From the NCBI GenBank assembly GCA_016235585.1, contig JACRJY010000157.1:31398-95397 (forward strand): a stretch of 64,000 nt of DNA. Reading direction: 5' to 3'. Shown piece after piece: positions 1 through 64,000 of the stretch (the stretch's first letter is position 1; every line of letters starts with the position of its first letter). The notes below the pieces were generated by a model that was given only the letters and a program-made list of their open reading frames with translations, made no database searches and was not told the DNA's origin. This stretch comes from Verrucomicrobiota bacterium. GTDB lineage: Bacteria > Verrucomicrobiota > Verrucomicrobiia > Limisphaerales > JACRJY01. A program made the translations under genes and the position numbers.

Positions 1-2
1 TG

Positions 3-68
3 CCCTATTGCGCCTACGTCATCAGCCCCAAGCTGCAAAAGCTCCAGAAGAGCAAATACGGGAAGTGA
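3..68 (+). CDS. msrA: C-terminal tail of a truncated upstream gene, probably peptide-methionine (S)-S-oxide reductase (partial)
   Basis: Frame 3 reads PYCAYVISPKLQKLQKSKYGK then TGA at 66-68; resembles the MsrA C-terminus (YC..VI.PK..K..K). Only 21 residues visible. Confidence 0.5.
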   Translation, partial: PYCAYVISPKLQKLQKSKYGK

Positions 69-289
69 GCCAGCCGGCCAATGTGAAGTGCCCCGCGTGC
101 GGGCGGCGCGGCGACTGGTTTGCGGGCCAATACGGCCCGTTCTGCTCGCACCGCTGCAAGCTGGTGGACTTGGGGAAGTGGTTCAGCGGGGAGAACAAGA
201 TTTCCGAGCCGCTCAAGCCGGAGCACTTCGCCGAGTTTGAGGAACTGCCGCCCGGCAAAAATCCCGACGCGCCGGACGCGGAGGAATGA
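65..289 (+). CDS. yacG: YacG-like small zinc-binding protein (DNA gyrase inhibitor family)
   Basis: VKCPACGRRGDWF...FCSHRCKLVDLGKWFSGENKI: CxxC...CxxxC zinc knuckle plus LVDLGKW. GTG at 65 overlaps the upstream TGA by 4 nt. Confidence 0.85.
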   Translation: MSQPANVKCPACGRRGDWFAGQYGPFCSHRCKLVDLGKWFSGENKISEPLKPEHFAEFEELPPGKNPDAPDAEE

Positions 290-290
290 T

Positions 291-1178
291 TCAAAGGCTG
301 GTGAATTTCCTCACCGCCGCATTGGTCGCCGCCACGAGCGCGTTCACCCGCGTTGCCAACGAGAAATCCGATGGCGCTTCTAGCGTGTAGGAGAGCCGCG
401 TTTTGTTCTGAAGCAGGTAAAACGCCTCCGGCCATTCCGGGCGCGTGAGTGGATCCGCGCTAGGCCGGATGACGCCGCCCGCCGCGGCCCGGCCTTCGAT
501 GACTTCCGAGTTGTCCACCGGGCAGACGGCGGAAACTTTTTCCATCATCGCCCCGGCCAGCGAAGGCAGATTGTCGAGGTTCAACTCGTAGAGGTAAAAG
601 CCGTGCGCCTCCCAGTCCTCGTGCAGGCACAGACAGAGGTCGAAGCGCGGCTGCCGCGCCAGCCAGGCGACGTGTGCGCGGGACTCGACGGCGCGCGGCG
701 CGTGATACTGGCGGTTGAGGTCGAGGCCGTCGGCGTTCTCGCGGCGGCCCAGCGCGAACCCGCCGGGATTCAGGCACGGGCAGAGCCACAGCGCGGCGTT
801 GTCCGGCCACGCGTTGTCGCGCAGCAACCGCCGCACGGCCAGCGGCCCCGCCGGCTCGTCGCCGTGAATGCCGGCGCTGATGTAAATGTTGAGATTGGAG
901 ATTGGAGATTGGAGATTGGAAATCGCCGGGCGGGTGAAGGCGTGGAGGTTGAAATCTTTCCCGGTGAAAAACTCCTCGACGGCCCAGCCATTTTCCCGCG
1001 CGGTGGCGGCGCACTCGCGCGCAACGGCGCGGATGTCAATCGCCTCGCCGAAGTAGCCGCCGTGATTTTTGCCCAGCCGTTGCACGGCTGATTCGTAACC
1101 GCCGCGCCAAGCCGCGCAAAGCGCAAAGTCGCTTCTGCTTGCCGCCTCCGGCGCTTGCCCGTAGCGTTTGTGGCGCAT
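291..1178 (-). CDS. M14-family zinc carboxypeptidase / succinylglutamate desuccinylase-like peptidase
   Basis: IYISAGIHGDEPAGPLAVRRLL (HxxE metal site), LCPCLNPGGFALGRRENADGLDLNRQY. Start uncertain. Confidence 0.7.
   Translation of the reverse strand: MRHKRYGQAPEAASRSDFALCAAWRGGYESAVQRLGKNHGGYFGEAIDIRAVARECAATARENGWAVEEFFTGKDFNLHAFTRPAISNLQSPISNLNIYISAGIHGDEPAGPLAVRRLLRDNAWPDNAALWLCPCLNPGGFALGRRENADGLDLNRQYHAPRAVESRAHVAWLARQPRFDLCLCLHEDWEAHGFYLYELNLDNLPSLAGAMMEKVSAVCPVDNSEVIEGRAAAGGVIRPSADPLTRPEWPEAFYLLQNKTRLSYTLEAPSDFSLATRVNALVAATNAAVRKFTSL
893..920. repeat. Perfect heptanucleotide tandem repeat, 4 x GATTGGA, inside the M14 peptidase ORF
   Basis: Sequence reads GATTGGAGATTGGAGATTGGAGATTGGA; encodes the ISNLQSPISNLN stretch on the minus strand. 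Confidence 0.95.
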
Positions 1179-2829
1179 GAGTGAAGTTCTCGTCATCGGC
1201 CACCGCAATCCCGACACCGACGCCATCTGTTCGGCCATCGGCTACGCGGAGTTCAAGCGCCGCACCGGCATGGCCAACGCCGTGGCGGCGCGCTGCGGCG
1301 ACACGAATGACCGCATTGACTTCGTGCTGCGGACGTTTTTCGTGCCGCCGCCCCGGTTCGTCACCGACGTTTCGCCGAAGGTGCGCGACGTGATGCAGGC
1401 GCACGTCGTCAGCGTGCCGCCGCAGGCCACGGTGGCGGAGGCGATGGCCGTGATGGACGACCGCAACATCCGCGTGCTGCCGGTGCTCGACCACGACCGC
1501 ACCTGCGCGGGGTTGCTCTCGCTTTTCAAGATGAGCAAATTCTTCTTTCCGGCGGCCAACCGCATCTTCGACTCGCGGCGCGTCGTGTCCTCGATCAGCA
1601 ACCTGGCCCGCACGCTGAACGCCAAAACTTTTTTCGCCACCAACCCCGACCACGAGGAGGATTTGATTCTCATGGTCGGCGCGATGACGCTGGAATCATT
1701 TTCGCAGCGGCTTCAAAGCTATTCCCGCGAACGTCTCCTCGTCGTGGTGGGCGACCGCTGGGACATCCAGAACATGGCCATCCGCGAGCGCGTGCGCGTG
1801 GTGGTGGTGACGGGCGGGCTGCCGATTGAAAAAGCGACCATCGAGGCCGCCGAGCGGAACGGCGTGAGCCTGCTGCTCTCGCCGCACGACTCGGCCACGA
1901 CGGCGCTGCTCTGCCGCGCGGCCATCACGGTGAAGCACATGATTCACGAGCATTTTCTGTCCTTCCACGAGGACGAGCCGCTTTCCACCGTGCAGCCGCT
2001 TGCGTCGGAATCGTCCTTCCAGGCCTTCCCCGTGCTCGACAGCGAGAAGCGCACGGTGGGAATCCTGTCGAAGTCCGACTTCCTGAAAAAAGTGGAGCGC
2101 CAGCTCATCCTCGTGGATCACAACGAGCTTTCGCAGGCCGTCCACGGCGCGGACAAGGTGGAGATTCTGGAGGTGATTGACCACCACCGCATCGGCGCGC
2201 TCACCACGCAGCAGCCGATTCTCTTCCGCAACGAGCCGGTCGGCTCCACGAGCACCATCGTGGCGGACTGCTTCTTCCGCTACCGCGTGGAACTGCCCAA
2301 GCCCATCGCCGGCCTGCTGCTGGCGGGGCTGGTTTCCGACACGTTGAACCTCACTTCACCGACGACCACGGCGCGTGACGCGGAAATTCTCGCCGAGCTG
2401 GAAAAAATCTCCGGCGTCAACGCGACGGAGTTCACCGAGAAGCTTTTCTCCTCCGGCTCGCTGCTCATCAGCAAACCCGCCGCGCAGGCCATCGCCACGG
2501 ACTGCAAGGAATACACCGAGGATGGGCGTGTGTTCAGCGTCGCGCAGATCGAGGAGATTGGCTTCGACCAGTTCCGCAAGCGCAAGGACGAGGTGCTGGC
2601 CGCGCTCGACGCGCACCGCGCACAGAAGAATTATTTCTTCGCGACGCTGCTGGTGACGGACGTGGTGACGCAGACCTCGCTGCTGCTGGTGTCCGGCGCG
2701 GAGTCGTTTCTCCGGCACATTGACTATCCGAAAGTCGAGCGCGGCATCTACGAGCTGGAAGGCGTCGTGTCGCGCAAGAAGCAGCTGCTGCCGTATCTCA
2801 CGCACTGCCTGGCGAAGGTGCAGGAGTGA
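1177..2829 (+). CDS. ppaC: Putative manganese-dependent inorganic pyrophosphatase (family II, DHH) with CBS/DRTGG regulatory insert
   Basis: MSEVLVIGHRNPDTDAICSAIGYAEF (DHH motif I), CBS repeats, IDHHRIG, SDTLNLTSPTTTARD. Confidence 0.88.
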   Translation: MSEVLVIGHRNPDTDAICSAIGYAEFKRRTGMANAVAARCGDTNDRIDFVLRTFFVPPPRFVTDVSPKVRDVMQAHVVSVPPQATVAEAMAVMDDRNIRVLPVLDHDRTCAGLLSLFKMSKFFFPAANRIFDSRRVVSSISNLARTLNAKTFFATNPDHEEDLILMVGAMTLESFSQRLQSYSRERLLVVVGDRWDIQNMAIRERVRVVVVTGGLPIEKATIEAAERNGVSLLLSPHDSATTALLCRAAITVKHMIHEHFLSFHEDEPLSTVQPLASESSFQAFPVLDSEKRTVGILSKSDFLKKVERQLILVDHNELSQAVHGADKVEILEVIDHHRIGALTTQQPILFRNEPVGSTSTIVADCFFRYRVELPKPIAGLLLAGLVSDTLNLTSPTTTARDAEILAELEKISGVNATEFTEKLFSSGSLLISKPAAQAIATDCKEYTEDGRVFSVAQIEEIGFDQFRKRKDEVLAALDAHRAQKNYFFATLLVTDVVTQTSLLLVSGAESFLRHIDYPKVERGIYELEGVVSRKKQLLPYLTHCLAKVQE

Positions 2830-2866
2830 GGAAGCCGTTCCCAAAAACTGCCGAAATGAAAACAAA

Positions 2867-2894
2867 CGCGGGATTTCCGTGAGGAAATCCCGCG
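2867..2894 (-). terminator. Rho-independent-type terminator for the EF-hand gene; 12-bp perfect stem, GTGA loop, T-rich tail on the minus strand
   Basis: CGCGGGATTTCC GTGA GGAAATCCCGCG between convergent genes; the minus strand continues TTTGTTTT. Confidence 0.75.
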
Positions 2895-2926
2895 CTGCGA
2901 GTTTGCGGTGAACGGTTGTGCGAAAA

Positions 2927-3451
2927 TTATTCGCTCTTCGGGCGTTCGCGCTTCTGCGGTTCGTCGCCACCGGGGCGACGGCCTTGCGGGCCGCCATCGG
3001 GGCCGCCCTGACCATCCGGGCGACGGCGGCCTTCGCCACCCACGCCAGGGCCGCCCGGCCCACCAGGGCCACCCGCGCCCTGCGGACGCGGCGGCATCAG
3101 CTCGTCCATCGTCAGCTTGCCGTCGCCGTTTTTGTCGAGCTTCTTCAGCGCGGCGGCGGCGTTGGCGATTTCACTTTCGTCCACCACGCCGTCGTTGTTC
3201 GCGTCGAGCGCGGCCATGACGGGCGGGCGCATCCGTTCGCCGCCGCCGGGGCCGCCGGGGCCACCGGGGCCGCCCTGACCGCGACGGAATTCGCCGGGAG
3301 GCCCGTCGGACGGACGGCCTTCGCGCGGTGCGCCGTCGGGCCGCTGGCCGTCTCGCGGCGGGCGGTTGGGCTGGTTTTGGTCTTGAGCTGCGGTGGTCCA
3401 CACGGTCGCGCCCAGCGCGAGTGCAGCCAGCAGAGTGGAGGTGGTCTTCAT
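2927..3451 (-). CDS. Secreted EF-hand domain protein, Gly/Pro/Arg-rich
   Basis: MKTTSTLLAALALGATVWTTAAQ signal peptide; DANNDGVVDESEI and DKNGDGKLTMDEL EF-hand loops. Confidence 0.8.
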   Translation of the reverse strand: MKTTSTLLAALALGATVWTTAAQDQNQPNRPPRDGQRPDGAPREGRPSDGPPGEFRRGQGGPGGPGGPGGGERMRPPVMAALDANNDGVVDESEIANAAAALKKLDKNGDGKLTMDELMPPRPQGAGGPGGPGGPGVGGEGRRRPDGQGGPDGGPQGRRPGGDEPQKRERPKSE

Positions 3452-3739
3452 GATGTTGCCTTTCGTTTTGTGGTGGAACCGCCCGCCGCGCCCGCCGCGC
3501 ACCGGCCACGGCGCGCAGATGATTTCAACGGGTTCGCCGGACGGTTCCGAAACTTCGCAGCCCGCCGCCACCGGAGTTTTTCCGATGTTGTTGTGCGTCG
3601 TGCCGCTGGTCTTCATGCCTGTAGAAGACGCGGGGCGTGTTAAGCTCGTATTGGCCGCGCGGGGAAAATTGTAAAGTTACGGTAAAAGTTGCGGAGTTTT
3701 CGCGGAACGGGCGTTATTCTCGCCACACAATCAAAGCTC

Positions 3740-4489
3740 ATGAACGCGCGCCTTCCCATCAATTCCCCGGCGGCCTCCGCCGGGCGCACGCGCGTGCTCG
3801 TCATTGACGATGACAAGAAGCTCTGCCGGCTCATCCGGGATTACCTCGACCCGATGGGCTACGAAGTCACCGCCGCGCACACCGGCCCCGACGGCGTGGA
3901 GGCTGCAACCGCCGAGGGTGCCACGTGGCACGCTGTGCTGCTCGACGTGATGCTGCCGGGCATGGACGGCTTCGAGGTGTTGAAAAACATCCGCAAGAAA
4001 TCCGACGTGCCCGTGCTCATGCTCACCGCGCGCGGCGAGGAGGCCGACCGCATCGTGGGCCTCGAAATCGGCGCGGATGATTATCTGCCCAAGACTTTTT
4101 CCACGCGCGAGCTGCTCGCCCGCCTGCGTGCCGTCACGCGCCGTGCGGCGAAAGTGGTGGTGAATGACGACGCGCCGGAGGAAATCATCGTCGGGCCGTT
4201 GCGCGTGAACACCGGCGCGCGCACCGCCGTGCTCGGCGACCAGCCGCTCACGCTCACGCCGGTCGAATACGACATGCTCGCCAGCCTCGCGCGCGCCAAG
4301 GGCCGGGTGAAGTCGCGCGAGTCGCTGCTCGACGAGTGCCGCGACCGCAACTACGACGTGTTCGACCGCAGCATTGACGTCCACATCTCCGCGCTGCGGA
4401 AAAAACTCGGCGACGACGCAAAGAATCCGCGCTGGATTCGCACCGTGCGGAGCGCGGGATATCTGCTCATCAACCCGGAGGCGGAATAA
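3740..4489 (+). CDS. OmpR/PhoB-family response regulator
   Basis: RVLVIDDDKKL...LLDVMLPGMDGFEVL...MLTARGEEADRIVGLEIGADDYLPKTF plus winged-helix DVHISALRKKLGD...IRTVRSAGYLL. Confidence 0.92.
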   Translation: MNARLPINSPAASAGRTRVLVIDDDKKLCRLIRDYLDPMGYEVTAAHTGPDGVEAATAEGATWHAVLLDVMLPGMDGFEVLKNIRKKSDVPVLMLTARGEEADRIVGLEIGADDYLPKTFSTRELLARLRAVTRRAAKVVVNDDAPEEIIVGPLRVNTGARTAVLGDQPLTLTPVEYDMLASLARAKGRVKSRESLLDECRDRNYDVFDRSIDVHISALRKKLGDDAKNPRWIRTVRSAGYLLINPEAE

Positions 4490-4590
4490 GAAAATTACGA
4501 ATGACGAATTTCAAATGACGAAGGAAACCCGAATCCCAAATGGCGAATGGCGCGCGTCTGCTGCGGTTGAGCGTTTGTGCTGTTCTCCGT

Positions 4591-4618
4591 ATTCATCCTT
4601 CATAATTCATCCTTCATA
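4591..4618. repeat. Direct duplication of the 14-mer ATTCATCCTTCATA upstream of the kinase gene
   Basis: tattcatccttcataattcatccttcataaattc. Confidence 0.85.
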
Positions 4619-4628
4619 AATTCTTCCC

Positions 4629-6395
4629 GTGCGCTTCCCCCTCTACGCCAAAATCCTTCTCTGGTTCTTCCTGAACCTCGTGCTGCTCGTCGGCGGTGTG
4701 TGGCTGTTCGCGCGCGCGCAGATTCACCTGGGACTGGATTCCATCATCGCGGGCAGCGCGAGCGAGCGCGTGCAGGCCGTGGCCGACGTGATGGCGGCGG
4801 AGCTGAAGGAGGCCAAGCGCGAGGAATGGAGCGCCGTGCTTGACCGTTTCAGCCAAGCCTACCGGCTGCAATTTTATCTGTTCCGCGCGGACGGCGCACA
4901 GGTTGGCGGTGAATCGGTCACGCTGCCGGCGGCAGTCGGGGAGAAAGTCCGCGACCCGCGCACGCTCGGCGGACGCCGACCGGGGGAGAATTTCCCGAGC
5001 CAAGGGAAGCCATTGCCCGACCCGCGCCGGGGAAATTTCCGCCCCGAAGACAACCGTGCCGAGCCGGGCCAGCCCGGTGGCCCGCGCCCGGATGAGAAAT
5101 TTCGCGCCGACGGCGCGCCGCGCTCCGAAGCGCGTCCACGCAACGAACCGCCGTCGAACAATCCGCGCCCGCAAAACCGCCCGCCGGGCACGGTGCCGCC
5201 GCCCGGCGGTTCAGGTGAAGGCGAAGGTTTTCGTCCCGGCGGGCCGTTCGGCGGCGATGGCAGCCCGCGTCCGGAGCAACGCATGGGCGACGGCGCGCGG
5301 GGCGGGGCGGAGCCGAGATTCGGCGGCGGGACGCGTTCCTTCGGCCCGCCCACTGTGCCCAGCGCCAAGTTCATGGTGCGAGCCGGCGAGCCGGAGCTTT
5401 ACTGGGTGGGCGTGCGTTTGCAGGTCGGCGACCGCGATGCGGCGCGCCCGCTGCCGCTCACGCTGCTTGCCGCGTCGGAGTCGTTCGCGGGCGGCGGATT
5501 GTTCATGGATTTCACGCCATGGATCGTGCTGGGCGCGGGCGCGCTCATGGTGTCGGTGCTGTTCTGGCTGCCGCTCGTGCGCGGCATCACGCGCAGCGTC
5601 TCGCAGATGACCGTGGCGACGGAGCGCATCGCGGAGGGCAACTTCGACGCGCGCGTGGCAGCGGCCCGCAGCGATGAACTCGGCTCGCTCGCCAGCGCGA
5701 TCAACCGCATGGCCGCGCGGCTTGCGGGCTTCGTCACCGGCCAGAAGCGCTTCACCGGCGACATCGCGCACGAACTGTGCGCGCCCATCGCCCGCATCCA
5801 GATGGCGCTCGGCATCCTCGAACAGCGCGCGGACGAAAAGCAGAAAGCCTATGTGGACGATCTGCGCGAGGAAGTGCAGCACATGAGCAGCCTCGTGAAC
5901 GAGCTGCTGTCGTTCTCGAAGGCGGGCCTGCGTCAAAAGGAACTTCAACTTGAGGCGGTTGAACTCGCGCCGCTCATCCAGCGTGTCGTTGCCCGCGAAA
6001 CGGCGGCGGGCGGCGAGGTGCGCGTGGAAATTCCCGCCGAACACAAGGCGCTCGCCGAGCCGGAGCTGCTCGCGCGCGCGGTGGCGAATCTCGTCCGCAA
6101 CGCGCTGCGCCACGCCGGTGCCGCCGGCCCCATTGTCGTGTCCGCCGCCGGGGAGAATGGCCGCGTCACGCTCTCCGTCGCCGATTCCGGCCCCGGCGTG
6201 CCGGAGGAATCGCTCCAGCAAATCTTCGACCCGTTCTTCCGGCTCGACGCCTCGCGCACGCGCGACACCGGCGGCGCGGGCCTCGGCCTCGCGATTGTGA
6301 AGACGTGCGTCGAGGCGTGCCAGGGCACCGTCACCGCGCACAACCGCCAGCCGGCCGGGTTGCAGGTGGACATCGTGCTGCGGGCGGCGGGTTGA
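4629..6395 (+). CDS. Sensor histidine kinase (HAMP-HisKA-HATPase_c) with a long Pro/Arg/Gly-rich periplasmic segment
   Basis: H-box KRFTGDIAHELCAPIARIQ; N box NLVRNALRHAG; DSGPGVPEE; GGAGLGLAIV. GTG start; follows the response regulator. Confidence 0.9.
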   Translation: MRFPLYAKILLWFFLNLVLLVGGVWLFARAQIHLGLDSIIAGSASERVQAVADVMAAELKEAKREEWSAVLDRFSQAYRLQFYLFRADGAQVGGESVTLPAAVGEKVRDPRTLGGRRPGENFPSQGKPLPDPRRGNFRPEDNRAEPGQPGGPRPDEKFRADGAPRSEARPRNEPPSNNPRPQNRPPGTVPPPGGSGEGEGFRPGGPFGGDGSPRPEQRMGDGARGGAEPRFGGGTRSFGPPTVPSAKFMVRAGEPELYWVGVRLQVGDRDAARPLPLTLLAASESFAGGGLFMDFTPWIVLGAGALMVSVLFWLPLVRGITRSVSQMTVATERIAEGNFDARVAAARSDELGSLASAINRMAARLAGFVTGQKRFTGDIAHELCAPIARIQMALGILEQRADEKQKAYVDDLREEVQHMSSLVNELLSFSKAGLRQKELQLEAVELAPLIQRVVARETAAGGEVRVEIPAEHKALAEPELLARAVANLVRNALRHAGAAGPIVVSAAGENGRVTLSVADSGPGVPEESLQQIFDPFFRLDASRTRDTGGAGLGLAIVKTCVEACQGTVTAHNRQPAGLQVDIVLRAAG

Positions 6396-6464
6396 GAATT
6401 CCCCCGCGGCAATTCGGAGGGTTGACAAACGCCCGCTGGAACATAATTGTTTCCGCCCTTGGTT

Positions 6465-6540
6465 GCCTCGGTAGCTCAGTTGGTAGAGCAGCAGACTCTT
6501 AATCTGTTTGTCCTAGGTTCGACCCCTAGCCGGGGCACCA
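6465..6540 (+). tRNA. tRNA-Lys (anticodon CTT)
   Basis: GCCTCGG..GCTC..GAGC..GCAGA CTCTTAA TCTGT..CTAGG TTCGACC CCTAG CCGGGGC A CCA folds as a cloverleaf. Confidence 0.93.
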
Positions 6541-6888
6541 TTTTGTCGCCAACAAACACCTGATAAATTCAGGGTTTCTTTGATTTATACCCCTTGTCTC
6601 ATCTTTCGCCGTTTTCAGCGATTCAATCGTTTTGAGCTAAAATTCGTGTCACTCGTTTGTCACCCAGCTTCTATTGCCTTGCCGGAATCGCCATTGTTTC
6701 TGTGAAGCCTGCCATCGTTCGTCCTCCTTTGAAGCGGTTGACGAATTGACGATGGCGAGAATTGCGGCCTTGAGCGGGGAGGCGAGTTTGCCCCACGCAG
6801 CGACCACTCCTGACAGGCCGTGACCCGGTGCGACTGGTTTTTTGGAGGCTATTGGGGAGGGCGGAGCACATTCAGCCCCGTCGTTATC

Positions 6889-6925
6889 GGATTTGTCACG
6901 GGTTCGAGTCCCGCCGCTCCCGCCA
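6889..6925 (+). other. Orphan tRNA-3'-half-like sequence (T-arm, acceptor strand, CCA)
   Basis: GGATTTGTCACGGGTTCGAGTCCCGCCGCTCCCGCCA; no canonical 5' half found immediately upstream. Confidence 0.4.
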
Positions 6926-6970
6926 TGCTTTTTGCCCCGCCTGCCCCGCTGTTTTGCGACGGGCGGACTT

Positions 6971-9900
6971 TCACTTGGCCGCTGGCGAAACCTTGCCCGT
7001 GCCGTCCTTCAAAGTTTCCAGATAGGCAATCAGGTCGGCGAACTGCGGAGCCGTCAGGCCCAGGTGCAGCCCGTCGGGCATCAGCGAGAGCGGGCTTGAG
7101 CGCGTGCTTTGAACCTCGGATTTTTGCAGCGTGACTATTTTCCCCTCCGTGTCCACCAGCGTGAGTTCGGTCGCGGTTTCCTGCCGCACGATGCCGGTTT
7201 TCAAATCGTCGCCGCGCAGCACGACCATCGTCTGCCGGTAGCCGTCCAGCACGCTGCGCGAGGGAAACGTCACCTCCTCGATCAGCTGCGCGCGGCTGTA
7301 TTTCAGGCCGATGCCCGACAAGTCCGGCCCCGCGTCGCCGCCCTCGCCCGCCACGCGGTGGCATTTGATGCACGCCACGCCGGCCCGGTCGTTGAAAATC
7401 ATCCGGCCCCCCGTCGCGTCGCCGGGATTGGCGAGCGCGAAATCCTCGTGCTTCATCTGCACCTTGCCCGGGGAAGTGCCGGAGAAGATCGGCCCCCGGC
7501 GCGCCGTGACGTTGCCGCCGTAAATCCCCCGCAGCTCGCTCAAGACCGCCGCCGGCAGGCGCGTGGCGCGGACGTGCGCCTCGATCTTCGGCAGCGCCTC
7601 GGCCTGGATGCGGCGGATCGCGTTGGCGCTGTGCGAATGCACCTTGACGTTCGGGCTTTGCAGCCCCTCCAGATAGACATGGACGGCGCGCACGTCCGGC
7701 ATCGCGGCCAGCGCCAGCGCCGCCTCGTCGCGCGTGACGGGATCGGCGTAGGCGTGGAGCAGCGGTTCGACGGCGCTCTTCAGCTTCATCTGTCCGAGCA
7801 GTTCCACCGCCTGCTTGCGCGCCTCGGCATCGGCGGCGGGAGGGCTTGGCTCGGTGGGCGGGACCACGCGCGTCGCGCGGGTCAGCACCGGAGTGAGCGT
7901 GGCGGCGACCGGTTCGCCGCCAATTTTCGCGAGCGAGCCGCCCGCCGCCTGCCGGTCGCTCGCGTTCGGGCTGGAAAGCTGGCCGGTGAGCAGCGCGATG
8001 GCATTGGTCGCGCGCGCCGCGCCGAGGGCTTCGAGCGCCTTGGTTTTGAAAATCGGCGGTGGCGAGCCTTGGGCGACGCGCAGAATCAGTTCGATCATGT
8101 TTGTCCCGCCGATGCGCCCCGCCGTCACGAGGGCTTCGGGCGTGAGCTCCGAGTTCGCCGCCGTGTCGTTGAGGATGGCGGTCACGATGGCCTCGCTCTG
8201 CGGCACGGCCTTGATGTCGCGCAGCGTTTCCAAAACCGTCTTTTTCAACGAAGTGTCGGTTTCGCGGGCGAACAATTCCCCCAAGTCCGCGCCCGCCCCG
8301 GAGTCGTCTGCCGTGCGGATGCCGTCCACGGCTGCGCGTCGGACAGCGGCGCTTCCGTCGTGCAGCGCGGCGCGCAGCGCCTCGAACGCGAGCGGCGTGC
8401 CGCTCCACTCGTTCGTGTCGCGCGGGCGCGGCGATCCGGCGGGCGTGGTGCTCCACCACGAGCCGTCCCACGGCGCGGGCGCACGGGCCAGCCCGGCGAC
8501 GAACGCGAGCGCGAACTGGCGCGTTTCAATCAGCGCGGCTTTCTTTGCCGCGAAGTTGGAAAGCGCCTGCACCACCGGCTCAAAATAACTTTCACGCAGC
8601 GCGAAGAACGTGCCTTCGCGCACGGCGGGCTTTTTGTGCTCCAACCCCTTCGTGATGGCCGCCCACGCGCGCGGTTCCGCGCGCCCGATGCGGTTCAGCG
8701 CGGTGAACACCGCGTAGCGCGCGAACAAATCTTTTTCATCCAGCACTTCGAGCAGCGCCGGCACGCTCGCCGGATCACCGATGCGCCCCAACGCCGTGGC
8801 CGACTGGAAACGGACCGCCGCGTTCGGGTGGGCGAGCATTTTTTCCAGCGGCTTGCGGGCGTCCTTCACCCCGCGCCCGCCGGCCTGGCGGATGGCCTGC
8901 GCGCGGACGGACAGATCGGCGTCATTCAAAGTGGCGAGCAGTTCGCGCCGCGCGGCCTTGCCGCCGTCCAGCGCATCTAGTGCCCAAATCGCGTGCCAGC
9001 GCGCGGCGGGCGGGGCCTTGCGGTCGGTGAGCAGTGATTTCAGCGGGCGAATCGCGTCTTTGCGCTCGGCGAGACGGCGCTGGGCGACGAGCCGCACGGC
9101 TTGTGCGGAATGGCGCAGGCCTTGGATCAACTTCGCCGTGCTGACGCCCTCGGCACGGCCCATCGCGGCGCTGACGAACCAGTCGGGCCGGGGCGCGGCC
9201 TGGCTCGGGCCAGTGTAGGTGAACTTCAACAGCCGCCCCTTCTCCGAGTTTTCCTTCCAGTGATGATGATGCCAGTCCGCGACGACGAGGCTCAAGCCGT
9301 CCGGCGTGAACGTGATTCCGACGGGACGGAAATCTTTTTCGCCCACGCTGAAAAAATTCTCATTGGTCAGCACGCGAAAGCTCGCGCCGTCGCGCTCGAC
9401 GCGGACGCGGCTGATTTGCCGCTTCGACCACTCGCCGAAGAACAGGTTGCCGCGATACTCGGCGGGCAGCGCGTCCTCGTTGTAGGCCGCCGCGCCCGTC
9501 GGGCCGCCACCGCCGTAGTCCGCCATCATCCAGAGCGTGTGGGGCTGGCGTGTCTTGTAATCGTAAGGGTAGCCGTAGTCGCCGCCGTCCACCATGTGCG
9601 AGAGGCGCGTCCACCAGCCCTGGCCGTCATCCGAGTTGTCGAGCGTGAACATCTCGTCCTCGGCGGTCATGGCGGTGTCGAGGAAGTTGCGCGTGCCGCG
9701 CGAGAAAACTTCCGCGCCCGTCGCGTCGGGGCGCATCCGCATGATGCCGCCGCGCAGATCCACTTTCCGCCCGTCCGGGCCGGTCATGCCGTGGATGCCC
9801 TTGTCGCCGGTGCAGAGGTAAAAATAACCGTCCATCGCGAGGCGGAAGCCGGACGGGATGTGGTCGTTCAGGCTCGGCAGCCACGGCTTGGAATTCGTGC

Positions 9901-10357
9901 AATGAAACAAATCCTTCCGGTTCGCACCGACGCCATTGTGGTCGTCGAACACGGAGAACTTCGGCGCGTGATGGACGAACAGTTTGCCGTCGAGATACTG
10001 CAGGCCGAACACCGCGTAGAGATCCTCGGCGAACACCGTCACCGTGCCGTCGGGATGGAAGCAGAGCACGCGGTCAATCGGCGTCTCGCCGCCGGTGTTC
10101 TTGCCGTCCATGTAATCCTCGCCGACGAAGATGCGCCCGTCGGGCGCGCAGCAGACGACCGAGGGATAGCGCACCACGGGGCTTTCGGCGATGAGTTCGA
10201 CCTTCCAGTCCGGCGGGCACTTCGGCAGGCCGGGGCCGGCGTCGGCGGCGCGCAGCGGCGCGCAGAGGACGCCGAGCGCGGTGAGGAGGGTGAGGCGGAG
10301 GATTGTTTGCACGCGGCGCGTCGTCGTTTCGCCTGAAGCTAGAAACTCGGCGCGCAA
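6971..10357 (-). CDS. PVC-type large protein: membrane-bound dehydrogenase-like beta-propeller, HEAT repeats and C-terminal haem-binding (CxxCH) domain
   Basis: N-terminal propeller PDGRIFVGEDYMDGKN...; HEAT-like region; ACIKCHRVAGEGGDAGPDLSGIGLKYSRAQLIEEVTFPSRSVLDGYRQTMV. Confidence 0.85.
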   Translation of the reverse strand: MRAEFLASGETTTRRVQTILRLTLLTALGVLCAPLRAADAGPGLPKCPPDWKVELIAESPVVRYPSVVCCAPDGRIFVGEDYMDGKNTGGETPIDRVLCFHPDGTVTVFAEDLYAVFGLQYLDGKLFVHHAPKFSVFDDHNGVGANRKDLFHCTNSKPWLPSLNDHIPSGFRLAMDGYFYLCTGDKGIHGMTGPDGRKVDLRGGIMRMRPDATGAEVFSRGTRNFLDTAMTAEDEMFTLDNSDDGQGWWTRLSHMVDGGDYGYPYDYKTRQPHTLWMMADYGGGGPTGAAAYNEDALPAEYRGNLFFGEWSKRQISRVRVERDGASFRVLTNENFFSVGEKDFRPVGITFTPDGLSLVVADWHHHHWKENSEKGRLLKFTYTGPSQAAPRPDWFVSAAMGRAEGVSTAKLIQGLRHSAQAVRLVAQRRLAERKDAIRPLKSLLTDRKAPPAARWHAIWALDALDGGKAARRELLATLNDADLSVRAQAIRQAGGRGVKDARKPLEKMLAHPNAAVRFQSATALGRIGDPASVPALLEVLDEKDLFARYAVFTALNRIGRAEPRAWAAITKGLEHKKPAVREGTFFALRESYFEPVVQALSNFAAKKAALIETRQFALAFVAGLARAPAPWDGSWWSTTPAGSPRPRDTNEWSGTPLAFEALRAALHDGSAAVRRAAVDGIRTADDSGAGADLGELFARETDTSLKKTVLETLRDIKAVPQSEAIVTAILNDTAANSELTPEALVTAGRIGGTNMIELILRVAQGSPPPIFKTKALEALGAARATNAIALLTGQLSSPNASDRQAAGGSLAKIGGEPVAATLTPVLTRATRVVPPTEPSPPAADAEARKQAVELLGQMKLKSAVEPLLHAYADPVTRDEAALALAAMPDVRAVHVYLEGLQSPNVKVHSHSANAIRRIQAEALPKIEAHVRATRLPAAVLSELRGIYGGNVTARRGPIFSGTSPGKVQMKHEDFALANPGDATGGRMIFNDRAGVACIKCHRVAGEGGDAGPDLSGIGLKYSRAQLIEEVTFPSRSVLDGYRQTMVVLRGDDLKTGIVRQETATELTLVDTEGKIVTLQKSEVQSTRSSPLSLMPDGLHLGLTAPQFADLIAYLETLKDGTGKVSPAAK

Positions 10358-10535
10358 GAGTCGAAGGAATTATTCACCACGCCGGAGCGGGCATGAGTGG
10401 CGCAGGCGGGGCACAGCCTCGCTTTGCTTCCAATAAGTGGAGCGGGCGGCGCCGCCGGTTCCAAACCTCGGCCCCGTGTCGTGTTCATCCGAAAGGGTGC
10501 CGATGGGAGCAACTCATGAAGGCTTGACAGCTTGG

Positions 10536-10550
10536 CTTTGCAATGCAAAG
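10536..10550. promoter_or_regulatory. Palindromic operator CTTTGCAATGCAAAG just downstream of a TTGACA -35-like box
   Basis: Perfect 7-bp arms with 1-nt centre; TTGACA at 10524-10529. Near-identical copy at 11535. Confidence 0.7.
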
Positions 10551-10558
10551 TATCCGTC

Positions 10559-11185
10559 ATGGACACCAACGCCGCCGCTGAAAACCTCCAGGTCATCCGC
10601 ACGCTTATGGAACGCTCGGCGCTCTACCGCCGCGCGCTCGCGCCGGTGATGACTTTCGCCGGGGCGACCGGCCTCGTGGCGGCGGCGCTCGGCTGGCTGC
10701 TCAAGATCGGGCAGCCGCGCGCGTTCACGCTGTATTGGCTGGCCGTGAGCGTCGTCGCGCTGGCCGGGGTTTTTCTCATTTCGCGGCAGCAGGCGCTGAA
10801 AGACAAAGAACCGTTCTGGTCGCCGCCCGCGCGGCGGGTGACGCAGGCGATTTTGCCGCCGCTGTTCCTTGGACTCATGGCGGCTTTGATGCTCGGCCTG
10901 CCGTCCGGAAACAGTCCGGTTCCCGCCTGGTGGCTGCCGCCGGGCTGGATGGCGCTCTACGGCTGCGCGCTGCACGCCGCCGGATTTTTCACCGCACGCG
11001 GGATGCGCTGGCTCGGCTGGGCCTTCATTCTGGCTGGCAGCGCCTGTTTTTTCGCACTTGGACAATTGAGCATAGCCCCGTCACCTTTTCAGGCGCACGC
11101 GCTCATGGGCGGCGCTTTTGGCGGCCTGCACCTCGCGGCGGGACTTTACCTGTATGCCACCGAGCGAAATGGGAAAACGGCGTGA
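10559..11185 (+). CDS. Integral membrane protein of unknown function
   Basis: Several hydrophobic helices (VTFAGATGLVAAALGWLL..., ILPPLFLGLMAALMLGLP...); coupled by 4-nt overlap to the next gene. Confidence 0.7.
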   Translation: MDTNAAAENLQVIRTLMERSALYRRALAPVMTFAGATGLVAAALGWLLKIGQPRAFTLYWLAVSVVALAGVFLISRQQALKDKEPFWSPPARRVTQAILPPLFLGLMAALMLGLPSGNSPVPAWWLPPGWMALYGCALHAAGFFTARGMRWLGWAFILAGSACFFALGQLSIAPSPFQAHALMGGAFGGLHLAAGLYLYATERNGKTA

Positions 11186-11490
11186 ACCCCGAACCGTTCC
11201 TCAACCTCGACCGGGTCATCCACGAGAAGGGGCGGCTGGCTATCATGTCGCTCCTCGCCGCGTCGGACGGGCTTTCTTTCACTGAAATGCGCGACACGCT
11301 TCAAATGACCGACGGCAACGTGACCGCCCATCTGCGGACCCTCCACGACGCCGGCTACGTGGCTTTCACCAAGTCGCTGGAGGGCGCGCGCCCGCTCACC
11401 ACCTCCACGCTTACCGCCAAGGGTCGCAAGGCCTTCGCCGAATACGTTGACCTGCTGGATCAAATCGTCCGGCAGACGAAGGGAAAATAA
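11182..11490 (+). CDS. Winged-helix transcriptional regulator (MarR/ArsR-like small wHTH)
   Basis: LNLDRVIHEKGRLAIMSLLAASDGLSFTEMRDTLQMTDGNVTAHLRTLHDAGYVAFTKSLEGARPLTTSTLTAKGRKAFAEYVDLL. Confidence 0.85.
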   Translation: MNPEPFLNLDRVIHEKGRLAIMSLLAASDGLSFTEMRDTLQMTDGNVTAHLRTLHDAGYVAFTKSLEGARPLTTSTLTAKGRKAFAEYVDLLDQIVRQTKGK

Positions 11491-11534
11491 TATCTCCGAA
11501 AGTTTGAACGAATTGAAACCGCCTTGGTCTTTAG

Positions 11535-11549
11535 CTTTGTAATGCAAAG
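11535..11549. promoter_or_regulatory. Second operator copy CTTTGTAATGCAAAG upstream of ispH
   Basis: 14/15 identical to 10536-10550; TTGGTC -35-like box at 11524-11529; 32 bp before the ispH ATG. Confidence 0.7.
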
Positions 11550-11581
11550 TGAAAGAAACTGGCAACCCGCCAACTGACAGC

Positions 11582-12469
11582 ATGAAAATCCTTCGCGCCA
11601 CCCATCTCGGAATGTGCTTCGGCGTCCGCGACGCCATTGCGCTCGCCCGGCAGCAGGCCGCCGCCGGGCCGCTGACCATCCTCGGCGACCTCGTCCACAA
11701 CGAAACCGTGCTCGCCGACCTGCGTTCGCGCGGCATCCGCATCGAGCGCGACGCGGCGGGCATCACCACGCCCACGGTGATGATCACCGCGCATGGTGCG
11801 TCGGACGCCGCCATGGCGCGGGTGCGGACGCGCGGCCTGAACGTCGTCGAGGCAACGTGCCCGCTCGTCCACTTCGCGCACCGCGAGCTGCGGCGGCTGG
11901 TGAAGGAGGGATTTCACCCCGTCATCATCGGCCAGCGCGACCATGTCGAGGTGCGCGGCATGACGGAGGATTTGGCGGAGTTCGACGTGGTGCTCACGCC
12001 GGTGGAGGTGGGGCAGTTGAGCGGGCGGCGGCGCTTCGGCGTCGTCGCCCAGACCACCCAGCCCATTACCCGTGTGCGCGAGCTGGTCACGCTCCTCCAG
12101 CGACGCTTTCCCAATTCAGAAGTTCGCTTCGCCGACACGGTCTGCCAGCCGACCAAGCAGCGTCAGGCCGCCGCCGAGGAACTCGCGCGGCAGTGCGACG
12201 TGGTCGTCGTCATCGGGGGCGCGCACAGCAACAACACGCGCGAACTCGCCGCCACTTGCGCGCGTTTCTGCCCGCGCGTGCATCATGTGCATGGCGCGGC
12301 GGATCTGCGCGGCGAGTGGTTCACCGGCGCGGAAACCGTCGGCCTCACCGCCGGCACGAGCACGCCGGACGCGGTGGTTGCGGGTGTGGAAGCTGCGCTC
12401 CGCCGCATCGCTGAATCTGAATTTCACCTGGATCCGCATACCATGGAATTGGCGTCACAAGCTGCCTGA
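11582..12469 (+). CDS. ispH: 4-hydroxy-3-methylbut-2-enyl diphosphate reductase
   Basis: ATHLGMCFGVRDAI..ILGDLVHN..VVEATCPLV..VADTVCQPTKQRQ..VVIGGAHSNNTREL..GLTAGTSTP. Confidence 0.9.
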   Translation: MKILRATHLGMCFGVRDAIALARQQAAAGPLTILGDLVHNETVLADLRSRGIRIERDAAGITTPTVMITAHGASDAAMARVRTRGLNVVEATCPLVHFAHRELRRLVKEGFHPVIIGQRDHVEVRGMTEDLAEFDVVLTPVEVGQLSGRRRFGVVAQTTQPITRVRELVTLLQRRFPNSEVRFADTVCQPTKQRQAAAEELARQCDVVVVIGGAHSNNTRELAATCARFCPRVHHVHGAADLRGEWFTGAETVGLTAGTSTPDAVVAGVEAALRRIAESEFHLDPHTMELASQAA

Positions 12470-12486
12470 TTGACGCGACCTCACTC

Positions 12487-13215
12487 ATGAATACTGCCGT
12501 TCAAGTTACGCAAATCCCCGTCCTCCTGCGCGGTGAGACAAAGTCGGTCGTTGCTTGGATTCGCCAATGGGACTGGTCGCGCGTGCGCGCCTGGGTGGCC
12601 GTCACGGTGCTGGGCGCGGCGCTCTTCGGCGCGGCCATCGGCTGGTGGCGCGCGCCGCTGCAGGCGTTCTACACGGCGGCCAAGTTTCCTCTCGTGCTCC
12701 TGCTCACCGCGCTCGGCAATGCCGTGCTCAACGCCATGCTTGCGCCGCTGCTGGGCGTGAACATGGGCCTGCGCCAGTCGCTGCTCGCGGTGCTGATGAG
12801 CTTCACCATCGCGGCGGCGATTCTCGGGGCGTTTGCCCCGCTCCAGTTCTTCGTCGCGTGGAATGTCCCTTCGTTCAACCTCGAACTGCGCTCGGCGTTT
12901 CTGGGCTACCGGTTCATGCAGTTTGCCACCGTGTCGTTCATCGCGTTTGCCGGCGTGATGGCGAACGTGCGGCTGCTGCCGCTGCTGCGCGCCCACGCGG
13001 AGACGGACGCGGCGGCGCTGCGCGTCCTGTTTGCCTGGCTGGCGGGCAATCTTTTTCTGGGCAGTCAAATCTGCTGGGTGCTTCGCCCGTTTGTCGGCCT
13101 GCCGCAAGCCCCGGTTGAGTTTCTTGGGCCAGGTTTGTTTCAGGGCAGTTTTTACGAAGAGGTCTTTCAAGCCTTGCGTGCAGTGCTGCTCCAGCAGGCG
13201 GAGGTCGGATTGTGA
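12487..13215 (+). CDS. Integral membrane protein, tandem paralog 1
   Basis: GWWRAPLQAFYTAAKFPLVLLLTALGNAVLNAMLAPLLGVNMGLRQSLLAVLMSFTIAAAILGA; 4-nt overlap with the next ORF. Confidence 0.75.
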   Translation: MNTAVQVTQIPVLLRGETKSVVAWIRQWDWSRVRAWVAVTVLGAALFGAAIGWWRAPLQAFYTAAKFPLVLLLTALGNAVLNAMLAPLLGVNMGLRQSLLAVLMSFTIAAAILGAFAPLQFFVAWNVPSFNLELRSAFLGYRFMQFATVSFIAFAGVMANVRLLPLLRAHAETDAAALRVLFAWLAGNLFLGSQICWVLRPFVGLPQAPVEFLGPGLFQGSFYEEVFQALRAVLLQQAEVGL

Positions 13216-13922
13216 GCGTGGCAGTCACCGAACTGCGACAGGTTCCGGCGTTGCTTCGGGGCGAGGCGGAGTCCGCCGCAGTCTGGACGGAGACGTGCGA
13301 TGCGCCCCGCGTGGCGATGTGGCTGGCAGTGACAATTGGCGGCTCGGCGGCTTTTGGCGCGGCGATGGGCTGGTGGCGCGCGCCGGAACAGGCACTTTAC
13401 ACAGCGGTGAAGTTTCCGCTGGTCATCCTGCTCACCGCGCTGGGCAATGCGGTGCTGAACGCCATGCTCGCACCGCTGCTGGGGGTAAACATCGGCCTGC
13501 GGCAGTCGCTGCTCGCCGTGCTGATGAGCTTCACCATCGCGGCGGCAATCCTCGGCGCGGCCAGCCCGCTGCTGGCCTTTGTCGTCTGGAATACACCGCC
13601 GCTGGCGGAGCGCGCGAGCGCCGGCGGGGCGCACGCCTTCCTGCTGCTGACCATCGTGGTCATCATCGCCTTCGCGGGCGTGGCGGCGAATCTGCGCCTC
13701 CTCCAAATGCTGCGCCGCCTCGGCGGCGGCGCGGGCGCGGCCCGGCGCGTGTTGTTCGCCTGGCTGGCGGGCAACCTGTTCCTCGGCAGCCAGCTTTCCT
13801 GGATGCTGCGGCCGTTCATCGGCTCACCGGGGCTTTCCGTGCAGTTCCTCCGCGACGATCCGCTCAAGGGAAGTTTCTACGAGGCGGTTTTCCATGCCAT
13901 CCGGCGGCTCTTTCTCGACTGA
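13212..13922 (+). CDS. Integral membrane protein, tandem paralog 2
   Basis: GWWRAPEQALYTAVKFPLVILLTALGNAVLNAMLAPLLGVNIGLRQSLLAVLMSFTIAAAILGA. Confidence 0.75.
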   Translation: MSVAVTELRQVPALLRGEAESAAVWTETCDAPRVAMWLAVTIGGSAAFGAAMGWWRAPEQALYTAVKFPLVILLTALGNAVLNAMLAPLLGVNIGLRQSLLAVLMSFTIAAAILGAASPLLAFVVWNTPPLAERASAGGAHAFLLLTIVVIIAFAGVAANLRLLQMLRRLGGGAGAARRVLFAWLAGNLFLGSQLSWMLRPFIGSPGLSVQFLRDDPLKGSFYEAVFHAIRRLFLD

Positions 13923-13943
13923 ACCATCAACACAATAACAAAC

Positions 13944-14750
13944 ATGAGCGACATGAACAACACTCCACCTCTCCCGCCTCAACCCAGCAATTCCGAACCG
14001 GCTTCAACCCCCACGCCACCGCCCGCCGCGCCCGGCGCAGTGCCGCCGCTGTTTGGCGCGCCGGGAACCGATCCGGCGGATCGAGTTCCCATCACAAATA
14101 TGTTTGGCGCCAGCGAAGCGTTGCTGCGCCATCCACGACGGATTTGGTTCCAACTCACGCAGTCCGGCCAGTTGCATCTGACGCTGGCGCTGCTCGGCAT
14201 CGCCCTCGGCTGCGCGCTGGTCTACGGCTTTGTCGTGGGAACTTTTTCCGGGCAGGATCAACTTTGGGCCGCGCCGGTGAAGATTGCCGCCGGGCTGCTC
14301 ATCTCCGGCCTCATCTGTCTGCCGAGCCTCTACATCTTCTCGTGCCTCGGCGGCGCGAACACCCGGCTGCTGGAAGTCTGCGGCCTCGTCGCCGGCCTGC
14401 TCGCGCTGCTGGCGGTGCTGCTCATCGGGTTTGCGCCAGTAGCGTGGATTTTCTCTCAAAGCACCGAGTCGGTCGCCGCCATGGGCGCGCTGCACCTGGC
14501 CTTTGCCGCCATTGCGACGGGTTTCGGCCTTAAGTTTCTCGCGCTCGGCTTTCGCGAACTCAACGCGCGGTTCAGTGGCGGCCTGCGCGTGTGGGCGGCC
14601 GTCTTCGTGCTCGTGCTCCTGCAAATGACCACGGCGCTCCGCCCGCTGATCGGCACCAGCGACTCGTTCCTGCCGTCCGAGAAGAAGTTCTTTCTCGCTC
14701 ACTGGTTTGATACGCTGGACAAAGACAGCCGCACGGGAAACCCGCGCTGA
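13944..14750 (+). CDS. Membrane protein with Pro-rich N-terminus, unknown function
   Basis: MSDMNNTPPLPPQPSNSEPASTPTPPPAAPG then several TM segments. Confidence 0.65.
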   Translation: MSDMNNTPPLPPQPSNSEPASTPTPPPAAPGAVPPLFGAPGTDPADRVPITNMFGASEALLRHPRRIWFQLTQSGQLHLTLALLGIALGCALVYGFVVGTFSGQDQLWAAPVKIAAGLLISGLICLPSLYIFSCLGGANTRLLEVCGLVAGLLALLAVLLIGFAPVAWIFSQSTESVAAMGALHLAFAAIATGFGLKFLALGFRELNARFSGGLRVWAAVFVLVLLQMTTALRPLIGTSDSFLPSEKKFFLAHWFDTLDKDSRTGNPR

Positions 14751-14752
14751 CC

Positions 14753-15277
14753 ATGACTGACCGCGAACGCCAACTCCTCCTCCGCCTCCGCGCGTGGACG
14801 CTCCTGTTCATCCTCGGCCTCGTGTTGAGCGGCGCGACGGCGATTCCGCTGGAGACGGAACTCCACTGGCTCGTGAAATGGACAGGCGCGGAATCGTTGG
14901 TGAAATCGCCCGCATCCACGGACGCGCCGGGCTGGGCAGTGTGGCTCGTGCGCGTGCGCGACGCCTTGGTGGAAACCGGCGCGAAGCATCCGTTCCTCGC
15001 CTACGGCTACGACTGGCTGGCGTTCGGGCATTTCGTCATCGCGCTGGCCTTCGTCGGTGCATGGCGCGACCCGGTGCGGAACATATGGCTGTTCGACTTC
15101 GGCCTCATGGCGTGCGCGCTGGTGATTCCATTCGCGCTCATTTTCGGCGGCGCACGCGGCATTCCGCTTTACTGGCGGTTGATTGACTGCTCGTTCGGCG
15201 TCATCGGCGCAATCCCGTTGTGGTTGTGCCGGAGGTGGACGCTGGAATTGGAGAAGCTCGCCGTGTCCGCCAAATGA
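14753..15277 (+). CDS. Membrane protein of unknown function
   Basis: MTDRERQLLLRLRAWTLLFILGLVLSGATAIPLETELHWLVKW...; 2-nt gap to the upstream gene. Confidence 0.65.
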   Translation: MTDRERQLLLRLRAWTLLFILGLVLSGATAIPLETELHWLVKWTGAESLVKSPASTDAPGWAVWLVRVRDALVETGAKHPFLAYGYDWLAFGHFVIALAFVGAWRDPVRNIWLFDFGLMACALVIPFALIFGGARGIPLYWRLIDCSFGVIGAIPLWLCRRWTLELEKLAVSAK

Positions 15278-15376
15278 TTTTCGCCTGCACAGTTTTGCTT
15301 CCACGCTGAATCCCCTTGCCACGCGCGGGGGCATTCGTTACCCCAAGGCACGCGCCGCGTTCACTCGCGCCGCACC

Positions 15377-16234
15377 ATGAGCGAGAGCCGTTCCCAAGCC
15401 CCGTGGCAGCCGCTGACTTTCGGCGGCGTGGCGGCGTTTGCGCGCGCGCCGTTGGGACGGCTGCTGCTGGTGGAGTCGTTCTTCGCCGCGCTCGCCGCCG
15501 CCGCCGTGATGGTCGTGATTCACGCGGGCTGGAGTTCCGTGGTGGAACAGGCCATCAACGGCCTGCCCGACCAAGGCATCCTCTCCGCCGGGAAACTGGA
15601 CTGGAGCGGCGGCTCGCCCGCCGTGCTCGCGGAAAACCCTCTGCTCGCGCTGGTCGTGGATTTGGAACACGACGGCGGCACGGGCCAGGTGGCGGATTTG
15701 CAAATCGAATTCGGGCGGACGGATTTCCGCCTCGCGTCCTCGGCGGGCTACTACGTCGCGATGTCGTATCCCGACGCGTGGGGCACGCCCTTCAACCGCC
15801 GTGCGCTGGAACCGTGGTGGGGCGCGTGGAAGCCCGTGATTCTCGTCGGCGCGGGCGTGGCGGTGTATCTCTGGCTCATGCTCACGTGGGCGGGGCTGGG
15901 GCTGATCTATTCCTTCGCCGTGCGGGGCATCGCGTTCTATTCGGATCGCGAAGCGGGACGGGCGCGGGCCTGGCGCGTGGGCGCGGCGGCGCTGATGCCG
16001 GGCTGCCTGCTCATCAGTGCGGCGCTCCTGCTCTACGGCCTGCAACAACTGCCGCTGCTCGGCCTGCTGCTGGCCTTCGCGCTGCATCTGGTTCTTGGCT
16101 GGGTCTATGTGGTGGGCGCGGCGTTCTGCCTGCCGAAGATTCAGGTGAAGGAAAAGCTGGCGGGAAACCCCTTCGCGCAATCCGGCGACACGCCTTCCGC
16201 CCCGGAGAAGAAAAAGAATCCGTTCACCTCGTAG
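15377..16234 (+). CDS. Membrane protein of unknown function
   Basis: LTFGGVAAFARAPLGRLLLVESFFAALAAAAVMVVIHAGW... multi-TM. Confidence 0.65.
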   Translation: MSESRSQAPWQPLTFGGVAAFARAPLGRLLLVESFFAALAAAAVMVVIHAGWSSVVEQAINGLPDQGILSAGKLDWSGGSPAVLAENPLLALVVDLEHDGGTGQVADLQIEFGRTDFRLASSAGYYVAMSYPDAWGTPFNRRALEPWWGAWKPVILVGAGVAVYLWLMLTWAGLGLIYSFAVRGIAFYSDREAGRARAWRVGAAALMPGCLLISAALLLYGLQQLPLLGLLLAFALHLVLGWVYVVGAAFCLPKIQVKEKLAGNPFAQSGDTPSAPEKKKNPFTS

Positions 16235-16243
16235 CAGACCTTC

Positions 16244-17203
16244 CTATTTCGCCGACAGGTCTTTCACCGCTTCGGCGAAGGTCGGGAATTGAAATTGAAA
16301 TCCCGACGCCAGCAGTTTGCCCGGCGCGACGCGGCGGCTTTTCAAAATCAGCTCCGTCTCCGTCCGCAGGAAGAACGCGCCCACTTCGAGCAGCCAGCGC
16401 GCGGCGGGCAGGCCGAACGGCGCGCCGACCAGTTCGCGCATCACGCGCATCATCTCCGCGTTCGGCAGCGGATTCGGCGCGGCGAGATTCACCGGGCCGC
16501 TCAACTCGTCGTGCGCGATGACCCACTCGACCGCACGGCAGAAGTCCTCCACGTGCATCCACGAAACGAACTGCCTGCCGTCGCCCATTTTCCCGCCGAG
16601 GCCCAGCCGCGCGAGCCGCCGCAGCACGGGGAAGACGCTGTTCCGCGCGTGGCCCAGCGCCATCGTCATGCGGAGCGCGACCTTGCGGGTTTTCGGTTCC
16701 GCGTTTCGCGTTCCGTGTTCCGCGTTTAGTTCCTTTTCCCACGCGTGGATGACTTCGAGCGAGAACTCATCCTTCACCTCCGGCGTCGCCGCGAAATCCG
16801 TGGCTGATTCGTCCCACGCGGGGCCGAACGTGTGGCGGTAAATCGTGGCTGAACTGGCGTTGAGCCACACGCGCGGTGGTTGCGCGCACCGGGCAATGGC
16901 CTCGCCCAAAACGCGCGTCGAGTTCACCCGCGAGTCGAGAATCTCGCGCCGGTTCGCCGCCGTGTAGCGGCAGTCCACCGAGCGCCCGCAGAGATTGATG
17001 ACCGCCAGCGCGCCGTCGAGTTCCTTGGCCCAGTCGCCGAGCGTGCGCCCGTCCCAAAATCGCTCGCGGGCGATGCCGCCTTCCGCGCGCGGCTGGCGCG
17101 TGAGCACGACCACATCGTGGCCTTTGCCAGTGAAGTGCCGCGCCAGCTCCTGGCCGAGAAAGCCGCTGCCGCCCGCGAGGATGATGGAATTTTGTGAGGT
17201 CAT
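16244..17203 (-). CDS. TIGR01777-family NAD(P)-dependent epimerase-like SDR
   Basis: SIILAGGSGFLGQELARHFTGKGHDVVVLTR; NLCGRSVDCRYTAANRREILDSRVNSTRVLGEAI; WLNASSATIYRHT. Confidence 0.88.
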   Translation of the reverse strand: MTSQNSIILAGGSGFLGQELARHFTGKGHDVVVLTRQPRAEGGIARERFWDGRTLGDWAKELDGALAVINLCGRSVDCRYTAANRREILDSRVNSTRVLGEAIARCAQPPRVWLNASSATIYRHTFGPAWDESATDFAATPEVKDEFSLEVIHAWEKELNAEHGTRNAEPKTRKVALRMTMALGHARNSVFPVLRRLARLGLGGKMGDGRQFVSWMHVEDFCRAVEWVIAHDELSGPVNLAAPNPLPNAEMMRVMRELVGAPFGLPAARWLLEVGAFFLRTETELILKSRRVAPGKLLASGFQFQFPTFAEAVKDLSAK

Positions 17204-17220
17204 GACGCGAAGTGGATTGG

Positions 17221-17625
17221 TCAGAACTGATGACAAAAGGCCGTAATGTAAACTCCGGCCAGAAACGTCCACAACGCCGCAAAGAGAATGTGGGCGAGCG
17301 TGTTCAGGCTGTTGCCACGCCAGAGTTCAGGACGATAAACGAAGAACTGGCAATACCAGCGTGCGATCCAAAAGACCGACAGCCCGCCGAGCACAGCGCG
17401 GGCGAGTGGGCTGTGCATGAGCAAATCGTCAGCACAAAGCAAGCTTACGCCACCAAAGCCCGCCAGCACGAGCATCAGGAAGCCAGTATGCACCCAAAAG
17501 ATTTGGCGGGTGAGCAGCGAAACGCGTTGCAGTTCCTCGTGCCAGCCAAACCGGCGGGCGAAATCGAAGTGAGCGAGCGACAAGGCGATTTGCAGGACGC
17601 CGGCGATTTGCAGACAAGTCTTCAT
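17221..17625 (-). CDS. Small membrane protein of unknown function
   Basis: MKTCLQIAGVLQIALSLAHFDFARRFGWHEEL...; ATG overlaps the upstream stop by 4 nt. Confidence 0.7.
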   Translation of the reverse strand: MKTCLQIAGVLQIALSLAHFDFARRFGWHEELQRVSLLTRQIFWVHTGFLMLVLAGFGGVSLLCADDLLMHSPLARAVLGGLSVFWIARWYCQFFVYRPELWRGNSLNTLAHILFAALWTFLAGVYITAFCHQF

Positions 17626-18398
17626 GGTGCTCTCCTTAACAGAATGATTTTTATGAACGGCGTCATGCGTCTCTCCATCGCAATTTCCAGTCTGGCAATC
17701 TTCGCAAGCCGTTTCCATTCGTTGCCCGGCGTGAAATGAAGAAAGCCAGGGCCGAAGGCGGCGAAGTTGGCCAAGTCCCGGATATGTTCGACAAGCAGGA
17801 TCGTTCCTGATGGAGCAAGCACGCGGTGAATTTCGCGAAAGAATGCCTCCCGGCTCGCCGCCCGCTGCAGTTCGTGCGCCGCGAACAGGACGAATGTCGT
17901 GTCGAAGCTGTGATCGGCGAAGGGAAACTCGCAGTGGCGGATTGGTTCGGCTGGAGGCGCGGCTCGTTCCGCCCGCGCGCGTTGAATGCTCGGCTCGGAC
18001 ATTTCGGCGGCATCAAAGAAATCACAAGCCCGTCCGGTGCTGTCTGGGAACAACTGGCGGAGCGCCGCCGAGCTTTCATCCAGCCCGGCGTGAAGATTTA
18101 ACCAGTGCCGGGGTTTCGCGGGCAGCACCGAAGGAATCCATGTCCACCGATAAAGTTCCGACACGTCGTAAATCCAATGCGAGGCGGCGAGTGAGGCAAC
18201 ACTCCACCAAGTGGCGAGCAGCGCGACGGCCAAGGCTGCCACTCGCAGCCAGCCGGGGCTTGTCTTGCCAAACCAAAACCATCCGCCAGCCACCAGAATG
18301 ACCGCAACGCCGCCGACATATTGCGGCCAGTTGTAGCGCGCGATTTGCAGCAAGCCGGTGAAACGGTGGCGGGGTTGATCGGGTGTGAAAGTGTTCAT
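17622..18398 (-). CDS. Membrane-anchored class I SAM-dependent methyltransferase-like protein
   Basis: N-terminal TM helices; FPFADHSFDTTFVLFAAHEL...FFREIHRVLAPSGTILLVEHIRD. Confidence 0.75.
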   Translation of the reverse strand: MNTFTPDQPRHRFTGLLQIARYNWPQYVGGVAVILVAGGWFWFGKTSPGWLRVAALAVALLATWWSVASLAASHWIYDVSELYRWTWIPSVLPAKPRHWLNLHAGLDESSAALRQLFPDSTGRACDFFDAAEMSEPSIQRARAERAAPPAEPIRHCEFPFADHSFDTTFVLFAAHELQRAASREAFFREIHRVLAPSGTILLVEHIRDLANFAAFGPGFLHFTPGNEWKRLAKIARLEIAMERRMTPFIKIILLRRAP

Positions 18399-19156
18399 GG
18401 CATTGCGGGAAGTGGATGGCGCACGCCGCGTTTCCATTCGCAGGAAATGTCCCGGACATAAAATGCGTTGGCAAGAACCGTGTGCGTCCGGTTGAACGGC
18501 GGATGATCGAGGAACGAAAGCCGACGAACTTCAACCGGCACAGGCACGGGTTTCCAGTTCTCGCGAACCCCTTCGATGGCGATGATGGAGTTGGTTTCCT
18601 TTTCGTAGTCAAAAGTGAACGGCAACGGGCCGGCGAACAGCCGGGCTTGATGCAAGTAGTGAAATGGCGAGCCGGCGGGCGGTTCGGTCATCGGAGCATC
18701 AAACCGAGCGATAACTTCAACATCCGCTTCTGCTTGCGGGGTTGTGATCACGATTCTCAACGACTCCGCTGTTTCGCTGACGGCAACTTTGGCGAGCCGA
18801 TATTGATAATGAGTCAGCAAATTTCCACCCCATACCATTTTGCGCCTGTCCGTGTCGCTGCGAAGGATGCGCAAGCCCCGCAGCAGTCTTCCTTCGGCGG
18901 TGCGCAGGCGTGTGAAAACACGGTAGCCCGTGAGAAAGAAATCCTGCCCGAATGCGCGCGGCAAGAATGCTGGACGCAAGTTGCATGTCTGCACCATCGC
19001 CACGGCAACGAAACCAAACCCCTCAAACGTGTCCAAAATCAACCCCGGAAGCAGCAAAGACGTCAACAACTCCGCTGGCACTGCGTAGGTCAACACCAGC
19101 GAGTGGCGAAACCACGCTTTCATCGGCAAGGGATGGCGTTGGAGCAAATAGCGCAT
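18395..19156 (-). CDS. Conserved hypothetical protein, possibly DUF2071/YqjF-like
   Basis: RFFLTGYRVFTRLRT...LRGLRILRSDTDR..., FHYLHQARLFAGPLPFTFDYE; family recalled, not verified. Confidence 0.5.
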   Translation of the reverse strand: MRYLLQRHPLPMKAWFRHSLVLTYAVPAELLTSLLLPGLILDTFEGFGFVAVAMVQTCNLRPAFLPRAFGQDFFLTGYRVFTRLRTAEGRLLRGLRILRSDTDRRKMVWGGNLLTHYQYRLAKVAVSETAESLRIVITTPQAEADVEVIARFDAPMTEPPAGSPFHYLHQARLFAGPLPFTFDYEKETNSIIAIEGVRENWKPVPVPVEVRRLSFLDHPPFNRTHTVLANAFYVRDISCEWKRGVRHPLPAMP

Positions 19157-19163
19157 GGCAAAT

Positions 19164-19607
19164 CTAGGGCATTTCAAAAAATGCGGCATGACGGTGATGG
19201 GTGGAATTGTGTCCCCGAACTTTGCACATCTTTGAAAACCAGCAGCGGTGTCTGACAATCCAGCGATACGAGTAACATCCAAGCCAGTGAATGCCCGGCA
19301 TCTCTAAAAAGCAACCCATCGGCCACAGCCACCAGACCGAGCGCAGCAGCGCAGCCAGGGCGTCCGCGCCGCCCGCCACGCGGCCATCGGCGCGGAGCAG
19401 CTTCATTTCCTCCCGCAGCACGGCTTCGCTCATGCCGAGCCGCGCGGCGGTGCCGGGCGTTTGCAGCGGCAGCCACGCAAATCCGCGCCGGGCAAAGATT
19501 CCGCCGAAACGCGCCACGCTGCCGACGCAGACCGGGCACTCGCCGTCGTAAAAGACCCAGCCGCGGGTTGCGTTGCAGTCTTTTATTTTTGTAATTTCTG
19601 TATTCAC
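19164..19607 (-). CDS. DCC-family thiol-disulfide oxidoreductase-like protein (DUF393/YuxK)
   Basis: RGWVFYDGECPVCVGSVARFGGIFARRGFAWLPLQTP: YDGxCxxC motif. GTG start. Confidence 0.8.
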   Translation of the reverse strand: MNTEITKIKDCNATRGWVFYDGECPVCVGSVARFGGIFARRGFAWLPLQTPGTAARLGMSEAVLREEMKLLRADGRVAGGADALAALLRSVWWLWPMGCFLEMPGIHWLGCYSYRWIVRHRCWFSKMCKVRGHNSTHHRHAAFFEMP

Positions 19608-19613
19608 AGAATC
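19593..19613. promoter_or_regulatory. Operator-like half-conserved palindrome AATTTCTGT-attc-ACAGAATC at the DCC gene start
   Basis: Same left arm, spacer length and ACAGAA core as the perfect palindrome at 20177-20198. Confidence 0.6.
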
Positions 19614-19630
19614 ATGTCTCCAAAAAAATT

Positions 19631-20167
19631 TCAGCCGCCGCCCAGCCCAAGCACCTTGCGAATCTTGTCGCCGAGTTTCACGAACTTCGTGAGCGCGCTG
19701 GTGGGCCAGGTGCGGATCTGCCCATACCACGCCGTCGTCGTCTCAAAGAAGGCGGCCAGCTCGCGGAGCCGCTGCTCGGTGTATTCGTCGGTCTCCTTGT
19801 CCTTCTCGGCCTCGACGATGCACTCGCGCAGCACGGCCAGCGTGGGGTCAATCTCGCGCTTCTTCCGCTCGTCGAGCACCACGCGGAACATCTCCCACAC
19901 GTCCTTCATGCTCTCGAAATGGTCGCGCTGGTCGCCCATCACGTGGACGCGCCGCACGATGCCCCAGCCCTGGAGCTCCTTGAGGCTGGTGCTGACGTTC
20001 GAGCGGGCGACGCCGAGCGTCTCCACGATGTCGTCGGCGTGGAGCGGCTTGGGCGACATGAAGAGCAGCGCGTGAATCTGCGCCACGGTGCGGTTGATGC
20101 CCCACTTGGTTCCCATCTCGCCCCAGTGGAGGATGAACTTCTGCTGGACTGGGCTTAACTTTGACAT
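19631..20167 (-). CDS. GbsR/MarR-family transcriptional regulator
   Basis: MSKLSPVQQKFILHWGEMGTKWGINRTVAQIHALLFMSPKPLHADDIVETLGVARSNVSTSLKELQGWGIVRRVHVMGDQRDHFES. Confidence 0.87.
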   Translation of the reverse strand: MSKLSPVQQKFILHWGEMGTKWGINRTVAQIHALLFMSPKPLHADDIVETLGVARSNVSTSLKELQGWGIVRRVHVMGDQRDHFESMKDVWEMFRVVLDERKKREIDPTLAVLRECIVEAEKDKETDEYTEQRLRELAAFFETTTAWYGQIRTWPTSALTKFVKLGDKIRKVLGLGGG

Positions 20168-20176
20168 AACTTCTTA

Positions 20177-20198
20177 AATTTCTGTCTAAACAGAAATT
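20177..20198. promoter_or_regulatory. Perfect palindromic operator AATTTCTGT-ctaa-ACAGAAATT upstream of the GbsR-like gene
   Basis: 9-bp arms, 4-nt spacer, ends 10 nt before the start codon of the minus-strand gene. Confidence 0.75.
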
Positions 20199-20270
20199 AA
20201 CGAAACGACAGCCGTTGGCAAGCGGAATTTTTGAAAATCTTCATCAGGCGCATCCCGGCTGCCCGCGCGC

Positions 20271-20378
20271 GTAGCGCCGCCGTCCTCGGCGGCGAGTTCG
20301 CGGGGCGTCCGCGCCCCGTGGATAGGGCCTGGCCGCGAGACGCGGCCTGAACTCGCAGGCGGGGACGCACTGCGTTAC
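20271..20378. repeat. Imperfect long inverted repeat (GTAGCGC...GCGTTAC), REP-like palindromic element
   Basis: Left GTAGCGCCGCCGTCCTCGGCGGCGAGTTC; reverse complement of right GTAACGCAGTGCGTCCCCGCCTGCGAGTTC. Confidence 0.65.
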
Positions 20379-20394
20379 CGGGGCTGCGCCTCGT

Positions 20395-21501
20395 TCACCA
20401 CACCTCGACCGGGCCTTTGGGCACGGGGATGTTGGCGCGCTGCGCCGCCGCCGGCTCCGGCGACATGAACGAGGCCGCCATCGGTGGCGGGCGGTATTGC
20501 GGCTTCAGTTCGCCGCTCTCGTCAAGAAACTGCCGCCGCCAGCGGAGGTAGTTGTCCAGTATCTCATGGAACTCCGCGTGGCTGGCGACCTGCACCACGC
20601 GCTTGTTGAAGTCGTTCGCCGGCCCGAAGCGCTTGGAATACCACGGGGCGACCTTGCGGAACATCCGGCAGCCATGTTCCTCGCCGAACACCTCGACCAT
20701 CAAGTCGAGGTGGCGGCACATGACCCGGATGCGTTCCTCGAAGCGCGGTTCGGCAGGAACCGCGCCCGTGTCGAGGAATTGCCGCGTCTGCAGAAAAATC
20801 CACGGGTTGTAGAACGCGCCGCGCCCGATGCTCACGCCGGCGCAGCCCGTCTCGTCGAACATCATCTTCGCCGCCTCGGGCGTGGTCACGTCGCCATTGC
20901 CGATGACGGGGATTTTCACGGCCTGCGCCACGGCGCGGATGCCGGCGAGGTTCACGCGCCCGCCGAAACCCTGTTCGCGCGTGCGGCCATGCACGAAGAT
21001 GGCGGCGACGCCCACGGCTTCGAGCGCCTTCGCCAAGTCCGGCGCGGTGAGGTTTTGGTCGTCCCAGCCGAGGCGCATCTTGGCGGTGACGGGGATTTTC
21101 ACGGCGTCCACCATGCCCTTGACGAGCGCGGCGGTCTGGTCGAGCTCGGTCATCATCGCGGAACCGCCGCCGACCTTGCAGACTTTTTTCACGGGGCAGC
21201 CCATGTTGATGTCCACGCTGGCGATGCCGATGGATTCGAGATACAGCGCGGCGTCGCGCATTTCGCCCGGCACGGAGCCGAAGAGCTGCACGGCGAGCGG
21301 ACGGTCGGCGGGGCAGGTCTCGATGAGCTTGAACGCCTTGGGATTTTTCTCGATGAGCGAGCGGGCGTTGACCAGGTCGGTGGTGGCGAGGTCGAGGCCG
21401 CCCAGCTCGCGCAGCGTGAGGCGGAAGGGCAGGTTCGTGTAGCCCGCCAGCGGCGAGAGGAACAAATTCGACTTCAGCGTCAGCGAACCAAGCTGCAACA
21501 T
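20395..21501 (-). CDS. dusB: tRNA-dihydrouridine synthase
   Basis: NLFLSPLAGYTNLPFRLTLRELGG; DINMGCPVKKVCKVGGGSAMM; VHGRTREQGFGGRVNLAGI; VIGNGDVTTPE; GVSIGRGAFYNPWIF. Confidence 0.92.
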   Translation of the reverse strand: MLQLGSLTLKSNLFLSPLAGYTNLPFRLTLRELGGLDLATTDLVNARSLIEKNPKAFKLIETCPADRPLAVQLFGSVPGEMRDAALYLESIGIASVDINMGCPVKKVCKVGGGSAMMTELDQTAALVKGMVDAVKIPVTAKMRLGWDDQNLTAPDLAKALEAVGVAAIFVHGRTREQGFGGRVNLAGIRAVAQAVKIPVIGNGDVTTPEAAKMMFDETGCAGVSIGRGAFYNPWIFLQTRQFLDTGAVPAEPRFEERIRVMCRHLDLMVEVFGEEHGCRMFRKVAPWYSKRFGPANDFNKRVVQVASHAEFHEILDNYLRWRRQFLDESGELKPQYRPPPMAASFMSPEPAAAQRANIPVPKGPVEVW

Positions 21502-21620
21502 ACCAGTGGAACATCCGGCAAATCACTACTCCGGCAAAGGTTAAAGTGCGGTGGCATCATTCACCGGCTTCGTTCACAAGCGGGCTTGCCACAAATCCGG
21601 CTCCGGCCTAGAGTGCCAGC

Positions 21621-21842
21621 GTGACCTCGACCACGATCATTGAGGAAATCCGCCATCTGTCCCCCGCCGGACAAGCGGAGGTGATCCGCTTCACGCTGCA
21701 ACTCGCCCGCGAGCGCGCCCTGACGCCCGACGAACTGACCGGGCTGGCGCGGCGCATGGTGGAGTCCAATGATCCGGCGGAGGTCGAGCGGCTCAAGAGC
21801 GCGATTACTGGCGGCTTTTACGGAGACGCGGCTCATGCCTGA
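21621..21842 (+). CDS. Small protein, cassette gene A copy 1 (antitoxin-like N-terminus)
   Basis: MTSTTIIEEIRHLSPAGQAEVIRFTLQLARERALTPDELTGLARRMVESNDPAEVERLKSAITGGFYGDAAHA; homologous to 53507-53749. Confidence 0.7.
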   Translation: MTSTTIIEEIRHLSPAGQAEVIRFTLQLARERALTPDELTGLARRMVESNDPAEVERLKSAITGGFYGDAAHA

Positions 21843-22077
21843 AATCCGCCGCGTCAATCTGCCTCCGGCGCTGCTGGCCCATCTCCTCGACCGCATCAAA
21901 CAACGGCAAATCTCCGCCGAACAGCTCGGCTTGCTGGCCGCGTGGCTCGACACGCATCCCGAAGTGCCGCCGGGCAAATGGTTCAAGCGCTTTCCCGGCA
22001 TGATTGCCTGCGGCGAAGGCGAACTGATAAAAACTTTCCTGCTGCCGGGCCAGTTGCCAGAAGGGCGGGAGCTGTAG
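21835..22077 (+). CDS. Small protein, cassette gene B copy 1
   Basis: MPEIRRVNLPPALLAHLLDRIKQRQ...WLDTHPEVPPGKWFKRFPGMIACGEGELIKTFLLPGQ; 8-nt overlap (ATGCCTGA) with gene A; homologous to 53742-53987. Confidence 0.75.
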   Translation: MPEIRRVNLPPALLAHLLDRIKQRQISAEQLGLLAAWLDTHPEVPPGKWFKRFPGMIACGEGELIKTFLLPGQLPEGREL

Positions 22078-22087
22078 AAGCGGCGCG

Positions 22088-22552
22088 TTACGCCGTGACT
22101 TCAAAAATCGCCTCAATCTCCACTGCAACATTGCTCGGCAGCGTGCCCATGCCCACCGCGCTGCGCGCACCGACGCCGTGGTCCGCGCCGAAGACGTCGG
22201 CCATCAGCTCGCTGTAGCCGTTGATGACCTGCGGGTGCTGCGTGAAGTCGGGCGCGGCGTTGACCATGCCGAGCGATTTGACGAGGCGCTTGACGCGGTT
22301 GAGCGTGCCCAGCTCGTGCTGGAGCGCGGCGAGAATCGCGAGGCCGACCTGGCGCGCGGCGTCCCGGCCCTGTTCCAGCGTCAAGTCTCCGCCCACTCGC
22401 CCGGTGATGAGCTGGCCGTCGGCACCGCGCGAGACGTGGCCAGACACGTAGGCCATGCCGCCCGCGACGACGACGGGCTTGTAGACGCCGCCGGGCTTGG
22501 GAATCGGCGGCAGGTGAAGGTTGAGTTCAGCGAGGCGTTCGGCAGGTTTCAT
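22088..22552 (-). CDS. RidA/YjgF-family protein
   Basis: VVAGGMAYVSGHVSRGADGQLITGRVG...QVGLAILAALQHELGTLNRVKRLVKSLGMVNAAPDF...VGMGTLPSNVAVEIEAIFEV. Confidence 0.88.
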   Translation of the reverse strand: MKPAERLAELNLHLPPIPKPGGVYKPVVVAGGMAYVSGHVSRGADGQLITGRVGGDLTLEQGRDAARQVGLAILAALQHELGTLNRVKRLVKSLGMVNAAPDFTQHPQVINGYSELMADVFGADHGVGARSAVGMGTLPSNVAVEIEAIFEVTA

Positions 22553-22692
22553 AAGGTTTGGCTGGTTGGAATTATTGTGCCGCCAGCATTGGTCGCACCC
22601 GTGGTTGCGTGCAAGAATTTTTCCGCGCGACAAATGATTCGCCTGCAATCCCGTCACGGGCTAAAACCCTCCCGCAACTTTTCCGCGCATTG

Positions 22693-23508
22693 ATGAAAGC
22701 CCGCCAACACCCGCCCGTGCTCGACGTGAGCCGCCTGACAATTTATCGCGGCGACACGGTGATTCTCGACGACGTGTCGTGGCGCGTCGGGCGCGGCCAG
22801 CATTGGGTGATGCTCGGCGCGAACGGTTCCGGCAAGACCTCGCTGTTGAGCGCGCTCACCGGCTACCTCACGCCGAGCGCGGGCGAGATGGCGGTGTTTG
22901 GCGAGCGCTTCGGACAGACGGACTGGCGGGAACTCCGCAAGGCCGTCGGCCTCGTCAGCTCCTCGATCCGCCAGTTGATGGCCGACCATGAAGCGGCGCT
23001 CGACACAGTCGTCACCGGCAAATACGCGATGATTGATTTCTGGGGCACACCCAGCGCCGCCGACCGGCGCGCGGCGCGGCGCATCCTCCAGCAAATCGAG
23101 TGCGAACACCTCGCGGAACGCCCGTGGCTCGTGCTCTCGCAGGGCGAACGCCAGCGCATCCTGATTGGCCGCGCGCTCATGGCCCGGCCCCGGCTGATGA
23201 TTCTCGACGAACCCTGCGCGGGTCTCGACCCTGCCGCACGCGAGCATTTTCTCCGGTTTCTCGAACGCCTTGGCCGCCAGCCCGGCGCGCCGACGCTCGT
23301 CCTGGTGACGCATCACGTCGAGGAAATCATGCCGGTGTTCACGCACCTGCTCGCGCTCAAGGGCGGGCGCGTGCTCGCCGCCGGGCCGAAGCGGAAGCTG
23401 CTCAACTCCGCGCTGCTCTCCGAGGCGTTCGCCACGCCGATGCGCCTGCGCCGCGCGAAGAACCGCTATTCGCTCTCCGTCGCGGCGAGCGCGCGGGTGG
23501 TGATTTGA
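22693..23508 (+). CDS. ABC transporter ATP-binding protein
   Basis: GANGSGKTSLLSALTG (Walker A), LSQGERQRILIGRALMARPRLMILDEPCAGLD. Confidence 0.92.
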   Translation: MKARQHPPVLDVSRLTIYRGDTVILDDVSWRVGRGQHWVMLGANGSGKTSLLSALTGYLTPSAGEMAVFGERFGQTDWRELRKAVGLVSSSIRQLMADHEAALDTVVTGKYAMIDFWGTPSAADRRAARRILQQIECEHLAERPWLVLSQGERQRILIGRALMARPRLMILDEPCAGLDPAAREHFLRFLERLGRQPGAPTLVLVTHHVEEIMPVFTHLLALKGGRVLAAGPKRKLLNSALLSEAFATPMRLRRAKNRYSLSVAASARVVI

Positions 23509-23527
23509 GTTTTCAGGCGAAGTTTGT

Positions 23528-24265
23528 TTGAACGCCACCCCGGCGGATTGGTTCCAACCCGCCGTGAACATCCACTCTCTCCGCGACTGGTTCCGCCGCC
23601 AATGGCGGCAGGAAATCAAACCGCTCCTCATCATGGCCCTGGTGCTCTTCGCCTTCCGTTCCGCCGTCGCGGACTGGTATGTGGTGCCCACCGGCTCGAT
23701 GAAGCCCACCATTGTCGAGGGCGACCGCATCTTCGTGAACAAGCTTGCCTACGATTTGAAGATCCCCTTCACCACCGTGCGGCTCGCGCAATGGGACGAC
23801 CCGCAGCGCGGTGAAGTCGTCACGTTCAAGTCGCCGGCGGACGGCACGCTGATGGTGAAGCGCGTGGTCGGCCTGCCCGGCGACCGCATCGAGTTGCGCG
23901 CCAGCCGGCTCTTGGTGAACGGCGAGCCGGTCGCGTATGAAACGCTGGCGGAAAAGTTCATCAACGTAATTCCCGCAGCGCAACGGGCGGAGCATCAGTT
24001 CGCCAGTGAATCACTCGCGGCCCACGCGCATCCGGTGATGCACACGCCGCAACGGCAGGCCATCCGCAGCTTCGCGCCGTTCACCGTCCCCGCCGGCCAA
24101 TACTTCATGATGGGCGACAATCGCGACAACAGTTTCGACTCGCGGTATTTCGGCGGCGTGGAGCGCGGGCGCATCACGGGCCGCGCCACGGCGGTGGTGC
24201 TCTCGCTCGACCGCGAGCATTGGCATCTGCCGCGCTGGCACCGTTCGTTCACCGCGCTGCCGTGA
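23528..24265 (+). CDS. lepB: Signal peptidase I
   Basis: VVPTGSMKPTIVEGDRIFVNK; GTLMVKRVVGLPGD; YFMMGDNRDNSFDSRYFG. TTG start. Confidence 0.9.
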   Translation: MNATPADWFQPAVNIHSLRDWFRRQWRQEIKPLLIMALVLFAFRSAVADWYVVPTGSMKPTIVEGDRIFVNKLAYDLKIPFTTVRLAQWDDPQRGEVVTFKSPADGTLMVKRVVGLPGDRIELRASRLLVNGEPVAYETLAEKFINVIPAAQRAEHQFASESLAAHAHPVMHTPQRQAIRSFAPFTVPAGQYFMMGDNRDNSFDSRYFGGVERGRITGRATAVVLSLDREHWHLPRWHRSFTALP

Positions 24266-24318
24266 CGGCGGCAGATTGCTTTTGACCCCTTGGCCGCGCG
24301 GCGTAGAGTGCGCGCGGC

Positions 24319-24816
24319 ATGGCGCACATCCACGAGAAGATTGATTTCACGGTCGCGATTTTTGTCGTTCACGACGGCAGGGTGCTGCTCATCCATCACC
24401 GCAAGCTGGACAAATGGCTGCCGCTCGGCGGGCACATCGAACTCGACGAAGACCCCGAGCAGGCCGCGCTTCGCGAGGCGAAGGAGGAGAGCGGCCTCGA
24501 TGTGGAACTTCTCGGCGAACGCCCGCCCACGACCGAGCCGGGCACCCGCGCGCTCATCGGGCCGCGCTTCCTCGACATCCACCGCATCAACGACACGCAC
24601 GAGCACATCGGCCTGATTTACTGGGCGCGACCGAAGGGCGGCGACGTCGCGCTCGCCGTCGAGGAGCACCACGACATCCGCTGGGCTGGCGCGACGGAAC
24701 TCGATTCGCTGCAACCGCCGATGAGCAACGCCGTGAAGTGGTATTGCCGCAAAGCCCTTGAAGAAACGCGGAACGCGGAAGCCGGAACGCGGAAATCCGG
24801 CGCGTCCGAATCATAG
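24319..24816 (+). CDS. NUDIX hydrolase
   Basis: GGHIELDEDPEQAALREAKEESGLDVEL Nudix box. Confidence 0.92.
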   Translation: MAHIHEKIDFTVAIFVVHDGRVLLIHHRKLDKWLPLGGHIELDEDPEQAALREAKEESGLDVELLGERPPTTEPGTRALIGPRFLDIHRINDTHEHIGLIYWARPKGGDVALAVEEHHDIRWAGATELDSLQPPMSNAVKWYCRKALEETRNAEAGTRKSGASES

Positions 24817-24850
24817 CTCTTTCCGCGTTCCGACTTCCGCGCTCCGCGTT
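24765..24850. repeat. 31-bp imperfect inverted repeat built of AACGCGGAA units, 24-nt loop, spanning the end of the NUDIX gene
   Basis: AACGCGGAACGCGGAAGCCGGAACGCGGAAA vs reverse complement of 24820-24850 AACGCGGAGCGCGGAAGTCGGAACGCGGAAA, 29/31. Confidence 0.9.
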
Positions 24851-24853
24851 CAT

Positions 24854-26038
24854 ATGTCCCGCCGCAAACAAATCGGATTTCTGCTCACCGCGCTGAACCA
24901 GGTCGGCTGCGCCTATTTCGGCAACTACATTTTTTTTCTGCTGCGCCAGCAATACGGCTTCGGCAACACCGAGAACCTGCTCGTCGGCGCGCTGCACGGC
25001 CTCGTCTATGTGCCGGCGGCGATCTGGGGCGGGCGCTTCGCCGAGCGGCGCGGGCTGACGGCGGCGATGCGCACCGGCTTCCTCGGCATGGCCCTGACGA
25101 TGATGGTTGGCGCACTATGGCCGTCGGTCATCGGCACGCTCGCCACGCTCGTGGCCTGGACGGTGGCGATGTGCCTCACCTGGCCCGCGCTCGAAGCCCA
25201 CGCGATGCTCGGCGAGAACGGGCGCGGGATGCAGCGCATGGTCGGCTTTTACAATGTCACGTGGGCCGGCGGCAGCGCGCTGATGTATTTCGTGGGTGGA
25301 GCGATTTTTGAACGCCTCGGCCCACGAAGCCTGTTCTGGATTCCGGCGGGTCTCTACGTGCTGCAACTGGCCGTGACGTGGTGGCTGGAAAGTCTGCCGG
25401 TGGACGCTCCAGTGGCAGAGCTGAACAATGCTGCCGAGCCGCACCATCCCGAAGCCGCCGCCTATCAGCAGCCCGTGCCGCCGAAAATCTTTCTCCAGAT
25501 GGCGTGGCTGGCGAATCCCTTCGCCTACATCGCCATCAACACCGTCCTCGCGGTCATCCCACAACTCGCCGCCAATCTCAAGCTCACCGCCGCGCAGACC
25601 GGGATGTTCTGCTCGCTCTGGTTTTTCGCGCGGCTCGCGGCGTTCGTGCTGCTCTGGCAATGGAGCGGCTGGCACTACCGCTTCCGCTGGCTGCTCGCGG
25701 CGTTCATCGGCCTCATCGCCGGGTTTGCGACGCTGCTGCTGGCGGGGCAGTTCTGGCTGCTCCTCGTGGCGCAGCTCGTCTTCGGCCTGTCCGCCGGGCT
25801 GATTTATTACTCGTCGCTGTTCTACTCGATGGACGTGGGCGAGACGAAGAGCGAGCACGGCGGCCTCCACGAGGCGGCCATTGGTGCGGGCATCTGCGTC
25901 GGCCCGGCGGTGGGCGCGGCGGCGCTGCACTTCGCGCCCGGCCATCCGAATGCAGGGACGTTCGCCGTTGCCGCGCTGCTCGCGGCGGGGCTGGTGGGGT
26001 TGATTGTGCTGCGCGTGAAGGCGCGTGTGCGCCGTTGA
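24854..26038 (+). CDS. MFS transporter
   Basis: About 12 hydrophobic segments; VGALHGLVYVPAAIWGGRFAERRGLTAAMRTGF. Confidence 0.8.
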   Translation: MSRRKQIGFLLTALNQVGCAYFGNYIFFLLRQQYGFGNTENLLVGALHGLVYVPAAIWGGRFAERRGLTAAMRTGFLGMALTMMVGALWPSVIGTLATLVAWTVAMCLTWPALEAHAMLGENGRGMQRMVGFYNVTWAGGSALMYFVGGAIFERLGPRSLFWIPAGLYVLQLAVTWWLESLPVDAPVAELNNAAEPHHPEAAAYQQPVPPKIFLQMAWLANPFAYIAINTVLAVIPQLAANLKLTAAQTGMFCSLWFFARLAAFVLLWQWSGWHYRFRWLLAAFIGLIAGFATLLLAGQFWLLLVAQLVFGLSAGLIYYSSLFYSMDVGETKSEHGGLHEAAIGAGICVGPAVGAAALHFAPGHPNAGTFAVAALLAAGLVGLIVLRVKARVRR

Positions 26039-26103
26039 AGTTCCGCGCTTGCCGCGCGCCACAAATCTCCGCAAGCTGGATGGCAAACAACGAAAGGCAA
26101 CTC

Positions 26104-26874
26104 ATGTCATCACTCGCGGGAAAACTCGGAATCGTCTTCGGCGTCGCCAACAAACGCTCCATCGCCTGGGCCATCGCGCAGGCGTGGCACAAGGCCGGCG
26201 CGCGGCTCGCCTTCACCTACCAGGGCGAGCGCCTCAAGGAAAACGTGGAGGAGCTCGCCGGCACCTTCGGCGCGGACACGCTCATCATGCCTTGCGACGT
26301 GACCAAGGACGAGGACATCGCCCGCGTCTTCGCCGACGTGGGCGCGAAATTCGGCAAGCTGCACCTGCTGCTGCACTCCGTGGCGTTTGCGCCGAAGGAG
26401 GCGCTCGAAGGCGAGTTCGTGAACACCAGCCGTGAAGCCTTCCGCGTGGCGCACGACGTGAGCGCCTATTCGCTCGTCGCGCTGGCCCGCGCCGCCGCGC
26501 CGCTGATGACCGACGGCGGCAGCATCGTGGCGATGAGCTACTACGGCGCGGAGAAGGTCGTGCCGCATTACAACGTGATGGGCGTGGCCAAGGCCGCGCT
26601 CGAAGCCAGCACGCGCTATCTCGCCTACGACCTCGGCCCGAAGAAAATTCGCGTGAACTGCATCAGTGCCGGCCCGATGAACACGCTCGCTGCGCGCGGC
26701 ATCGCGGGCTTCGGCGAGATGCTCAAGCACTACGAGGCGCACGCGCCGCTCAAGCGCAACGTGCTGCCCGAGGAACTCGGCGCGACCGGCGCGTTCCTCG
26801 CCAGCGACGGCGCGGCGGCCATCACCGGCCAGGTCATCTACGTGGACAGCGGGTATCAAATCATGGGGATGTGA
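26104..26874 (+). CDS. fabI: Enoyl-[acyl-carrier-protein] reductase (NADH)
   Basis: GKLGIVFGVANKRSIAWAIAQAW; LLHSVAFAPKEALEGEF; MSYYGAEKVVPHYNVMGVAKAALEASTRYLA. Confidence 0.93.
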   Translation: MSSLAGKLGIVFGVANKRSIAWAIAQAWHKAGARLAFTYQGERLKENVEELAGTFGADTLIMPCDVTKDEDIARVFADVGAKFGKLHLLLHSVAFAPKEALEGEFVNTSREAFRVAHDVSAYSLVALARAAAPLMTDGGSIVAMSYYGAEKVVPHYNVMGVAKAALEASTRYLAYDLGPKKIRVNCISAGPMNTLAARGIAGFGEMLKHYEAHAPLKRNVLPEELGATGAFLASDGAAAITGQVIYVDSGYQIMGM

Positions 26875-26924
26875 CAGGCGGCTCTTTGGCGAATAGCAGC
26901 ATGAAGCATTGAGTCCGATTCTTC

Positions 26925-29909
26925 ATGAAATTCCCGAGCGCATTCACCGGGGCTTGCATTGCGGCGTTTGTTCTTTTCGCCACATCGCTTCACGCCGCGC
27001 CGCCGCTACCGGAGTGGATTTGGCACGAGCATCAAATTGGCGAGGCCGCACCGCGTTCCGGGCAGAGCGAAGTGGTTTTCCTCCGCAAAAACTTCACCGT
27101 GCCGAGCGCACCGGGCCGGGCGGAGTTGAAAATTTGCGGTGATGATGAGGCGACGGTGTTCCTCAACGGCAGACAAATCATCGTCGCCCGCCAGCGGCCC
27201 GCCGGCTGGACGAACGCGAATTACTCCGCGTCCGCCGTGTCCGTCGCCGACGCGCTCAAGCCGGGCACCAACACGCTCGCCATCATGGGCCGCAATGCGG
27301 GCGGGCCGTTCGGCGTCATCGCGCGGCTGGAGATGTCGCCCGGCTACAACCAGACGCAGTGGCTCATCTCCGACACGAGCTGGCTCACGACGCTCAAGAG
27401 CAACGCGGGCTGGGAACTGCCCGGCGCGTCCACGGCGGGCTGGCGTCCGGCGCGGCGCATGGGCGTCGAGGGCGACAACCCGTGGTTCGAGGTGATGAAC
27501 CCGCCCACGACCGCGAGCGAACTGACGCTGCCGCCGGGTTTCAAATCGGAAATCGTCCGCATGGCCAAGCCGGGCGAGGGCAGCTGGATTTCCATGGCGA
27601 AGGACGACAAGGGCCGCATCATCGTCTCGGCGCAGCAGCTCGTCTCGTCGAACTGGGGCGGGATGTGGCGCTTCACGCTCGGCGCGGACGGGCGCATCAC
27701 GAAGGAGGAGAAAATCGAGCTGCCCATCGGCGCAGCGCAGGGCTTGTGCTACGCGCACGGCGCGCTCTTCGTGAACGGACTTGGCCCCAATGGACTCGGC
27801 TTCTACCGCGTGCGCGACTCGGATGGCGACGACGCGTTCGATCATATTGAATTTATTTCCAAGCTCTACAATCGCGGCGGTTCGCACGGCCCGCACGGCA
27901 TCGAGCTTGGCCCCGATGGCGCGCTCTATCACGTCAGCGGCGATTATTCGCAGCCAGTGGACGCGACGGCGGCGGATTCGCCGCACAAGAATTATCAGGA
28001 AGACCTGCTGCTCCCGCGCAGTTGGGACGCCAGCGGTCACGCGCGCGGCATCACCGCGCCGATGGGCACGGTGCAGCGTTACGATCCGAAGACCGGCGCG
28101 TGGAAATTGTTCGCCGCCGGCCTGCGCAATCCCTACGGCATCGCCTTCAACGCGAAGGGCGAGGCATTCACCTACGACGCCGACATGGAATACGACACCG
28201 GCCTGCCGTGGTATCGCCCGACGCGCGTCTATCACCTTGTCAGCGGCGGCGAATACGGCCACCGCGAGGGCACTGGCAAGTGGCCCTACTATTATCCCGA
28301 CAGCCTGCCGCCCGCCGTGGACATCGGCCTCGGCTCGCCGGTCGGGCTGAAGTTCGGCACGGAGAGCCATTTTCCAGCGAAGTATCAGCGCGCGCTCTTC
28401 ATGGGCGACTGGGCGTGGGGAAACATCTATGCCGTCCACTTCACGCGAGAAGGACCGAGCTACGCGGGGACGTTTGAGAAATTCGCCGTGGGCCGCCCGC
28501 TCAACGTGGTGGATTTGCTCTTCGGTCCCGACGGCGCGATGTATTTCATCACCGGCGGCAACGACACGCGGTCGGGGCTGTATCGCGTGAGCTACGTTGA
28601 GCCGCAGGCGAAGATAGGCATTGAATTTGATACCGCTCACGACAGTTTTCTCGTGCTGCGCCGCCGGCTTGAGGCCTTTCACGGCAAAAAAGATTCCAAG
28701 GCGATTGACGTTGCCTGGCCGTTTCTTTCCGCCGGCGGCCGCTTCTTTCGCTACGCCGCGCGCATCGCCCTCGAGTGGCAGGAGCCGCAGCTCTGGCACG
28801 CCCGCGCGCTGGCCGAAAAGAACACGCGGGCTTCGTTGACCGCGCTGCTCGCCGTCGCGCGCACGGGCAACGCCGAGGTGAAGCCGCAGTTGCTCACCGC
28901 GTTGCGCCGGCTGGAGTGGAAGCAGTTGAGCGAGGCGGAACAGTTGGAGTTGCTCCGCATCTACGGCGTGGCGTTCGCGCGCCTCGGCGGTCCCGCGACA
29001 GAGACACGCCGCGAACTGGTGAAGCTGTTCGACCCGCTTTACCCCGCCAAGAGCGACGCGCTGAACCGCGAGCTGTGCATGATGCTCGTGTTCCTCGAAG
29101 ACGCCGCCGTGGTGCCGAAGACGATGAAGCTCCTCGCCGCGCAGCCCGCGCAGGAGCAGCAGGTGCATTACATCTACTACATCCGCACGATGCCGGTCGG
29201 GTGGACGCCGGAGCTGCGCCGCGCCTACTTCGAGTGGTTCAACATGGCAGCGGGCAAGTTTCGCGGCGGCGTGAGCTTCACGAAATTTCTCGCCAACTTC
29301 AAACGCGACGCCATCGCCGCGCTCACCGAGGCCGAGAAGAAGCAGCTCGCCGACGTGCTCGCGGACGCCGCGCCCGCGCCCACGGTCGCCGTGAAGCCAC
29401 GCCCTTTCGTGCGCGAGTGGAAGCTGGAGGAAATTCTGCCGGCACTGGACAAGCCGCTCACCGGGCGGAATTTTGCGAAAGGCAAGGCCGCCTACGAAGC
29501 CGCGCAATGCTTCGCGTGCCACCGCCTCGGCTTCGACGGCGGCACGGTCGGCCCCGACCTCACGGCGGTGGGCAGCCGCTTCAGCCGGAAGGATATTTTG
29601 GAATCCATCCTCACGCCGTCGAAGGTCGTGATGGAACAATACCAGCAGACCACCGTTTTCAAAAAGGACGGCGACGACGTGACGGGCCGGCTCGTGGACG
29701 AGGACGACAGCAAGCTGGTGCTCATCACCAACCCGATCACTGGCGACCGCGCCGAGGTGTCGAAGAAAGATTTCGCGAGCCGCCGGCCGTCGGTGATTTC
29801 GCCGATGCCCGAAGGCCTGGTGAACGTGCTGACCAAGGACGAACTGCTCGACCTCGTCGCCTATCTGGAATCCGGCGGCGTGGCCACGCACGTCGCGTTC
29901 AAAAAATAA
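26925..29909 (+). CDS. PVC-type membrane-bound dehydrogenase-like / haem-binding domain protein
   Basis: Signal peptide; propeller region; C-terminal CFACHRLGFDGGTVGPDLTAVGSRFSRKDILESILTPSKVVMEQYQQTTV. Confidence 0.85.
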   Translation: MKFPSAFTGACIAAFVLFATSLHAAPPLPEWIWHEHQIGEAAPRSGQSEVVFLRKNFTVPSAPGRAELKICGDDEATVFLNGRQIIVARQRPAGWTNANYSASAVSVADALKPGTNTLAIMGRNAGGPFGVIARLEMSPGYNQTQWLISDTSWLTTLKSNAGWELPGASTAGWRPARRMGVEGDNPWFEVMNPPTTASELTLPPGFKSEIVRMAKPGEGSWISMAKDDKGRIIVSAQQLVSSNWGGMWRFTLGADGRITKEEKIELPIGAAQGLCYAHGALFVNGLGPNGLGFYRVRDSDGDDAFDHIEFISKLYNRGGSHGPHGIELGPDGALYHVSGDYSQPVDATAADSPHKNYQEDLLLPRSWDASGHARGITAPMGTVQRYDPKTGAWKLFAAGLRNPYGIAFNAKGEAFTYDADMEYDTGLPWYRPTRVYHLVSGGEYGHREGTGKWPYYYPDSLPPAVDIGLGSPVGLKFGTESHFPAKYQRALFMGDWAWGNIYAVHFTREGPSYAGTFEKFAVGRPLNVVDLLFGPDGAMYFITGGNDTRSGLYRVSYVEPQAKIGIEFDTAHDSFLVLRRRLEAFHGKKDSKAIDVAWPFLSAGGRFFRYAARIALEWQEPQLWHARALAEKNTRASLTALLAVARTGNAEVKPQLLTALRRLEWKQLSEAEQLELLRIYGVAFARLGGPATETRRELVKLFDPLYPAKSDALNRELCMMLVFLEDAAVVPKTMKLLAAQPAQEQQVHYIYYIRTMPVGWTPELRRAYFEWFNMAAGKFRGGVSFTKFLANFKRDAIAALTEAEKKQLADVLADAAPAPTVAVKPRPFVREWKLEEILPALDKPLTGRNFAKGKAAYEAAQCFACHRLGFDGGTVGPDLTAVGSRFSRKDILESILTPSKVVMEQYQQTTVFKKDGDDVTGRLVDEDDSKLVLITNPITGDRAEVSKKDFASRRPSVISPMPEGLVNVLTKDELLDLVAYLESGGVATHVAFKK

Positions 29910-29918
29910 CAAACACCA

Positions 29919-30500
29919 ATGCCCCGCTGCCCCTGGCCGAAGACTGAACTGGACATCGCCTATCACGACACCGAGTGGGGCGTGCCGCTGCACGACGACC
30001 GCGCGCTGTTCGAGCTGCTCATCCTCGAAGGCGCGCAGGCGGGCTTGAGCTGGAGCACCGTGCTGAAGAAGCGCGGGAACTACCGCGCGGCGTTCGACAA
30101 TTTCGACGCAAAGAAAATCGCGCGCTACGACGCGGCCAAGGTGGCGGAGCTGCTCGCCAATCCCGGCATCATCCGCAACCGGCTGAAAGTTGCCGCGACG
30201 ATTCAGAACGCGCAGGCGTTTCTGGCGGTGCAAAAGGAGTGCGGCAGCTTCGACGCATACCTCTGGCGCTTCGTGGGTGGCAAACCAATCCAAAACGCGC
30301 GGCGAGAAATGAAGGACGTTCCCGCGCGCACGCCGGAGTCGGACGCGATGAGCAAGGATTTGCTGAAGCGCGGCTTCAAGTTCGCCGGCTCGACGATTTG
30401 CTACGCCTTCATGCAGGCCAGCGGGATGGTGAACGACCATCTGACGGACTGCCCCCGGCACCGGGAACTGGCGCCGGTTGAATCGCGCCGCCAAGCTTGA
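29919..30500 (+). CDS. tag: DNA-3-methyladenine glycosylase I
   Basis: RCPWPKTELDIAYHDTEWGVPLHDDRALFELLILEGAQAGLSWSTVLKKR...GSTICYAFMQASGMVNDH...CPRH. Confidence 0.93.
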   Translation: MPRCPWPKTELDIAYHDTEWGVPLHDDRALFELLILEGAQAGLSWSTVLKKRGNYRAAFDNFDAKKIARYDAAKVAELLANPGIIRNRLKVAATIQNAQAFLAVQKECGSFDAYLWRFVGGKPIQNARREMKDVPARTPESDAMSKDLLKRGFKFAGSTICYAFMQASGMVNDHLTDCPRHRELAPVESRRQA

Positions 30501-30564
30501 CGCTGCCCCGCGTGCCTCGCACAATCCGGCGCAATTTCCGTGCTGGGAACACCAGATTGATTTG

Positions 30565-32067
30565 ATGAGCAACACGCCGCTTCACCACTCCGCCGCGCGC
30601 CGCTGGCGCGCGTGGGGGCTTTTGCTGGCATCCGGTGCGCTGCTGGTCGTCAACGCCGCCGCGCAGAGCACGCTTTCCGACTGGATCGGCAAGCCGCTCG
30701 ACGAAATCCGCGCGGCGGCGGAGAAGGGCGACCCGATTCCCCAGCGCATCCTTGCCGACGCGCACTTGAGCGGCGAGGGCGTCGCCAAAGACCCCGCCGA
30801 GGCCGCCAAGTGGCTGCGCCGCGCGGCGGAGCAGAAGGACGCGCTTTCGCAATACACGATCGGCCTGCTCTACGACGTGGGCGAGGGCGTGACGCAGGAC
30901 AAGCGCGAGGCCGTGCGCTGGTATCGGCTCGCGGCGGATCAGAATCTGCCCGAGGCGCAATACAATCTGGGCGCGGCCTACGCCGCCGGCTCCGGGCTGG
31001 ATCAGGATTTTCACGAGGCGGTGCGGTGGTTTCAAAAGGCCGCCGAGCAGGGCGACCTGCAGGCGCAGACCGCGCTGGGCCTGGCGTTGCGCGAGGGCAA
31101 GGGCGCGGAGAAAAACCCCGCCGAGGCCGCGAAGTGGTTCCGCCGCGCCGGCTACGAGGGCGATCCGGTGGCGCAGTTCTACCTCGGCCTCATGCACCAT
31201 GACGGCGAGGGGGTGACCAAGGATTACGAGGACGCGGCCAAGTGGTTCCGCCGCTCCGCCGAACAGGGCCACGCGGGCGCGCAGTATTATTATGGCACCG
31301 CCTGCATGCTGGGCGAGGGCGTGCCGCAGTCCCCGGCGGAGGCCGCCGCGTGGTTTGAAAAGGCCGCCACGCAGGGCCACGCGCTCGCGCAGTATCAACT
31401 GGGAAAATCCCAGTTGAGCGGCACGGGCACGAACGCCAGCCCCGCCGCCGCCTTCAAGTGGTTTGAAAAAGCCGCCGCGCAGGGCGAGCCAAACGCGCAG
31501 TTCCAGGTCGGCCTGGCCTATCAGACCGGGCGCGGCGTGGAGCCGGATCGCATGGCGTCGTTGAAGTGGCTGCGGCTCGCCGCCGCGCAGGGCAGCGCCG
31601 CCGCGCAGGACATCCTGCTCAATGACACCAACCTCCCGCCCTTCGAGGCCATCGCGCGGCCCGACCCGGAGCCGGCATCCGAGCCGAAAAAAACCGTTGA
31701 AGTAAAACCCGCGCCGCCCGCCGCCGTGGCTCCGCCGGCACCGATGCCGGGGCCAGATCGCCTGCCCACGGCGCTCGCGGTGTTCGCCGCGATCACCGCG
31801 CTGCTCGTGGCGCTGTTCGGCGCGCTGGCGATTTACTTCCTCAAGAGCCGGCTCTCCGGCCTTGAACACGAGCTGCGCGAGACCAAGCGCGAGCTGGCCC
31901 GCACCAACACGCATCTCAACACCATGATCAACTACGTCGAGTCGCGCATGATTGCCGCCGGGCCGGCGGATCCAAAAGTCCTCGCGTCGCCCGCCGCCCC
32001 GCAGATCAGCGGGCCGGCCTCCGAAATCGCCGCCTTCAAGGCCCATCGCCCGCGTTCGGCAAAGTGA
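30565..32067 (+). CDS. Sel1-like tetratricopeptide repeat protein with signal peptide and C-terminal TM
   Basis: Repeated A.Y.LG..Y..G.GV..D...A..W...AA.QG units. Confidence 0.88.
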   Translation: MSNTPLHHSAARRWRAWGLLLASGALLVVNAAAQSTLSDWIGKPLDEIRAAAEKGDPIPQRILADAHLSGEGVAKDPAEAAKWLRRAAEQKDALSQYTIGLLYDVGEGVTQDKREAVRWYRLAADQNLPEAQYNLGAAYAAGSGLDQDFHEAVRWFQKAAEQGDLQAQTALGLALREGKGAEKNPAEAAKWFRRAGYEGDPVAQFYLGLMHHDGEGVTKDYEDAAKWFRRSAEQGHAGAQYYYGTACMLGEGVPQSPAEAAAWFEKAATQGHALAQYQLGKSQLSGTGTNASPAAAFKWFEKAAAQGEPNAQFQVGLAYQTGRGVEPDRMASLKWLRLAAAQGSAAAQDILLNDTNLPPFEAIARPDPEPASEPKKTVEVKPAPPAAVAPPAPMPGPDRLPTALAVFAAITALLVALFGALAIYFLKSRLSGLEHELRETKRELARTNTHLNTMINYVESRMIAAGPADPKVLASPAAPQISGPASEIAAFKAHRPRSAK

Positions 32068-32176
32068 TCCTCACCGGCACCGCCCGTTTCCGCCGGGCAT
32101 CTCCCGGCCATTGAGGCGGCGGAAAACAGGGCTTGCAATCAGGGGCGGATTACTTATTTTATCCGCGCTTCTGGAC

Positions 32177-32253
32177 GCGAGCGTAGCTCAGCCTGGTAGA
32201 GCATCACGTTGCCAACGTGAGTGTCGAGGGTTCGAATCCCTTCGCTCGCTCCA
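32177..32253 (+). tRNA. tRNA-Gly (anticodon GCC)
   Basis: GCGAGCG TA GCTC..GAGC A TCACG TTGCCAA CGTGA..GAGGG TTCGAAT CCCTT CGCTCGC T CCA. Confidence 0.95.
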
Positions 32254-32523
32254 TTTTTCCATTCAAGGACTTGCGCGACCCGGCCAGATTTGGTCAGGCA
32301 AAATGCCCGTCCGCTTTGAGGCCACCCGGGCTCGCACCGTGTTTCATCCGCGGCTGGAAAATCATGCCGCTGTGGCGTGCGCCGCCGGCGGGTGCCGGCA
32401 GCCGAATTCATCTTTGACAGCGTCACAGCCGGTTGGCAGTGTTCGGCTCCATTTGCGGGGAGAATGGGGCGTTTTTCCGCAGATGTCCGTCACCTTCGCC
32501 TCTTGAACCTGAATTGTTGAACT

Positions 32524-33798
32524 ATGTCCGAACCGCTTGTTGGAAACCTGCTCGTCGCCCAGTCGGGCGGCCCCACCGCCGTCATTAACGCCAGCATCGC
32601 CGGCGTTATTCAGGAGGCCGGACGCCACGAGTGCATCGAGGAAATCTACGGCGGCGCCAACGGCATCCTCGGCATCCTCAACGAGGAGCTGCTCGACCTG
32701 AACGACGAGAAGGCCAAGACCATCGAGGGCCTCAAGCACACGCCCGCCGCCGCGCTGGGCACGTGCCGCTACAAGGTTGATTTCAAGAAGAAGCCGGAGA
32801 AGGCCGCGCAGGACATGGACCGGCTGTTCGAGGTGTTTGCCGCGCACAACATCCGCTTCTTCTTCTACGCGGGCGGCAACGACTCGCAGGACACCGCGCA
32901 CAAGATTCACGAGCAGGCCGTCGCGCGCGGCTGGGCGATGCGCGTCATCGGCGTGCCCAAGACGATTGACAACGACCTGCCCCACACCGACCACTGCCCC
33001 GGCTACGGCTCGGTGATCAAATACAACGCCGCGACCGTCATGGAAATCGCCGCCGACGTGGGCAGCATGGCCACGGACGACGGCTCCTGTTGCATCATCG
33101 AGGTGATGGGCCGCGCCGCCGGCTGGATTGCCGCCGGTGCCGTGCTCGCCAAGCGTCAGCCAACAGATGCGCCGCATATTATTTTGCTGCCGGAAATTCC
33201 TTTTGAGGAAGAAAAATTTCTCGCCCGCGTGAAGGAAACCACCGGCCAGTTGAAGTATTGCATCGTCGTCGCCGGTGAGGGCATCAAGTATCCGAACGGC
33301 GAGGAGGTCGGCGTGGACAAGACGCGGCTCGACGCTTTCGGCCACGCCGTGCTCGGCGGCGCGGCGGACCGGCTCGCGGAAAAAATCCAGGGCAAGCTGA
33401 ACCTCAAGACCCGCACCGTGAAGCTCGGCTACGCGCAGCGCGCCGCCGCGCATTTCGCGAGCGAGACGGACGCGCTGGAGGCCGCCGCCTGCGGCGAGGC
33501 CGCCGTGCGCGCCGCCGTCGCGGGCCAGAGCGGCTTCATGGTCAAGCTCGTCCGGCTCCAGAGCCATCCCTACAAGTGGACGACGGATCTCCAGCCGCTG
33601 GGCGACATCGCCAACGTCGAGCACTTCCTCCCGCGCGACTGGATCAGCGAGGATGGCTTCCTGCCAAACGAGAAGTTTGTGGAATACGCCCGTCCGCTCA
33701 TCGAAGGCCAGCTGCGCCTGCCGATGGAGCACGGCCTGCCGAAGTTCGCCGTGCTGCAGAAAAGCCCGGTCGAGAAGAAGCTGCCGCCGCGCGCGTGA
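32524..33798 (+). CDS. 6-phosphofructokinase, probably PPi-dependent type
   Basis: VAQSGGPTAVINASIAGV; YAGGNDSQDTAHKI; GVPKTIDNDLPHTDHCPGYGSV; EVMGRAAGWIAAG. Confidence 0.9.
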   Translation: MSEPLVGNLLVAQSGGPTAVINASIAGVIQEAGRHECIEEIYGGANGILGILNEELLDLNDEKAKTIEGLKHTPAAALGTCRYKVDFKKKPEKAAQDMDRLFEVFAAHNIRFFFYAGGNDSQDTAHKIHEQAVARGWAMRVIGVPKTIDNDLPHTDHCPGYGSVIKYNAATVMEIAADVGSMATDDGSCCIIEVMGRAAGWIAAGAVLAKRQPTDAPHIILLPEIPFEEEKFLARVKETTGQLKYCIVVAGEGIKYPNGEEVGVDKTRLDAFGHAVLGGAADRLAEKIQGKLNLKTRTVKLGYAQRAAAHFASETDALEAAACGEAAVRAAVAGQSGFMVKLVRLQSHPYKWTTDLQPLGDIANVEHFLPRDWISEDGFLPNEKFVEYARPLIEGQLRLPMEHGLPKFAVLQKSPVEKKLPPRA

Positions 33799-33818
33799 GG
33801 CGCGGCGGGGGAAAGTTC

Positions 33819-33904
33819 AGCTCTGCGCCCTTTGCGAACCCTCTGCGTCCTCCGCGTAGAAAAAATAAACGCAGAGGGCGCAGAGGGTTCGCAGAGGAAC
33901 GCAG
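33819..33904. repeat. Long imperfect inverted repeat built of CTCTGCG/CGCAGAG units just 3' of the PFK gene
   Basis: CTCTGCGCCCTTTGCGAACCCTCTGCGTCCTCCGCGT pairs with ACGCAGAGGGCGCAGAGGGTTCGCAGAGGAACGCAGAG around an AT-rich loop. Confidence 0.85.
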
Positions 33905-34003
33905 AGGAGGCAAATCGGAACACGCCCGCGCACGGACGGTTTGCCTTTTTCGCCGGGCCGTGGTCGAGTGGCGGCAGCAAGTTTCACCATCAACCATCAG
34001 GCC

Positions 34004-34804
34004 ATGCACAATATGCTCCGCTCCGCGCCCGCCACCCTCGCCCTTGCGCTTCTTCTCTGGCAACTGTCCGCCCCCGCCGCCCCCGCCGCCGGATTCCTTG
34101 ACCGGCTGCTGGGCGGCAAATCCAAGGCCACCAATGCACCCGGCACCGCGCTGGCCGGCGCGCTCACGCCGGATCAGATGACGCAGGGTTTGAAGGAGGC
34201 GCTCGGCAACGGCGTGCAGCACGCGGTCAAGCAGCTCGGTGCGGACGGCGGCTTCCTCACGAACCTCAACGTGAAAATCCCGATGCCGGAGAAGTTGCAG
34301 ACCGTCGAGAAGACCCTCCGCAAGCTCAAGCAGGAGCGCCTCGCCGACGAGTTCGTCACCACGATGAACCGCGCCGCCGAGAAGGCCGTGCCCGCCGCCG
34401 CCGAGGTTTTTGGCGGCGCGATCAAGCAGATGTCCATCGAGGACGCGCGGGCCATCCTCACCGGCCCGCCCGACGCGGCCACGCAGTATTTCCGCCGCAC
34501 GTCGCAGACGAATTTGTTCGCCAAGTTTCACCCCGTCGTGAAGCAGGCGACCGACCAGGCCGGCGTCACCGCGTCCTACAAGCGGATGATGGACAAGGTC
34601 AATACGGCGGGCTCCTTCGGCGGCTTCGGGGTGAATTCTCTCCTCAACAAGGACGCGACGGACGTGGACAGCTACGTGACGAACAAGGCGCTCGACGGCC
34701 TCTTCAAAATGGTCGCCGAACAGGAGAAACAAATCCGCGAGAACCCCGTCGCGCGCACCACGGATCTGCTGAAGAAAGTCTTCGGAACCAGCCTCCGTCC
34801 GTGA
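34004..34804 (+). CDS. DUF4197-like secreted protein
   Basis: Signal peptide; TQGLKEALGNGVQHAVKQLGADGGFLTNLNVKIPMPEKLQTVEKTLR...LLNKDATDVDSYVTNKALDGLFKMVAEQEKQIRENPVARTTDLLKKVFG. Confidence 0.8.
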   Translation: MHNMLRSAPATLALALLLWQLSAPAAPAAGFLDRLLGGKSKATNAPGTALAGALTPDQMTQGLKEALGNGVQHAVKQLGADGGFLTNLNVKIPMPEKLQTVEKTLRKLKQERLADEFVTTMNRAAEKAVPAAAEVFGGAIKQMSIEDARAILTGPPDAATQYFRRTSQTNLFAKFHPVVKQATDQAGVTASYKRMMDKVNTAGSFGGFGVNSLLNKDATDVDSYVTNKALDGLFKMVAEQEKQIRENPVARTTDLLKKVFGTSLRP

Positions 34805-34892
34805 AGCGGCGGCGGGAAGGTCGCGCCGCACTCTTGCCGCGCCGGCGCATTTCCCGGTTTCCAACGCGCGGCGGGGCGGCTTAACTCCCGCC

Positions 34893-35474
34893 GTGCCGCG
34901 CGAATACGATTTCCACTCCACCCAGCGCCTCGCCGCCCGCGCGGCGCGGGAACTCGCCGTGTGGCTGGCGGCCGACCCGCGCACCGTCCGCGTGGTGAAC
35001 GTCGAGGCGGACGAGAAGTTTCAAGCGCTGGACGTGGACCTGCTCTGGGAGACGCGCGCGGGCCGGCGCAAAATCGAAATCAAGGCCGACCGCCATGACC
35101 AGACGGACAATTTTTTCTTCGAGACCGAGAGCAACCGCGAGGCGGGCACGCCCGGCTGCTTTCTCTACACGGAGGCGGACGAGGTGTTCTACTATTTCAC
35201 CGGCCTGCGGCGGCTCTACGTGCTGCCGATGCCCGCGACGCGCGCGTGGTTCACGGCGCGGCTCAAACGCTTCCGTGAGGTGACGGCGCGCACGCCGGTG
35301 CGCGGCGGTTTCTACACTACCGCCGGGCGGCTGGTGAAGATCGAGGAGGTGATGGGCGCGGGCCTCGGTGCGACGTGCCATGACCTGCGGGAGTTTTTCC
35401 AGACGCCGCTGTTCGTTCATCAGATAAAATATTTCCTCCGCAAAGTGCGCCACGTTTTCCGCCGCCCGGCCTGA
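34893..35474 (+). CDS. Hypothetical protein with PD-(D/E)xK nuclease-like motif
   Basis: VNVEADEKFQALDVDLLWETRAGRRKIEIKADRHDQTDNFFFETESN: D..., then E-I-K on adjacent predicted strands. Confidence 0.55.
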   Translation: MPREYDFHSTQRLAARAARELAVWLAADPRTVRVVNVEADEKFQALDVDLLWETRAGRRKIEIKADRHDQTDNFFFETESNREAGTPGCFLYTEADEVFYYFTGLRRLYVLPMPATRAWFTARLKRFREVTARTPVRGGFYTTAGRLVKIEEVMGAGLGATCHDLREFFQTPLFVHQIKYFLRKVRHVFRRPA

Positions 35475-35579
35475 TTCCGCCGCATCGTCACTTGACCATT
35501 GCCCGCCGCTCCGCGAACATGGCGGCCATGACGGCGGCGGAACCGCAGCACAGCACGCACTCTCGGCAATAATCCTCTC

Positions 35580-37154
35580 ATGCAAGGCTACGTCTCACTT
35601 GTCCTGCACGCGCACCTGCCCTACGTGCGGCACCCGGAGCACGAGAAGTTTCTCGAAGAATGCTGGCTCTTCGAGGCCGTCACGGAGACGTATCTGCCGC
35701 TCATCCAGACGATGGACGGCTGGCTGCGCGACGGCATGGAGACGCGCCTGACGCTCACGCTCTCGCCGACGCTCTGCGCGATGCTCCTCGACCCGCTGCT
35801 GCAGGACCGCTACCTGCGCCATCTCGAAGGCCTCATCGAACTCGCGGAAAAGGAAATCCACCGCACGCACTGGGATCGCGCCTATCACGAACTGGCGTGG
35901 ATGTATCACCACCGCCTCACGACGCTGCGCGGGACGTATTTCAGCTACGGGCGGAACCTCGTCGGCGCGTTCCGCAAATTTCAGGAACAGGGCCGGCTCG
36001 AAATCATCACCACCGCCGCCACGCACGCGCTGCTGCCATTGATGGCGGACAGTCCGCAGTCCATCCGCGCGCAAATCCTCACCGCGCGCGACCACTACCG
36101 GGCATGCTTCGGCTGCGACCCACGCGGCATCTGGCTGCCGGAATGCGCCTACGTCGAGGGCGTGGAAAACACCTTGCAGGAGGCGAATATCCGCTGGTTC
36201 ATCACGGATACGCATGGGATTTTGCACGCGCATCCGCGCCCGCGCTACGGCGTGTTCGCGCCGGTGTTCACGCCCAATGGCATCGCGGCGTTCGGGCGCG
36301 ACCTCGATTCCGCGCGGCAGGTGTGGAGCCGGCACGAGGGCTATCCCGGCGACCCGCGCTACCGCGACTTCTACCGCGACATCGGTTTTGATTTGGACTT
36401 CGACTACGTGAAGCCGTATCTGCCCAGCCCGGAACTGCGCGGCTTCACGGGCCTGAAGTATTTCCGCATCACCGGGCAGACGGCGGACAAGCAAATCTAC
36501 GACCCCGCCGCCGCGCGGTGCGCCGCCGACGAGCACGCGAATCATTTCCTCGCCGCGCGCACCGGGCAGATTCAGCACCTCGCCGGCTTCATGGATCGCC
36601 CGCCGCTCGTGCTCTCGCCCTACGACGCCGAGCTGTTCGGCCACTGGTGGTATGAGGGGCCGGAGTTTTTGAACTACTTCATGCGCAAGGCGCATTTCGA
36701 CCAGCAGGTGTTCACGCTCATCACGCCGGAGGAATATCTGCGCCGGCATCCCACGAACCAGGTCGCCACGCCCAGCCCGTCCACGTGGGGCGAGGAAGGC
36801 TACTTCAAGCTCTGGCTCAACGAGACGAACGAGTGGATTTTCCCCCACCTGCAAATCGCCCAGCAGCGCATGACCGACCTCGCGCGGCGCTATCCGACCG
36901 CCGACGGCCTGACCGAGCGCGCGCTCAAGCAGGCCGCGCGCGAACTGCTCCTCGCGCAGGCGAGCGACTGGCCGTTCATCCTGCGCACCGGCACCAGCCC
37001 CGACTACGCGCGCAAACGGGTGAAGGAGCATCTGCTCCGCTTCATCGCGCTGCACGAGCAGCTCACCGCGACGCGCGTGGACGAACGCTGGCTCGCGCGC
37101 GTGGAATGGATGGACAATCTTTTCCCCGACGTGAACTACCGCTACTGGGCGTAG
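35580..37154 (+). CDS. Glycoside hydrolase family 57 protein (1,4-alpha-glucan branching enzyme-like)
   Basis: GYVSLVLHAHLPYVRHPEHEKFLEE; GIWLPECAYVEGVE; SPYDAELFGHWWYEGPEFL. Confidence 0.88.
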   Translation: MQGYVSLVLHAHLPYVRHPEHEKFLEECWLFEAVTETYLPLIQTMDGWLRDGMETRLTLTLSPTLCAMLLDPLLQDRYLRHLEGLIELAEKEIHRTHWDRAYHELAWMYHHRLTTLRGTYFSYGRNLVGAFRKFQEQGRLEIITTAATHALLPLMADSPQSIRAQILTARDHYRACFGCDPRGIWLPECAYVEGVENTLQEANIRWFITDTHGILHAHPRPRYGVFAPVFTPNGIAAFGRDLDSARQVWSRHEGYPGDPRYRDFYRDIGFDLDFDYVKPYLPSPELRGFTGLKYFRITGQTADKQIYDPAAARCAADEHANHFLAARTGQIQHLAGFMDRPPLVLSPYDAELFGHWWYEGPEFLNYFMRKAHFDQQVFTLITPEEYLRRHPTNQVATPSPSTWGEEGYFKLWLNETNEWIFPHLQIAQQRMTDLARRYPTADGLTERALKQAARELLLAQASDWPFILRTGTSPDYARKRVKEHLLRFIALHEQLTATRVDERWLARVEWMDNLFPDVNYRYWA

Positions 37155-37209
37155 CGCGGGCGGTTGGAATTGACAAGCCCTCGTCCGGCTGGGGATCCAG
37201 TCGCGCCCC

Positions 37210-38163
37210 TCATGCGGCAAACAACTGCTTCATCTCGCCGAGAATGCGCGGCACTGCCGTCCACGGGTCTTCCTTCGCCTCGTATTCCAGCGCGACCCAG
37301 CCCTGGTAGCCCTGATCGCGGAGGATTTGCGTGAAGCGCTTCATGTCGGCGGGCACGTTGCCCTTCACGTTAGCCGGATGGATTTCCGTCTTGAACTGCA
37401 CGTTCACCGAGTAGGGCACGCAGCGCTCGAAATCCTTGTAGGGATCGTCCGTGCGGAAATTGCCGGAGTCGAGATTGATGCCGAGCCATGGGCTGTTCAC
37501 CGCCTTGACCATTGGCAGCAAGGTGTCCGCGCTGCCGATGGAATCGTGATTTTCGAGGCCGAGGAAGACGCCCTTCTGGCCCGCGTAGTCGCAGCATTCC
37601 TCCAGCGCGGTGATGACAAGCCTGTCGGCCTCGTCGCGCGGAATCTCCTTCGTCACGCCGGCGAAGACGCGGATGTGCGGCGCGCCCAGCAGTGCGGCGC
37701 GGTCAATCCACTTCTTCGTCTCCGCAATCTCGGCGTCGCGCTTCGGGCCTTTCGGGTGCGAGAAGTTGTTGCCGATGGCCGTGCCGCTGTTGGCGACGCC
37801 GCGCAGGAAACAGTGCCGGCGAAGCTGCATCAGGAAAGCATGATCAAAGTCCGGCGGGAAAAAGTAGCTGGTCAGCTCCGTCCCGACGCAGCCGTGTTCG
37901 GCGCAGAAATCCACGAACTTGAACATGTCCATCTCCCGGCCGGCGGGGACAGACTTGGCCTTGGCATTCGGCTTGCCGCGCATCGAGGCAAAAAAATCGC
38001 GGAACGAATAGGCGGCGAGGCTCAATTGCAGCCGCGCCTTGCCGCCGCGCCTGAACGGCTCCTTGGCGCGGGCGGCGGGCGGGTGCACCAATGCGCCGCC
38101 GGCCACGGCGAGGCTGGCCACGGCGGAGGCGTTTAGAAATGCGCGGCGGGAGAGGGTGTTCAT
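37210..38163 (-). CDS. TIM-barrel sugar phosphate isomerase/epimerase-like protein, Tat-type signal
   Basis: SRRAFLNASAVASLAVAGGAL; LSLAAYSFRDFF; FLGLENHDSIGSADTLLPMVKAV; GWVALEYEAKEDP. Confidence 0.82.
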   Translation of the reverse strand: MNTLSRRAFLNASAVASLAVAGGALVHPPAARAKEPFRRGGKARLQLSLAAYSFRDFFASMRGKPNAKAKSVPAGREMDMFKFVDFCAEHGCVGTELTSYFFPPDFDHAFLMQLRRHCFLRGVANSGTAIGNNFSHPKGPKRDAEIAETKKWIDRAALLGAPHIRVFAGVTKEIPRDEADRLVITALEECCDYAGQKGVFLGLENHDSIGSADTLLPMVKAVNSPWLGINLDSGNFRTDDPYKDFERCVPYSVNVQFKTEIHPANVKGNVPADMKRFTQILRDQGYQGWVALEYEAKEDPWTAVPRILGEMKQLFAA

Positions 38164-38236
38164 AGATTTGCCCGAACATAACCACAGCGCCGCCGGGGAG
38201 GAAAGATTTTCTTGACCGGAACAATGCCGTGGAATC

Positions 38237-38384
38237 GGGGAGCGCGACCGTCCCGGTCGCACCAGTCGGCGTCCCGCCGAATGGTTCCGGGCGAAACCAG
38301 CGCCCACCAAACGGGGCGTCCGCTCGGGGAAGGAAGTTTTCGGCGGGACGCCGAAAACAGCGGGCGAGACGCCACGCGCTCCCC
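38237..38384. repeat. MITE-like palindromic element, TIR GGGGAGCGCG, internal GTTTTCGGCG..CGCCGAAAAC hairpin
   Basis: Ends GGGGAGCGCG / CGCGCTCCCC; related element at 48043-48195. Confidence 0.7.
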
Positions 38385-38422
38385 ATTCAATCGCATGGTT
38401 CCGGTTTAGAACTGGAGAGCGC

Positions 38423-39796
<1,374 letters not shown>

Positions 39797-39852
39797 TCAG
39801 CCGCCGAAAAATGTTGTGCAATTCCGCCGGAGGTTTGTCACCATGCCAGCCG

Positions 39853-40890
39853 ATGAAAGCGGCGGTGCTTTACGGGCGCGAGGACGTGCGGGTGGAAACC
39901 ACCACGCCGCGCGCGCTGCATCCCGGCGAGGCGCGCGTGGCGGTCGAGGCCGCGCTCACCTGCGGCACGGATCTCAAGGTCTACAAGCGCGGCTATCACG
40001 CGAAGATGATCACGCCGCCGGCGGTGTTCGGCCACGAGCTGGCGGGCATCATCAGCGAGCTGGCCCTGGACGTGCGCGGCTGGCACGTCGGCGACCACGT
40101 GGTGGTGGCGAACTCCGCGCCGTGCGGCCAGTGCTTCTACTGCTTCAACCAGCAGGAAAATCTTTGCGAGGATTTGCAGTTCCTCAACGGCGCGTATGCG
40201 CGCTCGATCATCGTCCCGCCGCGCCTCGTGCAGAAAAACATGGTGCGGCTCAAGCCGGGCACGAGTTTCCGCGACGCCGCGCTGGTTGAGCCGCTGGCCT
40301 GCGTGGTGCAGGGCGTGGAGGACTGCCAGTTGAAACCCGGACAGGAAGTGCTGGTGATCGGATCGGGGCCGATTGGGTTGATGTTCACGGCGCTGGCGCG
40401 GCACATGGGCTGCCTGGTGACGGTGGCCGGGCGCGGCGAGGCGCGGCTGCGGGCGGCGCTGCGCCTGGGTGCGAAGCAGGTGATTGACATCGGACGCAAG
40501 CCCGACCTGGCGAAGGCAATCAGCGCCGAGACGCTTTCCACCAAGCTGTTCGACGTGGTCATCGAGGCGGTGGGCAAGCCCGAGGTGTGGGAGGCGGCGT
40601 TCAACCTTGTCCGCAAGGGCGGGCTGGTGAATTTCTTCGGCGGCTGCGCGGCGGGCGCAACGGTCACGTTCGACGCGGCGCGCATCCATTATTCCAACCT
40701 CACGCTGCGCGCGAGCTTCCACCACACGCCGCGCACGATCCGGCGCGCGCTGGAGTTCATCGAGCGCGGCGTCGTCCACGCGCGGGATTTTGTGGACGGC
40801 GAGTGGCCGTTGAGCCGGCTGCCGGAGCTGTTCAAGAACATGGCGGCGGGCAACAAGGCGGTGAAGACGTTCATCCGCGTGCACGATTGA
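39853..40890 (+). CDS. Zinc-dependent alcohol/polyol dehydrogenase family protein
   Basis: CGTDLKVYKRGY; GHELAGII; PCGQCFYCFNQQENLCED; VIGSGPIGLMFTALAR. Confidence 0.9.
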   Translation: MKAAVLYGREDVRVETTTPRALHPGEARVAVEAALTCGTDLKVYKRGYHAKMITPPAVFGHELAGIISELALDVRGWHVGDHVVVANSAPCGQCFYCFNQQENLCEDLQFLNGAYARSIIVPPRLVQKNMVRLKPGTSFRDAALVEPLACVVQGVEDCQLKPGQEVLVIGSGPIGLMFTALARHMGCLVTVAGRGEARLRAALRLGAKQVIDIGRKPDLAKAISAETLSTKLFDVVIEAVGKPEVWEAAFNLVRKGGLVNFFGGCAAGATVTFDAARIHYSNLTLRASFHHTPRTIRRALEFIERGVVHARDFVDGEWPLSRLPELFKNMAAGNKAVKTFIRVHD

Positions 40891-40918
40891 TCCCTGACGG
40901 CCGGCCGCCCTCCAGCGC

Positions 40919-41488
40919 ATGAGCGACGACGAGCTGATGATCTACGAGTTCATGCTGTCCATGCGCGGGGTGCCTTTTTCGGCGAAGGAGATTTCCAAGG
41001 CGATTGACCGCAAACGCGCCGACAAGGATCTCCGCTGGGCGCACACGCCGTTGAAGAAGCTGGTGCTCAAAGAAAGAATCCAGCAGACCAACGAAGGCTT
41101 TTACATCATCCCGCTGGGCGAGGAGGCTGCCAAGGAGAAGGCGGAGATGGCGGAAACCCTCGCGTTCGAACCGGGTGACGCCCGGTGCGGCGGCACGATG
41201 CCGGAGCTGGTTCCCCAGATGGCCGGGCTGGACACGCTCGGCCTGAACGACACGGAAACGATGTTCCTGAAAAAATCCGCGGCGGCGGCGGAGCGGGCCA
41301 GAATGCCGGCCAAGGTCAAGCCCGCCGAGACGGTCAGCGAACCGCTTTCTTGGAGACCGCCGCTGGAAGAAAAGCCGCCATCGGCCAGCCCGGCGGAGGC
41401 TCCGGTCGAGGAGCGGCCCCGCCGGCGGACAAATCCCTTCGACAACATTGATTTCTTCGGCATCCCGCGCCGCCCGCCCCGGCCATGA
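40919..41488 (+). CDS. Winged-helix-like N-terminus protein of unknown function, tandem paralog 1
   Basis: ELMIYEFMLSMRGVPFSAKEISKAIDRKRADKDLRWAHTPLKKLVLKERIQQTNEGFYII. Confidence 0.65.
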   Translation: MSDDELMIYEFMLSMRGVPFSAKEISKAIDRKRADKDLRWAHTPLKKLVLKERIQQTNEGFYIIPLGEEAAKEKAEMAETLAFEPGDARCGGTMPELVPQMAGLDTLGLNDTETMFLKKSAAAAERARMPAKVKPAETVSEPLSWRPPLEEKPPSASPAEAPVEERPRRRTNPFDNIDFFGIPRRPPRP

Positions 41489-41520
41489 ACTGCTGGCGTC
41501 CGCCGCCGCGCCGGATTATT
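41485..41520. repeat. 36-bp direct repeat, copy 1
   Basis: ATGAACTGCTGGCGTCCGCCGCCGCGCCGGATTATT; copy 2 at 42128-42163 differs at one base. Confidence 0.95.
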
Positions 41521-41528
41521 CTCGCCGT

Positions 41529-42131
41529 GTGCATGAGCAGGCCGCCGAGCTGGCCGCCGAAGCCAAGCTGAAATTCCAAGCCATGAGCATCGAGGAAATC
41601 ATCATCTACGAGTATTTGGTGGCCCGCCGCGGAATTTACCATTCGGTTCGGGAGGTCTCCAAGGCGCTTGACCGCAAGCGTGCCGAGGCGGAACTCCGCT
41701 GGGCCCACTTCGCGCTGAAAAAACTTCTGGCCCGGGGCAAAATCGAGCGTTCGGTCGAGGGCTATTATTTCGTCCCGCACATTGAGGTGGAAGAGGGGGG
41801 TGCCCGGTCCGGCGGTGGCTGGCGCGGCGGCGCAATGCCGCCGCCTGCGCCCCTGATGGCCGGAATGGACACGCCCGGCCTGGCCGAAACGGAAACGATG
41901 TTTCTGGAAAAATCGGCGATGGAGAAAGCACGGGCCAAGCCGCTGTCCGACGTGAAGCCCGCCCTCGATCCGGTTGTGGAGTTGCCCCGTGAGGAGGAAC
42001 CGTCGGAAACCAGCCCGGGCCAAGCCGGTGATGCTGTTCCTCATGCGAAGCCGAATCCTTCCGCAAACATTGCCTTTGGCCGCAAACTGAAGGGCCTGCC
42101 CCGGCCCGGCAATGCGCCGCCCGGAAAATGA
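41529..42131 (+). CDS. Winged-helix-like N-terminus protein of unknown function, tandem paralog 2
   Basis: EEIIIYEYLVARRGIYHSVREVSKALDRKRAEAELRWAHFALKKLLARGKIERSVEGYYFV; GTG start. Confidence 0.65.
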   Translation: MHEQAAELAAEAKLKFQAMSIEEIIIYEYLVARRGIYHSVREVSKALDRKRAEAELRWAHFALKKLLARGKIERSVEGYYFVPHIEVEEGGARSGGGWRGGAMPPPAPLMAGMDTPGLAETETMFLEKSAMEKARAKPLSDVKPALDPVVELPREEEPSETSPGQAGDAVPHAKPNPSANIAFGRKLKGLPRPGNAPPGK

Positions 42132-42163
42132 ACTGCTGGCGTCCGCCGCCGCGCCGGACTATT
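42128..42163. repeat. 36-bp direct repeat, copy 2, immediately 5' of hpt
   Basis: ATGAACTGCTGGCGTCCGCCGCCGCGCCGGACTATT. Confidence 0.95.
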
Positions 42164-42171
42164 TTCACCCG

Positions 42172-42768
42172 GTGAATTCGGAACCCTCCCCGCCCGCGCC
42201 CGTCCGCCGCCGCGTGGCGCCGCCGCGCGGCTGGCGCGCCGAGGTGGACTACGTGCTCATCACGCAGACGCAGCTCGCCCGGCGCGTGCGCGAACTGTCG
42301 CGCGAGATTGAGCGCGACTTCACGGGGCGCGACCTCGTCATCGTCTCGCTGCTCAACGGCACGGTGATGTTTCTCGCGGATCTCATCCGCCACCTCTCGC
42401 TGCCGTTGCGGCTGGATTTCATGGGCGTGTCCAGCTACGGCGGCGGCACGACCTCGCGCGAGCTCGTCTTCACCAAGGAACTGCGCCTCGAAGTGCGCGG
42501 GCGCGACGTGCTGCTCGTGGACGACATCCTCGACACCGGCAAGACGCTCCAGACCGTGCTTGCCAAGCTGCGCGAGCTGCAGCCGCGCGAAATCAAAACC
42601 TGCGTGCTGCTCGACAAGCCCTCGCGCCGCGTGGAAAACGTGCGGGCCGACTACGCCGGCTTTGAGGTTCCCGACCTTTTCGTCATCGGCTACGGGCTGG
42701 ACTACGCGGAGCGCTACCGCAACCTGCCGTTCGTCGGCGTGCTCAAGCCGGAGATTTATCAGCACTGA
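42172..42768 (+). CDS. hpt: Hypoxanthine phosphoribosyltransferase
   Basis: GRDLVIVSLLNGTVMFLADLIRHL; DFMGVSSYGGGTTSRE; VLLVDDILDTGKTLQ; LFVIGYGLDYAERYRNLPFVGVL. Confidence 0.92.
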   Translation: MNSEPSPPAPVRRRVAPPRGWRAEVDYVLITQTQLARRVRELSREIERDFTGRDLVIVSLLNGTVMFLADLIRHLSLPLRLDFMGVSSYGGGTTSRELVFTKELRLEVRGRDVLLVDDILDTGKTLQTVLAKLRELQPREIKTCVLLDKPSRRVENVRADYAGFEVPDLFVIGYGLDYAERYRNLPFVGVLKPEIYQH

Positions 42769-42777
42769 AACGCTGTC

Positions 42778-43023
42778 ATGCGAATCCGCACCCAATTCTT
42801 CTCCTACTTCAAGGAACTCACCGGCTGCGCGGAAACCACCGTCGAGCTGCCGGCGGACAGCACGATTGCCGCCCTGCTGGAGCAGTTGCACGTGCGCTTT
42901 CCCCGGATGAAGCCGATGCAGAACTCCACGCTCATCGCCGTGGGGGTGGAATACCAGCCGCGCGATTACGTGCTGCGCGACGGCGACGAAGTCTCGCTTT
43001 TCCCGCCAGTGCAGGGCGGGTGA
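42778..43023 (+). CDS. moaD: MoaD/ThiS-family sulfur carrier protein
   Basis: Ubiquitin-like; VGVEYQPRDYVLRDGDEVSLFPPVQGG C-terminal GG. Confidence 0.82.
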   Translation: MRIRTQFFSYFKELTGCAETTVELPADSTIAALLEQLHVRFPRMKPMQNSTLIAVGVEYQPRDYVLRDGDEVSLFPPVQGG

Positions 43024-43069
43024 GATTGCCGGCGCGAAACCGCGCGATAAAACCTCCCGGCCTCCCGCC

Positions 43070-44335
43070 CTACTTCTTCCCGAGGCAATAAACCGCGCGC
43101 TCCGAGCGGAGGAACATCTGGCCGTCGGAAACCGCCGGGCTGCCGTTGAAGGCGCTCGCGTCCAGCGGCGGGTTGTTGGCCAGCAGCTTGAACTCCGGCT
43201 GCGCCGCGACGATGAACGCGCCGCGGTTGCGCGTGACGAAGCAGAGCTGGTTTCCCACCAGCACGGGCGAGGCGTAAATCTTGTCGGGCTTGGGCTGGAG
43301 CGGCTGTTCCCACACAACTTCGCCGCTCGCCGCCTTCACGCAATAGAGCACGGCGCGGCTGTCGTTCGCGAAGTAGAGATGGCCGTCGTGATAGACGGGC
43401 GAGGAGACGTTCGAGCCTTTGTTGAGCCGCCAGACGACGTGCGTGGTAGTCACGTCGCCGTGCCCGCCCGCGCGCACGGCCATGGCCTGCCCCGCCGGAT
43501 GGCCGAGCAGATAGATGACGCCCTGATGCGCCACGATGCTCGGGCACAATTCGGCGGCGGCGATGGCGCGGCAGTTCCACAGCTCCTGTCCGGTCGAAGG
43601 ATTGAATGCGCGCAGCCGGCCTTGCAGAGCGACGACGAGTTCCGGCTCCGCGCCGCCGGCGTTCACGAGCGCCGGGGTGTTCCACGCGCGCGCGAGGCCG
43701 CTCACCTTCCAGACAACCTGGCCGGTGTTTTTCCGCAGGGCAAAGAGCGTGTCGCTCTCCATCGCGGCGTTCACGATGACGAGGTCTTTGTAGAGGATGG
43801 GCGACGCGCCAGTGCCCCAGTCGTGATGGTTCGTGCCGACGTTCGCCTGCCAGAGCTTCTTGCCGTCGCGGGTGAAGGCGAACACGCCGGACTTGCCGAG
43901 GAAGAAGAAGACGTTCGTGCCGTCGCTCACCGGCGTGCTGGAGGCGTAGCCGTGCTGCGGCAGATACGGCCCTTGATACGGCGTGTCGGGCGCGGGATCG
44001 GGCACGGGAATGTTCCAGAGAATCCGGCCATCGCGGCGGTCGAGGCAGAGCGCGTGTCGCTTGAGCGCGGTCATCTCGCCCGGCTGCTCCCGATTCAGGC
44101 CGTAGCCGCTCCAGCAGGTGACGAACACGCGCCCCGCGCTGACGATGGGGCTGGACGAGCCGGGGCCGGGCAGGTCGGTTTTCCACGCGATGTTTTCCGT
44201 CGCGCTCCAGCGCAGCGGAACCTGGGTTTCGGTCACGCGGCCATCGGCGGACGGCCCGCGAAAGCGCGGCCAGTCGCCGGCGGAAGCGGCGGAGACAGCG
44301 AGAAAGAGGAACGAGAGGAAAGATCGGTTTTTCAT
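43070..44335 (-). CDS. PQQ-like beta-propeller repeat secreted protein
   Basis: Signal peptide; DWPRFRGPSADGRVTETQVPLRWSATENIAWKTDLPGPGSSSPIV and repeated W...G...SSPV units. Confidence 0.88.
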   Translation of the reverse strand: MKNRSFLSFLFLAVSAASAGDWPRFRGPSADGRVTETQVPLRWSATENIAWKTDLPGPGSSSPIVSAGRVFVTCWSGYGLNREQPGEMTALKRHALCLDRRDGRILWNIPVPDPAPDTPYQGPYLPQHGYASSTPVSDGTNVFFFLGKSGVFAFTRDGKKLWQANVGTNHHDWGTGASPILYKDLVIVNAAMESDTLFALRKNTGQVVWKVSGLARAWNTPALVNAGGAEPELVVALQGRLRAFNPSTGQELWNCRAIAAAELCPSIVAHQGVIYLLGHPAGQAMAVRAGGHGDVTTTHVVWRLNKGSNVSSPVYHDGHLYFANDSRAVLYCVKAASGEVVWEQPLQPKPDKIYASPVLVGNQLCFVTRNRGAFIVAAQPEFKLLANNPPLDASAFNGSPAVSDGQMFLRSERAVYCLGKK

Positions 44336-44494
44336 ACGGGTGGCGTTGGTTGAAGTGCTACTCGGCGGCAAACGGTCTGTCAACCAATCGCGCGTTCTCT
44401 TCATGCAGTTCAGTCGCCTGTTGCTTCCGATTCGCGCCTTTGTCATCTTCTCCGCCGGATGAAGAGCGCTCTTCCCGCAGCCTCCTCCTGAACC

Positions 44495-47083
44495 ATGGCC
44501 GCAATTCTTTCCCCGCCGCCGCGCGTGAGCGTGGACGGCAAGTGCTTCCGCCTCGGCGAAAAAAAGTTTTTCGCCAGGGGCGTGACCTACGGCCCGTTCG
44601 CGCCGAACCAGAGCGGCGAACCGTTCGCGTCGCCGGAGCGGACGGCGCAGGACTTCGCGCTCGTCCGTGAACTCGGTGCGAATGTGCTGCGCGTTTATTA
44701 CACGCCGCCACGCTGGTTTCTCGACCTCGCCCTCGCGCATGAACTCAAGGTCATGGTGGACGTGCCGTGGAGCAAGCAGCTCTGCTTCCTCGACGATTAC
44801 AAGCTGCGGCTCGAAGCCCTCGATGCGGTGCGCGCTGCGGCGAAGGCGTGCGCGGGGCACCCGGCCATCTTCGCCATCAGCGTGGTGAACGAGATTCCGG
44901 CGGACATCGTGCGCTGGAGCGGCGCGGAGCGCGTGGCGGAGTTCATTGACGACCTCGTGGACGCGGTGAAGGCGGTGGACGCGGACTGCCTCTGCACATT
45001 CGCGAGCTTCCCGCCGACGGAGTTTCTCCAGCCGCAGAACATTGATTTCGTCTGCTTCAACGTCTATCTGCACCAGCAGCGTCCGCTGGAAAACTACCTC
45101 GCCCGCCTGCAGATGATGGCGGACACCAAGCCGCTGATGCTCGGCGAATTCGGCATTGATTCCATCCGCGAGGGCGAGGTGGCGAAGTGCGAGATTCTGC
45201 GCTGGCAAATCGAGACGGTCAGCCGTGCCGGACTGGCGGGCACGATTATCTACAGCTTCACCGACGACTGGTTCAAGGACGGCTGGCAGATCGAGGACTG
45301 GGCGTTCGGTCTCACGACGCGTGACCGGCAGCGGAAAGATTCATTCCGCGCGGTGAAGGAGGCGTTCGCCGTCGCACCGTATTTTCCGCTCAAGCAATCG
45401 CCGAAAGTCTCCGTCGTCGTCGCCAATTACAACGGCGCGCGCACGCTCAAGACCTGCTTCGACTCGCTCGGCAAACTCAATTATCCCGACTACGAAGTCG
45501 TCTTCGTGGACGACGGTTCGACCGACGCCTCGATGCAGATCGCGTCGCTCTATCCGAACATCCGCATCTTCCAGCACGCGAAAAACCAGGGCCTCTCCGT
45601 CGCGCGCAACACCGGCATCGCGGCGAGCGCCGGCGAAATCGTCGCGTTCACCGACTCCGACTGCCGCGCGGACGAGGACTGGCTTTATTATCTCGTCGGC
45701 GATTTGATCAACAGCCGCTTCACCGGCATCGGCGGGCACAATTTTCTTCCGCCGGAAGATTCCCCCGTCGCCGCCGCCGTGATGGTTTCGCCCGGCGGCC
45801 CGGCGCACGTGATGTTGAACGACCGCCTCGCCGAGCACATTCCCGGCTGCAACATGGCTTTCTACAAATGGGCGCTCGACGAAATCGGCGGCTTCGATCC
45901 CATCTACCGCAAGGCCGGCGACGACGTGGATGTCTGCTGGCGTTTGCAGCAGCGCGGCTACCGCATCGGCTTCAGTCACGCGGGCTTCGTGTGGCACTAC
46001 CGGCGCTCGACGGTGAAGGCGTATCTCAAGCAGCAGCAGGGCTACGGCGAGGCCGAGGCGCTGCTCGTGCGGAAGCACCCCGAATACTTCAACACGCTCG
46101 GCAGCAGCATCTGGCAGGGGCGCATCTACACGCCCGCCAAGCTCGGCGTCGTCACGCGCCGGCCCATCATCTACCACGGCGTGTTTGGCAGCGGGCTGTT
46201 TCAATCCATCTATCGCGCGGAGCCGTCGCTCGGCTTGATGCTGCTGACGAGCCTCGAATACTACGTCCTCGTCCTGCTGCCGCTGCTCGTGCTGGGAACG
46301 GTGTTCACGTTCCTGCTGCCCGTGGGAATGGCGAGCGTGCTCGTCTCGCTCGGCTTGTGCGTGCTGGCGGCGGCGCAGGCGGAGTTGCCGAAGAAGAAAC
46401 GCCGCCGCTGGTCGCGCCCGCTGATTGCGCTGCTGTTCTTCCTCCAGCCCATCGCGCGCGGCTGGGCGCGCTACCAGGGCCGGCTGCACCTGCGGCAGAC
46501 GCCGCTCTCCGCGCACGAGACGCTCGACACGCTCGACGAGAAAAACAAAAAGAAGAACTTCACCGAGCTGCAATACTGGTTTCGCGGCCCGGTCACGCGG
46601 ATGGATTTCCTCGCGCGCATCCTCGACGCGCTCGACAAGCAGGGCTGGCAGAGCAAAACCGACAGCGGCTGGAACGAGTTCGACGTGGAAATCCACGGCA
46701 GCCGCTGGTGCCAGTTGCAGCTCGTGACCCTCGCGGAGTCGCATGGCGAAGGGAAACAGCTCTTCCGCTGCCGGCTCCGCACCGAGTGGAGCCTGCTCGC
46801 GCACGTCACGTTCTGGGCGGCGCTGGGATTTGAACTGCTGCTGGCCGGCACGGTGGGGCGTCTGGTGCCGTCGCTCTGGCTGCTGCTTTTCAGCCAGGTC
46901 GTTCTGCTCTGGTTTTTTCAGCGTGAACGCCGCAGTTTGGAACGCATCATCGGCGTGTTCCTTGACGGCGTTGCGAAGAAGATGAACTTCATCAAAATCG
47001 AGCCGGAACCGCTCCGGGCCAGGCGCGTCGTGGCACGGCGCGTTGACAAACCGCCCCCGCCGGACGCCGCCGCCAAGCCATAA
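44495..47083 (+). CDS. Fusion protein: TIM-barrel glycoside hydrolase-like domain, GT2 glycosyltransferase domain, membrane domain
   Basis: N-term FFARGVTYGPFAPN...VVNEIPADIVRWSG...LGEFGIDSIREGE; then VSVVVANYNGARTLKTCFDSLGKLNYPDYEVVFVDDGSTD...; C-terminal TM helices. Confidence 0.85.
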   Translation: MAAILSPPPRVSVDGKCFRLGEKKFFARGVTYGPFAPNQSGEPFASPERTAQDFALVRELGANVLRVYYTPPRWFLDLALAHELKVMVDVPWSKQLCFLDDYKLRLEALDAVRAAAKACAGHPAIFAISVVNEIPADIVRWSGAERVAEFIDDLVDAVKAVDADCLCTFASFPPTEFLQPQNIDFVCFNVYLHQQRPLENYLARLQMMADTKPLMLGEFGIDSIREGEVAKCEILRWQIETVSRAGLAGTIIYSFTDDWFKDGWQIEDWAFGLTTRDRQRKDSFRAVKEAFAVAPYFPLKQSPKVSVVVANYNGARTLKTCFDSLGKLNYPDYEVVFVDDGSTDASMQIASLYPNIRIFQHAKNQGLSVARNTGIAASAGEIVAFTDSDCRADEDWLYYLVGDLINSRFTGIGGHNFLPPEDSPVAAAVMVSPGGPAHVMLNDRLAEHIPGCNMAFYKWALDEIGGFDPIYRKAGDDVDVCWRLQQRGYRIGFSHAGFVWHYRRSTVKAYLKQQQGYGEAEALLVRKHPEYFNTLGSSIWQGRIYTPAKLGVVTRRPIIYHGVFGSGLFQSIYRAEPSLGLMLLTSLEYYVLVLLPLLVLGTVFTFLLPVGMASVLVSLGLCVLAAAQAELPKKKRRRWSRPLIALLFFLQPIARGWARYQGRLHLRQTPLSAHETLDTLDEKNKKKNFTELQYWFRGPVTRMDFLARILDALDKQGWQSKTDSGWNEFDVEIHGSRWCQLQLVTLAESHGEGKQLFRCRLRTEWSLLAHVTFWAALGFELLLAGTVGRLVPSLWLLLFSQVVLLWFFQRERRSLERIIGVFLDGVAKKMNFIKIEPEPLRARRVVARRVDKPPPPDAAAKP

Positions 47084-47311
47084 CGCTTCGCGGCGCACCC
47101 GGTTTAATCCCCCCGCATTTTTCCCCTTGCCAGCTTCGGACGGCAGGCGTAGAAAATTCCCAATCGCCCGCAGAAGAACGCCTTTAAGGAAGGTGCATAC
47201 GGGCGGGAAATCCGTAACAATGAAACCATGGCCCGCGCCGATCACAGTCGCGCTGATTTTTCCCGCGCCGACATAGACGACATGGTGCCGCCAAACAGGA
47301 GGAAAAAAACC

Positions 47312-48022
47312 ATGCCCCGTTATTCCGTCAACAAGACTGCCGCCTACGCCCGCAGCGTGGGCAGCCTCTTCACCCGCAACTAGGCCGCGCTCCTCGCCAA
47401 GGGCTACAATGCCACCGACGACATCGCCGCGCTCACCGCCGGGGCCGACGCCCTGTCCGTGACCGACGAAGTCCAGGAGCACGCCAAGTCCGCGCAGACC
47501 GACGCCACCGCCGACATCGAGGCCGCCGCCCGCGCCGCCTACACCCTCGCCAGCAACGCCCTCACCACCGGCAGCGGCTTCCTCGGCAAGACCGGCAGCG
47601 AGGCCGACGAGGCCCGCCGCCTTCGCGCCGGGGTTTCCAAGCAGGGCAACCCCGCGCAGGTCGCCGCCTTCGTCACCAGCGTCATCGCCTACCTCAACAA
47701 CCACAAGCCCGCGCTCCTTGCCAAGCATTACGACCCCACCGCCAAAATCGCCGAACTCACCCCGCTGACCACCAGCCTCACCACCGGCAAGGGCGACCAG
47801 GAATCCAAGAAAGGCGCGCGCGGCGACGCCACCACCGCCATTGATGATGCCACCGACGCGCTCTTCAACTCGGCCAACGACCAGCTCGAAGCCGCCATCG
47901 GCCTTTACGACCCGGACAGCGAGTTTGTGAAGGAAGCCCGGCGCATCCGCCTCGCGCTGCGCGGCCCGGAAGGCGGCGGCACAACCCCGCCGCCCGCGCC
48001 CCCGGCCCCGCCCAACCCGTGA
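47312..48022 (+). pseudogene. Unknown protein interrupted by an in-frame TAG at codon 24 (47381-47383)
   Basis: Strong SD (AGGAGG) before ATG 47312; MPRYSVNKTAAYARSVGSLFTRN*AALLAKGYNATDDIAALTAGADALSVTDEVQEH... continues in the same frame to 48022. Confidence 0.7.
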
Positions 48023-48042
48023 ACCTGAATTTCAAAATCAGT

Positions 48043-48195
48043 GGGGAGCACACCCGCCCCCGGGTGTGGCGGGATGCGCCCCCGCATCCCGCTCTTTTGC
48101 GGCGAACCGGGATGCAGAAAACTCCGCCGGATTTCGTGCCCCGCCGGTTTTCCGCGAGGGCGCGGAAAACAGCACGCGAGGCGCGTGCGCTCCCC
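48043..48195. repeat. MITE-like palindromic element related to 38237-38384
   Basis: Ends GGGGAGCACACCCG / GCGTGCGCTCCCC; internal GTTTTCCGCGAGGGCGCGGAAAAC hairpin followed by AGC..GCGAG.CGC..GCGCTCCCC, as at 38336-38384. Confidence 0.65.
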
Positions 48196-48267
48196 GTTCC
48201 ATTTCGGTTTCAAGCGCGCGGCATGAACACGATGCCGCCATCCACGCCTCGTTGCGGAACCGTCCTC

Positions 48268-48540
48268 AACGCGTTGGGACGATTTCAAAACGCGCTGGGT
48301 CTTTTCCCTAACGTCCGGGAACATTTCCACCACGTCCGCCAACATCTCCATAACGTCTGCCGGAGTCTCCCGCCCGTCCGCCGAGGTTGCAAAAACGTCC
48401 GCCCAATCCTCGATAACTCCCGCCGAGGTCTCCACCACGTCCGCCGAGATTTCCATAACCACCGCCAAGGTCTAAAAAACGTTCGCCCAAGTCTCCATAA
48501 CGTCCGCCGATGTTTCAAAAACGTCCGCCAAAACCTCCCA
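48268..48540. repeat. 21-bp tandem repeat array, 13 degenerate units of AACGTCCGCCNANNTCTCCAT
   Basis: Units start every 21 bp with AAC/CAC; encodes 7-aa repeats NVRxxLH on + and stays open in the minus frames. Confidence 0.92.
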
Positions 48541-48615
48541 AACACCATGAAATGAGGAATTTACGCCATTTCCAATCCCCTAGACGCCAGACGCCATCCC
48601 CCATCCCCTAATCCT

Positions 48616-49071
48616 ATGTCTTTCGACCCCACCTGGCCTCAATACGGCGATGAACTGACCTCCGTGCGCCTGCGCGAGCAATGGAACAGCCTCGACCAGA
48701 AAATCGCCAGCCAGCCGCCCGGCCCCCAAGGCCTGAAAGGCGACAAGGGCGATAAAGGAGACAAAGGCGACCCCGGCGAACCCGGCGGCCCGCCGGGGCC
48801 ACAGGGCGACCCCGGCCCGCAAGGGGAACAAGGCCCGGCGGGCGACCCCGGTGGCCCGCAAGGCCCACAGGGGGAACCGGGGCCGCAAGGCGACAAAGGC
48901 GACCCCGGCGACGTGAGCAGCCAGCAACTCGACGATGCGATTGCCACTACCGCAAACAACCCCAGCGGCATCGGCCCCTACGGCGGCGATTTCAGCGACC
49001 CGCCCACGCAACAGGAAATGCGCGACTTCCGCGATTATATGGAGACGCTGCGGCAGGCGCTTATGCGATGA
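48616..49071 (+). CDS. Collagen-like Gly-X-Y repeat protein
   Basis: [64 protein letters not shown]. Confidence 0.88.
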
Positions 49072-49282
49072 ATTGTGCAAAAGAACAAAGCCATCGAGAA
49101 AGCAGGGAACGGGGAATAACCTGTCAATAAATCACACTTGATTTCCTTGAAGCGAAGCCCATCATTGCCGCCCCTTTCCTTAAAAAAGGGCATCAAATGG
49201 CAGGCAACCAAATGGCCAACCGATCTAACCGCTGTCGCGGTTGGATTCTTATCTTTTGAATCCTACTAATTCCGTCTCCGAT

Positions 49283-52200
49283 ATGCGCACTCTCGATTCA
49301 TCTCGTTGGCCTAGATTTCTCGACCTCTACTCCGCTGAATTGGGCCAATGGTGCCGAGATCTCGAATCATCTTCGGACACCATTTTGGCCATTGCCCGGA
49401 AAGGCCCTCGTCTTGTCGAACTGCTAGTGCATCTAAAAATGCTGCAACCGAGCGTTTTAGAGCGCATCATTACGGAGCATTCGCTCCCATGTGTTAAGGA
49501 CTTGGATGCACAACTGACAGTCGCAGATGATATTCTCACTTACGGGTCTACTTTCCATCGAATTTGTCACTTGTCAGAGGAGTTTGCTAAAGAACATGGA
49601 AAAAGAACTGTGATCTCCGGGTTGCCCTTTGCTGTCTGTGAAACAGTTCCGAATGATTTTCGCGTGAAGCTTAACAAGCACTTTTTGGAATTGCCCTACA
49701 ATCAAGTCTGCTCCTTTGTTCACGCAGAGATGGACGCCTTCAAACTGCTCGGAAAACCCAATGAAATTGAAAACCCGACTTTATCTGCCGAGGGAGATTT
49801 CTCTGATATTGCTCGTGTTGAATACACGATTTCAGCCATAGCAAGAAAGATGAAAGGAGTGGTTGCTCAATTGCATCAACCAGTCTTTTTTCCAAGCCAA
49901 ACAAGCATGGCTTACAGTTGGCTAATCGCTCTGGATGCTGACGATCAAATGTCAACGCAATATGCCCCTGAATTCCGCGCCATCCGCGTCTTTCGAGCGG
50001 TAGCGGGCGACCGTTTGACCTTCGTTGCAATCCGTCACTGTGCACTTGATGCACGATCGTCTGATGAATTTATGCAGTGTCTTCCGTCAACATTGCAAAA
50101 TCTTTGGCAACTTCCACATGCGCATCGCAAGTTCCAATCCGAGCACACAGAATTGGCCGCAGGTCGCAACAGATCAATGTGGGCTAATTATCTCAAAAAA
50201 GTGTTAATGTTATCCGAATGCCAAGAGATAATTCGCACAACCATTGAGGGAATATTCGGATCGCGCCGGTTTTTCCTTCCGTCCGTCTTTGACATTCAAC
50301 TTCTTCTTGGCAAGGAATTTGCAAGACCTGCTTCCGAAGCTATCAGTAATTTCTTTGGAGAGCCATCGGCAAACCGGCAGTTGAATTCTAAAATTCCAAA
50401 TGTAATGCCATGTTCGGAAAGGTTGTTTGATGAGATATACCCTAAAAAATATGAAATGCAATATAGGGTTCGCTTCGGTCAACTCGTCTCAAAGGCTCGA
50501 AATCCGCGCGAGGTGCTCCAAGCAATATTTCACGCGCAGCATCTTGAAATCGATATTCCATCGAGAACCCTAGAGGATTCTGTTCATAAGCGTTTGGAAT
50601 TTGGCATCCGCTTTCCACAATTGGAAAAAATTGTCCGAGAGCAATTTCCACTAACACCTCAAAGTGAAATTTTAACCGAACTCGCACGATTGATTGATGA
50701 TGGAGTTGTAGTGCCTAGGCACGCCAACTTTTCGAGAGATGATGTGCCAATATGGACGCGCGTCTATCGAGTTGGAGAAGGGATGACGCCGCGTCGTGAA
50801 CAAGCGATTCTACTTTTATATTCGAAACTTAAAAAGTCCATTTCAGAGCAATCGCCAGCGGCATCTGATTTAGGTATTCCAGCGACGCTTTTTGAAAAAT
50901 TTTGCGCCCTAATTTTAGATGTTTGCAAAGAATATCCAGACTTCCGAGAATTGCAAAAAATCGACACTAAAAAAGGGTTTTGCCTTTACGGAGCGCGTCA
51001 AATTTTAGTGATTGGCCAACGAAGCGAGTATCTGACTGACTGGGCGATTCACAAGGATTTGCTTTGCCCTACGGTCACCGGATACCAAGAAGAGGTTTCC
51101 CAAGGTTATATGCTAGCAGACGACATAATGGCTCGTTATCCGGAGAGCGAAATACCTTGGGACAGACTTGTCCAACGTCGCGTCAGAGACGCATCTGAAT
51201 TTGCCGCGCTATTGCACACGACCCCACAACTCAAGACAAATGCATTCGTTACGATTACAACCGTTGCAACGGACAAGGAACTTGCTTTGGCCATCGAAGC
51301 AGAGCTGCAATTATGGCTCTTTCATCCAAAACATTCAATTTTCCAAGCTACAAGATCAATTCTTGATTATGCTCGTCAGAAGCACACATACAAAACTGAC
51401 AACGCTGTAAATGCTGTCCTTGTCAAAGCTTCAAATTTCCCCGCCCAGGCCAAAACCAAAATGGAATTGGCAGGTGCACGGTTAGAAATGTTTGAGAAAA
51501 TTAACCTCGCCGTCCAATCCTCAAAAAACAATTCGATTATTGATATTTGGGACGACGTGTATAAGGCAATTACAAGTCGTTCACGATTGGAGCCGGCTCT
51601 TTCTGGACATGAATCAATAAGGAGCTGTCTTAACATTGCACAGACAAGCTCAAGCCTGCTTCGGGACTTGTTGTCGTTATCCGGGTTCAAGCCGAAAATA
51701 TCGAGCGGGCGGCCTCCGAAACCGTTGGTTGATTCTTTAACTGCAGTGTTAGGCAGAATCGAGAACGCTGAATTGGCTGCGAAAAGCTTTTTTTTAGGAG
51801 AAACCAACCGAAAGAATGTAAAACAAGAAATTGATAAATTGCGCCTCTTACCCGATCTAAATAATTTCACCACCGCCGCCGGTCCAATTTGTTCTTTGAT
51901 CAATGATATTGCTTTTCGATGTGAAGAAGTGCTTCGCACTTTTGGAAGTGAATCAGTGTGCGAGTCACCCGAAATGTTGCCGCCACCAAAATTTATACTG
52001 TTATGGGATGTTCGCGGTTCTTCCGGCATTACTGATTCAGCAGAACTGCACCCGTATGTGATAAATGCCAATAATAGAATTAAAGAGACGTTGGGTAGCC
52101 GAATTCGTAACTTCAACGTGTTAAGTCTGGATGACGGTAATGGCCTAATTTGCGATGACTTTTCTGACGCCATCACCGCATATGACATTCTTTGTAAAGC

Positions 52201-52597
52201 CCTCGGTGATAATAAAATCACTGTTCGCGCCGGGTGTTCAGTAAACCTTGAGGGTAGCCTTCTTTATTATTCCAAGTCACATCGCCTTGGCGGAAAGGCT
52301 TATGAAACTGCTGCAAGGACACGAGATTTTTTTGACGAGCTGCGAAAGGACAACAACCGATGGTCTGGGGAAGAAGTTTCAGAACCTAGCAAGGATGAGA
52401 ATTTTTTGATAATTCATGAATTTGCGAAGCGCTATGCTCAAGAGCGCGGCCAGTGGAATCAACTGACCGACAGATACGCCGTTCGCGATCTGAACGGGAA
52501 GTATCGTCCGAGACTGGCTAATGCTCTCTTTGTCGAACTTGCTCTCGCAATGCCACGTCAACCTCAAATCGCCTTGCAATTCGAAGCTAAATCGTAG
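49283..52597 (+). CDS. AT-rich orphan large protein with C-terminal class III nucleotidyl cyclase-like region
   Basis: Long uninterrupted ORF; C-terminal FILLWDVRGSSGITDS...LDDGNGLICDDFSDAI...ITVRAGCSVNLEGSLLYYSKSHRLGGKAYETAARTRDFFD. ORF track opens at TTG 49241; ATG at 49283 preferred. Confidence 0.55.
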   Translation: MRTLDSSRWPRFLDLYSAELGQWCRDLESSSDTILAIARKGPRLVELLVHLKMLQPSVLERIITEHSLPCVKDLDAQLTVADDILTYGSTFHRICHLSEEFAKEHGKRTVISGLPFAVCETVPNDFRVKLNKHFLELPYNQVCSFVHAEMDAFKLLGKPNEIENPTLSAEGDFSDIARVEYTISAIARKMKGVVAQLHQPVFFPSQTSMAYSWLIALDADDQMSTQYAPEFRAIRVFRAVAGDRLTFVAIRHCALDARSSDEFMQCLPSTLQNLWQLPHAHRKFQSEHTELAAGRNRSMWANYLKKVLMLSECQEIIRTTIEGIFGSRRFFLPSVFDIQLLLGKEFARPASEAISNFFGEPSANRQLNSKIPNVMPCSERLFDEIYPKKYEMQYRVRFGQLVSKARNPREVLQAIFHAQHLEIDIPSRTLEDSVHKRLEFGIRFPQLEKIVREQFPLTPQSEILTELARLIDDGVVVPRHANFSRDDVPIWTRVYRVGEGMTPRREQAILLLYSKLKKSISEQSPAASDLGIPATLFEKFCALILDVCKEYPDFRELQKIDTKKGFCLYGARQILVIGQRSEYLTDWAIHKDLLCPTVTGYQEEVSQGYMLADDIMARYPESEIPWDRLVQRRVRDASEFAALLHTTPQLKTNAFVTITTVATDKELALAIEAELQLWLFHPKHSIFQATRSILDYARQKHTYKTDNAVNAVLVKASNFPAQAKTKMELAGARLEMFEKINLAVQSSKNNSIIDIWDDVYKAITSRSRLEPALSGHESIRSCLNIAQTSSSLLRDLLSLSGFKPKISSGRPPKPLVDSLTAVLGRIENAELAAKSFFLGETNRKNVKQEIDKLRLLPDLNNFTTAAGPICSLINDIAFRCEEVLRTFGSESVCESPEMLPPPKFILLWDVRGSSGITDSAELHPYVINANNRIKETLGSRIRNFNVLSLDDGNGLICDDFSDAITAYDILCKALGDNKITVRAGCSVNLEGSLLYYSKSHRLGGKAYETAARTRDFFDELRKDNNRWSGEEVSEPSKDENFLIIHEFAKRYAQERGQWNQLTDRYAVRDLNGKYRPRLANALFVELALAMPRQPQIALQFEAKS

Positions 52598-52624
52598 CTC
52601 TCGATATTTGTCCTCCGCCTCCCG

Positions 52625-52931
52625 TTATGAAACCCGCCGCATGAAATCCGCCTGACTCGACATCTCCATCCCCGTCCATACCGGCATGGTTCACTGGCCG
52701 GAGTAGCATCACCAAGGCCCGCGCGCGTTTTCCCTTCCGTCTGTCGCGCTTCCCGGCGAAACTGCCCGCGTTTATGCAGCAATATCTCGACCTCCTCCGG
52801 CTCGTCTTGGACCAGGGCAATATCTCGACCTCCTCCGGCTCGTCTTGGACCAGGGCAAGTTCAAGGCCGACCGCACCGGCACGGGCACCTACTCGCTCTT
52901 CGGCGCGCAGGTGCGCTTCGACCTCCGCGCC
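52625..52931 (+). pseudogene. thyA: Broken thyA 5' end plus upstream cyclase-family remnant (copy 1)
   Basis: Parallels 54046-54317; contains a 38-bp tandem duplication (52780-52817/52818-52855) and stops abruptly at the toxin stop codon. Confidence 0.85.
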
Positions 52932-52933
52932 AT

Positions 52934-53194
52934 TCAGCCGTCCTTGAGCAGCCGCTCGTATTCGTCATGGGGGCCAATCCAGAACCAATACAGGACGCCG
53001 TCCTGAATCCGCCCCAAGGCGCGATGGCCGCTGGACACGCGGGCCGTCCAGTAGTCGCCTTTCTTCTCGAAGCGGAGCGAGGGGTGGCGGGAATTTTCCA
53101 GCCAGAGCCGGTAAGCCTTGCGCGCCTGCGTCCGCACCCTGGGCGGCAGGGCGTGGTAAGCGGCCCAGAAGTCACTGGTCGTTGAGGACTTCAT
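52934..53194 (-). CDS. RelE/ParE-superfamily toxin-like protein
   Basis: [76 protein letters not shown]. Confidence 0.82.
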
Positions 53195-53393
53195 CGAGGG
53201 GCTTCACCCGTCCGGCGGCGATGTCGGCCTGGGCCTTGCGCCACAGCTTGTCCAGCCGCCCGGCGGCAACGTCCGCGTCCATCTGCTTGTCCCACTTGTC
53301 GTCGAGGTAGTCTTGCAGCCAGCCCGCGATTTCCCAGGCCTCTTTTTCGGGAAGCTGGCGCAGGGCCGATTCGATTTCAGTCACGGTGCTCAT
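53172..53393 (-). CDS. Cognate antitoxin-like protein
   Basis: [73 protein letters not shown]; overlaps the toxin start. Confidence 0.75.
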   Translation of the reverse strand: MSTVTEIESALRQLPEKEAWEIAGWLQDYLDDKWDKQMDADVAAGRLDKLWRKAQADIAAGRVKPLDEVLNDQ

Positions 53394-53506
53394 GGGCGCA
53401 CAGTAGGGGGCCGGGCGCGGTTTGGCAACGCAAACGAAGCACGGATCGAAATGAACGAGCGCCCTTTTCATTTGAACGCCACCTTGTTGTTCAGTAGGTT
53501 TGCCGC

Positions 53507-53749
53507 ATGACAGCGACCACGGTCATTGAAGAAATCAAGCACCTGCCGCCCGGCGAACAATCGCGCGTCCTCCGCTTCGCGTGTGACCTCGCGCGTGAAC
53601 GGCAGTTGTCGGGCAGTCCCGCCCCGCTCACGCCCGAGGAACTGGGCGAACTGACCCGGCGGATGGTTGAGACCAAAGACCCCGCCGAGGCCGCTGGCTT
53701 GCAGGCGGATATCATGCGCGGGTTTTACGGTTCCGCTGCGCATGCCTAA
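53507..53749 (+). CDS. Small protein, cassette gene A copy 2
   Basis: MTATTVIEEIKHLPPGEQSRVLRFACDLARERQLSGSPAPLTPEELGELTRRMVETKDPAEAAGLQADIMRGFYGSAAHA. Confidence 0.72.
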   Translation: MTATTVIEEIKHLPPGEQSRVLRFACDLARERQLSGSPAPLTPEELGELTRRMVETKDPAEAAGLQADIMRGFYGSAAHA

Positions 53750-53987
53750 AATCCGCCGCGCCAAGCTGCCTCCTGCCTTGCTGGCCCACCTGTTGATGCG
53801 GATGCGCGAACGGAACATCGCCCACGAACAAGTCGTTCTTCTCACCCGCTGGCTCGACACCCAGCCCGAAGTGCCGGACGGCAGATGGTTCAAAAAATTC
53901 TCCGGCCTGACCGTCTGCGGCGAAGGCGAACTCATCAAAACCTTTTTGCAGCCCGGCCAGGCCGCCACGGGTGAGGAGTTGCATTGA
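53742..53987 (+). CDS. Small protein, cassette gene B copy 2
   Basis: MPKIRRAKLPPALLAHLLMRMRERN...WLDTQPEVPDGRWFKKFSGLTVCGEGELIKTFLQPGQ; 8-nt overlap (ATGCCTAA). Confidence 0.75.
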   Translation: MPKIRRAKLPPALLAHLLMRMRERNIAHEQVVLLTRWLDTQPEVPDGRWFKKFSGLTVCGEGELIKTFLQPGQAATGEELH

Positions 53988-54195
53988 GCCGGACATGGCC
54001 AAGGTAATTTCCAAAGTTGAACGGCGCTGAATTATTTTCCCCTTCGCGTTATGAAACCCGCCGCATGAAATCCGCCTGACTCGACATCACCATCCCCGTT
54101 CACACCGGCATGGTTCACTGGCCGAGGTAGCCGCTTCAAGCCCGGCGCGTTTTCCCTTTCGTCCGGGGCGCTTCCCGGCAAAACTGCCCGCGTTT

Positions 54196-54990
54196 ATGCA
54201 GCAATATCTCGACCTCCTCCGGCTCGTCTTGGACAAGGGCAAGTTCAAGGCCGACCGCACCGGCACCGGCACTTACTCGCTTTTCGGCGCGCAGACGCGC
54301 TTCGACCTGCGCGCCGGCTTTCCGCTGCTGACCACGAAAAAACTGCACACGAAGTCCATCATCTACGAGCTGCTCTGGTTTCTGCGCGGCGACACGAACG
54401 TCAAGTATCTCAACGAGCACGGCGTCACCATCTGGAACGAGTGGGCGGACAAGGACGGCAGCCTCGGCCGCGTCTATGGCGCGCAATGGTGCGACTGGCG
54501 CACGACCGATGGCCGCAGCCTCCACCAGATTGACCAGGTCATCGCGCAGATTCAGAAAAATCCCGACAGCCGCCGGCACATCGTCAGCGCATGGAACGTC
54601 GGCGAGCTGGATCAGATGGCGCTCGCGCCGTGCCACACGCTGTTCCAGTTTTACGTGCGCGACGGCGAGCTTTCCTGCCAGCTCTACCAGCGCAGCGCGG
54701 ACCTCTTCCTCGGCGTGCCGTTCAACATCGCCAGCTACGCGCTGCTCACGCGGATGGTTGCGCAGGTCACGGGGCTGAAAGCGGGCGACTTCGTCCACAC
54801 CTTTGGCGACCTGCACCTCTACGCGAATCATCTCGAACAGACCAAACTCCAGCTCACCCGCGAACCGCGCCCGCTGCCGGTGCTGAAGCTCAACCCGGCG
54901 GTGAAAAACATCCACGACTTCAAGTTCGAGGATTTCGAGTTGACCGGCTACGACCCGCATCCGGGCATCAAGGCGCCGATTGCGGTGTAG
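54196..54990 (+). CDS. thyA: Thymidylate synthase, intact copy
   Basis: [32 protein letters not shown]...[11 protein letters not shown]...[12 protein letters not shown]...[17 protein letters not shown]. Confidence 0.97.
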
Positions 54991-55004
54991 CCGGCAAGGC
55001 GGTT

Positions 55005-55322
55005 ATGAAACAATCAATCGTCAGAATCGCTGCGGCTGTTTACGTGATAGGGTTTATCGCTTCAACAATGACGTTATGTATACCACCCGCGTGTCTGCCG
55101 CTTTTCATCGGTCTTGGGGTAATTGCACTAATTCCTTTGGCATTCGGTTCACGTGGCTATCGGATATTCGGTGCTTGTGCATTGGCGCTGGCAGTTGTTG
55201 CAGCAGTCGAAGAGTATCGCGCTGGTAAAGAATGGGAGGAGCGCTTTCGGTCGCTGCGTGAGAAATTAAGAACTGGCGGGCAGACTAATAATCCTTCAGC
55301 GACCGCCAAGCCGGGGAAATGA
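55005..55322 (+). CDS. Small membrane protein of unknown function
   Basis: MKQSIVRIAAAVYVIGFIASTMTLCIPPACLPLFIGLGVIALIPLAFG... Confidence 0.55.
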   Translation: MKQSIVRIAAAVYVIGFIASTMTLCIPPACLPLFIGLGVIALIPLAFGSRGYRIFGACALALAVVAAVEEYRAGKEWEERFRSLREKLRTGGQTNNPSATAKPGK

Positions 55323-55362
55323 ATTTGCCATCAAAGCCAACTGACAGCATAGTTCCGCAGTT

Positions 55363-55569
55363 ATGAGCGACCGCCAGCTTGTCCTCGAAACGGTGCAAAA
55401 GATGCCAGCCAAGGCGTCATTGGGGGAGATTCTCGATGAACTGGCCTTGCTGGCCTCGGTGAACCGCGGACTGGCCGAGGCGGAACGCGGCCAGGGCGTG
55501 CCGCAGGAACAAGTGGTGAAACGCTTTCGCACATGGATTTCAAAATCCTCTGGACGCCGGAAGCAATAG
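55363..55569 (+). CDS. Antitoxin-like protein
   Basis: MSDRQLVLETVQKMPAKASLGEILDELALLASVNRGLAEAERGQGVPQEQVVKRFRTW; overlaps the ParE-like ORF. Confidence 0.72.
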   Translation: MSDRQLVLETVQKMPAKASLGEILDELALLASVNRGLAEAERGQGVPQEQVVKRFRTWISKSSGRRKQ

Positions 55570-55847
55570 CGCGGCTGGAAGAACTCGCCGGCTACATCGC
55601 GCAGGACAATCCCGCCGCCGCCGCGCGGATGGGGGCGGCGATTTTCGAGAAGGTGCAACTGCTCTCCGCATTTCCCGAACTGGGCCGGGTTTTCCGCAAG
55701 CTGAACCGCCCGGATGTGCGGGAAATTCCCGTCCGACCTTACCGGGTCATCTACCAAGTTCGGTCGCGGAAGAAAACCATCAGCATCCTCACCGTCTGGC
55801 ACGGCGCGCGGCAGGAGCCGGAGATTATTCTGCATGAGGCCGGGTGA
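55533..55847 (+). CDS. ParE/RelE-family toxin
   Basis: MDFKILWTPEAIARLEELAGYIAQDNPAAAARMGAAIFEKVQLLSAFPELGRVFRKLNRPDVREIPVRPYRVIYQVRSRKKTISILTVWHGAR. Confidence 0.9.
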   Translation: MDFKILWTPEAIARLEELAGYIAQDNPAAAARMGAAIFEKVQLLSAFPELGRVFRKLNRPDVREIPVRPYRVIYQVRSRKKTISILTVWHGARQEPEIILHEAG

Positions 55848-55861
55848 TGCGTTGGCCGAAC

Positions 55862-55970
55862 GCTGAAGCTCAACCCGGCGGTGAAGAACATCCACGACTT
55901 CCAGTTCGAGGATTTCACATTGGAAGGCTACGACCCGCATCCGGGCATCAAGGCGCCGATTGCGGTGTGA
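55862..55970 (+). pseudogene. thyA: 3' fragment of a second thyA copy
   Basis: [35 protein letters not shown] near-identical to the intact ThyA C-terminus. Confidence 0.93.
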
Positions 55971-55986
55971 TTGGAAGTGTCCTCGG

Positions 55987-56994
55987 TTACTTCAACACCT
56001 TGTCCAGCTCGCCGAAGTAGCCGGTGTAGAAGGAGAAGATGTTTTTCACCACGACGAGGACGATGGCGAAATAGATGACCTTGGGCAGCCACGCGGAGAA
56101 GGCGCGCAGCCTGGCCGTGCCGTCCTCGGAGTAGTGCGCGTGCAGGCGCAGGAGCGTCTCGTCCAGCTTGCCCGCCTGCTCGCCGGTGCGGTAGAGGCTG
56201 GCGAAAAGCTCGGGGAACAGCGGCTGGTTGACGAGTATCTGCCCCGGCGTGTCGCCGCGCGCGAGCCGGGCCGTCCAGTCCGCCACGGCGGCGCGCAGCG
56301 CGGGCGAGCCGCTGGCCTCGGCGGCGAGCGGCCAGGCGTTGAGGATGGGCACGCCGGCGTTGAGCAGCGCCTCCAGCGCCGCCGCGAGGCGCGCGAGCGC
56401 GAGGTGGTGCCGCGCCTTGCCGAGCAGCGGAACCCAGCGGCTGACCTTCTCGATTTTCGCGCGCCACGTCTCGCCGTGTTTTCCCTGGCAGGCGTAAATG
56501 ATAAAAATGATTCCGCCGTAGAGCGGGCCGAGCGTGAAAAATTTTTGCAGCACGAACGGCCACGTCTTCCCCTGCCAGACAAAGTCGGAGAGCAGGTTGA
56601 TGGGAAACAGCAGCACGCCGAAGTGCAGCAGGAACGCCGGGTAAAGCATCTGCGAAATCGCCTCGCTGGCAAGCTGGCCGCGCAGGCGATAATAGCCCGC
56701 AAGCAGTTGGAAGCACTGGTCGAGCCGCCCGCTCTGCTCGCCGGCGTCAATGAGCGCCACGTCGAACGCGGGCATCCACGGGCCGAGCTGGCGGAGCGAT
56801 TCGGCGAAGCCGCGACCCTGCTGGAGTTCGGCGAGAAGCTGCGTGAGCGGCGCGCGGAAGGATTTCGCGGGCGGTTGGGCCTGCGCCATCGCCACCGCGC
56901 CCATCAGCGGCACGCCCGCGCGCACCATCTGGCTGAACTGGTGGTAAAGCTCCCCGCGCAGCTTGAGCTGTCCGGGCGTGGGGAGGTTGAACAT
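55987..56994 (-). CDS. Type II secretion / type IV pilus inner-membrane F-family protein
   Basis: LYHQFSQMVRAGVPLMGAVAMAQ...VALIDAGEQSGRLDQCFQLLAGYY...LYRTGEQAGKLDETLLRL. Confidence 0.88.
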   Translation of the reverse strand: MFNLPTPGQLKLRGELYHQFSQMVRAGVPLMGAVAMAQAQPPAKSFRAPLTQLLAELQQGRGFAESLRQLGPWMPAFDVALIDAGEQSGRLDQCFQLLAGYYRLRGQLASEAISQMLYPAFLLHFGVLLFPINLLSDFVWQGKTWPFVLQKFFTLGPLYGGIIFIIYACQGKHGETWRAKIEKVSRWVPLLGKARHHLALARLAAALEALLNAGVPILNAWPLAAEASGSPALRAAVADWTARLARGDTPGQILVNQPLFPELFASLYRTGEQAGKLDETLLRLHAHYSEDGTARLRAFSAWLPKVIYFAIVLVVVKNIFSFYTGYFGELDKVLK

Positions 56995-57007
56995 GGCGCA
57001 CCGCCCG

Positions 57008-57340
57008 TCAGGCGGCGGCCTTGTCGAGGCTGGACTTGAGGTCGCGCTTGGAGCGCATCCCGACGATCTGCTCGATCACCTGGCCGTTCTTGAAGAGGAG
57101 CAGCGTCGGAATCGCCGTCACACGGAACTGGCCGGCGAGCGCCTGGTTGTCGTCCACGTTGACCTTGCCGATCTTGGCCTTGCCGGCGTATTCGCCCGCG
57201 AGCTCGTCGAGCACGGGCGCGATCATCTTGCACGGCCCGCACCATTCGGCCCAGAAATCCACGAGCACAGGCTGCGCGGACTGGAGGACTTCGGCGGGGA
57301 AATTGGCTTCGGAGAGGGTGACAATGTTGGCGGCGGCCAT
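57008..57340 (-). CDS. trxA: Thioredoxin
   Basis: VLVDFWAEWCGPCKMIAPVLDELAGEYAGKAKIGKVNVDDN. Confidence 0.96.
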   Translation of the reverse strand: MAAANIVTLSEANFPAEVLQSAQPVLVDFWAEWCGPCKMIAPVLDELAGEYAGKAKIGKVNVDDNQALAGQFRVTAIPTLLLFKNGQVIEQIVGMRSKRDLKSSLDKAAA

Positions 57341-57394
57341 GGGGTCAATCGGATTGAAGGTTCAAAAAATGTTCGGAAAAAACTTCCCCGTGGT

Positions 57395-57967
57395 TCACGA
57401 GGAATACGACTGGAGCAGCAGGTAGAGCCGCACGGCGAAGGCGATGCACGCGGCGGCGGCGAGGAACGCGAGCGTCGCGTCCACGACGTTGGTCTTCCCG
57501 GACGAACCACCGGCTTTCGATTTGGCCGGCGCCGGAGCGGCGGGCGCAGCGGCGGGAGCGGGCGCGGAAGATTTTGAGGCGAGCGAGATGCCGGCGACGC
57601 CGGACTTGGGCGGCTCGAAATGGGTGATCGGGGCCGAGGGCGGCGTGAACTTCGGGCCGGTCTGCATCGGGGCGGCAGCCCCGGCCTGCGCCTCGACCGC
57701 ACCGGGGATTTTCACGTTCGCCTCGGTTTCCTTGATCTGCGGCACGACGAGATTGAGGGAGGAGGTCGAGCCGGCCAGCTTGGTTTCCGGCACGGCGCTC
57801 GCGGCGCTCCGGCCGGCGGCCTCGATCTGGGCGCTGCTGGTGGGGCGGCCACCGGCCTTGGGCGGCAGGGTGATGCGGACGGTTTCCTTCTTGGGCTGGA
57901 CTTTGGCCGCATCCGCCGGTTTGGGCGGCACGCCACCGGCGGGCGGGTTGGGATTCGGGTCGGACAT
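57395..57967 (-). CDS. Pro/Ala-rich protein with C-terminal TM helix
   Basis: Low-complexity N-terminus; TNVVDATLAFLAAAACIAFAVRLYLLLQSYSS. Confidence 0.6.
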   Translation of the reverse strand: MSDPNPNPPAGGVPPKPADAAKVQPKKETVRITLPPKAGGRPTSSAQIEAAGRSAASAVPETKLAGSTSSLNLVVPQIKETEANVKIPGAVEAQAGAAAPMQTGPKFTPPSAPITHFEPPKSGVAGISLASKSSAPAPAAAPAAPAPAKSKAGGSSGKTNVVDATLAFLAAAACIAFAVRLYLLLQSYSS

Positions 57968-58041
57968 AAATTTTTCTTGTGCGCCAAGCTAGTTTTGCGC
58001 GCCGGGGGTGTCAAACTCTTTGTGGCTTCCCCAGTTTGCGC

Positions 58042-58170
58042 GGGCGCATCCGGGCTGCCCCCGCTCCGTCAGCCGGGCGGAACGCCGGTCTCCGCATCGG
58101 CGCGGGGCGGGAGTTTTCCCACCCCTGCCGGATCGGTGTCCGGCGCTCCGGGGACAGCCCGGATGCGCCC
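58042..58170. mobile_element. MITE-like element: 22-bp terminal inverted repeat (1 mismatch) flanked by 9-10 bp direct repeat CAGTTTGCGC
   Basis: GGGCGCATCCGGGCTGCCCCCG vs reverse complement of right end GGGCGCATCCGGGCTGTCCCCG; CAGTTTGCGC at 58032-58041 and 58170-58179. Confidence 0.75.
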
Positions 58171-58179
58171 AGTTTGCGC

Positions 58180-59763
58180 TCACTTTTTTCCCAGCAGTTC
58201 CAGCATGGCGGCGGTCATGCTCGTGATGCCGGTCTTGAGCGTCGGCTCCGGCACGGGCGCGAAGTAGCCGGAGTGCAGCGCGGGCAGCGTCTGGCCGGCC
58301 TTCACGCTTTCCCTGATGGCGGCGGCGTTGATGGTGCCGAGCCAGTAGATGCAGATGGGAATCTTGTGCTCGGTGCGGCCAAAGAGCGCGAAGTCTTCCG
58401 CGCCCATGACCGGGCTTTTCTTGAAGACATTTTCCGCGCCGAGCCACGCGTTGAACACGCCCACAAGCCGCTGGGTCAGCGCGGGGTCGTTGTAGGTGGC
58501 CCGCGCGTTTTCGTCGGCGACGGTGACGAGCGGCATCCGGTCGGCGGGAAGGCCCGCCGCCTCGGCCAGGCCGCGCGTGATGCGCCTGACGCTGGCGATG
58601 GTGCGGTCGCGCACTTCGTCGGAGTAGGAGCGCAACGTGAGTTGCAACCGCACTTCGTCGGGAATGATGTTGTGCTTCGTGCCGCCGTGGATGGAGCCGA
58701 CGGTGACGACCGCCGGCTCGGTCGGCGGCGTTTCGCGGCTCACAATCGTCTGGAGCGCGAGGACAGTCTGCGCGGCGAGCACGATGGGGTCTTTCGTCGC
58801 GTTCGGCCACGCGCCGTGTCCGCCGACGCCGCGAATCACGATGTCCACCGAGTCGGAGTTCGCCAGCGCGAAGCCCTCGGTGTGGCCGACGGAGCCGGCG
58901 GGCAAATCGCTCGCCACGTGCAGCGCGACGCAAAAATCCGGGCGCGGAAAGCGCGTGAACAACCCGTCGGCGAGCATGGCCTTCGCGCCGGAAACTTTTT
59001 CCTCCGCCGGCTGGCCGATGAAGACCACCGTGCCGCGCCAGTGCTCCTTGAGGTGAACGAGCATCCGCGCCGTGCCGATGAGCGAGGTCATGTGAACGTC
59101 GTGGCCGCAGGCGTGCATGACGGGGACTTCGTTGCCGGCGGCATCGGTGGTCTTGGTTTGGCTGGCGTAGGGCAGACCGGTCTGTTCCTTTACCGGCAGC
59201 GCGTCGAGGTCGGTTCGCACGAGCACCGTCGAACCGGAACCATTTTTCAACACGGCCACGACGCCGTGCCCGCCGACCTTGGTGGTGACGGCGCAGCCGG
59301 CCTTCTCCAGTTCCGCCGCGACCTTCCGCGCCGTCTTCTCCTCGAAGAACGACAGTTCGGGATGCGCGTGGAGGTCTTTGTAAAACGCTTCGAGCTGCGG
59401 GTAATCCTGCTTCAACTTCGCCTCGACCTGCTGGCGCAGCGCGGCGGCGGGTTGGGCGTGAGAGAAATTGGGAGCGGTGAGAACGGCCAGCAACAAGGTG
59501 AAAAAATGGAAACGTGCTGTAACCTTGCTGGAAAAACTCCGTTGCGAGTGGTTTGCCGCGCGTTTTCCCCTCACCCCAACCCTCTCCCTTGGGGAGAGGG
59601 AGCCGCGATTGGACGCGCGGCGAAGTTCAAACACGCGTTCGCATTTCACCGCGCAGACTTCGCTGTTCCCTCTCCCCAAGGGAGAGGGCCAGGGTGAGGG
59701 GAAAGAAACCGTGGAGCATTTCCGAAGCTGGGAATTTGAGAAGAAGCTCATTGGTGAGTTCAT
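58180..59763 (-). CDS. M20-family amidohydrolase/peptidase; ORF bounds given, true start probably near 59.5 kb
   Basis: YKDLHAHPELSFFEEKTARKVAAELEKAGCAV; VLVRTDLDALPVKEQTGLPY; VMHACGHDVHMTSLIGTARML; GAEDFALFG. Confidence 0.88.
   Translation of the reverse strand: MNSPMSFFSNSQLRKCSTVSFPSPWPSPLGRGNSEVCAVKCERVFELRRASNRGSLSPRERVGVRGKRAANHSQRSFSSKVTARFHFFTLLLAVLTAPNFSHAQPAAALRQQVEAKLKQDYPQLEAFYKDLHAHPELSFFEEKTARKVAAELEKAGCAVTTKVGGHGVVAVLKNGSGSTVLVRTDLDALPVKEQTGLPYASQTKTTDAAGNEVPVMHACGHDVHMTSLIGTARMLVHLKEHWRGTVVFIGQPAEEKVSGAKAMLADGLFTRFPRPDFCVALHVASDLPAGSVGHTEGFALANSDSVDIVIRGVGGHGAWPNATKDPIVLAAQTVLALQTIVSRETPPTEPAVVTVGSIHGGTKHNIIPDEVRLQLTLRSYSDEVRDRTIASVRRITRGLAEAAGLPADRMPLVTVADENARATYNDPALTQRLVGVFNAWLGAENVFKKSPVMGAEDFALFGRTEHKIPICIYWLGTINAAAIRESVKAGQTLPALHSGYFAPVPEPTLKTGITSMTAAMLELLGKK
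59564..59704. repeat. 38-bp inverted repeat (35/38), 65-nt loop, TTTCCCCTCACCC...CCCTCTCCCTTGGGGAGAGGGA
   Basis: Arms 59564-59601 and 59667-59704. Confidence 0.93.
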
Positions 59764-59778
59764 ATTTGTTGAGCCGGG

Positions 59779-60810
59779 TTATTTGCCCCACTTGACCCGC
59801 AGCGCGAGCGAGCCGAAGGAGTCGATTTCGCGCTGGCCGACGAATTCCTTGCTGCGGACGATCTGCGTGTAGGCGAGGTCGCAGTATTTGAACGCCAGCA
59901 CGAAGCCGAGCTTGAGATCGCCGACGAGCGGATGCTTCGAGACGTGGTGGCTGGCGTGAAGAAGATTTCCGTCGAGCAGCGCGTTGTAGGCGACGGCACG
60001 GCCTTCCGCACCGATGAAGGCGTAACAGCCAAACTTCTGCTCCATGCCGCCGCTGTGGGGCGTGATGGAGTCAATCGTGCGCTGGCTGAAATCATCCGGC
60101 ACCCGCCAGCCGAAGCGAAAATAGCAGCCGGCCCCGGCGTAGGTGCCGATGTTGCCGAGGCTCACGCCGGCCTGCGGGAGGAATTGCAGCGCGAAGTCGT
60201 GGGAATCGGTTTGCCTCCACAATTCGCGCCGCCAGATGCGCTCGTATTTCAACGCCAGCGCCGGCTCGGTGGTGAGCTGGTTGCCCCAGCCCAGGGCGAG
60301 GTCGAATTTCCGCAGACGATGCACGGTGTTCTGCGCCTCCTCGCCGAAGGCCTGCGGGCCGATGATGCCGAGGTCGAGCTGCCAGTGATCCAGCGCCGCA
60401 AATTCCCCGGCGGTTCCGCGCTGCTGGAGCATGAATGAGCCGTAGAGCAGCGCGGCATAAGGGCGGTCGTTCACTTGCAACGTCGTCGCCGCAATATTGG
60501 TTGGCGTATAAATGTTCTGGCCGAAGCCGATGCCGTAGCGCGTGGCGGCGGCGCCGAGCGGGAGAGCCGGCAGCGCACCGGCCCAGCGTGAAACCCACGA
60601 AGCGTCATTGGGATCATGCTCCGTGGCAAAAAACGTGAACTTCAATCCCTGCGTGTAATGCCGATCCGTTCGCACGACGAGATCGTTCTCCTGCATCACG
60701 CCGACGGACGAGCCGGCGAAGCCATCGCCCGCAAGGGCGGAAACCGCCGCGAACGCAATGGCCAGTGCGGAGCAACAAAATTGTTTGAAACAGCTCGATC
60801 CGGGTTTCAT
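59779..60810 (-). CDS. LpxR-like lipid A deacylase family (DUF2219) outer-membrane protein
   Basis: ENDLVVRTDRHYTQGLKFTFF; YGIGFGQNIYTPTNI; NDRPYAALLYGSFML. Confidence 0.85.
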   Translation of the reverse strand: MKPGSSCFKQFCCSALAIAFAAVSALAGDGFAGSSVGVMQENDLVVRTDRHYTQGLKFTFFATEHDPNDASWVSRWAGALPALPLGAAATRYGIGFGQNIYTPTNIAATTLQVNDRPYAALLYGSFMLQQRGTAGEFAALDHWQLDLGIIGPQAFGEEAQNTVHRLRKFDLALGWGNQLTTEPALALKYERIWRRELWRQTDSHDFALQFLPQAGVSLGNIGTYAGAGCYFRFGWRVPDDFSQRTIDSITPHSGGMEQKFGCYAFIGAEGRAVAYNALLDGNLLHASHHVSKHPLVGDLKLGFVLAFKYCDLAYTQIVRSKEFVGQREIDSFGSLALRVKWGK

Positions 60811-60876
60811 CTCACACGTGGAAAAGTTCGTTGTCACCGGTTGTGATTGTCACTTTGAAAGGGTGTTGCCCGCCGC

Positions 60877-60951
60877 TGGTGGGCGATGAGGGATTCGAAC
60901 CCCCGACCCACAGCGTGTAAAGCTGCTGCGCTACCACTGCGCCAATCGCCC
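60877..60951 (-). tRNA. tRNA-Val (anticodon TAC)
   Basis: Minus strand GGGCGAT TG GCGC..GCGC A GCAGC TTTACAC GCTGT..GGGGG TTCGAAT CCCTC ATCGCCC A CCA. Confidence 0.93.
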
Positions 60952-61045
60952 GCCGGTCGCCGTCGGTGGCAGAGGTTTCGCACGGGCGGGCCGCAGCGGC
61001 AAGCCATTTCCCCTCCCCGCGCTCCCCGCGCCCGTTGACCCGCCG

Positions 61046-61126
61046 CGCCCGCACTTGACGCTGGACACCGTTTGGGCTTTGCGGCTTGCTTTGCCGGATT
61101 ATTAATTAGTTCGCCACCATTGATGA
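61046..61126. repeat. Direct repeat copy 1 of the carB-half 5' region
   Basis: CGCCCGCACTTGACGCTGGACACCGTTTGGGCTTTGCGGCTTGCTTTGCCGGATTATTAATT...TTGATGAA; copy 2 at 62588-62665. Confidence 0.93.
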
Positions 61127-62544
61127 ATCCTGACCAGCCCGCCGACATCCGGCCACGGCCATGTTTCCCGCCGGGGACATTTCCAGCGGATGTTGACATG
61201 GCTCAAGCCGCCTCGTTCAGCCCCCTTTCATTCTTGCCCATGATGATCATCAAGAAATCCGCATTCAAAGCCCCCCCCCGCCAGCGCGGCGGCCCCGGCT
61301 GGTTGTTCCTTGGCGTTTTCCTTCTTGCCGCCGTCCCGCCCTTCCTCGCGCCCCCGGCCAGGGGAGCCGACGCGACAGCGGGGCTTGGCAGGCCGGACGC
61401 CGACCGGGCGGTGGCGTCCGAACCTAGAACAGCAAAGCCCCCGCCCTCCGCTTTTTACGCGAAGCCGGGGCCGTGGGGAAAGTTAAGGTGCAACTATGTC
61501 TTCATCGAGGCGCCGGCATCGCTGGTGAACGGCTACCCCATGCCCAGCACACAGGTGCGGTGGAGTTTTCCCGAAAGCGCGGCCGGCAGCCTGCCCGGCC
61601 TGTTCAAGGGCGCGGGCCTGCCCGAAAATTTCCGGGCGGCCCTCCTGGATCCGGCGAAACAAGTCCGGGACGGCACCATGATTCATCTCTTTCCGGCGAC
61701 CGTTGAGGTGGAGGCCATGACCCCGGCCATGCGGGAGGCGCTCTATCCGGAATTGCGGAAGCATCCCGTCAACGAGTTCTACTTCGCCCCGGTGAAAATG
61801 GCGACCGAAACCGTGGAGGAGTGGTTCGGCTCCAGCAAGCTGCGGCCGGAGCTGATCGCCAAAATCCGCCGGCTGACCTACCACTATAACCAGTGCCTGG
61901 CGTTGAGCGATGTGGCCGTCATGTTGCAGAGCGCGGGATCGGAGGAGGAGGCCCGGCTCATCTTGAAGACCCTCACCCGCACCCGCACCCTGATGATCCA
62001 GATGGAGTTTCCGCCGGACACGCAAATGGAACCGCTGCTGGACTATTGGACGGTTGGCCTCGGCTCGCGCCGCAAGGACATCGAGCCGATCATGCGATCC
62101 ATCATGGACATCGGCGGCACCGAACGTCTGGCCCTCTCCCATGTCCTTCCCGCGCTGCCGCGAAAGCTGCTCTACACGTATCCCGGGCCGGAATACCTGA
62201 TCCAGGGCCGGATGCCGGACTGCCATTGGACCTCGCTGAACTTTTTCAATTACGAGCCGCACAACTTCTATCTCGATGACCGCGTCAAAACCGATGTCAT
62301 CATGGAGACGCACGACGATGCCGCGCCGCCCTACCGCTACGGCGACATCCTCCTGTTCTGCGACGTGGCGAACGGCGACGTTTTCCATTCCTGCATCTAT
62401 CTGGCCGACGACATGGTCTATACCAAAAACGGCATCAACGCCTTCGCGCCCTGGGTGATCATGAAGATCGAGGAGTTGGGCCGGATCTACCTCCACGGCA
62501 AGGAAAACCGCGTCAAAGGCTTTCGCCACAAAAAAAGTTCGTAG
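61123..62544 (+). CDS. Secreted protein of unknown function; C-terminal region NlpC/P60-like (papain-like fold) by eye
   Basis: YRYGDILLFCDVANGDVFHSCIYLADDMVYTKNGINAFAPWVIMKIEEL; ATG 61123 aligned with the carB-half ATG in the direct repeat. Confidence 0.6.
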   Translation: MNPDQPADIRPRPCFPPGTFPADVDMAQAASFSPLSFLPMMIIKKSAFKAPPRQRGGPGWLFLGVFLLAAVPPFLAPPARGADATAGLGRPDADRAVASEPRTAKPPPSAFYAKPGPWGKLRCNYVFIEAPASLVNGYPMPSTQVRWSFPESAAGSLPGLFKGAGLPENFRAALLDPAKQVRDGTMIHLFPATVEVEAMTPAMREALYPELRKHPVNEFYFAPVKMATETVEEWFGSSKLRPELIAKIRRLTYHYNQCLALSDVAVMLQSAGSEEEARLILKTLTRTRTLMIQMEFPPDTQMEPLLDYWTVGLGSRRKDIEPIMRSIMDIGGTERLALSHVLPALPRKLLYTYPGPEYLIQGRMPDCHWTSLNFFNYEPHNFYLDDRVKTDVIMETHDDAAPPYRYGDILLFCDVANGDVFHSCIYLADDMVYTKNGINAFAPWVIMKIEELGRIYLHGKENRVKGFRHKKSS

Positions 62545-62587
62545 AAGCGAAGCCTCCGGGCGCAGTTCGTTCCATCGGAAGCGCACC

Positions 62588-62665
62588 CGCCCGCACTCGA
62601 CGCTGGACACGGTTTGGGCTTTGCGGCTTACTTTGCCGGATTTTTATTTCGCCGCCGTTGAATGA
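62588..62665. repeat. Direct repeat copy 2, 5' region of the carB half
   Basis: CGCCCGCACTCGACGCTGGACACGGTTTGGGCTTTGCGGCTTACTTTGCCGGATTTTTATTTCGCCGCCGTTGAATGAA. Confidence 0.93.
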
Positions 62666-64000
62666 ACGCTGAACTCCTCGCCAAAGCCAAGTCGCTCGGG
62701 TTTTCCGACCGCCAAATCGCCCATCTGACCGGTCGCACCGAGGACGCCGTCCGCGCCGAACGCAAGCGTATCGGCCTCGTCCCAAGCTATCGCCTCGTGG
62801 ACACCTGTGCAGCGGAGTTCGAGGCTTACACGCCTTACTACTATTCCACCTACGACCGTGGCGATGACGAGGTGAAGGGCAACACGGCGAAAAAGGTGAT
62901 GATTCTCGGCGGCGGGCCGAACCGCATCGGGCAGGGCATCGAGTTCGACTACTGCTGCGTCCACGCGGCCTTTGCGCTGAAGGAAGACGGCTTCGAGACC
63001 ATCATGGTCAACTCGAACCCGGAGACGGTTTCCACCGACTACGACACGAGCGACAAGCTGTTCTTCGAACCGCTCACGCTCGAGGACGTGCTGCACATTT
63101 ACGAACGCGAGCAATGCTGGGGTGCCATCGCGCAGTTCGGTGGGCAGACGCCGCTGAACCTCGCGCTCGGCCTGCAGAAGAACGGCGTCAACATCATCGG
63201 CACCTCGCCGCAGAGCATCGAAGTCGCCGAAGACCGCAAGCTCTTCGCGGCGATGCTGGACAAGCTTCAGATTCCGCAGCCGCCCAACGGCACGGCCACC
63301 ACGGTCGAGGAAGCCATCGTCATCGCCAAGCGGCTGACCTATCCGGTGCTCGTGCGGCCTTCCTTCGTCCTCGGCGGGCGCGCGATGCAAATCGTCTTCT
63401 CCGAGCAGGAGCTGCGCGATTACTTCCACCACAACGCCGCGCTGGAAATCTCCGCCGGCCGCCCCGTGCTCGTGGACAAATTCCTCGAAGACGCGACCGA
63501 GGTGGACGTGGATTGCATCACGGACGTGGGCCAGTTCGAGAACCCGGCGGACGGCACCATCGTCATCGGCGGGATGCTGGAGCACATCGAGTTCGCGGGC
63601 GTCCACTCCGGCGACGCCGCGATGGTTCTGCCGCCGCACACGCTCTCCCAGTCCGTCATCGAGACCATCCGCACCTACACGCACGCGATGGCGCGCGAAC
63701 TGAAGGTCATCGGCCTGATGAACGTGCAATACGCCGTGAAGGGCGAAACGGTTTATGTGCTCGAAGTGAATCCGCGCGCGTCGCGCACCGTGCCGTTCGT
63801 CAGCAAGGCGATTGGCAAGCCGCTGGCGAAGCTCGCGGCGAAGGTCATGGCTGGCAAGACGCTGAAGCAACTCGGCTTCACCGAGGAAATCTGGACGAAG
63901 TATTGGGCCGTGAAGGAGTCCGTCTTCCCGTTCAACAAGTTCCACGGGCAGGACATCCTGCTCTCGCCCGAGATGCGTTCCACCGGTGAGGTCATGGGAC
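62662..64000 (+). CDS. carB: Carbamoyl-phosphate synthase large subunit, C-terminal half starting at an internal domain boundary (runs off window)
   Basis: [24 protein letters not shown]...[20 protein letters not shown]...[59 protein letters not shown]. Confidence 0.93.

Follow-up and report, generated by a model that had tools for sequence, protein, structure and literature searches.

A pair of short genes, A and B, occurs twice in a 64,000-nucleotide stretch of a Verrucomicrobiota genome (the window), and we conclude that it is probably a toxin-antitoxin (TA) module resembling type II and belonging to a family absent from the libraries searched. That the pair is a module of the TA type is very likely, and B is predicted with good confidence from sequence comparisons to be its toxic partner. 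The first-pass annotation had proposed a candidate new TA-like or regulatory pair; pairing of the genes, domain swapping in A and asymmetric decay support the TA side of this proposal.

Examining copy 1, we found that the two short overlapping reading frames are real (Table 1) and that they lie between genes for a Dus dihydrouridine synthase and a YjgF/RidA-type protein, in keeping with the location between dusB and ridA given in the first pass. Protein A of copy 1 carries a DUF2281-like N-terminal domain and then a conserved C-terminal segment with a GFYG end; the longer ORF of gene B in this copy, from 21769, is a mechanical start only. The full homologous pair annotated at 53507-53987 also exists, being alike in order, strand and 8-nt overlap. 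The B proteins of the two copies are 66% identical (BLASTP E 3e-31) and the A proteins 56% (BLASTP E 2e-29), and the source genome contains two A-B copies in total, both inside the window. Dozens of other genomes contain homologous pairs with this gene order, which places the pairing of A and B far above chance. The 8-nt overlap is exact in 22 of 61 A-B pairs, the remainder having mostly gaps of 1-9 nt, and in copy 1 the overlap makes translational coupling of A and B likely. Purifying selection acts on both genes, with a median dN/dS of ~0.25 in B and ~0.35 in A. We rejected the possibility that B is a shadow ORF of A, given that beyond the 8-nt overlap B is read in the other frame and has its own conservation and dN/dS.

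Table 1. Coordinates of the A-B copies, their predicted promoters and the neighbouring features in the window.
Feature	Position	Strand	Details
Predicted promoter, copy 1	21586-21614	+	-35 TTGCCA (21586-21591), 17-nt spacer, -10 TAGAGT (21609-21614), 6 nt, GTG
Gene A, copy 1 (A1), predicted antitoxin	21621-21842	+	GTG start, 73 aa
Gene B, copy 1 (B1), predicted toxin of a new family	21835-22077	+	ATG start, 80 aa
A/B overlap, copy 1	21835-21842	+	8 nt, ATGCCTGA
Left direct repeat	52614-52931	+	region upstream of thyA plus the beginning of the gene (truncated copy)
ParE-like toxin	52934-53194	-	PF24732 E 0.001, below cut-off
Antitoxin-like gene	53172-53393	-	predicted leaderless promoter TTGCCA-17-TACTGT-6-ATG, same type as that of A
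Predicted promoter, copy 2	53472-53500	+	TTGAAC, 17 nt, TAGGTT, 6 nt, ATG
Gene A, copy 2 (A2)	53507-53749	+	ATG start, 80 aa
Gene B, copy 2 (B2)	53742-53987	+	81 aa
A/B overlap, copy 2	53742-53749	+	ATGCCTAA
Right direct repeat	54038-54315	+	continues into intact thyA (54196-54990)
Antitoxin-like ORF, 3' side of thyA	55363-55569		
ParE toxin, 3' side of thyA	55533-55847		PF05016 E 2e-23

Analysis of 245 genomes of the same order revealed that all 43 intact Bs are immediately preceded by an A, recognised by eye in one case, and that the order is always A then B. Full-length As are accompanied by an intact B in 38 of 56 cases and stand without one in the other 18, and the asymmetry between loss of A and loss of B gives a Fisher p of 9e-6. 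The totals of 43 and 56 were read by hand, and the test uses the counts from the 245 genomes because the A-only loci of the deduplicated set were partly chosen for lacking B. Among all deduplicated loci there are zero intact Bs without A, nearly all Bs are directly downstream of a gene bearing the C-terminal motif of A, and remnants of B are present at several A-only loci. Thus A and B are not mostly apart, the outcome that the first-pass annotation had named as speaking against a module, and the arrangement is that of type II TA systems, in which two small neighbouring genes point the same way and are conserved together. A can outlive B and B never outlives A, the pattern predicted for a TA pair in which B is harmful without A; the distal position of B in the operon could by itself cause its more frequent loss. 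The direction of this decay bears as well on the possibility that the pair is regulatory and non-toxic, with A bringing B to RNA or DNA as an adaptor or transcription factor, or with B as a co-regulator, tuning a stress operon. Such a role is consistent with B falling in no recognised toxin family and with several N-termini of A being DNA-binding domains, but A is the gene that persists, its N-domain also fronts genes upstream of known toxins, the distribution is patchy and mobile, and no conserved neighbouring target gene is apparent at the loci read. We therefore consider a regulatory pair unlikely and retain the TA reading.

Protein A has the layout of a type II antitoxin, a DNA-binding/dimerisation N-domain with a separate C-terminus, at the level of domain architecture. 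Beside B its C-terminal motif (LSPEELGxLAxRMxxxxDPAExxRLxxxIxRGFYG) is constant while the N-terminus varies. In most Verrucomicrobiota the N-terminus consists of DUF2281-like helices; the first-pass assignment to this type was right, at a level below the Pfam cut-off, since the matches to DUF2281 (PF10047) have E values of 0.0033-0.035 and scores of 15.1 and 18.4 bits and do not reach the gathering cut-off of 26.5. Acidobacteriota carry an RHH-type N-domain (RHH_1 E 0.011, below cut-off), some As carry an XRE HTH domain (Pfam HTH_26 E 4e-5, above cut-off), and further N-termini contain a Phd-like stretch, seen by eye, or are short and basic. An AlphaFold2 model of A from copy 1 shows four helices (pLDDT 84.7), for which a fold search of the PDB returned no match. 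The codons GGNGAG in the C-terminal part of A may also serve B as a ribosome-binding site, and part of the conservation of this segment could stem from that role.

The DUF2281-like domain is found also in other small genes, without the C-terminus of A. Reading the downstream partners from a dozen such loci, picked blind to partner, we found PIN (E 1e-11), PemK/MazF (E 2e-24) and ParE (E 4e-7) toxin genes, Fic/Doc at several loci (E 2e-12) and one more partner, a ParE-like protein without a Pfam match. At L220, L222 and L226 a family of ~91 aa (e.g. MKHRYRAVERFWTCFYRLSPQQKESVRRAWKIF...) with no clear Pfam match stands behind DUF2281-like antitoxins and is probably another uncatalogued ParE-like toxin. 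Domain swapping of other type II antitoxins follows the same logic (PMC10440598, PMC8832971), and in the promiscuous antitoxin domains of the DUF2281 and Panacea-like types one N-domain is combined with many toxins, as in A (PMC8832971, PMC10440598); the text of PMC10440598 does not mention DUF2281 by name. Compared with these domains, the N-domain of A stays below the DUF2281 cut-off and has no Panacea match, and B is an additional toxin node.

Exploring the sequence in front of A, we found TANNNT at positions -12 to -7 from the start codon in 31 of 43 A genes of the window's type, against at most 4 of 43 in 2000 shuffles. TTG at about -35 together with TANNNT precedes 30 of these 43 genes and 2 of 421 control genes (0/43 long genes of the window and 2/378 in other loci). 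This geometry predicts a leaderless mRNA whose 5' end coincides with the start codon of A. No operator palindrome, as an autoregulated antitoxin promoter would have, was demonstrated in this conserved region. At L033 and other acidobacterial loci, the 5' UTR of the RHH-type A contains TGAG/TGAGT repeats about one helical turn apart; these motifs, which were noticed by eye and lie after a TATAAT-like box and before the start of A, are candidate RHH operator half-sites.

The annotation of B as matching no family holds across every library tried: Pfam, NCBIfam, PHROGs and PADLOC gave no match above threshold, a sequence search of the PDB gave none, and Foldseek of the B model against the PDB yielded nothing significant (best E 1.1). 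The AlphaFold2 model of B (pLDDT 94.3, pTM 0.82) is composed of two helices followed by three strands (ααβββ; H11-23, H28-38, E48-53, E56-61, E64-69), which in the order of its elements corresponds to the BECR-fold layout of N-terminal helices and then three or four antiparallel strands. Near-invariant residues are H16, R20, R24, W37, W49, K51, C59, G60, G62, K66, T67, F68 and L69, among which W37, W49, C59, G60, K66, T67 and F68 may have structural roles; H16 is the only conserved histidine. The RelE/ParE (BECR-fold) superfamily comprises 13 Pfam toxin families (PMC11980606). The A-B pair shares with it small, often overlapping genes with the antitoxin first, an antitoxin with an exchangeable DNA-binding N-domain and a toxin-binding C-terminus (predicted for A), and a toxin of ~80-100 aa with helices preceding a three-stranded sheet. 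Unlike its members, B has its own invariant motifs (WFK, CG and KTFL), scores below threshold for all Pfam families of the superfamily and has no solved relative that we could find.

Below threshold, DUF4258 (PF14076) was matched by 3 of 61 Bs (best E 0.0098; 12-14 bits where shown, against a cut-off of 25) and Pfam REGB_T4 (PF10715) by one B at E 0.19, and RegB of phage Makalu was among the top, weak Foldseek matches in BFVD. RegB, a cyclising RNase of the barnase type, uses His48 and His68 in catalysis and has a fold similar to RelE/YoeB (PMC3014915). Aligning B to RegB with hhalign gave E 3e-4, and 9e-5 with a deeper, broader alignment, over 24 columns, and placed H16-x3-R20-x3-R24-x-I of B on the His48 helix of RegB with His16 opposite the catalytic His48. 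None of 350 column shuffles reached this score; such shuffles are too easy as decoys, and a real-family control is the fairer yardstick. In that control the real but unrelated alignment of A reached E 2e-3 to 4e-3, almost as well as DUF4258 with B (E 7e-4 to 1.6e-3), indicating that the DUF4258 match is near chance and not convincing alone; the helix match to RegB/DUF4258 spans 20-24 columns. T4 RegB (PF10715, phrog_1323) shares with B the H-x3-R-x3-R-x-I of the first helix and differs in its length of 153 aa, an extra helix, the lack of a known antitoxin partner and a second catalytic histidine, His68, which has no conserved counterpart in B; beyond the His48 helix the two proteins have no sequence similarity. 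DUF4258 has, like B, a histidine near the start of helix 1 and a threonine in the last strand, the sole invariant residues of our local DUF4258 set, and unlike B in spacing and conserved core. Membership of B in RegB (PF10715) was rejected, as only the His48 helix aligns, a full-length match is missing and so is the second catalytic histidine; membership in DUF4258 was rejected because the gathering cut-off is not reached.

Together, the compact helix-helix-three-strand domain and the RegB/DUF4258-like first helix suggest a BECR fold for B. That B is an RNase of the BECR (barnase/EndoU/colicin/RelE) kind we hold tentatively, at slightly short of an even chance. B might instead be the toxin of a TA module without being an RNase, acting by gyrase inhibition (as ParE does within the BECR fold), by modification of a target or by binding to the ribosome. 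We regard this as a somewhat less likely possibility, to which the small size of B, the absence of a recognisable complete RNase active site including the second catalytic histidine of RegB, and the existence of ParE toxins with the same fold and no RNase activity (PMC11980606) lend weight. The helix motif nevertheless matches RegB, catalytic His48 included, and the near-invariant H16, R20, R24, K51, K66 and T67 resemble a polar active site rather than a pure interaction surface, both of which favour an RNase.

To follow the distribution of B, we searched several genome sets, in each of which the source genome is counted where stated. Within the order, B was present in 11 of the 58 genomes of a smaller set and in 51 of the 245 of a larger one; a phylum-wide sample had it in 3 of 388 genomes (own genome counted in all three). 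A scan of GTDB contigs gave 68 B loci, chiefly in Verrucomicrobiota and Acidobacteriota, along with one MAG each under the labels Planctomycetota, Lentisphaerae and Betaproteobacteria. For one acidobacterial carrier we surveyed 200 genomes of its class; 52 of them have B, many of these Bs forming a diverged subfamily (WYKDFGSFKICGEGKFPKTFLLKGQ). Searches of IMG/VR viral contigs, phages and plasmids detected no copy, and a phage-borne module was rejected as no phage homologue of B was found. The distribution is patchy, which fits horizontal spread and loss. In a tree of 61 Bs, rough in resolution since it is built on few columns, copy 1 groups as sister (support 99/93) with a copy from a different genome of the order and copy 2 is placed apart from it, indicating that the copies did not arise by recent duplication; a recent tandem or segmental duplication was rejected on this ground. 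A Verrucomicrobiales MAG (L058:4755-5907, plus strand) contains two A-B pairs one directly behind the other; their As are of the short basic type and their partners are diverged.

Direct repeats flank copy 2. The 5' repeats of thyA, 88-94% identical between left and right, bracket copy 2 together with a ParE-like TA pair on the minus strand (52934-53393) that adjoins it. The truncated left thyA contains a short tandem duplication (52788-52855; ggaccagggcaatatctcgacctcctccggctcgtctt) that is absent from the intact thyA, and the last 107 bp of thyA (54882-54988) are repeated at 93% identity at 55862-55968, beyond a further TA pair. Thus thyA carries TA insertions and gene-end duplications on both its sides. 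Across all loci, with 400 nt taken on each side, direct repeats of 38-174 bp surround 9 of 34 modules of the window's type, compared with 2 of 312 random windows of the same loci (p 1.4e-8). Around the acidobacterial RHH-type modules no flanking direct repeats were found (0/17), and other TA pairs with a DUF2281-like N-domain gave a weaker signal (2/20). The repeats are unrelated between loci and hence appear to derive from the target; at L010 the final 109 bp of the upstream gene, stop codon included, form the repeat, and at L015 and L038 the repeated sequence is likewise the 3' end of a gene.

One could suppose that the copies and their flanking repeats are an artefact of assembly or of recent duplication and that there is no mobile module. 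The source assembly has 221 contigs, the repeats at L015 are 100% identical, and some frameshifts and repeats may be assembly errors in loci that are mostly MAG contigs. Against this, the two copies share just 66% identity and occupy separate places in the B tree, the flanking repeats are mostly 79-97% identical with sequences differing between loci, and the MAGs with A-B pairs have been assigned to several phyla; the divergence of copies from independent assemblies already largely refutes an artefact, which is very improbable. The mobile two-gene module proposed in the first pass is supported by the patchy distribution, the non-sister copies in one genome and the flanking direct repeats, and on balance these sequences favour a spread of A-B by insertion with long target duplication. 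Restriction-modification systems that move on their own, with no carrier, are known to produce target duplications of ~100 bp (PMC3874152). Those systems and A-B have in common a stand-alone selfish gene pair, direct target repeats of ~100 bp and no transposase seen; in A-B the cargo is a TA-like pair of 0.5 kb and the duplicated sequence is commonly a gene end.

In the mechanism that we propose, transcription would start on the first base of the start codon of A, A would be translated from the leaderless mRNA, and B would be translated only through coupling at the overlap, an order that may keep A ahead of B. The C-terminal segment of A would hold toxin B, while its exchangeable N-domain would dimerise and in most types probably bind the promoter. 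Once A is degraded or not renewed, B would be freed and stop growth, most probably by cutting RNA. The promoter-A-B unit would spread as a cassette of ~0.5 kb and often leave the target, commonly a gene end, directly repeated. Binding of B by A, toxicity of B, its RNase activity and the insertion mechanism are what we infer from the comparisons above. A bolder version, in which B is the first member of a new toxin family, as a minimal BECR-type RNase or with a new fold, and the promoter-A-B unit is a transposase-free selfish cassette that duplicates gene ends, we regard as speculative. What is new here is probably the toxin with its partner segment; the TA logic is known and the mobility signature uncommon.

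The A-B unit thus looks like a new TA family in soil and freshwater bacteria, in host phyla that are abundant in soils and genetically little studied, and it adds to a well-studied class a toxin family that none of the libraries used recognises. With it comes to light a combinatorial antitoxin network in which one N-domain and a recurring predicted leaderless promoter are followed by at least PIN, MazF, Doc, ParE and B. For the question of how chromosomal TA modules move without plasmid, phage or transposon, the repeats at about one quarter of the cassettes make target duplication a testable answer. If true, the mobility described for restriction-modification systems would extend to TA genes and would explain the spread of some chromosomal TA modules outside plasmids and phages.

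Follow-up and report, generated by a model that had tools for sequence, protein, structure and literature searches.

An AT-rich gene inserted upstream of thyA encodes an orphan protein with a class III cyclase-like C-terminal domain

Introduction

The residues which choose the base vary among class III cyclases. The base-specifying pair is Lys/Asp for ATP and of Glu/Cys type for GTP, and in Pycsar altered base-choosing residues can mean new messengers. EaPycC uses F100, R142 and Q144 for CTP, and PycC is partnered by a separate receptor/effector gene (PMC11224242). In Rv1900c, a His occupies the position of the Asn of the GxxVNxAAR motif, and this was taken in that study to negate the requirement for Asn (PMC4886424). 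The uncharacterised soluble proteins of the DUF2652 group are ~250 aa long and nearly all single-domain; they possess class III topology, the metal Asp and charged base-specifying residues, while the Asn is not always kept (PMC4886424).

In this work, a 64 kb stretch of bacterial DNA, referred to as the window, was analysed around an AT-rich island. The island encodes a large orphan protein whose C-terminal part resembles these cyclases. The features of the island and of the protein are as follows.

49080..52600, strand not assigned: AT-rich island with one gene (GC 0.43-0.47 against 0.60-0.70 outside)
49283..52597, + strand: orphan gene, 1,104-aa protein (open frame, GC3, no database match)
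49373..49627, + strand: possible phosphoribosyltransferase-like segment, residues 31-115 (loop pattern, HMM 3.5 bits)
51989..52366, + strand: predicted class III cyclase-like core, residues 903-1028 (AlphaFold2 topology, Foldseek PDB matches)
52007..52009, + strand: D909, putative first metal Asp, end of strand 1 (sequence, model position)
52133..52135, + strand: D951, putative second metal Asp, hairpin of strands 2-3 (sequence, model position)
52316..52318, + strand: R1012, putative transition-state Arg, start of the AAR helix (sequence, model position)

Comparison with known systems and proposed role

The C-terminal part of the orphan resembles the class III NCHD (PF00211; Rv1900c and Ma1120 types) in its predicted topology, the two metal Asp, the catalytic Arg and their spacing, and the Asn is missing in both the orphan and Rv1900c (PMC4886424). 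Unlike PF00211 cyclases, it has no profile match, possesses Leu947 and Arg1001 for Lys and Asp, Glu for Asn and DDGNG for GDG, and is fused to ~880 further residues. A class III-derived fold, predicted in the case of the orphan, and the metal Asp pair are shared with Pycsar PycC, but the orphan is far larger and has no separate receptor/effector gene. The positions of F100, R142 and Q144 of EaPycC (D1-2, D2-4 and D2-2) are taken by Leu907, Leu947 and Leu949, respectively, when compared by motif position. The metal Asp of DUF2652 and, in the predicted model, its class III topology are also seen in the orphan, which differs from these small proteins in size, in domain number and in its base-specifying residues, and matches no Pfam family. 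Near the N-terminus, TVADDILTYGST is akin to the PRPP-binding loop of phosphoribosyltransferases (PF00156) and PRTase-CE (PF24390) and is preceded by an ARKG loop; unlike in these families, the spacing between the loops is short, and the segment is matched by neither PF00156 nor PRTase-CE and finds no support in the predicted fold. The diverged cyclase-like domain of the orphan is a test of the reach of class III cyclases, as the known base-choosing residues are all missing from it and it belongs to a large protein without known relatives.

Probably the gene was acquired recently, stands alone and encodes a soluble signalling protein of several domains, its output being divergent and class III cyclase-like. 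The first ~880 residues would sense a cue, and the phosphoribosyltransferase-like segment near the N-terminus is a possible nucleotide- or PRPP-binding part of this sensor. The C-terminal core of ~130 residues would act as a dimer, using D909 and D951 to hold two metals and R1012 to help in cyclising an NTP. The existence of the gene, its foreign base composition, its insertion site and the presence of the three catalytic residues are established; we infer sensing, dimerisation and catalysis, as well as the substrate and any cellular role. That the orphan tail works like a class III cyclase is held with moderate confidence; the claim stops short of membership of the class III family because the profile test gave no match and the base-specifying residues are replaced.

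Active site residues of the C-terminal domain

The initial annotation had recognised the end of the protein by three peptides, ILLWDVRGSSG, LDDGNGLICDDFSDAI and LGGKAYETAARTR. All three were found in the protein, and D909, D951 and R1012 are contained in them. In the AlphaFold2 model these residues are placed at the canonical class III positions, R1012 within AYETAAR. The order of Asp, Asp-Gly and AAR with class III spacing was found in none of 5,000 protein shuffles, using a pattern written after seeing the sequence. The Asn of GxxVNxAAR, four residues before R1012, is replaced by Glu1008, in agreement with its reported absence. As Rv1900c possesses His at this place, the Asn is not a universal requirement and its loss is tolerable; Rv1900c was also among the top Foldseek matches of the orphan C-terminus. 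At the base-specifying positions, alignment by motif position showed Leu947 for Lys and Arg1001 for Asp, and therefore no base was assigned to the substrate. From its residues, catalysis by the C-terminus appears possible but uncertain.

Because Leu947, Arg1001 and Glu1008 replace canonical residues, the domain may be inactive and may retain the cyclase fold for nucleotide binding or dimerisation. The change of both base-choosing positions together with that of Asn to Glu would suit such a domain, and so would its escape from profile HMMs. But both Asp and the Arg are retained at their proper positions, which a dead domain would not need, and we consider this explanation rather unlikely.

Predicted fold of the C-terminal domain

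The structure of residues 844-1104 was predicted by AlphaFold2 without alignment, and the model reached a pLDDT of only 39.6. Its first half is composed of a strand (903-912), a helix (919-940) and two strands (941-946 and 953-957), followed in the second half by a helix (960-974), two strands (979-989 and 992-1000) and a C-terminal helix (1010-1028). This order corresponds to the signature of class III (PMC4886424) when the two first helices of the signature are counted as one. In a Foldseek search against PDB, 10 of the 16 best-ranked chains were class III cyclases, and four of these had probability 1.00, with matches to 5d15, 1ybt, 1ybu, 3mr7, 5d0h, 4wpa and 5d0g; the best E-value was 0.0098 and none was below 0.001. 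Against viral models, the second match was a guanylate cyclase of Pandoravirus. A model of the N-terminal part, whose confidence was just as low, matched no cyclase and nothing coherent in Foldseek, which speaks against the cyclase matches being a generic artefact of a poor model. At the sequence level, the C-terminus found no match in Pfam, including PF00211, and against a profile built on 30 cyclases of related genomes it scored no better than shuffles.

The class III cyclase-like tail proposed by the initial annotation is supported by the topology, the placement of the catalytic residues and the Foldseek matches, which come from a low-confidence model, but not by sequence profiles, where the comparison with cyclases came out against it. 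On the predicted structure, a class III cyclase fold of the C-terminus is supported, not proven. A coincidental likeness in a protein of unrelated fold would be consistent with the very low model confidence and with the lack of a significant profile or Foldseek E-value. In both libraries the Foldseek matches cluster on a single fold family; this, the N-terminal control and the shuffled motif order argue against coincidence, which is regarded as unlikely.

Search for relatives of the orphan protein

No relative of the orphan was found in Pfam, NCBIfam, PADLOC or PHROGs, and none of its C-terminal part among PDB sequences. Searches of plasmids and phages by tblastn, and of viral contigs and GTDB genomes by peptide-pattern scans, were also negative. 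The first GTDB scan used exact 8-mers and the second a single degenerate motif-1 pattern; the rows added to define degenerate patterns were made-up search probes which carry no evidential weight. Since such scans depend on short stretches of conserved peptide, they have little power for distant relatives. No relative was detected in about 1,000 genomes of the phylum, drawn as overlapping sets from the order (322), the class (390), the phylum (394) and another class (200). The best non-self scores in the genome searches were scattered at about 10-15 bits and were taken as chance. A match to PHROG 28184 (E 0.0044), covering 33 residues of a 60-position profile, was likewise dismissed as chance. 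The term orphan, used already in the initial annotation, is supported by these genome, plasmid, phage, viral and family searches in the sense that no relative was found at the sensitivity of the tools used.

N-terminal region

DTILAIARKG (residues 32-41) and TVADDILTYGST (residues 79-90) resemble the two loops by which phosphoribosyltransferases contact their substrates, the latter presenting the PRPP-binding loop motif. In background frames of 345,655 aa, the loop pattern of TVADDILTYGST was found elsewhere only in loci retrieved by searches for phosphoribosyltransferase families and in the window's own 225-aa phosphoribosyltransferase. The phosphoribosyltransferase HMM gave the N-terminus only 3.5 bits, yet this was above all 306 scored shuffles. 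The N-terminus had no Pfam match (PF00156) and no significant profile alignment, and its model showed no phosphoribosyltransferase fold. The loop is considered a possible lead. The structure prediction proposed for this region gave a low-confidence, uninformative model. PRTase-CE (PF24390), a candidate family for the N-terminus, was rejected as hhalign returned no alignment. wHTH-PRTase (PF24409) matched nothing above its cut-off in a set of 197 genomes, and this genome gave no match either. Within residues ~170-880, to which no family was assigned, a winged-helix-like stretch was read by eye only, near residues 470-520.

The question of anti-phage defence

The initial annotation had suggested a possible single-protein defence system, and had noted that anti-phage cyclase systems such as Pycsar typically lie near toxin-antitoxin (TA) modules. 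In a single-gene anti-phage system, the N-terminal region would sense infection and the cyclase domain would signal or deplete NTPs, leading to growth stop. A foreign, isolated, AT-rich gene at a variable site which also gathers TA genes would suit such a system, and Pycsar employs class III-like cyclases (PMC11224242). But the orphan gene and the nearby genes tested gave no PADLOC match, and the island is of a single gene, with no Pycsar receptor/effector gene and no Pfam or PADLOC effector nearby. Pycsar membership fails because the defining pair of cyclase and effector gene is missing, and the searches found no homologs which could show an association with defence. ParE-like genes are adjacent, but the TA genes near the orphan have host-like GC3 (0.70-0.84) and are located within thyA-derived repeats, and so were probably not acquired together with it. 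They were rejected as partners of the orphan for their different composition and their own repeat context. An anti-phage function of the orphan is possible, without specific support, and a single-gene system of this kind is an improbable account of the locus. It is very unlikely that the protein is a one-protein nucleotide-signalling system outside the known families, joining in one chain a phosphoribosyltransferase-like sensor to a cyclase-like domain whose base-recognition pocket (Leu947/Arg1001/Glu1008) is new, and protecting its host from phages through an unusual cyclic nucleotide.

Composition of the orphan gene and its island

A divergent signalling protein on a recently acquired stand-alone gene remains our preferred reading, and the acquisition is reflected in composition. 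GC is 0.43-0.47 over 49.25-52.5 kb and about 0.60-0.70 in the flanking contig. The shift is abrupt at both borders, and the island is the sole part of the window with GC below 0.53 in 500-base windows. The frame at 49241-52597 (+) has 1,118 open codons from TTG, an alternative start, while the first ATG at 49283 gives an intact protein of 1,104 aa. The chance of a stop-free run this long is ~1e-27 by hand arithmetic (0.9445 per codon to the power of 1,104, at the base composition of the island). Windowed GC and the open frame therefore agree with the reported GC drop exactly over one ORF of ~3.3 kb.

The GC of the three codon positions (0.54/0.40/0.42) shows a coding pattern that differs strongly from that of the host, whose genes show GC3 of 0.82 +/- 0.07 (n = 36) against 0.42 in the orphan. 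From one end of the gene to the other GC3 varies little (0.38-0.49), so the gene probably arrived in one piece. The gene is present in single copy in the genome and the island has no second gene. No transmembrane segment was found in the protein (maximum 19-residue hydropathy 1.53). The ends of the island showed no target-site duplication and are framed by no repeat, direct or inverted, that exceeds chance. Of the genes of the window that were checked, none was recognised as an integrase or transposase.

Upstream of the gene, one structural feature was recorded.

49222..49257, + strand: 11-bp hairpin with T-rich tail, terminator- or attenuator-like (terminator scan, fold)

This hairpin lies ~26 bases 5' of the ATG, and another small inverted repeat, GGATTC...GAATCC, comes after it. 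The folding of the hairpin was not beyond shuffles (z about -1); it could terminate the gene upstream or act as an attenuator in a leader. A match to Rfam 'sar' upstream of the gene was dismissed (18 bits, cut-off 43).

Insertion site between the glycosyltransferase gene and thyA

Two host genes border the site.

44495..47083, + strand: glycosyltransferase 2 gene of the host, bordering the hot spot on the left (Pfam PF00535; adjoins thyA in 9 of 29 relatives)
54196..54990, + strand: thyA, bordering the hot spot on the right (Pfam PF00303; relatives)

For the empty-site comparison, thyA and its surroundings were taken from 29 order-level relatives. In nine of them, thyA is immediately preceded by the glycosyltransferase gene in the same orientation with a gap of 30-240 bp, while in the window the gap is 7.1 kb (47084-54195). 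In this lineage, the region of 47.1-54.2 kb is a hot spot for insertions, and the orphan is one among several unrelated arrivals, the others being a gene with collagen repeats, ParE-like toxin genes together with their small partner ORFs, and pieces duplicated from thyA. This position marks the orphan gene as mobile cargo and not as a host housekeeping gene. The foreign composition and the empty sites in relatives support horizontal acquisition, as had been proposed from the base composition. The contig which carries the gene is 95 kb of a 4.6 Mb assembly. An assembly chimera, in which DNA of another organism was wrongly joined into the contig, would find room in an incomplete assembly of 221 contigs and would explain the abrupt change at both ends, but it is highly improbable, requiring two independent misjoins in one contig between host-like genes at a site already variable with several other insertions.

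Both ends of thyA were found to be duplicated at 88-94% identity. The left duplication (52614-52935 and 54038-54320) comprises the upstream region and the 5' end, and the right one (54882-54988 and 55862-55968) comprises the last ~107 bp. Between the copies of each pair lies a ParE-like toxin gene accompanied by small partner ORFs. The left copy also contains the start of thyA as a short tandem repeat. None of the thyA loci of the 29 relatives contains such duplicated fragments. On the 3' side of thyA, a small ORF at 55005-55322 has orphan-like GC3 (0.43) and is possibly a further foreign fragment. A 21-bp tandem repeat with eight register matches lies within a + frame at 48290-48546 and adjoins the collagen-repeat gene (48616-49071). 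The peptide IRR.(K/N)LPPALLAHLL is common to the small ORFs at 21769-22077 and 53742-53987, hinting at a possibly repeated small host gene.
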